A stretch of DNA of 35,499 nt from the NCBI GenBank assembly GCA_020432105.1, contig JAGQGZ010000008.1, forward strand, positions 1 to 35,499, given 5' to 3'. Below are positions 1 through 35,499 of the stretch, in pieces. The notes below the pieces were generated by a model. That model was not told the origin of the DNA, searched no databases, and saw only the letters and a program-made list of their open reading frames with translations. The stretch comes from Dehalococcoidia bacterium (GTDB taxonomy: Bacteria; Chloroflexota; Dehalococcoidia; Tepidiformales; Tepidiformaceae). A program made the position numbers and the translations under genes. The first letter of the stretch is position 1, and every line of letters begins with the position of its first letter.

Positions 1-158
1 TTGCGGACCCAGCAGGCGGGGTGATGCTGCACCTCACAGGCGGTACAGCGCAAGACAGCCTCGCCCTCATTAAAGAGGCGATCGCAGACAGGGCAGAACC
101 GTTGACGCTCGACCGCCACTTGGCACCACTTTTGCCCGAATCCCGCCGGTGGGCGCAC
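1..158 (-). CDS. Partial zinc-finger (prokaryotic RING-like) protein, N-terminal end
   Basis: An open frame runs off the left edge. Translated on the minus strand it contains CPVCDRLFNEGEAV, then LRCTACEVQHHPACWV, so four cysteines in two CxxC knuckles are followed by His-His and a further Cys. That spacing resembles small treble-clef or prokaryotic RING-like zinc-binding modules. In known families such modules sit at the end of larger proteins or beside ubiquitin-like or membrane systems; no function can be inferred here because most of the gene is outside the window. The GTG at 158 is the first possible start after an in-frame stop at 159-161 and has no Shine-Dalgarno. A TATGAT box at 161-166 lies too close to it for a leaderless start, so the true start may be the GTG twelve codons further in. 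Confidence 0.55.
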   Translation of the reverse strand, partial: MRPPAGFGQKWCQVAVERQRFCPVCDRLFNEGEAVLRCTACEVQHHPACWVR

Positions 159-242
159 TCATCATAACCGACGCCTGACTGTATGGCCCAGCAATCTATC
201 GGCGTTCATTGTTTCGTCACAACGTGGCCTTTACGCCCCGGA

Positions 243-248
243 TACGAT
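243..248 (+). promoter_or_regulatory. Candidate -10 box (TACGAT) of a leaderless response-regulator mRNA
   Basis: TACGAT ends six bases before the GTG at 255, and no Shine-Dalgarno precedes that GTG. The spacing would put the transcription start on the start codon. No convincing -35 is visible. It is one of eight such cases in the window. Confidence 0.4.
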
Positions 249-254
249 GTCCCT

Positions 255-944
255 GTGGAACAAACGCGGATCCTGGTGGTCGAAGACGAACCGACCGTGG
301 TCGATGTCGTGTCGCGCTACCTTGAGCGCGAGAGCTACGACGTGCGCTCCGAGCAGGATGGGGCTCGCGGGCTCCAGCTGTTCTCGTCCTTCAGGCCCCA
401 CCTTGTGGTGCTGGACCTGATGTTGCCGAGCATGGATGGGATGGAGGTTTGCCGGCGGATTCGGGAGCATTCGCGGACGCCGGTCATCATGCTGACGGCT
501 CGTGGCGACGAGATGGACCGGATTGCGGGATTCGCGACCGGGGCAGACGACTACCTGGCGAAACCCTTCAGCCCTCGCGAACTGGTGGCGAGGGTGAAGG
601 CTGTGCTGCGCCGTTCACTCGGGGACGCCGCGGTGGCCCCGCGGGAACGAATCTGCAGCGGCGGCGTGGTTATCGACCCGAAGACCCGGCAGGTGGAGCG
701 CAATGGTGAGCGGATAGACCTGACGGCGAGGGAGTTCGACCTTCTCTGGTTTCTTGCCAGCCATGCGGGCGAGGTGTTCAACCGGGAGCAGCTACTGAAA
801 CAGGTGTGGCAGTACGAATGGCACGGCGACCCGAGCACTGTGACCGTTCACATACGGCGGCTGCGAACGAAGGTTGAAGTGGCGCCGGACGAGCCGAGAC
901 ATATCAAGACTGTGTGGGGCGTGGGCTACCGATGGGAAGCCTAG
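255..944 (+). CDS. OmpR-family two-component response regulator
   Basis: A 229-residue DNA-binding response regulator that would take phosphate from the kinase encoded just downstream. The receiver domain (about residues 5-120) shows the acidic pair E10-D11 (VVEDEP), phospho-acceptor D54 (VVLDLMLP), T81 (MLTA) and K103 (AKPF). Residues about 135-228 form an OmpR/PhoB winged helix, with LTAREFDLL, FNREQLLKQVW, VTVHIRRLRTKV and the closing VWGVGYRWE. I chose the GTG at 255 because it gives the usual OmpR length, starts one strand before the receiver fold (TRILVVEDE) and has a -10-like box six bases upstream. An ATG at 183 would add 24 residues that look unlike the family. The gene overlaps the kinase start. 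Its targets are unknown. Confidence 0.93.
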   Translation: MEQTRILVVEDEPTVVDVVSRYLERESYDVRSEQDGARGLQLFSSFRPHLVVLDLMLPSMDGMEVCRRIREHSRTPVIMLTARGDEMDRIAGFATGADDYLAKPFSPRELVARVKAVLRRSLGDAAVAPRERICSGGVVIDPKTRQVERNGERIDLTAREFDLLWFLASHAGEVFNREQLLKQVWQYEWHGDPSTVTVHIRRLRTKVEVAPDEPRHIKTVWGVGYRWEA

Positions 945-2173
945 CAGGGTCCCGCGCGAGCGAGCTGCGACCGCTGGTAGTGGCGGGAGCGCTGGCGGTG
1001 GCTGCAACGATGCTCGCGACCGGAGCAGCAGCAGCGATGCATTCCCCTCCCGCGGGCGACCTCTCCGTCATGGCCGTCTCGCTCCTGGGGACGGCGGGGC
1101 TCGGCATCGCGACGGCCCTGGTGGTGCGGCGGATTTCACACCGAATATCCTTCACGGGCCAGATCGTCACCTTCGTCGTGATTGCCCTCGCCCTTTCGGT
1201 GGTCAATGTCGGGGTTGCGGCGGGGTTGATGTTCCTATCTCGCCACGATCTTGAGGTGTTGTTCGTCCTCCTCGCCTTTTCCGTTGTGGCCACGGCGGGA
1301 CCGGCATTCCTGATGGGCCGTCACACCGGGCGTCGCGTTTCGGAAATCGAAGGGGCAACACAGCGCGTGGCCGATGGCGACCTGGCGACGCGCATCCTCG
1401 ACCCGGGCACGGATGAAATCGGCAGGATTGCCGGGGCAATCGATGCCATGACAGCGAAGCTCGAGCTGGCTGAGCGGAGGCAGGTTGAGAACGAGGCGGC
1501 ACGACGAGAGCTCTTTGCGGCGATTTCCCACGACCTCCGGACGCCCCTGGCAGCGATGCGGGCGACGATTGAGGCGCTGATCGACGGTGTGGTGACGGAC
1601 GATACAACGCGGGACCGCTACCTTGCGACGGCGGCGGCGGAGATCCGACGCGCATCAGCCCTGATCGACGACCTCTTCGAGCTGGCCACGATCGATGCCG
1701 GGGAGCTTCGCCTCCACTTTGAACTGCTGAACGTGGAGGACCTCATTGCGGAGGCCGTCGACGCGTTCCAACCCCAGGTTTCGCAAAAGGGGATCCGGTT
1801 GGAGTTCGAGCGGCACGGGGGATGCTCCGTGCAGGCGGACGCCCAGCGGCTGGGACGTGTTCTTTATAACCTGCTCCAGAACGCACTGCGCCACACGCCA
1901 CCGGATGGGTCCATCGTGCTGAGCACGCAGGTTGTGGACGGGGCCGTGGAGGTGGTGGTGCGAGACACAGGAGAGGGTATTCCGGCGAATGACGCGGACC
2001 GGGTATTCGAACGTTTCTACCGGGGCGAGAAGTCACGATCGCGGGAGTTTGGCGGCAGTGGACTGGGACTGAGCATTGCCCGCGGGATCGTGCAGGCCCA
2101 CGGCGGCAGCATCCGGGTGCAGGGGGGATCAACGGGAGCAGCCATCGCTTTCCGGATCCCGGTGGCGACTTAG
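932..2173 (+). CDS. Membrane sensor histidine kinase (HAMP-HisKA-HATPase)
   Basis: A 413-residue kinase that should phosphorylate the response regulator upstream, whose last 13 bases it overlaps. Four hydrophobic segments lie at about residues 14-35, 43-66, 77-101 and 108-129 with very short loops, so there is no sizeable extracellular sensor domain; the stimulus may be sensed within the membrane. A HAMP-like linker follows (about 130-185, ending near DPGTDEIGRIAGAIDAM). The H-box is AAISHDLRTPLAAMR with H200. The catalytic domain has N-box NLLQNALRHT, G1 DTGEGI, F-box VFERFYRG and G2 GSGLGLSIARGI. ATG 932 is preferred; a GTG at 914 would add six residues. The stop codon overlaps that of the convergent amidohydrolase gene. 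Confidence 0.94.
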   Translation: MGSLAGSRASELRPLVVAGALAVAATMLATGAAAAMHSPPAGDLSVMAVSLLGTAGLGIATALVVRRISHRISFTGQIVTFVVIALALSVVNVGVAAGLMFLSRHDLEVLFVLLAFSVVATAGPAFLMGRHTGRRVSEIEGATQRVADGDLATRILDPGTDEIGRIAGAIDAMTAKLELAERRQVENEAARRELFAAISHDLRTPLAAMRATIEALIDGVVTDDTTRDRYLATAAAEIRRASALIDDLFELATIDAGELRLHFELLNVEDLIAEAVDAFQPQVSQKGIRLEFERHGGCSVQADAQRLGRVLYNLLQNALRHTPPDGSIVLSTQVVDGAVEVVVRDTGEGIPANDADRVFERFYRGEKSRSREFGGSGLGLSIARGIVQAHGGSIRVQGGSTGAAIAFRIPVAT

Positions 2174-3369
2174 GACTGCGCGAGGTCGCGGAGATTCGCC
2201 TCGATGACGCGGGCACCAAATTCAACGCCGAGGGCGAGCGCGTCTTCGTCGATTGCGAAGGCCGCATCGTGGTGGCGGCCAGCGATTTCCCTGGCTTCGT
2301 TGCGGGCCCCGAGCCAGAAGTAGCAGCCAGGGCGCGCTTCAAGGAAGACGCTCATATCCTCGGCGCCCATGCTGGGAGCGGCGACAACGTGGCCGGCTCC
2401 AAAGAACGCTTCAGCCTCCGCGCGGACGATGCTCGTGACGTGATCGTCGTTGACGAGCGGCGGGCAGGTAGTGTCATGGGCAAGGGTGAAGCTGGCGCCA
2501 AAGGCCGCGCAGACGCCGGCGGCGATCTCCTCGACCCGGCGGATCGTGAGGTCGCGCATGGCGTCGGTGTAGGTGCGGATAGTGCCGCTGAGGGTCGCCG
2601 ATTCGGCGATGACGTTACCGCGATACCCGGCCTCGAGCTTGCCGACCGTGAGGACGACCGTCTCCATGGGAGCGATCGAGCGGCTGACGACGGTCTGGAG
2701 GGCGGTGACAAGGTGGGCGGCGACGACAACAGAATCAACGGCCTGGTGGGGTGCGGCCGCATGACCCCCGAGCCCGGATAGTTCGAGCGTGAACGTCGTT
2801 GGTGCGGCGAAGAAGGGGCCGGGAGCGACATTCACGGACCCGATGGCGAGGTCGGCACTGATATGCAGGCCGAGAGCCCGGGCAACGTGGGGTACGTCCA
2901 GGACTCCATCGGCAATGCAGGCTTCGGCACCCCCGCAGGATTCCTCGGCCGGCTGAAAGACGAAGCGTACGGAACCGGGTAGTGCTGAAGGGTCGGCAGC
3001 CAGCAACTCGGCGATGCCGAGAGCGATGGCGATGTGGGCGTCGTGGCCGCAGGCATGCATGACACCGGGATTCTGGCTGGCGAAGGGCAGACCAGACTTC
3101 TCGGGAACCGGTAGTGCGTCGATATCGGCCCGCCAGACGACGCAAGGTTCACCGTTACCGCGGACAAGCGCAGTGGCGCCGGTGCGGGCGATGGGCCTCA
3201 CATCTTCAAGGCCGGGAATAGCTGAAAGGCGGCGGAGGATGCGGACCTGGGTGTCGTGTTCTTCCCACGAGAGCTCCGGGTGCTGATGGAACTCGCGTCG
3301 CGCCTCGATGACGCGGGGATTGAGTTCGCGAATATCCTGACGAACCTTCGAATGTGGCGGCGCACCCAT
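2170..3369 (-). CDS. M20-family amidohydrolase (carboxypeptidase/aminoacylase type)
   Basis: A 399-residue metal-dependent amidohydrolase of the M20D type (IAA-amino acid hydrolase, hippurate hydrolase, N-acyl-amino-acid deacylase), cytoplasmic because no signal peptide is seen. Metal-site residues expected for the family are present: C107 and H109 in MHACGHDAH, E142/E143 in FQPAEES, H169 in LGLHI and H366/H367 in GRHHDAAF. A dimerisation-type insert starts near LSGLGGHAAAPHQAVD. Full length for the family. The precise acyl or amide substrate cannot be read from sequence. Start ATG 3369 lies seven bases after a TAAGCT box and has no Shine-Dalgarno. Its last four bases overlap the end of the histidine kinase gene on the other strand. 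Confidence 0.92.
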   Translation of the reverse strand: MGAPPHSKVRQDIRELNPRVIEARREFHQHPELSWEEHDTQVRILRRLSAIPGLEDVRPIARTGATALVRGNGEPCVVWRADIDALPVPEKSGLPFASQNPGVMHACGHDAHIAIALGIAELLAADPSALPGSVRFVFQPAEESCGGAEACIADGVLDVPHVARALGLHISADLAIGSVNVAPGPFFAAPTTFTLELSGLGGHAAAPHQAVDSVVVAAHLVTALQTVVSRSIAPMETVVLTVGKLEAGYRGNVIAESATLSGTIRTYTDAMRDLTIRRVEEIAAGVCAAFGASFTLAHDTTCPPLVNDDHVTSIVRAEAEAFFGAGHVVAAPSMGAEDMSVFLEARPGCYFWLGARNEAREIAGRHHDAAFAIDEDALALGVEFGARVIEANLRDLAQS

Positions 3370-3376
3370 TCAGCGA

Positions 3377-3382
3377 AGCTTA
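3377..3382 (-). promoter_or_regulatory. Candidate -10 box (TAAGCT) of leaderless amidohydrolase mRNA
   Basis: On the minus strand TAAGCT is followed by seven bases and then the ATG at 3369. No ribosome-binding site lies between them. Confidence 0.35.
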
Positions 3383-3486
3383 CCATCGCCGCCCGCCGCG
3401 GAGTTTTCGACGCGCTATGTCGAGCGGAGAACGGGGATGGCCGGTAGCATGCGGCGCACAACAATCGCAACCATCGGGGGCAGAAC

Positions 3487-5616
3487 TTGACGACGGCATC
3501 GACGCAAGACACGCGGGCAATCATCGAAGCGGCACGGAGCGAGGGGCGCGCGTACCTCACGCCGGGAGAGTGCCGCTCCATTCTTGAAGCGTACGGCGTG
3601 CCCGTGCCGAGCGAGAGACTGGCGACGTCAGCGGCCTCGGCCGCGGACGCTGCCGCTGCGATGGGATTCCCGGTGGTGTTGAAGGTAGTTTCACCCGAGA
3701 TCGTGCACAAGACCGATGTGGGCGGCGTGGTGACGGGATTGGAGACGGCCGACGCGGTGGCAGCCGCGTACGAGTCGATAGTCGCCAGCGCAAAGAAGGC
3801 GGTGCCCAATGCCCGCATCGACGGTGTGCTGGTGCAGCAGATGGTCCCTGCCGGCCGGGAAGTCATTGTGGGCACGGTGACCGACCCGAGCTTTGGCAAG
3901 CTGGTTGCCTTCGGGATTGGCGGAGTACTTGTGGAGGTGCTTCGGGACGTCGTTTTCCGCCTGGCACCGGTGTCGAAGAGCGACGCGGCGGGAATGCTCG
4001 ACGCGATCAAGGCGAAGCAGATCCTGGAAGGTGTGCGTGGTGAAGGCCCCGTGGACCGGGCAGCGATTGCCGACATCATCGAGAAGGTGGGGCGGATAGC
4101 CACGGATTTGCCGGAGATCCTGGAACTGGACCTGAACCCGGTGCTGGCGCACGAGAAGGGTGCGGTGGCGGTGGATGTGCGCATCGCGGTGGGCGAGCCG
4201 CCAACCGAGCGGTACCGGCCGCCGCACGCCGAGATCGTGACGGCGATGAACCGGATCCTCAAGCCCGACTCGGTGGCGGTGATTGGCGCTTCGGCGGAGG
4301 CAGGCAAGATCGGGAACTCGGTGATGAAGAACCTCATCAACGGCGGGTACCAGGGGAAGATCTACCCAGTTCATCCCAAGGCAGAGGAGATCGAGGGGCT
4401 CAAGGCCTACCCGAGTGTGAAAGCAATCGAGGGGGAAGTTGACTGCGCGGTGTTCGCGATCCCCGCCCAGTTCGTGCCGGGAGCACTACGTGAGTGTGGG
4501 GAGAAAGGCGTGCCGGGAGCGATCCTTATCCCCTCGGGTTTTGCCGAAACGGGAAATGTGGCCGCGCAGGAAGAACTCCAGGCAATCGGCCGGGAATACA
4601 ACATCCGGCTGATGGGCCCAAACATCTACGGCTTCTACTACACACACAAGAACCTCTGTGCGACGTTCTGTACTGCCTACGACGTGAAAGGGCAGGTGGC
4701 ACTGTCATCGCAGTCGGGAGGTATCGGGATGGCGATCGTCGGCTTCAGCCGCTCGGCGGGGATGGGTGTCTCAGCGATTGTGGGGCTGGGAAACAAGGCG
4801 GACATCGATGAGGATGACCTGCTGACGTTTTTCGAGCAGGACGAACACACGCAGGTGATCGCCCAGCACTTCGAGGACTTGAAGGACGGCCGGGCGTTTG
4901 CGGAGGTTGCATCCCGAGTCTCGAAGAAGAAGCCGATCATCGCTCTGAAAGCGGGGCGGACGACCGCTGGAGCAAAGGCTGCCAGTTCGCACACCGGCGC
5001 CCTGGCGGGCAACGACAAAGTCTATGACGACATCCTTGAGCAGGCGGGGGTAATCCGGGCATACACGTTGCGTGACATGTTGGAGTTTGCCCGTGGAATG
5101 CCGGAATTGCCGACGCCAAAGGGAGAAAACGTCGTGATCATTACCGGCGCAGGTGGTTCGGGCGTGCTGCTCTCAGACTCATGCGTGGACAACGGGCTGA
5201 CGCTGATGGCAATGCCAGACGACCTGGACAAGGCGTTCCGAGAGTTTATTCCCCCGTTTGGGGCAGCCGGCAACCCCGTGGACATCACCGGCGGTGAGCC
5301 CCCGGCGACGTACCGGGCAACGATCAAGCTGGCGCTGGAGGATGAGCGAATCCATTCACTGATCCTCGGCTACTGGCACACGATCGTGACGCCGCCGATG
5401 GTCTTCGCCGAACTTGTCGTCGACGTGGTGCGGGAGATGAAGGCAAAGGGGATCGAGAAGCCGATCGTGGCCTCGCTTGCCGGCGACGTGGAGGTCGAGG
5501 AGGCATCCGAACACCTCTATCGCCACGGGATCCCTTCCTATGCCTATTCGACCGAGATCCCCGTGCAGGTACTCGGCGCCAAGTACCGGTGGGCGAGGAA
5601 GGCCGGCCTGCTCTAG
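3487..5616 (+). CDS. ADP-forming acyl-CoA synthetase, single chain, ATP-grasp domain first
   Basis: A 709-residue NDP-forming acyl-CoA (acetate-CoA ligase type) synthetase, which interconverts an acid, CoA and ATP with acyl-CoA, ADP and phosphate. Residues about 20-235 are an ATP-grasp (beta) region (MGFPVVLKVVSPEIVHKTDVG; LDLNPVLAHEKG). A CoA-binding Rossmann domain starts near residue 256 (SVAVIGASAEAGKIGNSV) and is followed by succinyl-CoA-ligase-like domains. H502 in ASSHTGALAG is the expected phospho-histidine. The order ATP-grasp, CoA-binding, ligase is the reverse of the common alpha-then-beta arrangement. The start is a TTG with a GGGGG run a few bases upstream; no ATG fits. The substrate could be acetate or another short or hydroxylated acid; a thioesterase lies tail-to-tail downstream. 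Confidence 0.92.
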   Translation: MTTASTQDTRAIIEAARSEGRAYLTPGECRSILEAYGVPVPSERLATSAASAADAAAAMGFPVVLKVVSPEIVHKTDVGGVVTGLETADAVAAAYESIVASAKKAVPNARIDGVLVQQMVPAGREVIVGTVTDPSFGKLVAFGIGGVLVEVLRDVVFRLAPVSKSDAAGMLDAIKAKQILEGVRGEGPVDRAAIADIIEKVGRIATDLPEILELDLNPVLAHEKGAVAVDVRIAVGEPPTERYRPPHAEIVTAMNRILKPDSVAVIGASAEAGKIGNSVMKNLINGGYQGKIYPVHPKAEEIEGLKAYPSVKAIEGEVDCAVFAIPAQFVPGALRECGEKGVPGAILIPSGFAETGNVAAQEELQAIGREYNIRLMGPNIYGFYYTHKNLCATFCTAYDVKGQVALSSQSGGIGMAIVGFSRSAGMGVSAIVGLGNKADIDEDDLLTFFEQDEHTQVIAQHFEDLKDGRAFAEVASRVSKKKPIIALKAGRTTAGAKAASSHTGALAGNDKVYDDILEQAGVIRAYTLRDMLEFARGMPELPTPKGENVVIITGAGGSGVLLSDSCVDNGLTLMAMPDDLDKAFREFIPPFGAAGNPVDITGGEPPATYRATIKLALEDERIHSLILGYWHTIVTPPMVFAELVVDVVREMKAKGIEKPIVASLAGDVEVEEASEHLYRHGIPSYAYSTEIPVQVLGAKYRWARKAGLL

Positions 5617-6416
5617 CGCGGGCGGTTCGCGGGCGGCCCCGGCCCCCGGCGGTTGGCGACTGCGCAAACGGTGCTCTGGCCAATCGGGCCCTGCACGTCA
5701 TAGACGGTGCATTCGCCAACGGCAATGCCGGATGCACTCTGGTGATTGGTGACATCGAAGCCGATCCACTCTCCGACCGGATCGCGGTGCAGGTAGAGCG
5801 ATATATCGGCATTGATGAATTCGAGGCCGGCAGTGCCTGAGTTGGCGAAGGGGTGGGCGTAATCAGCAGCCGAGGCAGCGCGGAGGAAGGGCGTTAGGGG
5901 CTCGTCATCGACGAGAAGATGGAGCTCTCGCATCCACATCCGTTTCCGGACGACGGCGCCGAATCCGCCAGCGATGGGGCGGGTGTCCCACATGGGGCTC
6001 TTGCCGCCCGGCCCCAGCATGTTTTCGGGCGGAACTATGTCATCGGGAGCCGGGACATCCCAGGGCTCGGGCGTCCAAACCTCGCCGTCGGGGTTTTCGG
6101 CGCGACGGAGGAGGACACCACGACCACGGGCAACCTCCTCGCCGTATTGCGTGATGGTGGCATCGGCAACACGAATGCGATTGCCGACCCTCACTTCCTG
6201 CGAGGAGACCTCAAGCGCATCGAGTTTGGGCAGGCGAAACATGTCGACGGTGAGACGGCTGAACTGGAAGGCGGGATCACCGAAGCGCTGTTCGAGCTCA
6301 CGGGCGAGCAGGGCGGCGACCACCCGGCCATGCAGGGAGTTCGGATCCCAGGGGCCGGATGAAACGGGGGATGGAATGTACCTGGCGCCCTCGCGCCGAA
6401 AGAAGGGATCGGTCAA
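5613..6416 (-). CDS. TesB-like acyl-CoA thioesterase family protein (double hotdog)
   Basis: A 267-residue cytoplasmic protein with two hotdog-like halves. The first runs from about residue 20 (SSGPWDPNSLHGRVVAALLAR) and the second from about 175 (AADYAHPFANSGTAGLEFINADISLYLHR, quoted here only as position guide), the latter close to the TesB/thioesterase C-terminal pattern ending GEWIGFDVTNHQSASGIAVG. This family hydrolyses acyl-CoA or acts as a related acyl-transfer hotdog enzyme; the substrate is not evident. The start is a TTG with AGGAGAG six bases upstream on the minus strand, which is good support. It overlaps the acyl-CoA synthetase by four bases at the stop codons. The C-terminal tail is Pro/Arg-rich. 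Confidence 0.8.
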   Translation of the reverse strand: MTDPFFRREGARYIPSPVSSGPWDPNSLHGRVVAALLARELEQRFGDPAFQFSRLTVDMFRLPKLDALEVSSQEVRVGNRIRVADATITQYGEEVARGRGVLLRRAENPDGEVWTPEPWDVPAPDDIVPPENMLGPGGKSPMWDTRPIAGGFGAVVRKRMWMRELHLLVDDEPLTPFLRAASAADYAHPFANSGTAGLEFINADISLYLHRDPVGEWIGFDVTNHQSASGIAVGECTVYDVQGPIGQSTVCAVANRRGPGPPANRPR

Positions 6417-6470
6417 GGTCTCTCTCCTGTTGTGGCGCTATTCGAGCACGCCGAGAGGGGAGGGTCGAGC

Positions 6471-7076
6471 GTGACGGGGGTGGGGCATGGTGCGGACGGG
6501 CGGGTCTGCGAAGATTGGATCGTGGCAGAACTGGCACCCGGGAGCCTGCTTGTCGCGACACCGCTGTTGCAGGATCCGAACTTCGCGCGGACGGTGGTGC
6601 TGCTCTGTTCCGTTGACCCGGCCGGTGCGATGGGCGTGGTGCTGAATCGCCCCGTCGTAGAGGCATCGGTTGCACAGCATCTGCCAGCATGGGGAGCGCA
6701 GGCCCGTGAGCCTGCAGTGATGTTCCGGGGTGGTCCGGTTGAGCCAGCGGCGGGCATCGGAGTCGGCGTGGTCGGTCCCGACGGGCCACCGCTCAACTGG
6801 ACGGCATTTACGGACGCCCTGGGCCTTGTCGACCTGAGCGCGGAGCCCGACCCCGCCCGGCCGCTGCAGTCGCTACGCGTATTCATCGGCTATGCGGGGT
6901 GGACGGCCGACCAGCTGGAGGGTGAAGTAGACGAGGATGCCTGGTTTGTGGTCGATGGCCTTCCCGCGGACGTTGTAGACGGCGAACCCACGACCCTGTG
7001 GCGCAGGGTGCTGCAGCGGCAGCGAGACGAGAAGGCGATGTATGCCTTCTATCCCGAGCGGGCAATGCTGAACTAA
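6471..7076 (+). CDS. YqgE/AlgH (UPF0301) family protein
   Basis: A 201-residue protein of the YqgE/AlgH family, whose molecular function is not firmly established. The family signature is clear: SLLVATPLLQDPNFARTVVL, then GAMGVVLNRP, the FRGGPVEP segment and a C-terminal FIGYAGWTADQLEGE. I chose GTG 6471 because a strong GGGGAGG ribosome-binding site precedes it. A GTG at 6522 would begin nearer the conserved core and give 184 residues, and a GTG at 6432 would extend it by 13. The gene is divergent from the thioesterase, with about 54 bp between the chosen starts, and its stop overlaps that of the YtxJ-like gene by four bases. Confidence 0.88.
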   Translation: MTGVGHGADGRVCEDWIVAELAPGSLLVATPLLQDPNFARTVVLLCSVDPAGAMGVVLNRPVVEASVAQHLPAWGAQAREPAVMFRGGPVEPAAGIGVGVVGPDGPPLNWTAFTDALGLVDLSAEPDPARPLQSLRVFIGYAGWTADQLEGEVDEDAWFVVDGLPADVVDGEPTTLWRRVLQRQRDEKAMYAFYPERAMLN

Positions 7077-7426
7077 GCCGAGCGGGGTGAACCCTGGAGT
7101 TCTTCGATGAGGGACGCTATCACGTCGGCACGGATGCGCCCGTGTGACGCGTCGTAGACAGAGGCGCCGTCGCAGAGGATGAAGAACTGGGGCGACTCGT
7201 GGCGGACGCCGGTACGCTCCGCGACGTAGCGGTTCAAGTCTGGCTGGGTTGTGACGTCGACGGTGTGAACCGTGCCCGAGAGTTGAAGCACCTCGTCCTC
7301 AGCGCGAGCACTGATGGGGCAGGTCCAGTCGTGGAGGAATAGCAGGCGTAAACCTGACGATGAGGACTCGAGCAGTGCGTCGAAACCGTCGCGGCTTTCG
7401 ATGGGAACGAACGTGGGTTGGGACAT
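7073..7426 (-). CDS. YtxJ-like monothiol bacilliredoxin family protein
   Basis: A 117-residue thioredoxin-fold protein. The segment LLFLHDWTCPISARAEDE carries a single cysteine at C36 in a TCPIS active site instead of CxxC, and GVRHESPQFFIL (the cis-Pro region) and SVYDASHGRI match the YtxJ/BrxC-type pattern. In Bacillus relatives this family is tied to bacillithiol redox chemistry, reducing mixed disulfides with the low-molecular-weight thiol. No bacillithiol biosynthesis gene is in this window, so use of bacillithiol by this organism is inference. Start ATG 7426 lies seven bases after a TACGCT box. The gene is divergent from herA with about 136 bp between the starts, and its last four bases overlap the YqgE-family gene. 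Confidence 0.83.
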   Translation of the reverse strand: MSQPTFVPIESRDGFDALLESSSSGLRLLFLHDWTCPISARAEDEVLQLSGTVHTVDVTTQPDLNRYVAERTGVRHESPQFFILCDGASVYDASHGRIRADVIASLIEELQGSPRSA

Positions 7427-7433
7427 CCCTATC

Positions 7434-7439
7434 AGCGTA
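7434..7439 (-). promoter_or_regulatory. Candidate -10 box (TACGCT) for the YtxJ-like gene
   Basis: On the minus strand TACGCT is followed by GATAGGG and the ATG at 7426. The GAUAGGG could also act as a weak ribosome-binding site, so a leaderless start is possible but not certain. Confidence 0.3.
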
Positions 7440-7549
7440 CGTGAATCAGCCCGGCAGAGCGCGCGGCAGTAGTTGACGCAAAATGCGCCGCGGGCCTTCA
7501 GAACGCTGAATTGTGCGGTCCCGGGGCCATTCGACGCGGGTTGGGCGCG

Positions 7550-7555
7550 TAGTCT
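7550..7555 (+). promoter_or_regulatory. Candidate -10 box (TAGTCT) of the herA-nurA operon
   Basis: TAGTCT ends seven bases before the GTG at 7563. No Shine-Dalgarno is seen there. It fits a leaderless operon transcript and supports GTG 7563 over an upstream TTG at 7473. Confidence 0.4.
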
Positions 7556-7562
7556 CAGTGGC

Positions 7563-9266
7563 GTGGACGAGAAGCCGGCAAAGGGTGAGGCCGTGGGCCG
7601 CGTGATCGGGACCGAGGATTCGACGCCCCTTGAGTTCTGGGCAGCGGTGGGACCGAACCAGTTCCTCCAGCTGGATGATGTGGTGGCCCTGGAGCGAACG
7701 CTCCCTGGGGGAGACAGCGTCGAGATCTACGGAGTCGTCACCCAGGTGCGGGCCCGGCATGAAGGCGCACGGTTCGATAGCGATGTATTCCTGATCAGTG
7801 AGGGCGTACTGCCAGCCGAACGAGTCGAGGCGGCCAGGATCCTCACCACGCGCTATGAGCCGGAGGTCTTCGTTCCGCCCCTGCCGGGGAGCGAGGTGCG
7901 AAAGGCCAGGGGAGTAGAACGCGAACGGGCGCTGTTCTTCGAAGGAATGACGTCGCGAGTACCTGCCGGGCTCTCGCGCAGTGATGAACCGTTCTATATC
8001 AACCTGGAGTTCCTGGACGGGACGCGCGGTGCGCACGTGAACATCAGCGGTGTCTCAGGCGTGGCAACGAAGACCACCTACGCGATGTTCCTGGTGAATG
8101 CCGTGTTCCAGAGTGGCGTATTTGGGGTCGAGGGCCAGCACAACAAGGCACTCGTCTTCAACGTGAAGAGCGAAGACCTGATGTACCTGGACCAGCCCAA
8201 CGTGAAGCTAAAGCCGGAGCAGGCGTCCCGTTACCGCTCGCTGGGCCTGGAGCCGGCGGCATTCCCAAGCGTTGAGTTCTGGGCGCCACCACGGCCCGGG
8301 GACAGGAATGCAGCGCCGTGGACGGAGCGCCGCCACCCGGGGGTGGGCTCGTTCTTCTGGACGATTCATGAGTTTTGCCGGGACGACCTGCTCCAGTTCC
8401 TCTTTGCGGATGTTTCCGATGAGCGCCAGCAGTATCCGATGGTTGTGCATGCAGTAATGGCTCAGCTCCGGAAGGCACGGAAGCTGGACGACGGTGCAGT
8501 GGTCATCGAGGGAAAGACCATCCACGTTTTCGACGAACTCGTTCGCTTTATTGCGGACAGGTTGGAGGACGAAGAGACGAAGGACTTCTGGGGCGGACGG
8601 GCGATCGGCCAGGGAACGCTCAACGCCTTCATCCGGCGGCTGTACGGGGCAGTACCGCATCTGAAGAACCTGATCCGGTCAGACGTGCCCAACCCGGCGG
8701 CGCATGCCATAGCCCGCCAGAAGCAGGTCACGGTGGTCGACATTCACAACCTGAACCAGCGGGCGCAGCGGTTCGTAGTTGGGGTGGTGCTCTACCGGAT
8801 GTTCCAGACGAAGGAGGAGGCAGGTACGCGGTTGCCGCTGGAGTTCATCGTGCTGGATGAGATGAACAAGTACGCGCCACGGGAGGGGAGCAGTCCGATC
8901 AAGGAGATCCTTCTCGATGTGGCTGAACGCGGGCGCTCGCTGGGGATGATCTTGCTGGGGGCGGAACAGACGGCCAGCGAAGTGGAGCGCCGGATTGTGG
9001 CGAATGCGGCAATCCGGGTGGTTGGCCGACTCGACAGTGCCGAGGCCGGGCGCGACGAGTACGGCTTCCTCCCTGTTGTGCAGCGACAGCGGGCGACGAT
9101 CATGAAGCCGGGAACCATGATCGTGTCCCAGCCGGAACTTCCGGTGCCGATGGTCGTCGAGTTCCCGTTCCCGTCATGGGCGACGCGGGCCGATGAGGCA
9201 CCCCCGCCCACCGTGCGAGGCGGCACCGATTCAGACCCGTTTGAAGGAATGGCCCCGGAGGACTGA
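7563..9266 (+). CDS. herA: HerA-like DNA-translocating ATPase (HAS barrel + RecA-like core)
   Basis: A 567-residue HerA/FtsK-superfamily ATPase, expected to form a hexameric ring that pumps DNA to its NurA nuclease partner, encoded three genes downstream. The N-terminal HAS-barrel is seen at about residues 9-80 (AVGRVIGTEDSTPLEFW, YGVVTQVRAR). The P-loop region is ISGVSGVATKTTYAMF (G163 to T171), in which the glycine normally before the lysine is replaced and the loop appears one residue longer. Walker B is IVLDEMNKYAP with D432-E433. Downstream, LLDVAERGRSLGMILLGAEQ and IRVVGRLDSAEAG look like sensor and arginine-finger segments. The GTG at 7563 begins directly before the barrel. It is the first gene of a four-gene operon, seven bases before sbcD. 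Confidence 0.88.
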   Translation: MDEKPAKGEAVGRVIGTEDSTPLEFWAAVGPNQFLQLDDVVALERTLPGGDSVEIYGVVTQVRARHEGARFDSDVFLISEGVLPAERVEAARILTTRYEPEVFVPPLPGSEVRKARGVERERALFFEGMTSRVPAGLSRSDEPFYINLEFLDGTRGAHVNISGVSGVATKTTYAMFLVNAVFQSGVFGVEGQHNKALVFNVKSEDLMYLDQPNVKLKPEQASRYRSLGLEPAAFPSVEFWAPPRPGDRNAAPWTERRHPGVGSFFWTIHEFCRDDLLQFLFADVSDERQQYPMVVHAVMAQLRKARKLDDGAVVIEGKTIHVFDELVRFIADRLEDEETKDFWGGRAIGQGTLNAFIRRLYGAVPHLKNLIRSDVPNPAAHAIARQKQVTVVDIHNLNQRAQRFVVGVVLYRMFQTKEEAGTRLPLEFIVLDEMNKYAPREGSSPIKEILLDVAERGRSLGMILLGAEQTASEVERRIVANAAIRVVGRLDSAEAGRDEYGFLPVVQRQRATIMKPGTMIVSQPELPVPMVVEFPFPSWATRADEAPPPTVRGGTDSDPFEGMAPED

Positions 9267-9273
9267 ATATTCG

Positions 9274-10422
9274 ATGAAGATCCTGCATACGTCGGACTGG
9301 CACGTGGGCCGCACGATCCGGGGCCGGAGCCGGGCCGACGAACACCGCGAGGTCCTTGCAGAGATCGTGGCAATCGCCGGGGGCCGAGAAGTTGACCTCG
9401 TGATTGTCGCAGGAGACCTCTTCGACACTGCCGCGCCCTCGCCGGAGAGCGAGCAGATTGTTTATGAAGCGCTGCTGGCGCTGACGCGGGTTGCGGCGAA
9501 GGTCGTGATCATCGCGGGCAACCATGACAACCCGGCCCGGCTGAGGGCGGTGAAGCCCCTGCTTTTGCCGGCGAACGTCATCTGCGGGGACTATCCCCGG
9601 GGTGCTGCAAAGGGCGGCCTGGTGGAGCTGAGCCTGGGCGGAACGGAAGTGCGTATCGCGTTGATGCCGTTCGTTTCGCAACGACAGATTGTGCGAGCTA
9701 CGCAGTTGATGGAACTGGAGGGGCTGGAGAACACCCGCGAATACCAGGTTCACGTTGAAGCGATGCTTGAGCAGCTGGCGGAGGGATTCCGGACCGATGC
9801 CGTGAACCTGGTGGTCTCGCATAGTGCGGTTGTGGGCGGTGGTCCCAGCGGCAGCGAACGCGAGGCGCACATATTCGACTACTACGTCCCGGCGAGCGTC
9901 TTCCCGGTTGCCGCGAACTACGTGGCGCTAGGCCACTTCCATGGCTGTCAGAGGGTCCCGGGGCCGGGCCTGCTGTGGTACAGCGGCTCACCACTGCAAC
10001 TCGATTTCGGCGAGGCCGGGCAGGAGAAGCAGGTGCTGCTGGTGGATGCACATCCGGGATTACCGGCAACCGTTGAGCCCGTACCACTGGCGGCGGGACG
10101 GCGACTCCGGACGATCGAGGGAGCGGAGGATGAGGTGCTTGCCCAGGGCCTCGCGGCAGGCGACGACTACCTGCGAGCAACAATTGCCGGGCCGCGCCGG
10201 GCAGGGATGGCCGATGAGCTACGGGGGCAGCTGCCGAACCTGGTGGAGATCAGGCTGGCGGGGACCGATCCGGGCCTGAAGCATGCGACGGAGGCGCGGG
10301 CTGACCGACCATATACCGAGCTGTTCGGGGAGTACCTCGAAGAGCGCAACGCTAGCGACAAGCGGGTGGAGGCACTGTTCGGGGAGCTGCTGGAGGAACT
10401 GGATGCGCCCGAAACGGCTTGA
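9274..10422 (+). CDS. sbcD: Mre11/SbcD-type DNA repair nuclease subunit
   Basis: A 382-residue calcineurin-like phosphoesterase, the nuclease subunit of the SbcCD/Mre11-Rad50 complex that opens and trims DNA ends and hairpins using Mn2+. All metal-site motifs are present: D8-W-H10, GD48LFD51, GN83H84D85, SH183 and GH221FH223. The C-terminal part carries the capping region and a Rad50-binding tail (EELDAPETA end). ATG 9274 begins exactly at the first beta strand (MKILHTSDWH); GGAGGA lies upstream, overlapping the end of herA. It is longer than compact archaeal Mre11 nuclease cores but typical of bacterial SbcD. Its last 20 bases overlap sbcC, which indicates coupled translation of the two partners. 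Confidence 0.95.
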   Translation: MKILHTSDWHVGRTIRGRSRADEHREVLAEIVAIAGGREVDLVIVAGDLFDTAAPSPESEQIVYEALLALTRVAAKVVIIAGNHDNPARLRAVKPLLLPANVICGDYPRGAAKGGLVELSLGGTEVRIALMPFVSQRQIVRATQLMELEGLENTREYQVHVEAMLEQLAEGFRTDAVNLVVSHSAVVGGGPSGSEREAHIFDYYVPASVFPVAANYVALGHFHGCQRVPGPGLLWYSGSPLQLDFGEAGQEKQVLLVDAHPGLPATVEPVPLAAGRRLRTIEGAEDEVLAQGLAAGDDYLRATIAGPRRAGMADELRGQLPNLVEIRLAGTDPGLKHATEARADRPYTELFGEYLEERNASDKRVEALFGELLEELDAPETA

Positions 10423-12793
10423 ATTACAGGGCTTTGGCTCGTTCCGCGACCGGACCGTTGTGGACTTCGAGGGAAGCGACCTGTTTGTGCTGACGGGACC
10501 GACGGGTTCAGGGAAGTCGACGATCATCGACGGGATCACGTTCGCGCTCTATGGGGCCATCCCACGGTATGAGAAGGACAACCTGTTTGCGCCGGTCATC
10601 AGCAACGGCAAGGAAGAAGCGAGAGTGCGGCTCGACTTCTCGCTTGGCGACCGTGAGCTGACCGCCGTCCGGGTGATCCGACGTACGGCGACCGGGGCTA
10701 CTACGAGGGAGGCACGACTCGAGGAAGGCTCACAGGTCCTGGCCGGGACAGCACGGGAAATGCAGGAAGCAGTACCGGCGCTGCTGGGACTCAGCTTTGG
10801 GCACTTCCAGAAGTGCGTGGTACTGCCGCAGGGGGCGTTCGCGCAGCTGTTACACGACGACCATAGCAGCAGGCTCGAGTTGCTCCGAAGCCTGCTGGAG
10901 ATGCGGGTCTTCGTGCGTATGCGGGAGCGCGCGAACGCCCGGGCACAGGAGGCCAATGCGCTGGCGACAGCGAACGAGGGACGGCTGGCAAACGAGCTCG
11001 CGGACGCAACGGAGGAAGCGCTGGCAGAGGCAAGAGCGTATGCGAAACGGCTGCACCTCCTTGCAAGCGAGCTTGAGGGCGAGGCCAGCCTGCTTGCTGC
11101 AGAGCGCGACCTGGCGGCAAGGCTCGGTCGGGAAGTGGAGGAACTGGAAGCGGTGGTTGGCCGGCTCCGCGCGGTTGCTGCACCTGCGGGAATCGGCGAA
11201 CTGGCAACGAAAGCGGTCGAGGCGGGGGATCTGCTAGCAGGTGCGGAGAAGGGGCTGGATGAGGCCAACCAGGCGGTGGAGTCAGCCGGTGCAGCCGTTG
11301 CAGAGCTACCGGGCCGGGGGGAGATGGAGGCGTTGCAGGTCGCGCACGAACAGATCGCCGGCACCCGAGCGCGACTTGAGAAGGCGCAAGAGGAGATCGA
11401 TCGTGCGGTCGGGGGTCGTGATGAGGCGAAGAAGGAGCTCGCCGAGGCAGTTTCGCGTCTCGACGAAGCGGAGCGCCACCGGGAGGAAGTGCTGAAGGAG
11501 AACTACGCATTCAGGGCAGCAGAGGGATTGCAGGCAGGCGATCGCTGCCCGGTCTGTGGTGAGGTTCTGAGGTCGGCGCCGGAGCTCGCGGAACCCCCGG
11601 GGCATGCTGCCGCCCAGACGATGCTCGCCGAGGCGAAGGCAAACCACGAGAAGGCCGCCCGGAGTGAGCGGGAGGCAGAAGCAAGAGTGACAAGTCTTGG
11701 GGTTGAGTTGCGGCGACTGGAAGAAGAACTGGCCACGCTCGCGAGCCGGGTGGATGGCAAACCGGAACACTCGCAGGTGCTGGCAAACCTGGCGGCGATT
11801 CGTACCGCAGAAGAGCGGCTGGGGGTGGCACAGGGTGCACTTCGAGCAGCGCAGGTCCAGGCGAGGGAATCGCGGGCCGGGGTAGCAGCGGCACAGGAAG
11901 CCATTGCCGAGGCCTGGGAGCAGTACGACAGGGCTCGAGACAGCGTTGCGGCGCAGGACCCGCCTGTGGCGAACCGCCGTGACCTGCTTGCATCCTGGGA
12001 AGAACTCGCTGAGTGGGCGAGAGCGAGTGCGCAATCGCGGGAGCTACGGACAGCTGAACTCCGCAAGGAGGCGGAAGAGGCGGAGGCGCGGCGGCGCAAC
12101 CTGCTGACCTCTCAACGCGAGCGATGTGAGGGGGCATCAGTGCCCGCACGAAGTGAGAGCCCGGCGTCGGACTGCTCGGCAGCCCTGGCACTGGCCGAGG
12201 ACCGTGTGCGGACGGGCGAGGAGCGAATTGCGACTGCCACGCGATTACGGGAGGAACAGAAAGCCCTGACTGAACGCGAGCAAGTTGCGAGGGAACTGGT
12301 GCGGCACCTGAGGGGCGACAAGTCCGGGTTTGAAAGCTGGTACGTACGGCGGGTCCTTGAAGGGCTTACCGACGATGCGAGCAAGACGTTGCGGACCCTA
12401 TCGAGGGAGCAATTCTCGCTGGCGCTGAACGACAACCAGGATTTCGAGGTCATCGACCATGCGAACGCTGATGACCGGCGCCTGGTGCGCACACTTTCCG
12501 GTGGTGAGACCTTCCTGGCTTCGCTTTCGCTGGCGCTGGCGTTGGCCGATAGCTTTGCCCTGGAGGCTGCAGGCCGGGCGCCCCGCCTCGATGCGATATT
12601 CCTTGATGAGGGCTTCGGGACCCTGGACCCGGAGACGCTCGATGTGGTGGCGGCGGCAATCGAGGAGCTCTCGGCAGCGGGGCGGATGGTGGGCCTGGTA
12701 ACGCACGTCGGCGAACTCGCCGCGCGGATGCCGGTGCGGTTCGAGGTGCGTCGCGGTCCCGGTGGTTCAACCATCGAACGGGTGGAAGCCTGA
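10403..12793 (+). CDS. sbcC: Rad50/SbcC-type SMC-like ATPase with zinc hook
   Basis: A 796-residue ATPase subunit that gates the SbcD/Mre11 nuclease. Walker A is GPTGSGKST (residues 32-40); the Q-loop region is SFGHFQKCVVLPQGAFAQLL. Two long Glu/Ala/Arg-rich coiled-coil arms flank the zinc hook RCPVCGEV with C382 and C385. The C-terminal half has ABC signature LSGGE (698-702), Walker B IFLDEGFGTLD (D735-E736) and the switch-histidine segment LVTHVGELA. The coiled coil is short relative to E. coli SbcC (over 1000 residues) and closer to archaeal Rad50. ATG 10403 has TGGAGGA about eight bases upstream inside sbcD. Its TGA stop shares a base with the nurA ATG. Confidence 0.96.
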   Translation: MRPKRLELQGFGSFRDRTVVDFEGSDLFVLTGPTGSGKSTIIDGITFALYGAIPRYEKDNLFAPVISNGKEEARVRLDFSLGDRELTAVRVIRRTATGATTREARLEEGSQVLAGTAREMQEAVPALLGLSFGHFQKCVVLPQGAFAQLLHDDHSSRLELLRSLLEMRVFVRMRERANARAQEANALATANEGRLANELADATEEALAEARAYAKRLHLLASELEGEASLLAAERDLAARLGREVEELEAVVGRLRAVAAPAGIGELATKAVEAGDLLAGAEKGLDEANQAVESAGAAVAELPGRGEMEALQVAHEQIAGTRARLEKAQEEIDRAVGGRDEAKKELAEAVSRLDEAERHREEVLKENYAFRAAEGLQAGDRCPVCGEVLRSAPELAEPPGHAAAQTMLAEAKANHEKAARSEREAEARVTSLGVELRRLEEELATLASRVDGKPEHSQVLANLAAIRTAEERLGVAQGALRAAQVQARESRAGVAAAQEAIAEAWEQYDRARDSVAAQDPPVANRRDLLASWEELAEWARASAQSRELRTAELRKEAEEAEARRRNLLTSQRERCEGASVPARSESPASDCSAALALAEDRVRTGEERIATATRLREEQKALTEREQVARELVRHLRGDKSGFESWYVRRVLEGLTDDASKTLRTLSREQFSLALNDNQDFEVIDHANADDRRLVRTLSGGETFLASLSLALALADSFALEAAGRAPRLDAIFLDEGFGTLDPETLDVVAAAIEELSAAGRMVGLVTHVGELAARMPVRFEVRRGPGGSTIERVEA

Positions 12794-13725
12794 TGGCGCG
12801 GTTTGCGGTGGAAAGCTGGTCGCCGGAGTATGGCTCGCCGGTGGGGGAGGAGGGTCAACCGGACCTGGTTCCGGCGGCCGCGGTAGACCCGTCAATAGAG
12901 CTGCCAGCAGCTGAATGGCAACCGATCGATTGCGCTTCGGCAGACATCGCGACCGATGTGTTATTCGTCGACGGGGTGCGACGGATCGACGCCAGGCTCT
13001 GGTTCGACATTGATGGACGTTCACGCGGAGGGATTGCCGCTTCCTACGCGGCGGGAGTGATCCGTTGCCGTGACGAGGCGACGATCGAGCAGGAGGCGGT
13101 GGGCCGTGGGATCTTCGCGATGACCGGTGCGGCAACTATCGATTGCGGCAAGGTCAGGTACGAGCACCATCCCACCGCCACGGAAGACATGGAGCAGCTT
13201 CAGCGGGGGATCCAGTCTGAAATGGGACGAATGGAGAAGGATCTGGCGGCGAAGGCGGGTCCGGCGGAACTGCTGTTCCTCGATGGGCCCCTGCGGGGAG
13301 GAGAGAGCATCCCGGGGGCTGTTGGCTATATCAAGAGCCACCAGGCTGGATACCTGCCAGACGAGGCAGCAGGAGTTGTCGGTCAGTTGCGCCCCGGCCA
13401 ACGAACGCCTCTCTTCCTTATCCAACAAAGCTGGAGCCGGTATTCGTGGTACGTGCGACTCCCGATCGACCTGCCGGGGCACCCGTGGGCGGGTATCGCC
13501 AGGTGTGAGGTTGCGGCGCGCGGTACGGCGCGGGAAGCGGCAGCGGTGGCTAATCGGGCGAGCGTTACTCTCCAGCGCTTTGCCTCCACACCTCACAAAG
13601 ACACGCGAGCGCCCCAGAACCTGTTTCCGATTGCCGGACTTGAGAACCACCTGCGGCACCGCCTGGGTGACCGCGAGTTTCTCTACCGGCAGTTGCGAAT
13701 GGCGGCTTTAGCCGGCGAGGGGTAG
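12793..13725 (+). CDS. nurA: NurA-domain 5'-3' nuclease
   Basis: A 310-residue NurA nuclease, expected to degrade the 5' strand of DNA ends inside a HerA-NurA complex. The metal-site pattern is visible: D60 in LFVDGVRR, D164 in LLFLDGPLRG, K181 in GYIKSH, and the C-terminal signature H268-K-D-TRAPQNLFPIAGLE followed by LRHRLGDREFLYRQLR. Glutamates that could complete the site lie in the helical region around residues 132-150. The gene starts with the ATG of a TGATG stop-start junction with sbcC, so the two are translationally coupled. Grouping of herA, mre11, rad50 and nurA is typical of archaea. The 3' end overlaps the convergent PilZ gene by 18 bp. Confidence 0.9.
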   Translation: MARFAVESWSPEYGSPVGEEGQPDLVPAAAVDPSIELPAAEWQPIDCASADIATDVLFVDGVRRIDARLWFDIDGRSRGGIAASYAAGVIRCRDEATIEQEAVGRGIFAMTGAATIDCGKVRYEHHPTATEDMEQLQRGIQSEMGRMEKDLAAKAGPAELLFLDGPLRGGESIPGAVGYIKSHQAGYLPDEAAGVVGQLRPGQRTPLFLIQQSWSRYSWYVRLPIDLPGHPWAGIARCEVAARGTAREAAAVANRASVTLQRFASTPHKDTRAPQNLFPIAGLENHLRHRLGDREFLYRQLRMAALAGEG

Positions 13726-14340
13726 GGCAGCGAGGAAGGCCCGGCGGTAGTGCTGATGCAGTTCATCGAGGAACTGGCGTTGGACGGCGTTGAGATCTTC
13801 GAAAACCAGGCTGAGGACACAATTGCTCTCGACAGTGCGCGAAGAAACGACACGGCAGGAGAGGGTGGCATGCCGGCTGTTATGGCTGAGTGCCATCCGT
13901 ATCGACGTGGTCCGGGGGCAGCCTTCGAGGCTAACGCCTGCCCCGAGGACGGAGATATCGTTGATGGTGGCAGGCCAGGGAGTATCAAGGCCGTCGAGCA
14001 TAAGGTGGGCGGGATGGGCGCAGGGGAACCGGAGGTTGGTACGGGCGTCTACAGGTCGCCACTTTCCGCTGAGATGGAGGGTTACCACACCAGTGCCATC
14101 GCCCGAAATGAAGCGAGCAGCACCCGCGAATCGTATGCCCGCCGAGTGGATGACGAGGAGGATTTCCTCTCCGGCGTCGAAGTCTTCGCCGAGGGGAAGG
14201 GCGAGTGCCAACACTGACGAGTCGCAGCGAACGACCGATCCCGATTGCAGGCCCGGCGGCCGGTTGGAGGGGCGAACGACGAGGACCGAAGAGCCGGGCT
14301 CCAGTTCGCGCGAGGGGTCATGCGTCCAATCGGTCCCCAT
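13708..14340 (-). CDS. PilZ-domain protein (probable c-di-GMP receptor)
   Basis: A 210-residue soluble protein. The C-terminal half is a PilZ domain: the RxxxR motif is in DARTNLRFPCAHPAHL and the DxSxxG motif is in INDISVLGAGVSLEG, the two elements that wrap cyclic di-GMP in this family. The N-terminal half (about residues 10-95, with PGSSVLVVRP and GEEILLVIHSAGIRF) looks like the YcgR-N/PilZN type beta barrel. In characterised homologues this architecture slows motility or alters surface behaviour in response to c-di-GMP; the output here is unknown and no flagellar or pilus gene is nearby. I chose ATG 14340; a GTG at 14382 would add 14 residues. The last 18 bp run antisense to the end of nurA. 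Confidence 0.78.
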   Translation of the reverse strand: MGTDWTHDPSRELEPGSSVLVVRPSNRPPGLQSGSVVRCDSSVLALALPLGEDFDAGEEILLVIHSAGIRFAGAARFISGDGTGVVTLHLSGKWRPVDARTNLRFPCAHPAHLMLDGLDTPWPATINDISVLGAGVSLEGCPRTTSIRMALSHNSRHATLSCRVVSSRTVESNCVLSLVFEDLNAVQRQFLDELHQHYRRAFLAALPLAG

Positions 14341-14466
14341 AGTCGTACTTTCGGCATAGGCAGCCGAATTCGGTAGCGTCACGGCTGCCAGATATTCATG
14401 AGGGGTTGGCTAAGCGCGCGATTCATTCGTAAATCCGAATTGACGCTACCCGAAACTGAGCGACAC

Positions 14467-14480
14467 TTACCGATCGGTAA
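14467..14480. promoter_or_regulatory. Perfect 14-bp palindrome, candidate operator upstream of the ABC lipoprotein gene
   Basis: TTACCGATCGGTAA is a perfect inverted repeat. It lies between a possible -35 (TTGACG, 14440-14445) and the strong ribosome-binding site AGGAGGT (14483-14489). No clean -10 is recognisable, but the palindrome would cover that zone or the early transcript. The symmetry resembles sites bound by dimeric repressors such as the TetR family; no such regulator is encoded in the window. Confidence 0.5.
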
Positions 14481-14499
14481 TCAGGAGGTACAGGAGCAC

Positions 14500-16176
14500 A
14501 TGCGAAAAACCAAGTGGTGGATGCTTTTCAGCATTCTCACCGTCTTTGCACTCACCTTTGCGGTGGCGTGTGGAGACGACGATGACGATGACGACACCGA
14601 CGGTGGGAATCCCACCGCCACCAGCGACGACGGCGACAACGGTGACAACGGCGACACCCAGGCGGGTGGCGAAATCACTGTCCAGATCACTGAGCCGGAA
14701 GGCCTTGACCCGCACTTCTCGGACTTCAGTGTCGATATCACCGTTATCCAGATGACCAACCGTGGTCTTTATGACCTGCTTCCCGGCGGCGAACTGCGGC
14801 CGGCGATGGCGGACGGTATGCCAGAGGTCTCGGACGATGGCCTGACGTACACCGTCAAGATCAAGGAAGGCCTCCAGTGGTCCGACGGTGAAACACTGGA
14901 CGCCAACGACTTCGTATTTGGTATTCAGAGGACCTGTGATCCGACGATTGCGGGCCACTACCAGTACATCCTCACGAACATCGCTGGTTGCGATGACTAC
15001 TACGGTGGCGAGGGCTCGGTCGACGATGTCGGCGTTGCCGCGACCGATAACAACACGTTCGTGATTACGCTCCACACCGCTCAGGCGACGTTCCCGTCGC
15101 TGCTGGCCCTGTGGCCGACGTATCCGGCACCCGATGAGGGCCTTGCGAGCGTCGATGCAGACTGGCCGGCACCGCCGGATTCGCCCTGCAGCGGTCCGTT
15201 CTGCCCGACGGAATGGGTCGCCGGCGACCACATCACGCTGGTGAAGAACGAGAACTACAGCCTCGGCGAGGCCAAGCTCGATAAGATCACGCTTCGCATC
15301 ATCGATGACCTTTCGGTGGCGCTGAATGCCTACGATGCTGGCGAGCTGGACATGATCCGGGTGAGCACGACAGACCTTCCCCAGGTCCGTGATCGCGACG
15401 ATTACCAGAACATCGCACTTCCCATCACCATCGGCCTCGAGCCGCTGATGACCGACCCCCTGTTGAAGGATCTCAATGTTCGCCTTGCGCTTTCGCGCGC
15501 GACCGACCGCGAGCTCCTGAACGAGGTCGTTGGTGAAGGCGCCAACATTCCGACGACGAACTGGGTGCCCGCTGAAGAGCCTGGTGCAAACGAAGCGGGT
15601 GCATTTGACGATGTCGTTGGCTTCGACGCAGAAGCCGCCAAGAAGCTACTCGCGGATGCTGGGTATCCGAATGGCGAAGGCTTCCCCGGCCTGACGATGT
15701 TGCTGACCGACAGCGAAGGCAACCGCGTCCTTGGTGAATTCCTGCAGGAGCAGTGGAAGCAGATCCTCGGCATCGAGCTGAGCATCGACTTCGTCGACGG
15801 CCAGACTCGCCAGGCACGCTTCAACAGCAGCGACTTCCAGCTGACGACCGGCGGATGGGGCCATGACTACCCCGATGCCGAGAACTGGCTGGTTGGCCTC
15901 TACGAGACAGGCGCTTCGATCAACAAGCAGAAGTGCAGCGACCCGGAGATCGACGCAGCCCTCGCCAAGGCGAAGGTTGAGACGGACAACGAGGCTCGCT
16001 GGGAAGAGCTGCGCAAAGCGGAGCGACGTATCGTCGAGACCGCCTGCGGCATGATGCCCCTGTACCACCGGGGCAACCACTACCTCATCAACGAGAAGCT
16101 GGTGGGGGTCACGCCCACGCTGGAGGACCATTACCTCCCGCAGTTCCCTGAGGACTGGGCGCTGGCAGCCGAGTAA
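14500..16176 (+). CDS. ABC transporter substrate-binding lipoprotein, peptide/nickel type (SBP_bac_5)
   Basis: A 558-residue extracytoplasmic solute-binding lipoprotein for a dipeptide/oligopeptide-type ABC importer. The signal peptide ends in a lipobox, FAVAC, with C24 as the lipidated residue. A striking acidic linker follows (seven Asp in a row, then Gly/Asp/Asn/Thr repeats to about residue 62), which probably holds the binding domain away from the membrane. The mature part is family 5: EITVQITEPEGLDPHF, YTVKIKEGLQWSDGE and GHDYPDAENWL are recognisable. ATG 14500 is set by AGGAGGT ten bases upstream and by the signal peptide. Codon choice looks more C-ending than in neighbouring genes, consistent with high expression. 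Two permeases follow after a terminator hairpin. Confidence 0.93.
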   Translation: MRKTKWWMLFSILTVFALTFAVACGDDDDDDDTDGGNPTATSDDGDNGDNGDTQAGGEITVQITEPEGLDPHFSDFSVDITVIQMTNRGLYDLLPGGELRPAMADGMPEVSDDGLTYTVKIKEGLQWSDGETLDANDFVFGIQRTCDPTIAGHYQYILTNIAGCDDYYGGEGSVDDVGVAATDNNTFVITLHTAQATFPSLLALWPTYPAPDEGLASVDADWPAPPDSPCSGPFCPTEWVAGDHITLVKNENYSLGEAKLDKITLRIIDDLSVALNAYDAGELDMIRVSTTDLPQVRDRDDYQNIALPITIGLEPLMTDPLLKDLNVRLALSRATDRELLNEVVGEGANIPTTNWVPAEEPGANEAGAFDDVVGFDAEAAKKLLADAGYPNGEGFPGLTMLLTDSEGNRVLGEFLQEQWKQILGIELSIDFVDGQTRQARFNSSDFQLTTGGWGHDYPDAENWLVGLYETGASINKQKCSDPEIDAALAKAKVETDNEARWEELRKAERRIVETACGMMPLYHRGNHYLINEKLVGVTPTLEDHYLPQFPEDWALAAE

Positions 16177-16192
16177 CACTTTCGGCAACGTT

Positions 16193-16226
16193 GGGGGCAG
16201 GGCACTCAGTCCTGCCCCCTTCTTTT
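16193..16226 (+). terminator. Rho-independent terminator or attenuator inside the ABC operon
   Basis: GGGGGCAGG (16193-16201) pairs perfectly with CCTGCCCCC (16211-16219) around a 9-nt loop, followed by TTCTTTTT. It sits between the binding-protein gene and the first permease gene and would let the lipoprotein be made in excess over the permeases. Confidence 0.85.
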
Positions 16227-16245
16227 TCCCGGTGGAGACCAGTGA

Positions 16246-17226
16246 ATGACCGGCTACATCGTACGGCGCACCCTGTGGATCATCCCGGTCCTGTGGGCAA
16301 TCGCCACGCTGACTTTCTTCCTTATGCACGCCGTCGAAGGTGGGCCTTTTGCTTCGGAGAAGCCGGTTCCGCCCCGCATTGAGGAAGCCCTCAACGCCAA
16401 GTACAACCTGGACAAGTCCCTGGGAGAGCAGTACGTGCTCTACTTCTGGGATCTCCTCCACCTTGATCTCGGGACATCGTTCAACGCGAACCAGATAACG
16501 GTGCGTGAACTGCTGGCCCAGGGACTTCCGATCTCGATCCAACTTGGGGTGGTTGCGTTCATTTACGCGGTGGTTGTGGGTGGCGCCCTCGGGGTTATCG
16601 CCGCGCTCAATCAGAACCGGGCAGGCGACTACCTTGGCGTGTTCTTCGCTACGATCGGCACAGCTATGCCGAACTTCATCATGGCCAGCTTTCTTGTGAT
16701 CATATTCTCGGTGAAGCTGGGGTGGTTCGCGGTACTCGGCTGGGGTGGGCCTGAGTGGGCACTGGATGACCCGACAACCTGGGCGCGCAATTTCAATCCC
16801 TTTGCGTGGGATTACACGCGAGTCGTGCTCCCGGTGGTAGCCCTGGGAACACTTGCGGCTTCATATATCGCGCGGATCACGCGTGCGAGCATGCTCGAGG
16901 TGCTGCAGCAAGACTATGTGCGGACGGCGCGGGCCAAGGGTTTGCAGGAGCGGCACGTGATTGCCCGCCACACGCTCAAGAACGCGATGGTGCCGATTCT
17001 CACGGTGTTGGGCCCGATCTTTGTCGCGCTCGTCACGGGTTCGTTTATCGTGGAGCGCATCTTTGCCATACCGGGGATTGGCCGTCACTTCGTCACGGCG
17101 ATCTTCACCCGCGACTACGGCGTAATCATGGGAGTAACGCTTTTCTACGCTTTGCTGGTGGCGGTGGCCAACCTGCTGATAGACATTTCTTACGCGGTGG
17201 TGGATCCGAGGATCAGGTACCACTAG
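16246..17226 (+). CDS. ABC transporter permease, DppB/OppB type
   Basis: A 326-residue inner-membrane subunit of a peptide/nickel-type ABC importer. It opens with RRTLWIIPVLWAIATLTFFLMHA (first membrane helix, positions 4-26) and has five further hydrophobic segments. The coupling (EAA) loop is in MLEVLQQDYVRTARAKGL followed by HTLKNAMVPILTVLG, which contacts the ATPase. ATG 16246 has GGTGGAG upstream. The next permease starts at the base directly after its stop. No ATP-binding subunit is encoded nearby, so the channel must borrow ATPases from another locus. Confidence 0.93.
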   Translation: MTGYIVRRTLWIIPVLWAIATLTFFLMHAVEGGPFASEKPVPPRIEEALNAKYNLDKSLGEQYVLYFWDLLHLDLGTSFNANQITVRELLAQGLPISIQLGVVAFIYAVVVGGALGVIAALNQNRAGDYLGVFFATIGTAMPNFIMASFLVIIFSVKLGWFAVLGWGGPEWALDDPTTWARNFNPFAWDYTRVVLPVVALGTLAASYIARITRASMLEVLQQDYVRTARAKGLQERHVIARHTLKNAMVPILTVLGPIFVALVTGSFIVERIFAIPGIGRHFVTAIFTRDYGVIMGVTLFYALLVAVANLLIDISYAVVDPRIRYH

Positions 17227-18165
17227 ATGGCTGAAGCAATTGCGGCGAACGAACGAGTGACCATCGCAGACATGAGTCCGCGACGGCACCGGGGGCTCTG
17301 GTCAAATGCGTTCCGGCGCCTGGCACGGAACCGACTGGCCCTCATTTCGATGGGCATCCTGCTTGCGATGATCGTCCTCGCGATACTCGGGAACTATGTG
17401 GACTGGGTACAGCGGTACGAGCCGAGTGCCCAGGACTACTCGGTTCGCAGGGCAGGCCCCAGCGCGGAACATTGGTTCGGTACCGACAGCCTGGGGAGGG
17501 ACAACTGGTCGAGGGTGCTGCAGGGGACATGGATTTCCCTGCGAGTTGGCCTGGGCGTGCAGGCTGTAGTGGTGGTCATCGGCGTGCTCATCGGCGGGAC
17601 CGCCGCGCTTGGTGGCCGCTGGCTGGACAACCTGATGATGCGCCTCACCGACCTTGCCTATGCCTTCCCCGACCTGCTCTTCATCATCCTGCTGAGTGCC
17701 ACGTTCCAGGGCAGGCAGGGAATGCCGATCATCGGTGATCCGCTGTTCCAAATGATCCTCGCCATCTCATTTGTCGCCTGGGTAACGATTGCGCGGCTGG
17801 TGCGGGGGCAGATGCTTGCGTTGTCGGAGCAGGACTTTGTCACCGCGGCGCGGGCAACCGGTCTCCCGGAATGGAGGATCGTATTCCAGCACATGCTGCC
17901 GAACGCTCTTGGCCCCTTGATTGTTGCAATCGTGTTCGGCATCCCGCTGGCGATCTTCGCGGAGGCAGTGCTGGGCTTTATCGGTATCGGTATGCCGCCA
18001 CCAACGGCGAGCCTCGGCGTGCTCGTCTCCAACGGCTACGACGAGATCCGGACGAATATCTGGTTGATCGTGTTCCCGGCGGGAACGATTGCGATCATGA
18101 TGCTTTGCTTCACGTTCCTCGGTGATGGTCTCCGAGACGCACTGGACCCGCGGGCCCGAGAGTAG
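17227..18165 (+). CDS. ABC transporter permease, DppC/OppC type
   Basis: A 312-residue second permease that pairs with the product of the preceding gene to form the membrane pore. It has the OppC-type N-terminal domain (FRRLARNRLALISMGILL), the family-typical HWFGTDSLGRDNWSRVL motif at about residues 79-95, and the EAA coupling loop at ALSEQDFVTAARATGLP followed by HMLPNALGPLIV. About six membrane helices are visible. The start directly abuts the stop of the DppB-type gene, so the two are co-translated. Substrate specificity is set by the lipoprotein upstream and cannot be named beyond peptide-like or similar small solutes. Confidence 0.93.
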   Translation: MAEAIAANERVTIADMSPRRHRGLWSNAFRRLARNRLALISMGILLAMIVLAILGNYVDWVQRYEPSAQDYSVRRAGPSAEHWFGTDSLGRDNWSRVLQGTWISLRVGLGVQAVVVVIGVLIGGTAALGGRWLDNLMMRLTDLAYAFPDLLFIILLSATFQGRQGMPIIGDPLFQMILAISFVAWVTIARLVRGQMLALSEQDFVTAARATGLPEWRIVFQHMLPNALGPLIVAIVFGIPLAIFAEAVLGFIGIGMPPPTASLGVLVSNGYDEIRTNIWLIVFPAGTIAIMMLCFTFLGDGLRDALDPRARE

Positions 18166-18184
18166 TCAACGATCGTTTCGGACA

Positions 18185-18214
18185 GACCTGGCGGTGGAAG
18201 CTCCCCGACAGGTC
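18185..18214. terminator. Imperfect hairpin between convergent genes
   Basis: GACCTG pairs with CAGGTC at the outside and CGG with CCG inside, with mismatches, over 30 bases between the permease stop and the end of the kinase gene. No T-run follows on either strand, so termination by this element is uncertain. Confidence 0.3.
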
Positions 18215-18220
18215 GATTGG

Positions 18221-19324
18221 TCAGGCCTTCGGGAGCGGAAGATAGATGGTGAACTGCGAGCCCTCTCCCCGGGCTGAGCCGGCTGTGACGAGGCCATTGT
18301 GGGCCGCGACGGCGGCGAACACGGCAGAGAGTCCCAGCCCGGTCCCATCCGCGCGCGTGGTAAAGAACGGCTCGAAGGCACGGGTGAGAACGTCGGGAGT
18401 CATCCCCTCTCCCGTGTCTGCGATCTCGATGGCAGCATAGCTCGTCCCCTCGACCGGCATCCCCCTGGACATCAATGAGGTCGATTGAATCAGCGAACCG
18501 GGAACCACGGACGTCGTGATGGAGATGGCGCCGGGCGTGCCGCGCAGGGCCCAATTGGCGTTGAGGAGGAGGTTGAGGATGGCCTGCCGAAGCTGCACAG
18601 CGTTGCCTTCGACAGGGGGGACGTAGTCTGCGGCTTTGAACGCAGTCGTCACGCCACGGTTCACCACCGTGGAAAACAGCAGAAGTGTTTCATCAACCAG
18701 GGCGGCTAGATCCAATGGCCGGCGGTCGGCAGCGGAGGTTGCGGTGCCGAGGAGTTGCCGGGTTAGAGCGCGAGCGTCGCGCCCGGCGATGGCGATGGCG
18801 TCGAGGCGCTCCCGGATTGGATCGCCGGGGCTGAGTTCTTCGACGAGGAGGTCAGCATCGGTGAGGATGCTGACGAGTACATTGTTCAAGTCGTGAGCGA
18901 CGTGCCCGGCAAGCATCCCGAGCGTTTCAAGCCGTTGGGAGTGAAGAAAGGTATCAGGAGGCTGGCCGGGAATCCCCACCGGCGTGAGGGTGACCAGCTG
19001 GAGGTGGTCGTCCCAGGGGAGGGTGGATACGCGGCGCGCCACCGGGAAGGAATCACCGCGGGAGTTACGGTGCCAGACAATCGTGCCGGGCACGGCTCCC
19101 TGGAGCGCAGAAGCATCGCCGGTTAGCCCAAGAAGCAAGCGATAGGGCTGCCCTTCGAGATCGGCGAGGGCAATACCATGCAGTTCCAGGGCGGCACTAT
19201 TCGCAGCGCGGATGGTCGCGGCAGCCAGCGTTGTTTCGGTTTCGACGATCAGGAGCGATTCGGAGCTCTGGTCAAAAAGCCAGTCAAAGGCTTGTTCTGA
19301 TGATGACCTCTGGCGGGTGGTCAT
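18221..19324 (-). CDS. Soluble PAS-type sensor histidine kinase
   Basis: A 367-residue kinase without membrane segments. Residues about 8-115 resemble a PAS sensor (AFDWLFDQSSESLLIVE, AANSAALELHG). The H-box is GHVAHDLNNVLVSI with H144, the HDLNN subtype common in NtrB-like and orphan kinases. The ATPase domain shows N-box NLLLNANWALRG, G1 DTGEGM, FEPFFTTRADGTGLGL and a typical C-terminal IYLPLP. There is no adjacent response regulator. Its ATG overlaps the stop of the DUF5317 membrane-protein gene by four bases (ATGA), so the pair is translationally coupled and the membrane protein could anchor or inform the kinase. That functional link is inference. Confidence 0.92.
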   Translation of the reverse strand: MTTRQRSSSEQAFDWLFDQSSESLLIVETETTLAAATIRAANSAALELHGIALADLEGQPYRLLLGLTGDASALQGAVPGTIVWHRNSRGDSFPVARRVSTLPWDDHLQLVTLTPVGIPGQPPDTFLHSQRLETLGMLAGHVAHDLNNVLVSILTDADLLVEELSPGDPIRERLDAIAIAGRDARALTRQLLGTATSAADRRPLDLAALVDETLLLFSTVVNRGVTTAFKAADYVPPVEGNAVQLRQAILNLLLNANWALRGTPGAISITTSVVPGSLIQSTSLMSRGMPVEGTSYAAIEIADTGEGMTPDVLTRAFEPFFTTRADGTGLGLSAVFAAVAAHNGLVTAGSARGEGSQFTIYLPLPKA

Positions 19325-19899
19325 GCTGCGGCCGTCGCAGCCCGGCGTCTCCAGGCCCGGGCAGGCAGACGGCCGCTGGCCACGAAGGCGGCGAGTTCCA
19401 CTACGGCGACACCAATCCCGGCGAAGATGAGGAAATCGCCGAGGCTATAGATATTCGGACGATACACCGGTGGGTCGATGAAGTAGCGGTCGGAGAGCGG
19501 TTCGAAACGGATGTCTTCGCGCAGGAGGAGGACATCTTTGCTGCCGGGGATCTGGTCGCCAAGCATGTCCTGGGAGATGTTTGAGAACGATCCCGAGTCG
19601 CGGACTGTCTCCCAGGCGACGGGCATGGTGCCACCGTGGGCCAGAATGGGAACACAATTCAAGAGGATTCCGGCAGCAACAAGCCAGGCACCTATGAGGG
19701 CGCGGAGAGAAATAGCGACGAGCACCACGGTGCCCGTAGTGACGATGAATATCCCCTCTCGAACAAGCTCCCAATCGCCGGAGACGGGAATCTGCCGAAC
19801 AGCGATTTGCTGAACGGCGAGGGCGACGATTGCGATCGCGAAGAGGGTCTTGCCGTCCGTACCCAGGGGGTGGATACGGACGGCGTCGATGGCTCTCAT
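19321..19899 (-). CDS. DUF5317-like integral membrane protein
   Basis: A 192-residue protein with about four hydrophobic segments (near residues 18-36, 48-65, 68-86 and 152-172). The central region LNCVPILAHGGTMPVAWET, followed by DMLGDQIPG and then NIYSLGDFLIFAGIG, resembles the conserved pattern of DUF5317, a family of unknown function. A hydrophilic insert (residues about 120-145, REDIRFEPLSDRYFIDPP) lies between the last two helices. The C-terminus is Arg/Ala-rich and probably cytoplasmic. No Shine-Dalgarno precedes the ATG. The gene lies 36 bp after the tiny peptide gene and overlaps the kinase gene by four bases, so all three may share a transcript. Confidence 0.68.
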   Translation of the reverse strand: MRAIDAVRIHPLGTDGKTLFAIAIVALAVQQIAVRQIPVSGDWELVREGIFIVTTGTVVLVAISLRALIGAWLVAAGILLNCVPILAHGGTMPVAWETVRDSGSFSNISQDMLGDQIPGSKDVLLLREDIRFEPLSDRYFIDPPVYRPNIYSLGDFLIFAGIGVAVVELAAFVASGRLPARAWRRRAATAAA

Positions 19900-19935
19900 G
19901 TGCGAGTGAGAGCTAAATCGGCTGAAGGGCCCCGT

Positions 19936-20025
19936 TTACCAGGGGGCGATGGGAGCGGCGCCGGCGAGAGCGACGGTAGCAAGTGCCATGAGGGCGACGA
20001 GTGCGGTGGCGAAACGAGTCTTCAT
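19936..20025 (-). CDS. 29-residue signal-peptide-like small ORF, candidate secreted peptide
   Basis: The frame reads MKTRFATALV at the start and AGAAPIAPW at the end, 29 residues in all. It has a positively charged N-terminus, a hydrophobic Ala/Leu/Val core of about 16 residues and an ALAGAA stretch that could be a signal-peptidase site, leaving only a few residues ending in Ile-Ala-Pro-Trp. A strong GGAGGA (20037-20042) lies 11 bases upstream of the ATG. It sits between the SARP/TPR regulator gene and the DUF5317 gene on the same strand, just below a direct repeat that may be a regulator site. It could be a short export signal that releases a peptide, a single-span membrane peptide, or a non-functional leader. 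No homologue is recognised. Confidence 0.55.
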   Translation of the reverse strand: MKTRFATALVALMALATVALAGAAPIAPW

Positions 20026-20083
20026 CTGTGTATCGATCCTCCAAGATCTGGCGGGGGCGTCGGGCGCCCGTCACGCAGGAGGA

Positions 20084-20119
20084 AACGTACCGGTGGGGTT
20101 CTCGCAAATCTCTCGCAAA
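20084..20119 (-). promoter_or_regulatory. Candidate SARP-type activator site and -10 box for the small peptide gene
   Basis: Two copies of TTTGCGAGA (minus strand; 20119-20111 and 20108-20100) repeat with a period of exactly 11 bp, one helical turn. Ten bases after the second copy comes TACGTT (20089-20084), a possible -10. SARP regulators are known to bind direct repeats spaced 11 bp lying just upstream of a -10 box, and the gene ending next to this site encodes a SARP-type protein. Direct binding is inference. Confidence 0.5.
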
Positions 20120-20131
20120 ACTGTGCGAGAG
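20110..20131 (-). terminator. Small hairpin after the SARP regulator stop codon
   Basis: CTCTCGCA (20110-20117) is complementary to TGCGAGAG (20124-20131) around a 6-nt loop, four bases beyond the regulator stop. One arm is part of the 11-bp repeat. With no clear T-run it may be a weak terminator or simply a third, inverted copy of the repeat. Confidence 0.35.
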
Positions 20132-20134
20132 GCC

Positions 20135-23100
20135 TTAGATCGCAACTCCAGCGGCGATCGAGGCACGCAGTTGCTGGAGACGCAGCGGGAGGCGTTGTCC
20201 CAACTCGCTGTCGACCCGGCGACCGTAGTCGTCGAGCGTGCCGATCGCTGCTATGGGGTTTCCGGCCTTTGCCCGGCTGAGCGCGAGCATGTGGACGGCT
20301 TCTTCGTTGAAGGGATTCGCGGTGAGGACCAGCTCAAGTTGTTCGGCGGCTCGCTCGTGGTCGCCCCGGGCGGCGTAGAAGCCGGCCAACGATGACAGGG
20401 TCTGGAGATTCTGGCGCTCGATACGATCGCGGATTGCATCGGCCCATTCGCCAAAGAACTCCGGGGCGAATGGACCGCGGTAAAGGCTCACTGCCCGTTC
20501 GTAGGCGGCGGCACGTTCGGGAGTACCACTGGCGTGACGCTGAGCGTTTTCGAGAGCCTGGGCGAACTGCTCGACATCCCACTCAATGGCGGCGGCCGGA
20601 TTCAGGCGGTAGATATTGTCCTCACGGACGATGACGTCGTAGAAGAGCGCTTTGCGCAGGCGATGGAGGTTGGAGTGAAACGTGCTGTTGCTCTTGGCCG
20701 GTGAGAGGTCGGGGGAGAGCGCGACCACGGCTTCTTCTTTGCGGATGCCCTGGGGATTGGCGAGGAAGAGGAAGAAGAGTTCTTTTGCCCTGGCCGTGGC
20801 CCAATTGGAGTCAGTGACCGGTTCGCCATTGAGTTCGACCACCAGTTGGCCGAGACTGCGAACGGCAATGCGCGGTAACGCGGAGGCGTCCTCGCCGGGT
20901 TCCGCAGAGGCTACCTGGTTAACTTCTGTACCGATTCCCTCGGCGAGTATGGGGCTAACGCCCTGCCGGGATGCAGCCCACTGGGCGAACATCGGGTTCT
21001 GGTGAATTGCGGGAGCAAGTGCTGCGAGCATCCATGCTTCAGTAACCGTTTCAGAGAGGCGTTGGAGGCAATCCTCGGCGCCCGCCCGGTCGCCGGCCGC
21101 GAACTTCACGAGCGCGAGACGGTAGAGAGCGATGCGGGCCGATATGGCCGAGTCTAGTTCTTCGAAGGTGGCAAGGGCCTCTGTTGCGAAACGCTCGGCA
21201 TTGAGGTGATCGCCGGAAGCTGAGTGAGTCGCTGCGAGCTGGAGCTGGCAGCTGGCGAGGTTGGGCCTGTTTGCCATGGCCTGGCCGAGCTCCAGGGCAC
21301 GATTGGCGAGGAAGTCAGCGTGACGAATCTCACCAGTACCGAGAGCACAGGCGGACAACCCGATCAACGAGAAGAGCGTAAGGGTAGGGTCGAGGACAAC
21401 CGCAGTCTGTTGAAGGGCCTCTTCGTAGAGCGCGCGTGCAGCGGCAGGATCGCCCTGTGCAAGCCGACAGTCCCCCATGGTGGCGACTGCGTAGGCCGCC
21501 ATCCGGGTGTCCTCGATGGCGATGGCCTCCTGGCGGGATTCATCAAGAACGGCAATCGCACTGACGAAGTCTCCGACGGTGATGTGGGCCAGGCCCAGGT
21601 TGTTGAGCGTCCAGGCGAGATTTCCGCGAGCTCCGGCCCGGCGCCAGCCACTGGCAGCACGGATGAGTTCATCAAGGGCAGCCGGGGCGTTGCCAAGGAG
21701 CAGAAGGAGATCACCCCGGGTGGAGCGAGCGAGGGTTGCGAGTTGTACGGCGCCGCACTCATCGGCTATTTCGTAGCAGGATTTGAGCAGCGCGTCGGCA
21801 CGGGCGTAGTCAGCAGTCCTGTGCACTGCATGCTGTGCCTGCTGAAAGTAGTAGTCGGCGACGAGGACTGGATCGGCGCCGATGACGGACTCCCTGGTCT
21901 CATCGAACAGCCGGGTGAGTTCAACGTCGCGGCCCAACGCCTTGAGGGCACGGATCTGGGCGAGGAGAGCGTGGAAGCGGGTCTCGGCAGGGACCGACTT
22001 CTTGCGAAGCAGGGCAGCTGCCTGCTCGAGTGCTGCTTCAGGGAACCCCGTATGCACCAGCACTCGCAAGCGCACGCCGTTCAGCGGAGACATCTGATCG
22101 ATGTTCACCGCACCGAGCGAATCGAAACTCAGCCGGAGAAGGGCGAAGGCCCCCTGGAGGAGGAGCACATTGGCATGCTCTTCGAGGACATGAACGAGAA
22201 GGTCCAGATCGTCCATGTCGATAGCGACAAGGATTGCGTCGGCGATGGCTCCCGATTCCATGAGGCGAGTGATGACGGCACGAGTCGCCTCCTCCGCGAG
22301 CCGGGGGTGGTCGGTGAGCAGTCGAGCCCGGAGGAAATGACGGAACGATTCGTTGAGGCGAACCGTGGACTCAGTGTTGTGATCGGAAAGGAAGCCGCGG
22401 GGGGCGAGCCACTGGCGGAGGCTCTGCCAGGCAGCGCGTCCGACGAGTGCGGTTGCCAGGCGGGTGTCTATGCTCGTGAGCACACTGAGGCGGAGCAACG
22501 GCTCTCGCAAGGGCTCGGGGACGTCGGCCCAGACCTCACGAGCGACAAAGCGTTCCCAGGCGCCCGGGGCGGTGAGGCTCGAAGCGTCGCCAAGGGGAAC
22601 CGTACCGGAGACGACCCCAGCCACGGCTATCGGCCAACCGCCGGTGGCCAGGTGTGCCGCCTCCACGTCGAAATCCCACCCTCGGGCAGTGGCGAGTTCT
22701 CGCGTTTCGGCCAGTGTGAAGGCAAGGTCTTCCGGCCCGATGAAGAGACATTCCCCACCGGTAACGCGGCGGTCGATCTCGGTGAGCGGAAGTCCTTCGC
22801 GGCCAATGAGGACGACTTCACTTTCGGGGGGAAGGGATTCGAACAGCCAGCCGAGAAGTTCGCTCGATTCCACCGCCCGGGAAAGAGCCTGGGTGTTGTC
22901 GACGACGAGGAGGAGGGGGCGCGGATCACGTTCGCTGCATTCGTCGATGGCAACGGAAAGGTAGGCGCGAAGCTGCTGGCCCGTATCAGCCTGGGGCTGG
23001 ACACCGGCCGAGGGTCCCGCAAGTGCCCGGGCGAGTGCTACTGCCAGCACTTCTGGAACGGTTGATGAAGCGTCGAGGGAAACCCATGCGACCTTGAAAT

Positions 23101-23251
23101 CGACTTCGCCGGCAAACGACTCGACGAGGGTGGACTTGCCGAAGCCGGCGGGCGCCTGAATCACGGTGAGGCCGCCGCCGACAGCGGCATGAAGCCTATC
23201 GAGCAGGCGAGGCCGACGGAGTATGGCCGGAGCGGTTTGGAGAGCACTCAT
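20135..23251 (-). CDS. STAND-type ATPase regulator with TPR region and C-terminal SARP/BTAD domain
   Basis: A 1038-residue MalT-like signalling ATPase. The nucleotide-binding domain has Walker A IQAPAGFGKST (K39) and Walker B PLLLVVDN. A long helical region (about residues 350-770) carries TPR-like repeats, for example NLAWTLNNLGLAHITVGDF and ALYEEALQQTAVV. From about residue 794 comes an OmpR-like winged helix (RSLGQLVVELNGEPV, RAKELFFLFLANP, NLHRLRKALF) and then a bacterial transcriptional activation domain (about 892-1035, FAPEFFGEWADAIRDR, ending ELGQRLPLRLQQLR). So the SARP module sits at the C-terminus, after the sensor, rather than at the N-terminus as in AfsR. Such proteins activate transcription when a ligand or partner relieves the STAND switch. 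The inducer is unknown; a tiny secreted-type peptide is encoded just downstream. Confidence 0.92.
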   Translation of the reverse strand: MSALQTAPAILRRPRLLDRLHAAVGGGLTVIQAPAGFGKSTLVESFAGEVDFKVAWVSLDASSTVPEVLAVALARALAGPSAGVQPQADTGQQLRAYLSVAIDECSERDPRPLLLVVDNTQALSRAVESSELLGWLFESLPPESEVVLIGREGLPLTEIDRRVTGGECLFIGPEDLAFTLAETRELATARGWDFDVEAAHLATGGWPIAVAGVVSGTVPLGDASSLTAPGAWERFVAREVWADVPEPLREPLLRLSVLTSIDTRLATALVGRAAWQSLRQWLAPRGFLSDHNTESTVRLNESFRHFLRARLLTDHPRLAEEATRAVITRLMESGAIADAILVAIDMDDLDLLVHVLEEHANVLLLQGAFALLRLSFDSLGAVNIDQMSPLNGVRLRVLVHTGFPEAALEQAAALLRKKSVPAETRFHALLAQIRALKALGRDVELTRLFDETRESVIGADPVLVADYYFQQAQHAVHRTADYARADALLKSCYEIADECGAVQLATLARSTRGDLLLLLGNAPAALDELIRAASGWRRAGARGNLAWTLNNLGLAHITVGDFVSAIAVLDESRQEAIAIEDTRMAAYAVATMGDCRLAQGDPAAARALYEEALQQTAVVLDPTLTLFSLIGLSACALGTGEIRHADFLANRALELGQAMANRPNLASCQLQLAATHSASGDHLNAERFATEALATFEELDSAISARIALYRLALVKFAAGDRAGAEDCLQRLSETVTEAWMLAALAPAIHQNPMFAQWAASRQGVSPILAEGIGTEVNQVASAEPGEDASALPRIAVRSLGQLVVELNGEPVTDSNWATARAKELFFLFLANPQGIRKEEAVVALSPDLSPAKSNSTFHSNLHRLRKALFYDVIVREDNIYRLNPAAAIEWDVEQFAQALENAQRHASGTPERAAAYERAVSLYRGPFAPEFFGEWADAIRDRIERQNLQTLSSLAGFYAARGDHERAAEQLELVLTANPFNEEAVHMLALSRAKAGNPIAAIGTLDDYGRRVDSELGQRLPLRLQQLRASIAAGVAI

Positions 23252-23281
23252 GGTTGGGCCGTAGATTCGTTCCAGTCATCA

Positions 23282-23310
23282 ATACTACTGACCTTCGCAA
23301 GGGGCGAAAA
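23282..23310 (-). promoter_or_regulatory. Candidate promoter of the SARP/TPR regulator gene
   Basis: On the minus strand TTTTCG (23310-23305), a 17-bp spacer and TAGTAT (23287-23282) lie 30 bases before the ATG at 23251. The -10 matches the consensus at four of six positions; the -35 match is weak. Confidence 0.35.
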
Positions 23311-23374
23311 GGGGTTGCTGGCCAGACAAGCGCGGCTCGCGTAGAAGAATCAACAATCCAGTGAGGGGTGGGTC

Positions 23375-24841
23375 ATGAAAGCAGCAGCACGGGAAGCGAT
23401 GGAGGCTACACGAAGGAGCCTCGAGGAAGCGATGGGGCTCATCGACAGGGGTGACCTTGTGGCCCTGACGATCCTGGCCCCCGGTGCGCTCTCGACAGCT
23501 TTGCAGAAGCGGGCGGAAGAGCTAGGGGAACTCAACATCCGGTTCCTGGCGCCGCGTGAACTTAACCTCCTTTCCGGTGGGTCATGGGAAGGCGAACGCG
23601 AGATCGAGATCTTCATCGGTGACACTGCGCGGCCCTCTCACGATGCGCACGATTCCACCTACCTGCCCAACACGTTCATGCTCGGAATGAAGGCTTTCGA
23701 CGCGGGCCGGCCGGAGGCCCGCATGCCCGACGTGTTGCTCACCCCGTGCAGTGCGCCGAACGACGCCGGTTACGTGCACTTCGGCCCGCATATGTGGACG
23801 CGGAAGTCATACGCGAAGCGGGTGAAGAAGCCGATCGCAGTCGTCGACCCGAACATCACCGATGTCCACGGCGACGTCTGGATGCACGTGAGTGAGTTCG
23901 CGGCAATCGTCGAGGGCGCCATTGCCCCGGTGGACCACGCCGGGATGCGGGAGCGGATTCTCCAGTTTTCGCCGGAGGAGGAGCGAGAGGAGCGGCTTGG
24001 CATCGTCGAGACGACGTCGGCTGAAACACTCGCGCTGGTCGAGCCGCTGATTCACGCAATCCCACTGGACCTGGTGCGGCGGACGCTAGGCCAGTCGCCA
24101 GTGGATCCTGAGGCACTGGCGATTGCCGGCCACCTCCAGGAGATCATCCGCGATGGCGACACGCTCCAGGTTGGAGTCGGCGAGCCCAGTGCCCTGATGT
24201 TCAAGGCCGGCGCCTTCGACCGGGCCCACGATCTCGGGCTTCATACGGAGCTTGGTTCGCCGGGGCTGGCGAAGCTCTGGGCACGGGGGATCCTGACGAA
24301 CAGCAAGAAGCAGGTGCACCGTGGCCGAAGTGTGGCGGTTGCGTGGTCGGGCTGCGATCAGGAGGACCTGGAGATCATCCGCGACAATCCCGTCTTCGAA
24401 CTCTACGATCCGGACTACCTGCTGCACCCGGGCCTCATGTGTCAGAACGAGACCATGACCTCAATCAACAGTGCGATCGCCGTGGACCTGCTGGGGCAGA
24501 TAGCCAGCGAAGACCGCTTCGGCGGCCACATGGTGAACGGCACCGGTGGGCAGCCGGACACGCACATCAGCGCGGCCCTTTCGAAGCGAGGCCGTGCGAT
24601 AACGGTGATGCGCTCAACTGCCGTGGGCGGCTCACTCTCGAAGGTAGTGGCGCAGCATGAGGCCGGCACGATGATCACCGTGCCCCGCTACCTTGCCGAC
24701 ACGATCGTGACCGAACACGGGGTGGCTCGCCTGCTGGATAAGAACCATCGGCAGCGAGCTGACGAACTCATCGCGATCGCACACCCTGACTTCCGGGCGG
24801 AACTGCGCGCGCAGTCGCGATCACTCTGGTTCAAGGAATGA
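23375..24841 (+). CDS. Acetyl-CoA hydrolase/CoA-transferase family protein
   Basis: A 488-residue class I CoA-transferase of the acetyl-CoA hydrolase/4-hydroxybutyrate CoA-transferase type, moving CoA between carboxylic acids through an enzyme-glutamyl-CoA intermediate. The two homologous halves are visible: DGDTLQVGVGEPSALMFKAG opens the second, the likely catalytic glutamate is E292 in LGLHTELGSPG, and the C-terminal part has VNGTGGQPDTHISAALSKRG, TVPRYLADTIVTEHGVARLL and AIAHPDFRAEL, all family hallmarks. ATG 23375 has GAGGGGUGGG upstream. The acyl donors and acceptors are not clear. It fits with the ADP-forming synthetase, thioesterase and crotonase elsewhere in the window as acyl-CoA metabolism. 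It is divergent from the SARP regulator. Confidence 0.9.
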   Translation: MKAAAREAMEATRRSLEEAMGLIDRGDLVALTILAPGALSTALQKRAEELGELNIRFLAPRELNLLSGGSWEGEREIEIFIGDTARPSHDAHDSTYLPNTFMLGMKAFDAGRPEARMPDVLLTPCSAPNDAGYVHFGPHMWTRKSYAKRVKKPIAVVDPNITDVHGDVWMHVSEFAAIVEGAIAPVDHAGMRERILQFSPEEEREERLGIVETTSAETLALVEPLIHAIPLDLVRRTLGQSPVDPEALAIAGHLQEIIRDGDTLQVGVGEPSALMFKAGAFDRAHDLGLHTELGSPGLAKLWARGILTNSKKQVHRGRSVAVAWSGCDQEDLEIIRDNPVFELYDPDYLLHPGLMCQNETMTSINSAIAVDLLGQIASEDRFGGHMVNGTGGQPDTHISAALSKRGRAITVMRSTAVGGSLSKVVAQHEAGTMITVPRYLADTIVTEHGVARLLDKNHRQRADELIAIAHPDFRAELRAQSRSLWFKE

Positions 24842-24855
24842 GGGGGGCGGCGGCG

Positions 24856-24861
24856 TAGACT
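24856..24861 (+). promoter_or_regulatory. Candidate -10 box (TAGACT) of leaderless ATP-grasp mRNA
   Basis: TAGACT is followed by six bases (GTACAC) and the ATG at 24868. No Shine-Dalgarno is present in the short gap after the CoA-transferase stop. Confidence 0.45.
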
Positions 24862-24867
24862 GTACAC

Positions 24868-26103
24868 ATGACCGACCGCGTCCTTCTCCTGATCCCGAAT
24901 CGGAGTTACCGCACCCATGACTTCATGGAGGCGGCAACACAACTCGGAATCGAGGTGGTGGTGGGCACGGACCGTAGCAGTCCCCTTGGCGGAGGTCCTT
25001 CCGGTCGCCAGGTTTCGTTCGACTTTCATGACCTGGATCGGGGAGTCGAACAGGTGGAGAGCTACGCCTCGAAGTACCCGGTAGGCACAATCGTGGCCGT
25101 GGACGATGCGGGAACCCGGTTGGCGGCCCATGCATCGCGACGGTTGGAGCTCCCACACAATCCCGTGGGGGCAGTGGAGGCGACACGAGACAAGTCGCTG
25201 CTGCGACAACGACTTGCGGCTGCGGGCGTTCCGTCGCCACGTTTTGCGATCGTGGGGCGGAACGATGACCTCATGAAAGTCGCCAGGGGTATCCCCTACC
25301 CGGCGGTGCTGAAGCCGCTTTCGATGTCGGCCAGCCGGGGAGTGATCCGCGTAAACAACGCTGAGGAATTCATCGCCGCGTTTCGGCGAATCGAAGAGAT
25401 TCTCGATGACCCGGAATACAGCCTGGAGTGCCCGGGCTTCACCGACCGGGTGCTGGTGGAAGAGTATCTGCCGGGCTACGAGGTTTCGGTGGAAGGCGTG
25501 CTCGCCGATCACCGGCTTGAGGTGCTGGCTATCTTCGACAAGCCGGACCCTCTGGAAGGCCCGTTCTTCGAAGAGACGATTTATGTCACTCCGTCGCGGC
25601 ATTCTGAAGCAGACATCGAGCAGGTAGTGGCGACTTCGGAAGCGGCGGTTAGGGCGCTCGGCCTGGAGGCGGGTCCGGTGCACATCGAACTGCGAGTGAG
25701 TGATGCGGGCGTTTACCCGATCGATGTGGCGGCCCGCTCAATCGGTGGCCTGTGTTCGCGGACCCTATCGTTTGGAACCGGGATGTCGTTGGAAGAGTTG
25801 CTGCTCCGCTGTGCGACGGGCAAGGAAGTGCCGAGCTATCACCGTGAAATGCGGGCAGCCGGGGTCATGATGATTCCCATACTCAGGGCTGGAGTGTTGC
25901 GATCGGTGACTGGTAGGAAGGAGGCGGAGACGGTCTCGCTGGTCGAATCAGTGACGATTTCGATTCCGGCAGGCGAGGAAGTAGTGCCGCTGCCGGAAGG
26001 AAATGAATACCTCGGCTTCATCTTCGCGAAAGGCGAGACCCCCGCAGAGGTCGAGGAGGCGCTTCGGGAGAGCCACCGGCATCTGACATTCACTATCGAG
26101 TAG
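24868..26103 (+). CDS. ATP-grasp carboxylate-amine ligase-like protein
   Basis: A 411-residue ATP-grasp enzyme, which would activate a carboxylate as acyl-phosphate and join it to an amine or similar nucleophile. The pre-ATP-grasp Rossmann-like part is residues about 1-100 (RVLLLIPNRSYRTHDF). The ATP-binding core includes YPAVLKPLSMSASRGVIRV, VLVEEYLPGYEVSVEGVL, and PVHIELRVSDAGVYPIDVAARSIGG as the metal-binding C-terminal segment. The final 80 residues form a BacD/PurK-like tail (GVMMIPILRAGVLRSVTG). The substrate is not identifiable; amino-acid ligases and biotin-carboxylase-like enzymes share this layout. The ATG follows a -10-like TAGACT by six bases. It ends three bases from the stop of nfuA on the other strand. 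Confidence 0.82.
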   Translation: MTDRVLLLIPNRSYRTHDFMEAATQLGIEVVVGTDRSSPLGGGPSGRQVSFDFHDLDRGVEQVESYASKYPVGTIVAVDDAGTRLAAHASRRLELPHNPVGAVEATRDKSLLRQRLAAAGVPSPRFAIVGRNDDLMKVARGIPYPAVLKPLSMSASRGVIRVNNAEEFIAAFRRIEEILDDPEYSLECPGFTDRVLVEEYLPGYEVSVEGVLADHRLEVLAIFDKPDPLEGPFFEETIYVTPSRHSEADIEQVVATSEAAVRALGLEAGPVHIELRVSDAGVYPIDVAARSIGGLCSRTLSFGTGMSLEELLLRCATGKEVPSYHREMRAAGVMMIPILRAGVLRSVTGRKEAETVSLVESVTISIPAGEEVVPLPEGNEYLGFIFAKGETPAEVEEALRESHRHLTFTIE

Positions 26104-26106
26104 GGG

Positions 26107-26709
26107 CTACTTCTTCGCCGGGCGGTAGTAGGGGTTCTCGCCGGCATCATGGTCGGTTTGATCGATGACTCGCTCGACACCTTCGACGCGCTCAAGGATG
26201 GTTGCGGCGATGCCCTGCTTGAGGGTGACATCGGCCATTCCGCAGCCCTGGCAGCCCCCTCCCAGCTCAACGTAGGCCGTCACTTCTTCGACGCCGAGGA
26301 GATGCACGATACCGCCGTGGGAAGCGATAGCCGGGTTGATCTCGGTATCGAAGATCTCCTGGATCACGACCTCGCGGTCATCGAACCAGAGCGGGTTAGG
26401 GTTGGAAAACTCGAGGCCGCTCTGGCCCGACGGCTTCTCCTGGAAATCAATACTGACTCCGTCGAGATAGCGGAGGTTGCGCCCCTCAAGGAACACGTCG
26501 ATGCCATCGACCTTGATGAGCGTATCGCCAGCGACGAGTGATGGATCCTCGACAAGACTGAGAACGTGGTGGAACTCGCCTGCAGCGCGAGCGGCGATCT
26601 GAAGGCGCAGCCCAATGGCAGCGGCGCCACGCCGCTGGATTACCTGGTGGAGCCGTTCGGCCGCCCCCGGCGTGAAGCTAATGCTGGGACTGGCCGCTTC
26701 ACCCGTCAT
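26107..26709 (-). CDS. nfuA: NfuA-type iron-sulfur cluster carrier protein
   Basis: A 200-residue Fe-S carrier with the two-domain plan of E. coli NfuA. The N-terminal half (residues about 8-100, SISFTPGAAERLHQVIQRRG) is an A-type/HesB-like domain that lacks the three cluster-binding cysteines, as in true NfuA. The C-terminal NifU-like domain has GGGCQGCGMADVTLKQGI with C153 and C156, which would bind a [4Fe-4S] cluster at a dimer interface for transfer to client enzymes. ATG 26709 follows a GGGGG run and a TATCAT box; longer upstream frames are not family-like. It is divergent from the SUMF1-like gene by 73 bp. Confidence 0.9.
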   Translation of the reverse strand: MTGEAASPSISFTPGAAERLHQVIQRRGAAAIGLRLQIAARAAGEFHHVLSLVEDPSLVAGDTLIKVDGIDVFLEGRNLRYLDGVSIDFQEKPSGQSGLEFSNPNPLWFDDREVVIQEIFDTEINPAIASHGGIVHLLGVEEVTAYVELGGGCQGCGMADVTLKQGIAATILERVEGVERVIDQTDHDAGENPYYRPAKK

Positions 26710-26717
26710 GAGCCCCC

Positions 26718-26723
26718 ATGATA
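26718..26723 (-). promoter_or_regulatory. Candidate -10 box (TATCAT) of nfuA
   Basis: TATCAT on the minus strand lies eight bases before the ATG at 26709. The GGGGG between them could serve as a ribosome-binding site if transcription starts further upstream. Confidence 0.35.
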
Positions 26724-26782
26724 GCGCAAGAAAGGCGATGTCTCGAATCGACCGACGGAGTCGGGACGGGGAGAATGCCGTC

Positions 26783-27493
26783 ATGGCTACCGAGCGGCAT
26801 GTCCAATCACCTGATCTCATCGCTGTACCGGGGGGCCGGTTCCTGATGGGGCGGGAGAACCAGCGACAGGATGAAGCCCCGGCACACGAAGTGGTGGTGG
26901 CGCCGTTTCTTGCCGGCCGGCAACCCGTAGCCAATGCCGAGTACGCCCTATTTGTGGCAGCAACGGGAGTCGAGCGACCGGAATTCGCGCGAGAGCCCCG
27001 GTTCTCCCACCCGGAGCGGCCAGCAGTGGGTGTGAGCTGGCATGACGCTTTCGCTTATTGCGAGTGGCTTTCGAAGGAGAGCGGCCAAGCTTTCCGGTTG
27101 CCAACAGAAGCGGAGCGTGAGTGGGCCGCGCTGGGGGGTAGCGCCGACCTGGATTGGGGTTGGCCGGGCGCCCTGGAAGCGCATCCAGACTTTGGACGAA
27201 TCGCGTCGCTCAACGAACCGCACGAGCCAAGCGATGCCTGTGCCAACGGTTACGGCCTTCGGTGCATGGCCGAGAACGTCCACGAGTGGTGTGCCGACTG
27301 GTATGCAAAGGACTGGTACGCCCGCTCGCCGGTGACGAACCCGTCGGGTCCGGCCGGGGGCAAACGGAAAGTCTCTCGGGGGGGCAGCTGGCGGCATTCC
27401 ACCAAGTTCACGAGAGTGACGGCGCGCGCGAGCCTGGACCCGGGCTTTCGCTACAACGACTTCGGCTTTCGCCTGTATAGCGACGGAAGGTGA
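26783..27493 (+). CDS. SUMF1/EgtB-type formylglycine-generating-enzyme-like protein without the catalytic cysteines
   Basis: A 236-residue protein covering one FGE-sulfatase (C-type lectin-like) domain: VPGGRFLMGRENQRQDEAPAH, PVANAEYALFV, VGVSWHDAFAYCEWLS, FRLPTEAEREWAALGG, NGYGLRCMAENVHEWCADWY and RGGSWRHSTKFTRV are classic elements. In true formylglycine-generating enzymes the RGGSW region is followed by two copper-binding cysteines; here that stretch has none, so oxidation of sulfatase cysteines is unlikely. It could be a structural or binding version or act with other partners. No sulfatase gene is present. ATG 26783 has GGGGAG upstream. It heads an operon with the crotonase (4 bp gap) and an MFS transporter. 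Confidence 0.87.
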   Translation: MATERHVQSPDLIAVPGGRFLMGRENQRQDEAPAHEVVVAPFLAGRQPVANAEYALFVAATGVERPEFAREPRFSHPERPAVGVSWHDAFAYCEWLSKESGQAFRLPTEAEREWAALGGSADLDWGWPGALEAHPDFGRIASLNEPHEPSDACANGYGLRCMAENVHEWCADWYAKDWYARSPVTNPSGPAGGKRKVSRGGSWRHSTKFTRVTARASLDPGFRYNDFGFRLYSDGR

Positions 27494-27497
27494 CCCG

Positions 27498-28328
27498 GTG
27501 GATCTGAAGGTAGTGGAGTACGAAGTGGGCGAACGGGTCGCGGTGGTACGGCTGAACCGGCCGGAGCGGTTGAACACCTGGACGGGCCGCATGCACGTAG
27601 AGTACCGATGGGCCCTGGCGCAAGCGGAGCAGGACCCATCGGTGCGGGTAATCATTGTGACTGGCGCCGGGCGAGGCTTCTGCGCCGGGGCAGACGCCCG
27701 GGCGCTGGAGGGACACGTGGCCAAGGGCGGCTACGATCCGGGCACGCCAAATGTCATGGAGAACCCGGGCTACGGCGTCCGTCCGGAATACGACCACAAC
27801 TTCGCCTTCCAGTTCGGCATGACGAAGCCGATCATCGCAGCGATCAACGGTCCTGCGGCGGGGGTTGGGCTGGCGATCGCCTGCTATGCCGACCTGCGCT
27901 TCGCTGCCGAAGGCGCGAAGCTGACGACGGCGCATGGGAAGCTCGGGCTACCGGCCGAGTACGGCTTGAGCTGGATCCTGCCGCGTCTGATCGGGGTCAC
28001 GCGGGCCAACGATCTCCTACTCTCGAGCCGGGTGGTGCTGGCGGAAGAGGCTGCCACGATGGGCCTGGTGAACGCCGTGGTCCCCGCTGAACAGCTCTGG
28101 GAGCACACAATGCGGTATGCCCGCCAACTCGCCGATGGTGTGTCTCCGGCTTCGCTGCGGGAGACAAAACGGCAGATCTACGCGGACCTGCATGGAGATG
28201 TTGGCAGCTCGGTGAGGGAATCCGAGCGGCTCCTGGACGTGATGATGCGGGAGGCGGACTACCGTGAGGGCGTTGCCGCCTTCGTCGAAAAGCGGGCCCC
28301 GAACTTCATGGATAGAGCAGAGCGGTGA
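27498..28328 (+). CDS. Enoyl-CoA hydratase/isomerase (crotonase) family protein
   Basis: A 276-residue crotonase-fold enzyme acting on CoA thioesters. The oxyanion hole is formed by GRGFCAGADA (residues 59-68) and NGPAAGVGLAIA (118-129). The active-site region reads HGKLGLPAEYGLSWILPRLIG with E154, so one of the two glutamates typical of hydratases is retained. The specific reaction (hydration, isomerisation or hydrolysis) cannot be decided. It starts with a GTG four bases after the SUMF1-like gene and shares GTGA with the MFS gene that follows, so the three genes are probably one transcript. Confidence 0.9.
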   Translation: MDLKVVEYEVGERVAVVRLNRPERLNTWTGRMHVEYRWALAQAEQDPSVRVIIVTGAGRGFCAGADARALEGHVAKGGYDPGTPNVMENPGYGVRPEYDHNFAFQFGMTKPIIAAINGPAAGVGLAIACYADLRFAAEGAKLTTAHGKLGLPAEYGLSWILPRLIGVTRANDLLLSSRVVLAEEAATMGLVNAVVPAEQLWEHTMRYARQLADGVSPASLRETKRQIYADLHGDVGSSVRESERLLDVMMREADYREGVAAFVEKRAPNFMDRAER

Positions 28329-29611
28329 CGGCTGCCGTTCAGGGGATCGAGCGGCGGATCGTTGCCTCGGGGGCGATGGCGCATGCAATGACCCATGCCC
28401 TCGAGCTGACCTTCGCGGCTCTCCTTGTGCGCGTGGGTCTCGAATATGGTGCAGACCTTGCCCTGCTGGGGGTCGTTGCCAATGTCGGCACGGTCACATT
28501 CGGGACGACGGCCCTGCCATCGGGGTTCCTCACAGACCGATTTGGGCCGAGGGCGATAATTACCTGGTGCATGGCGGGCGCGGCGCTGTTCGCCTTCGCG
28601 GTTGCGGCGGCGCCCAACCTTTTCGTGTTCGCGGTCTTCCTCTCACTGCTGGGCGCGGCCCTGGGGCTCTACCACCCGGCCGGGACATCGATGGTAGCAA
28701 CGGTCGTTGAGCGGCGCGGTATGGCGTTCGCGGCCCACGGCATAGCGGGAAACATCGGCGTCGGCGCAGTGCCAGCGATCGCGATCGGCATCAGCATCGC
28801 GACGGACTGGCGGATGGCGTACGTCGTGCTGGGCATTGCGGCGCTGGGTGTGGCCCTGGTCGTGCGGACGTTGGCCCCATCGAAGGAGGAGGTCATCGAT
28901 GCCTCGCAGCGGGCAAGCCGATCGAGGGTGATGGCGGCCACTGGTCTGGCCCGCCCACGGTCAACGCCGCCGGAGGTGAGGACCTGGTTCACGCGGCCTC
29001 TGCTGGTGATCTATGTGTGCTCGATTGGCACGGGGTTCATCTACCGGGGTTCACTGACATTCCTGGAGAAGCACCTGGAGGAGCACCTTGGGATTGAGCT
29101 ATTTGGATGGAGTCCGGAGGCAGTGGCCGGGGCAATGACCTCAATTGCGCTGCTCACTGCAGTGCTTGGTCAGGCGGCGGGTGGCTGGCTGAGCGACCGG
29201 TTCCCGCTGGAGTGGGTGGTGGCGCCGGTGCTGGGCCTGGCAGCTCCTTCGCTGCTCTTGATGTCGACGGTAGGGGGTATCGCGCTCCTGATCTTCACAG
29301 CGACGTTTGTGATCGCAAACTTTGGCCAGCAGCCGATCATCAATGGACTGATCGCGGACTACGCACCGGAGGGTGCAGGCGGACGTGCCTTCGGGCTGTC
29401 GTTCTTCCTGGTCTTCGGCGTCGGCTCGATGGCAGGGACGATCTGCGGAGTCGTGGCCAATGCCCAGGGGACTTCGGCTGCTTTTGGCCTGCTGGCAGCC
29501 GTGTCCGCCGGCATAGGTCTGGTGGCGGTGATGCTGACGGTCGGCGCGGCACGGCGGAGCAGGGCAGTGGTAATCGAGCCGGCGCTGCAAACACCGTCAG
29601 GAGGAGAGTAG
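28325..29611 (+). CDS. MFS transporter
   Basis: A 428-residue major facilitator with about twelve membrane helices, probably two six-helix halves separated by a long charged loop near residues 180-220. Motif A is present in the first half as GFLTDRFGPRA and in a degenerate form in the second half as GWLSDRFPLEW. The segment ALGLYHPAGTSMVA recalls the Fsr-like drug-efflux branch of MFS, but substrate cannot be assigned. The start is a GTG that overlaps the crotonase stop by four bases. It ends three bases short of the aminotransferase stop on the opposite strand. Confidence 0.9.
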   Translation: MTAAVQGIERRIVASGAMAHAMTHALELTFAALLVRVGLEYGADLALLGVVANVGTVTFGTTALPSGFLTDRFGPRAIITWCMAGAALFAFAVAAAPNLFVFAVFLSLLGAALGLYHPAGTSMVATVVERRGMAFAAHGIAGNIGVGAVPAIAIGISIATDWRMAYVVLGIAALGVALVVRTLAPSKEEVIDASQRASRSRVMAATGLARPRSTPPEVRTWFTRPLLVIYVCSIGTGFIYRGSLTFLEKHLEEHLGIELFGWSPEAVAGAMTSIALLTAVLGQAAGGWLSDRFPLEWVVAPVLGLAAPSLLLMSTVGGIALLIFTATFVIANFGQQPIINGLIADYAPEGAGGRAFGLSFFLVFGVGSMAGTICGVVANAQGTSAAFGLLAAVSAGIGLVAVMLTVGAARRSRAVVIEPALQTPSGGE

Positions 29612-29614
29612 TGC

Positions 29615-30988
29615 CTAGATCTCCCCTTCGAGCTCGGTCAGTGATTCGTCGATAATCTCGACGATTGTGCCCACTTCTTCGCGGTTGATGACGAGCGGTG
29701 GAGCGATGTAGATCAGGTTGCCGGCCCGAGTAAGGAGGCCGCGCGAGCGGAACTTCTGGGTGAGGCGGGCACCAACGTCGTCGGCCGGGCCAAATGGTTC
29801 GCGGGTGGCCTTGTCCTTGACGATTTCGAGTGCCCAGTAGAGACCGATGCCCCGTGCTTCGGCGATGATCGGGTGACGTTCGACAACACCCGAGAGGAGT
29901 TCGCCGAGGTGGCGCCCCAACGTCTCGGAATTCTCGACCAGGCGCTCGCGTTCGATGATCTCGACATTGCGGAGGGCGACGGCGGTGGAAACGGGGTGGG
30001 TGCCGAAGGTGAGGCCGCTGCTGAACTGTTCGTCCTTGCCGCCGAGGAAGGCATCAGCGACACGGCGATGGGCCATGACCGCACCGATGGGCATGTAGCC
30101 GGAGCTGAGGCCCTTGGCAACGGTCATCAAGTCGGGGGTGATGCCGAAGTTCTCGATTCCGAACCATTTCCCGGTACGACCGAAGCCATTGATCACTTCG
30201 TCGGCGATGAGGATGATCCCGTACCTGTCGCAGAGGTCGCGGAGGGTCTGCCAGTACTTCTGGGGAGGCACCTGGTTGCCATTGGCGTTGCTAATAGGCT
30301 CGGCAATGATGCAGGCGATGGTCTCTGGCTTTTCGAAGAGGATGCGGTCCTCGATGGTGCGGGCACAGAAGACATCACATTCGGGGTAGGTCTTCTCGAA
30401 TGGGCAGCGGTAGCAATTGATACCGGGGACGTGCAGCGCACCAGGCATCAACGGCTCGAAGGGCACGCGGGAGGTGTAGTTGGCGGCGTTGACGCTGAGA
30501 GCACCGGCCGTCTGGCCGTGGTAGGAGCCAATGCGAGAAATGGTCTTGTAGCGCTTCTTGTCGCCCCGGTTGAAGTGGTACTGCTTGGCCATCTTGATAG
30601 CCATTTCGATGGCTTCGGAGCCGGAGTTCACAAAGTAGAAGCGTTCGATACCGTCCGGGGTGACAGCGGCAAGCTTCTCGGCGAGGCCGATCCCAGAGGG
30701 AGTGGCGAAGTCGAAGCTGGAAACGTACTGGAGCTGCGACATCTGTTCCTTCGCCACCTCGCCGAGCTCTTCGCGGCCGTGACCGGCGGCAGTGACCCAA
30801 AGCCCGGAGAGACCGTCGATGTACCTGCGACCTTCGACGTCCCAGAGGTAGATGCCTTCGCCGCGTTCGAGGATGGGCAGTTCGCCCTCACGGTCGAGGG
30901 TAGCTTCCTGCTTGTTGTGAACCCAGAGGTGCTTTTGGGCACGAGCGACGTAGTCCTGGGTGCGGGAGGAGGTAGCTTCGGTGGTCAT
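29615..30988 (-). CDS. Class III (omega-amino acid) PLP-dependent aminotransferase
   Basis: A 457-residue transaminase of the beta-alanine/taurine/putrescine:pyruvate type. The cofactor lysine is K292 in MTVAKGLSSGYMP, D263 (LIADEVINGFGRTG) binds the pyridine nitrogen, and NSGSEAIEMAIKMA, GSYHGQTAGAL and FSSGLTFGTHP are family elements. A four-cysteine patch, CYRCPFEKTYPECDVFC (C192 to C208), is seen in part of this family. ATG 30988 has GGAGA eight bases upstream on the minus strand; an ATG at 31006 is possible. It is 44 bp downstream of an MFS transporter on the same strand, suggesting uptake or export and turnover of the same amine. Confidence 0.93.
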   Translation of the reverse strand: MTTEATSSRTQDYVARAQKHLWVHNKQEATLDREGELPILERGEGIYLWDVEGRRYIDGLSGLWVTAAGHGREELGEVAKEQMSQLQYVSSFDFATPSGIGLAEKLAAVTPDGIERFYFVNSGSEAIEMAIKMAKQYHFNRGDKKRYKTISRIGSYHGQTAGALSVNAANYTSRVPFEPLMPGALHVPGINCYRCPFEKTYPECDVFCARTIEDRILFEKPETIACIIAEPISNANGNQVPPQKYWQTLRDLCDRYGIILIADEVINGFGRTGKWFGIENFGITPDLMTVAKGLSSGYMPIGAVMAHRRVADAFLGGKDEQFSSGLTFGTHPVSTAVALRNVEIIERERLVENSETLGRHLGELLSGVVERHPIIAEARGIGLYWALEIVKDKATREPFGPADDVGARLTQKFRSRGLLTRAGNLIYIAPPLVINREEVGTIVEIIDESLTELEGEI

Positions 30989-31032
30989 GGCAATCTCCGG
31001 GCGCATGTGCGCGCAGGGCAATTGTAGGCCTG

Positions 31033-32310
31033 TCAGGGAACGTTTGCGGAAGGGGCCGGCGCGGTTGCCGACGATATGCGCTTCTTGCCGGCAAAGGCAA
31101 CGAAAATGACAGCCGAAGCAGCGAGCATGACGCCGTTAAGAACGATGGCGATGCCATAGCCAGCTTCATCGACGAGATAGCCGACCAATGGCGGCGCGAT
31201 GACGAAACCAACATCGCCGAGCGAGCGGAACAGGCCCATGGCAGCGCCGCGACGGTCGGCGGGAGCAATCTGGGCGGCATAGGCGGCGGGAGCGGGCCCG
31301 AGGAGTCCGCTGCCCACTCCGAGCACCATCGTTGCGAGAACGAATGGGAGCACCGTGTCGGTGGCCGCGACCAGGGAGAATCCGACGAGGCTGAGTAGGG
31401 CGGAGGGGAGGATGGTTGCCTTCACGCCCACGCGGTCAATCATCATGCCGGCGGGAATGATGAGGAGCAGGTTCATACCGGCCATAAGGGCAAAGACGAG
31501 TCCAATCGCCCCCTCACCGAGGCCGATGTGGGCATCGGCAAAGAGCGGTAGCACTGTCTGCCGTCCCGAACGGCCAAAGAACACGGCAAAGTTCACAAGC
31601 GAGATGAGGAGGAAGTTCATCGAGAGCAGAAGGGTGATGGCACTTGCCATGCCGCCCTTCGCCTCTGCGAGGGGGACTTCGCCGGGTGCGGGTAACGGGG
31701 GCGCGGCAGCCGCGGGGGGACGGGTCTCGGGGACCCGGACCCAGTTCCAGACCCCGGCAATGACCGCGGCGACACCGACAACGTAGAACGGGGCCCTTAA
31801 CCCCATGAGCTCAGCAACGATTCCGCCCACAGCAGGACCGATAGTTACGCCGGCCAGCAACGCTCCCTGGTTCACTGCAAGCATTCGGCCGCGGTTGGCG
31901 TCGGTAGCAATGTCGGTAACGACGATGATTGCGCCGGTCATGTAGAGGGCCGACCCGACACCAGCTACGAATCGCCAGAGAAGCAGGATTTCGAGGTTGG
32001 TCGCCGTCCCGGAAAGGATGCTCCCAAGGCCGGTGATGAAGGGGCCACCGATGAGCAAGACACGGCGACCCCAACGGTCGGCAGCGAGGCCGCTGGGAAT
32101 GTTGAGGAACATCCGGCCGACGGCGAAGGCGGAGAGCGTGAGACCGACGGCAGCGGCGGAGACACCGAGCGATTTGGCGAAGAGGGGAAGGATGGGACCG
32201 ACAATGCCCTGGCCGAGCATCACCAGCATCGTTGAGACGCTGACGATGAGCAGGACTTCATTCTGGCGAATGGGATTGATGAAGCGGCCCTTGAGGCCGG
32301 AAAGCGCCAC
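31033..32310 (-). CDS. MFS transporter
   Basis: A 425-residue major facilitator with about twelve helices and a central cytoplasmic loop rich in Pro and Ala (about 203-220). Motif A reads GLAADRWGRRVLLIG in the first half and MMIDRVGVKATIL in the second; RFVAGVGSALYMTGAIIV is a helix-4 signature with its arginine. It resembles drug-efflux-like MFS proteins, but the aminotransferase gene directly downstream suggests a small amine or amino acid; substrate is open. The GTG start lies six bases after a TAGAAT box with no Shine-Dalgarno, so the mRNA is probably leaderless. Confidence 0.9.
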   Translation of the reverse strand: MALSGLKGRFINPIRQNEVLLIVSVSTMLVMLGQGIVGPILPLFAKSLGVSAAAVGLTLSAFAVGRMFLNIPSGLAADRWGRRVLLIGGPFITGLGSILSGTATNLEILLLWRFVAGVGSALYMTGAIIVVTDIATDANRGRMLAVNQGALLAGVTIGPAVGGIVAELMGLRAPFYVVGVAAVIAGVWNWVRVPETRPPAAAAPPLPAPGEVPLAEAKGGMASAITLLLSMNFLLISLVNFAVFFGRSGRQTVLPLFADAHIGLGEGAIGLVFALMAGMNLLLIIPAGMMIDRVGVKATILPSALLSLVGFSLVAATDTVLPFVLATMVLGVGSGLLGPAPAAYAAQIAPADRRGAAMGLFRSLGDVGFVIAPPLVGYLVDEAGYGIAIVLNGVMLAASAVIFVAFAGKKRISSATAPAPSANVP

Positions 32311-32316
32311 GCGGCG

Positions 32317-32322
32317 ATTCTA
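32317..32322 (-). promoter_or_regulatory. Candidate -10 box (TAGAAT) of the MFS-aminotransferase operon
   Basis: On the minus strand TAGAAT is followed by CGCCGC and the GTG at 32310. Five of six bases match the -10 consensus. No Shine-Dalgarno is present. Confidence 0.5.
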
Positions 32323-32453
32323 CGGGAGATGTTGTGCACGAACCGCAAGGGGGGCGTGCCGGGCGGCGAATGCTTCTGCCCGAGGACGTTGCCCGTCGCC
32401 CGGCGGGCTTGTGCTAGACTCGCCGACGGCCAGACTTGGCCCGCGAGAGCGCA

Positions 32454-33110
32454 ATGCCACGATTACGAGAAGTGCCCCGGGCCGAGGCCCCGCCGGAGGC
32501 CCTACCTGCCTACGACCGGATGTTCGGGGACCGGGACCCGGTTGCCGAACCCGGCACAGCAACCGGGACACCGGGGAACTGGTGGACGGTGTTTGCCCAG
32601 TCGCCCGAGATCCTCACGTATTTCCAGCAGGGTGGAGCGCTCTACAAGAGCCCTAATCGCGTAATCCCGCCCTATTACGTGGAACTCGGGATCCTGCGCA
32701 CGGGGTTTGCAGTCGGGAGCAAATTCGTATTCTCGCAACATGCAAAGGGTGCTCGGGCCGCGGGCATCTCCAAAGAGAAGGTGGCGGCAGTGCCACACTG
32801 GGCAGTGACTGACCTGTTCGATGAGGCAGAACGCGCCGTGCTCGGGTACGTCGACGAGATGGTGCTCTCGCTGGGGCGCGTGCAGGACGGCACGTTTGCA
32901 GTGCTAAAGAAGCACTTCAAGGATGAGGCGATCCTGGAACTTACGTACATCGTGGGCCTCTACATGATGTATGCGGTGCTCACCAAGTCGCTCAGGCTTG
33001 AATACGATGATGTCGACGAACGCGTGGTGGAAGTGCCGGTCCCGGGAAGCGAGGGAGCCGGAGACGTGGATATCATGTCGATGATGAGCGGTGACAACGA
33101 CAAAGGCTAA
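32454..33110 (+). CDS. Carboxymuconolactone decarboxylase (AhpD-fold) family protein
   Basis: A 218-residue all-helical protein of the CMD/AhpD fold. The core helix pair reads PYYVELGILRTGFAVGSKFVFSQHAKGARAAG, given here only in part, in which the CxxC of peroxidase-type AhpD is absent and the final histidine is kept. That makes a decarboxylase, lactonase-like or binding role more likely than disulfide chemistry. The C-terminal 30 residues (VPVPGSEGAGDVDIMSMM) are acidic and Met-rich. ATG 32454 is preferred; a TTG at 32436 would add six residues. A TAGACT box lies at 32415-32420. Two VOC paralogues follow, so the cluster looks like catabolism of a cyclic or aromatic-derived substrate. Confidence 0.8.
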   Translation: MPRLREVPRAEAPPEALPAYDRMFGDRDPVAEPGTATGTPGNWWTVFAQSPEILTYFQQGGALYKSPNRVIPPYYVELGILRTGFAVGSKFVFSQHAKGARAAGISKEKVAAVPHWAVTDLFDEAERAVLGYVDEMVLSLGRVQDGTFAVLKKHFKDEAILELTYIVGLYMMYAVLTKSLRLEYDDVDERVVEVPVPGSEGAGDVDIMSMMSGDNDKG

Positions 33111-33137
33111 GGGCCCGCGACGAAAGGAGATTGGACG

Positions 33138-33749
33138 ATGCCGGAAACGCGATCGACGAAATTCGAGGTCCGCGGAATCAACCACCTCGCCCTTGTGGTG
33201 CGGGATATGAAGGAGACGATGCACTTCTATACGGAAGTGCTGGGCTGCCCACTGCTCCGTTACGACGACCTCGCCGACGGTGGCCAGCAGGCTTTCTTTG
33301 GCATCAGCGACGAGAGCCTTATCTCGGTTGTCTGGTACCCGGAAACGCCGGAGGGCGAGCCCGGTGTTGTCTATCGTGAATTCGGTGGCGTCGATGAGAA
33401 GACCGGGCAGCACAAGCCAGCCCCGGCCGGAACGAAGCAATCGGCAGCGGGCTCGATGCACCACCTGGCGTTCGATGTTCCCCAGGGGAAGCAGGACGAG
33501 TACAAGGAACGGCTGCGGGCGGCCGGTGTGCCCTGCACGGAGGTCAACCACCACATCGCGTACGGCAACGGGAAACAGGCCTACCACCCGACCGTGTTGC
33601 CGAACGATGCGGAGGCGATCGACGAGTTCGTGAACTCGATCTACTTCCCGGACCCCGACGGGAGGACGTTTGAGTTCGCGGCCTGGACGCGGCCGCTCGT
33701 TCCCGACGATGTTACCCACACGCCGGCACGAGCAGCGAAGCGGGCCTGA
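33138..33749 (+). CDS. VOC-family (glyoxalase/dioxygenase fold) protein, paralogue 1
   Basis: A 203-residue vicinal-oxygen-chelate protein with two beta-alpha-beta-beta-beta modules. Expected metal ligands are the His in GINHLALVVRDM (near residue 15), the second His in SMHHLAFDVP (about 110) and the Glu in FEFAAW (about 181). The fold serves extradiol dioxygenases, glyoxalases and epimerases; the reaction here is unknown. AGGAGA lies seven bases before the ATG. Compared with its neighbour it carries an extra loop (GGVDEKTGQHKPAPAG) and a longer segment before the last strands (HHIAYGNGKQAYHPTVLPN). Confidence 0.85.
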   Translation: MPETRSTKFEVRGINHLALVVRDMKETMHFYTEVLGCPLLRYDDLADGGQQAFFGISDESLISVVWYPETPEGEPGVVYREFGGVDEKTGQHKPAPAGTKQSAAGSMHHLAFDVPQGKQDEYKERLRAAGVPCTEVNHHIAYGNGKQAYHPTVLPNDAEAIDEFVNSIYFPDPDGRTFEFAAWTRPLVPDDVTHTPARAAKRA

Positions 33750-33849
33750 CGAGGCCGCTTCGGGGTGGCGATACACTGCCCCTGAAAACGCCAGAGTGAG
33801 CTGCGCGGCTACACCTGCGCAGCACCAACAAGGAGAAGGAGGCCCCCAG

Positions 33850-34431
33850 ATGGCCACACAAGCGAAGAACTTCGAACTGAGGGGATTCAACCACGTTGCG
33901 CTCGTCTGCGAGGATATGCAGGCAACGGTGGACTTCTACGAGGGAGTGCTCGGGTTCCCACTGGTGAAGACACTGGACCTCGGGGGTCACGGGCAGCACT
34001 TCTTCTTCCAGGTGACCGAACACGATGGCGTTGCTTTCTTCTGGTTCGACAACGTGAACGCGGCTCAGCCGGGCGTGGCGTCCGCCGATTGGTCGGCGGG
34101 TGAGACAAACCCCGGCCGGGCCCAGGGCCTGGCGAGCAAGGCAGCGCCCGGCGCCATGCATCACCTCTCGTTCGGCGTGCCGGCGGAAAAGCTCGACGAA
34201 TACCGCGAGGTGCTGGAATCGCACGGCATCGAAGTGACAGAAGCGATCAAGCACTACGACGAGAACGGCGAGGCGATCCGATCCATCTACTTCCGCGACC
34301 CCGACGGGACGATACTGGAATTCAGTGCCTGGTCAGAAACGATGGCGACGCGGGACGTCTCCACATTCCGTCCGGCAGCTGCCAGCGAGGCTGATGCGCG
34401 CCGCAAGGACGGAATTCCGATCACGTTGTAG
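33850..34431 (+). CDS. VOC-family (glyoxalase/dioxygenase fold) protein, paralogue 2
   Basis: A 193-residue VOC protein clearly related to the gene just upstream: FELRGFNHVALVCEDM, FYEGVLGFPLVKT, GAMHHLSFGVP, DEYREVLESHGIEV and SIYFRDPDGTILEFSAW align with it in order. The probable metal ligands (His, His, Glu) are kept. A strong AAGGAGG (33836-33842) precedes the ATG by seven bases. A GATACACT stretch (33770-33777) in the 100-bp gap could be its own promoter. The pair is best read as a tandem duplication with divergence in substrate-facing loops; heterodimer or separate-step roles are both possible. Confidence 0.86.
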   Translation: MATQAKNFELRGFNHVALVCEDMQATVDFYEGVLGFPLVKTLDLGGHGQHFFFQVTEHDGVAFFWFDNVNAAQPGVASADWSAGETNPGRAQGLASKAAPGAMHHLSFGVPAEKLDEYREVLESHGIEVTEAIKHYDENGEAIRSIYFRDPDGTILEFSAWSETMATRDVSTFRPAAASEADARRKDGIPITL

Positions 34432-34453
34432 GTCGGACACGCTGCAAAACGGC

Positions 34454-34478
34454 CCGGGCCGCCGGCGTGGTGGCCCGG
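34454..34478 (-). terminator. GC-rich hairpin between convergent VOC and hydrolase genes
   Basis: A ten-base stem (34454-34463 with 34469-34478, one G-U pair) closes a 5-nt loop. On the minus strand it is followed by GCCGTTTTGC, a short T-run, so it best serves the hydrolase gene; it may also slow plus-strand transcripts. Confidence 0.5.
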
Positions 34479-34503
34479 CTGCCTGTCCCACTTCGTGGCG
34501 CTC

Positions 34504-35355
34504 CTACGCGGAGGTACGTTCGAGATGCCGGCGGATGAGTGAGGTGACGAGTTCCGGCTCTTCCTGCTGCACCCAGTGACTGGTGTTGGGGACGTAGTGG
34601 AGGTCGAGGTCGGCGACATAGTCGTCGGTTCCGTTGGTGAGTTCCTTGCCGAGGGCACGGTCGTTTTCGCCCCAGATCATGAGTGTGGGTACCTCGATGA
34701 TGGGCACCGGATTGGGGAGGGGGATGCGCTGACGGAACACTGCGCGATACCAGTTGATCCCTCCACCAAGTCCCTGCTGACGCCAGCCGGCGAGCATCGC
34801 TTTCACATCTTCGCGACTGAACGTCCCGGGGCGGCAATCGCGGATAATCCCGCGGGCGAGATTGTGATAGTTGCGAGCCGCCAGCATTCGCTCCGGCAGC
34901 CAGGGCAGTTGAAAGAAGAAGATGTACCAGCTGCGGAACAACTGGCGAGGGTTGCGCAGACCAACCCGGAAGACTGCCGGATGCGGGACATTGCAGATGG
35001 TGAGGGACTTCAGCAGGTGGGGCTCGTGGATGGCGACGAGCCAGGCGATGGCAGCACCCCAATCGTGGGCGACCAGGTGGACCGGCCCACCGATATATTC
35101 GATGAGTGCGGATACGTCGGCTCGGAGGGTGTCAGTGTCGTAGGGGCCGTTGTTTTCCGTCTGGTTGTAGCCCCGCAGGTCGGGGGCGAAGACGTGGTAT
35201 TGACCCTGAAGCGCAGAAAGCTGGTGACGCCACGAGTACCAGGACTCGGGGAAGCCGTGGAGGAACAGCACGGGTTCTCCTTTGCCCGCCGAGGTGACGT
35301 GCATGCGTATGCCATTAATCGTGGGGTAGTCATGGCGGAGGCCGGGAATCTGCAT
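34504..35355 (-). CDS. Alpha/beta hydrolase, epoxide-hydrolase-like
   Basis: A 283-residue cytoplasmic alpha/beta hydrolase. The oxyanion motif is HGFP (33-36), the nucleophile is D98 in VAHDWGAAIAW, the acid is D232 in WGENDRALG and the base is H260 in TSHWVQQEEP. An aspartate nucleophile in HDWG is typical of soluble epoxide hydrolases and related haloacid/haloalkane dehalogenases; a cap-domain tyrosine in INWYRAVF fits the epoxide-hydrolase type. It may open an epoxide or hydrolyse a halogenated acid. The ATG lies eight bases after TAGAGT with no Shine-Dalgarno. It faces the VOC genes across a hairpin. Confidence 0.88.
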   Translation of the reverse strand: MQIPGLRHDYPTINGIRMHVTSAGKGEPVLFLHGFPESWYSWRHQLSALQGQYHVFAPDLRGYNQTENNGPYDTDTLRADVSALIEYIGGPVHLVAHDWGAAIAWLVAIHEPHLLKSLTICNVPHPAVFRVGLRNPRQLFRSWYIFFFQLPWLPERMLAARNYHNLARGIIRDCRPGTFSREDVKAMLAGWRQQGLGGGINWYRAVFRQRIPLPNPVPIIEVPTLMIWGENDRALGKELTNGTDDYVADLDLHYVPNTSHWVQQEEPELVTSLIRRHLERTSA

Positions 35356-35363
35356 CGAGGCGC

Positions 35364-35369
35364 ACTCTA
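35364..35369 (-). promoter_or_regulatory. Candidate -10 box (TAGAGT) of the hydrolase gene
   Basis: On the minus strand TAGAGT is followed by eight bases and the ATG at 35355, without a Shine-Dalgarno. Confidence 0.35.
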
Positions 35370-35412
35370 CAGGTCTGCGATCCGGCGAGGCCAGTAACAG
35401 CTATCGCGATGG

Positions 35413-35499
35413 CTAGCCCGGGTTGGTGAGGATGTCGCCGCTGACCTCCCGGTTGTCCTCCAGGTATTTCGACGGGTGGCGGCCATCGACGTTCCCATA
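35413..35499 (-). CDS. C-terminal end of an unidentified protein, cut by the window edge
   Basis: The minus strand is open from the right edge to a TAG at 35413-35415 and encodes 28 residues, including VDGRHPSKYLEDNREVSG and ending LTNPG. The gene would be upstream of, and co-directional with, the hydrolase gene, 43 bp away. The fragment is too short to name a family. Confidence 0.5.
   Translation of the reverse strand, partial: YGNVDGRHPSKYLEDNREVSGDILTNPG

Follow-up and report, generated by a model that had tools for sequence, protein, structure and literature searches.

The window analysed here, a 35,499-nucleotide stretch of DNA from a Dehalococcoidia bacterium, carries on its minus strand, in this order, genes for a STAND-TPR-SARP regulator, a 29-residue signal-like product, a DUF5317 membrane protein and a PAS histidine kinase (Table 1). 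We propose, at a probability of roughly 55%, that the AfsR-like regulator activates the genes for an exported micro-peptide and for DUF5317, its membrane partner; within this reading, we infer the export, the processing and the feedback on the SARP. Conserved gene order, co-occurrence, selection, promoter anatomy and tandem peptide copies all count in favour of such a regulator-plus-micro-peptide module, and the findings suggest that Chloroflexota contain a small-peptide system not described before, with similar arrangements in other phyla. A literature search on DUF5317, TM0504, STAND/BTAD and Chloroflexi peptide quorum sensing returned nothing relevant.

Table 1. Features of the peptide locus, with positions in the window
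Feature	Position	Strand	Basis or remark
PAS-HisKA-HATPase histidine kinase	18221..19324	(-)	No membrane segment evident; overlaps DUF5317 by 4 nt
DUF5317 membrane protein, 192 aa	19321..19899	(-)	PF17248, 63 bits against a cut-off of 25
Signal-like micro-peptide MKTRFATALVALMALATVALAGAAPIAPW, 29 aa	19936..20025	(-)	Sequence reading and conserved orthologues
Ribosome-binding site (RBS) GGAGG	20038..20042	(-)	Sequence; 12 nt ahead of the peptide ATG
-10-like element TACGTT, 9 bp past the second repeat	20084..20089	(-)	TANNNT, same offset at 20/20 family loci
Predicted SARP-type operator TTGCGAGAG-AT-TTGCGAGAA, two 9-mers, 11-bp period	20099..20118	(-)	Repeat search
STAND-TPR-SARP regulator, 1038 aa	20135..23251	(-)	MalT-type STAND ATPase, TPR superhelix and C-terminal winged helix-BTAD

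SARPs bind direct repeats spaced 11 or 22 bp that overlap the -35 region (PMC10936776, PMC5930380), and the DNA upstream of the peptide gene looks built for such binding, with repeats and a TANNNT element in what would be a classic SARP promoter layout. At every one of 20 family loci, two 9-bp direct repeats with an 11-bp period are followed at a fixed offset by TANNNT. With up to three mismatches allowed, the operator is the sole match both in the window, where shuffled sequences predict 0, and in its own genome. Of the 38 family genomes, 17 carry the consensus operator, in addition to the window's own variant, and none of the 15 that lack the SARP does; a control search with the reversed pattern returned 0. 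Where one rearranged locus has placed the SARP gene in convergent orientation, the operator still lies beside the peptide gene. Among the Anaerolineae, a different repeat takes the same role in 18 of 19 genomes, and in most loci a terminator-like hairpin follows the SARP gene, ahead of the Anaerolineae-type repeat. A sigma-70 consensus scan detected no promoter, as expected for a SARP-type promoter, which has no consensus -35. This anatomy argues strongly that the SARP would bind the 11-bp repeats over the -35 and activate the peptide-DUF5317 operon, on the model of AfsR activating afsS; in the window genome the operon would include the histidine kinase. Outputs other than the peptide operon are few, a point against the module; in two Anaerolineae, secondary SARP-type boxes lie ahead of secreted RHS-repeat proteins.

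The 29-residue gene is real. The earlier note had read it correctly, in position, frame and ribosome-binding site, beside the TPR/SARP regulator, and had named its absence from relatives as a refuting condition. That check was made and did not refute it. The ORF is kept at the same place across Chloroflexota: at all 91 distinct loci with a SARP directly upstream of DUF5317, a hydrophobic ORF of 24-62 aa lies between them (an RBS was not demanded in this count), and its C-terminus is usually [GA]AP plus a short tail. The order SARP-peptide-DUF5317 reaches beyond the window's class into Anaerolineae, including Bellilinea and Leptolinea, and the peptide of Bellilinea caldifistulae reads MKKINSRVVLFVLTVALYVLGSGAPEAGGGIINSIINFPGW. 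Across the 38 family genomes, the SARP orthologue and DUF5317 are both present in 23 and both absent in 15.

The earlier note had also raised the conservation of the C-terminal residues, and here the outcome divides within the peptide. Within the window family, purifying selection acts strongly on the AGAAP block (pN/pS 0.032, pS 0.60). This block and the hydrophobic core, along with a small-residue packing motif, are the conserved parts of the peptide; the last four residues are variable (pN/pS 0.98), being common within genera and different between them (PIAPW, PYQSW, PFQSW, PIMHY and others). By rule, rather than by a signal predictor, the peptide has a basic n-region, a hydrophobic core and AxA sites, and most of the related peptides carry AxA-like sites as well. 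The hydrophobic signal-like core is itself conserved, a point against the module, as an ordinary cleaved signal peptide has no need of such conservation. We suggest that the product enters the Sec pathway by means of its n-region and core, and that the AGAAP block and the four-residue tail would come to lie outside the membrane, where cleavage at one or the other of two overlapping AxA sites in the window peptide would release GAAPIAPW or APIAPW.

The association of peptide and DUF5317 is far beyond chance. A survey of 142 distinct DUF5317 loci counted small ORFs that were hydrophobic, led by an RBS and ended by a C-terminal small-Ala motif; they lay nearby on the same strand in 102 cases, whereas no locus had one on the opposite strand, and their density on the DUF5317 strand was 111 per 421 kb near the gene vs 2 per 704 kb far from it. 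Similar peptides, often ending in ...KW(G), also accompany DUF5317 in other phyla and in contexts that lack a SARP, beside HD-GYP, GGDEF-EAL and histidine kinase genes. The more general partner of the peptide is DUF5317, not the SARP. Pairs of this kind at loci that have no SARP mean that the sensor is not necessarily the SARP, which counts against the module. The functional link between regulator and peptide that the earlier note had drawn is strengthened by the promoter and by co-occurrence. Of the two genes that were thought to complete the locus, DUF5317 is constant; the kinase, in which the PAS and HisKA domains are weak and HATPase_c is clear, is found at the locus in only two relatives besides the window, and it was rejected as a core part of the module for this reason. 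HD-GYP or kinase neighbours of DUF5317 do turn up again elsewhere.

Among 400 Chloroflexota genomes sampled, 119 encode DUF5317, which also occurs in other phyla, including Thermotoga and Thermus; a single-protein search of genome contigs with the window's own DUF5317 gave no match. An AF2 model of an orthologue (pLDDT 92.6) has five helices of transmembrane length, found no fold match in PDB or BFVD by Foldseek, and is N-out by the positive-inside rule. In an alignment of 59 sequences, two Asp are invariant and lie, with an invariant G-x-MP motif, in the TM4-TM5 loop, which is predicted to be outside the membrane. The peptide may be cut, held or sensed at this loop. Tentatively, DUF5317 and the signal-like peptide could constitute an undescribed envelope signalling pair that spans several phyla, with SARP transcription as its output in Chloroflexota, with HD-GYP, GGDEF-EAL or histidine kinases as outputs elsewhere, and with DUF5317 as a processing enzyme or receptor of new fold.

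An alternative that deserves weight, unlikely as we consider it, is that the peptide is not released, and instead serves as a single-span mini-subunit of DUF5317 or as an envelope effector, while the SARP is a stress or nutrient sensor that switches the pair on. The conserved core and packing motif would fit this arrangement, as would the Anaerolineae loci, where the peptide stop abuts or overlaps the DUF5317 start, and an association with DUF5317 that persists across regulator types. Against it stand the fast drift of the last four residues, the AxA-like sites in most of the peptides and the tandem peptide copies. Such copies, full-length and each with its own RBS, occur at six loci and are identical or near-identical at four (L094, L178, L213 and L222), which better fits a dosage-dependent released product. 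Additionally, in some loci the peptide gene precedes an HD-GYP gene and in two it lies downstream of DUF5317; together with the tandem copies, these positions argue for a role in trans at the level of the product.

The regulator combines domains of distinct affinities. Its N-terminus is a MalT-type STAND ATPase (PDB 8bob, E 1.3e-71), and Pfam searches matched BTAD at 55 bits, TPR_12 at 76 bits and also AAA_22; against NCBIfam, the MalT N-terminus and the AfsR SARP region matched, both under cut-off. The C-terminal domain is AfsR-type by sequence (8jke, 8k60) and by fold (Foldseek TMt 0.80 to 8hvr), such that the winged helix plus BTAD that characterise SARPs are both present. The AF2 model (pLDDT 84.9) returned as Foldseek matches the STAND-TPR protein 6mfv, MalT 8bob, AfsR 8hvr and 8k60, and Rap 4gyo. 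The TPR region aligns to the last at TMt 0.77, a resemblance to peptide-binding structures that was counted for the module, though TPR folds are generic and many non-bacterial TPRs match too.

This Rap-like superhelix, a TPR regulator adjoining the peptide gene and tails shared within but not between genera would also suit an RRNPP-like loop, in which the secreted tail would return to the cell through an oligopeptide permease and bind to the TPR superhelix of the SARP. We judge such a loop improbable: HD-GYP loci carry the same type of peptide without a TPR regulator, the constant presence of DUF5317 would go unexplained, and a permease is not conserved at the locus. An Opp transporter beside the window locus was considered as the importer and rejected, since Opp genes are missing from the relatives' loci; its position is incidental. 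The lack of a conserved importer beside the relatives' loci was also counted against the module. For the regulator-plus-micro-peptide reading we speculate that the peptide level, or the state of a peptide-DUF5317 complex, might feed back on the SARP or the kinase and act as an autoinducing signal of density or envelope state.

Two further explanations are very improbable. A cis-acting leader or arrest peptide controlling DUF5317 translation would fit a short ORF immediately 5' of DUF5317 and the window family's conserved Pro and terminal Trp/Tyr, reminiscent of arrest motifs, but not the tandem copies, the variable spacing or peptides placed upstream of HD-GYP genes or downstream of DUF5317. 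Equally, a small peptide that is antimicrobial or acts on membranes, with DUF5317 providing immunity or export, might account for the DUF5317-MFS exporter fusions of some genomes and for the boxes before RHS-repeat proteins, but the wide occurrence, the single chromosomal copy in family genomes and the slowly evolving AGAAP block are unlike bacteriocins, and the proximity of DUF5317 to c-di-GMP enzymes suggests signalling.

The locus is a well-defined system for experiments: its promoter box is named, its short peptide has two candidate cleavage products, and its membrane partner is conserved and of unmatched fold; orthologues are available in isolates, including Bellilinea caldifistulae and Leptolinea, and the module gives a first functional handle on DUF5317, a family of unknown function.

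Several known systems share parts of this arrangement. DUF5317 resembles LspA in an invariant Asp pair 18 residues apart, the second of which stands in an F-S-x-G-D-x-x-I motif recalling F-N-x-A-D-x-x-I; an LspA-type peptidase was considered on these grounds and rejected as homology (hhalign E 0.17, probability 0.4%; no Foldseek match with E<1; helix order differs). MalT-type STAND regulators share the N-terminal ATPase and a TPR-like sensor region, but MalT has a LuxR HTH output, whereas the window regulator has a SARP output and a peptide operon as its target. Peptide communication via TPR regulators is known from Firmicutes. Like the RRNPP/RRNPPA systems described there (Rap-Phr, PlcR-PapR, NprR-NprX), the window locus sets a regulator with a Rap-similar TPR fold beside a small export-signal-like ORF, and its propeptide length falls within the 10-100 aa of that family, with receptor and propeptide genes adjacent at all SARP-DUF5317 loci (PMC10075063). 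However, RRNPP receptors measure 250-500 aa (PMC10075063), and membership of this class, with which the earlier note had compared the locus while calling the regulator a different protein class, fails on both the size and the class of the 1038-aa STAND-SARP receptor; here, moreover, a third partner, DUF5317, accompanies the peptide everywhere. A further comparison is with AfsR-AfsS of Streptomyces, whose regulator likewise joins STAND/NOD, TPR and SARP modules. The AfsR SARP domain is N-terminal, unlike that of the window regulator, the window locus adds a DUF5317 membrane protein, and AfsS presumably differs from the signal-like hydrophobic peptide described here. In AfsR-AfsS, two direct repeats with an 11-bp spacing form a 22-bp box over the -35 of a small neighbouring gene (PMC10936776), and the window locus has a predicted box of this kind at the corresponding place.

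A tiny signal-like ORF beside the window's large regulator (hereafter SARP) had been expected to recur at the same place in relatives, and it proved conserved, both across the window's own family and in 91 of 91 distinct loci with SARP directly upstream of DUF5317, a membrane protein (PF17248), where a hydrophobic small ORF lies between the two genes. Among the 38 family genomes, DUF5317 was detected in 23, and a SARP orthologue (> 500 bits) is present in exactly these and absent from the other 15; family loci readable upstream of DUF5317 carry an ORF of like make and 28-29 aa in the same position (e.g. MTRRLVTLAISVSALAVIALAGAAPYQSW, MTRFISTLVAVSSLAIIALAGAAPFQSW, MKVRIITAAVSVSSLLVLALAGAAPIMHY). 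In a codon comparison of 21 family ORFs, pooled and, as related sequences, not independent, pN/pS was 0.51 overall and 0.98 over the last four residues, and fell to 0.032 (with pS 0.60) in the AGAAP block just before them. All 21 share Arg(-26), Leu(-15), Gly(-8), Ala(-6) and Pro(-5), and 20 of them end in Trp or Tyr.

Features of the locus in the window and of selected loci in other genomes
Feature	Position	Strand	Remark
SARP regulator gene	23251-20135	minus	5'-most gene of locus
Promoter TTGCGAGAG-AT-TTGCGAGAA-CCCCACCGG-TACGTT	20118-20084	minus	box end to peptide start codon 73 nt
Gap, SARP gene to small ORF			109 nt
29-aa ORF MKTRFATALVALMALATVALAGAAPIAPW	20025-19936	minus	
DUF5317 gene	19899-19321	minus	
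Histidine kinase gene	19324-18221	minus	overlaps DUF5317 by 4 nt
Opp-type SBP and two permease genes	14398-18165		convergent with locus; not found at same place in relatives' loci
ATP-grasp gene, L-amino-acid-ligase C-terminal domain	24868-26103		divergent from SARP, adjoined by acetyl-CoA hydrolase/transferase-like gene; not conserved at relatives' loci
RHS-repeat/SpvB-domain gene	L292 277-12480		secondary box
RHS-repeat/SpvB-domain gene	L293 8618-15664	minus	secondary box
Os1348-like gene	L161 6579-6882		3' of DUF5317
Os1348-like gene	L092 5518-5794		3' of DUF5317
Os1348-like gene	L220 6602-6818		3' of DUF5317; NF038399 above cut-off
Os1348-like gene	L226 6530-6764		3' of DUF5317

Genome regions from across Chloroflexota, together with a scan of the collection that used a DUF5317 alignment, yielded 142 distinct DUF5317 loci, in which motif-bearing ORFs near DUF5317 occupy the same strand in 102 and the opposite strand in 0, and are very rare at a distance. 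The strict filter scored 40 of the 142 as empty; several of these (e.g. L039, L041, L044, L051) do have a peptide, so that the choice of filter lowered the count. Anaerolineae peptides resemble MKNKLNLLVLSASKINRQHIQLFFVLLSLTMLVLGAGAPEDGGGTSR, their stop often overlapping or abutting the DUF5317 start; tandem copies occur in L178, L222 and L103, and several near-identical micro-peptide ORFs stand in tandem upstream of DUF5317 in L213. Anaerolineae also encode, after DUF5317, a 70-100-aa protein like the Os1348 NHLP-clan RiPP family (NF038399, otherwise matched below cut-off), and in many cases a (PAS-)GAF-HD-GYP gene comes next.

Two 9-mers with an 11-bp period (consensus TCGCGAGAA) precede the peptide gene in all 20 family loci examined, and TANNNT follows exactly 9 bp past the second in every one. 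With up to three mismatches allowed, this consensus was found 3' of SARP or 5' of the peptide in 17 family genomes (in one, G003, 3' of SARP on a contig separate from DUF5317, where no peptide was seen); there was no match in the 15 family genomes without SARP, nor for a reversed-pattern control in family genomes. The variant carried by the window has a single match in its genome, and in G016, whose SARP gene now lies in convergent orientation, the box remains with the peptide. Anaerolineae carry a different repeat, TTTTGAAGCCTG twice with a 12-bp period (18 of 19 genomes), in most loci 3' of a terminator-like hairpin trailing the SARP gene. SARPs are known to act at repeats with 11- or 22-bp spacing that overlap the -35 element, and AfsR activates the small target gene afsS in this manner (PMC10936776; PMC5930380).

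Box sites beyond the peptide operon are few. Two lie in one family genome, G001 (L246, L260), 5' of NarL-type response regulator and WYL-type regulator genes; in some Anaerolineae others lie at HU-like, LuxR, HD-GYP and giant secreted RHS-repeat protein genes. Those preceding two secreted RHS-repeat/SpvB-domain proteins (4067 and 2348 aa) may mark output genes.

The regulator was indeed, as claimed, a large STAND ATPase with a TPR region and SARP output: a MalT-type ATPase, a TPR superhelix and a C-terminal SARP domain follow in that order. Pfam matched BTAD, TPR_12 and AAA; NCBIfam matched MalT (residues 7-394) and AfsR (825-1031), both below whole-protein cut-offs; PDB sequence matches were 8bob (MalT, 1e-71) and 8jke/8k60 (AfsR); and Foldseek matches to the AlphaFold2 model (pLDDT 85) included a STAND-TPR protein, MalT, AfsR and Rap.

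Some DUF5317 genes instead adjoin HD-GYP, GGDEF-EAL or kinase genes, and at such non-SARP loci a similarly designed ORF is often found 5' of the partner gene or 3' of DUF5317. Examples, with labels as on public MAG records, are MKWATLKMKVIYGLMVIASLVMAAGADSRWA, present twice in L094; MKWGSKVTASAVSIAAIVLSILANFKWH in Caldiserica-labelled L231; ...MVLVANNKWTG in Spirochaetaceae-labelled L229, with a variant in L232; and MNKWGVYVVRLALALSTLASLLVAGGAGGKWG in a set of genomes that group with an Armatimonadetes-labelled record, where 5 of 17 DUF5317 loci, those with better DUF5317 scores, have the peptide and none of the 17 has one on the opposite strand. Because peptides recur without SARP, DUF5317 seems to be their steady partner, though not necessarily at every DUF5317 locus. 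Several Chloroflexota (L120, L123-L126) encode definite or probable fusions with DUF5317 N-terminal to an MFS exporter; Pfam MFS matches are on L123, L124 and L126.

The confident DUF5317 model (AlphaFold2, pLDDT 92.6) has five helices of TM-segment length, and its fold had no match in PDB or BFVD. G91, N95, G104, M106, P107, L149, D151, S166, G168, D169 and G175 (Bellilinea numbering) are invariant in 59 sequences, and charge distribution predicts that the conserved TM4-TM5 loop lies outside the membrane. Kinship with LspA was tested and found no support; LspA (PF01252) is present in 33 of 38 sampled genomes and had no match in the window's 81%-complete assembly.

Sequence comparison, then, establishes that the peptide gene exists, that it is conserved in sequence and place, and that a SARP-type promoter precedes it. 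SARP very probably activates the peptide-DUF5317 operon, and the peptide is probably exported and acts together with DUF5317; cleavage, release and feedback on SARP or the kinase are speculative. The earlier note's comparison with RRNPP quorum sensing survives in part, in that the logic might be similar; membership is rejected on receptor size. In layout the locus works like AfsR-AfsS of Streptomyces, but its regulator has another domain order and its small product is of a different nature.
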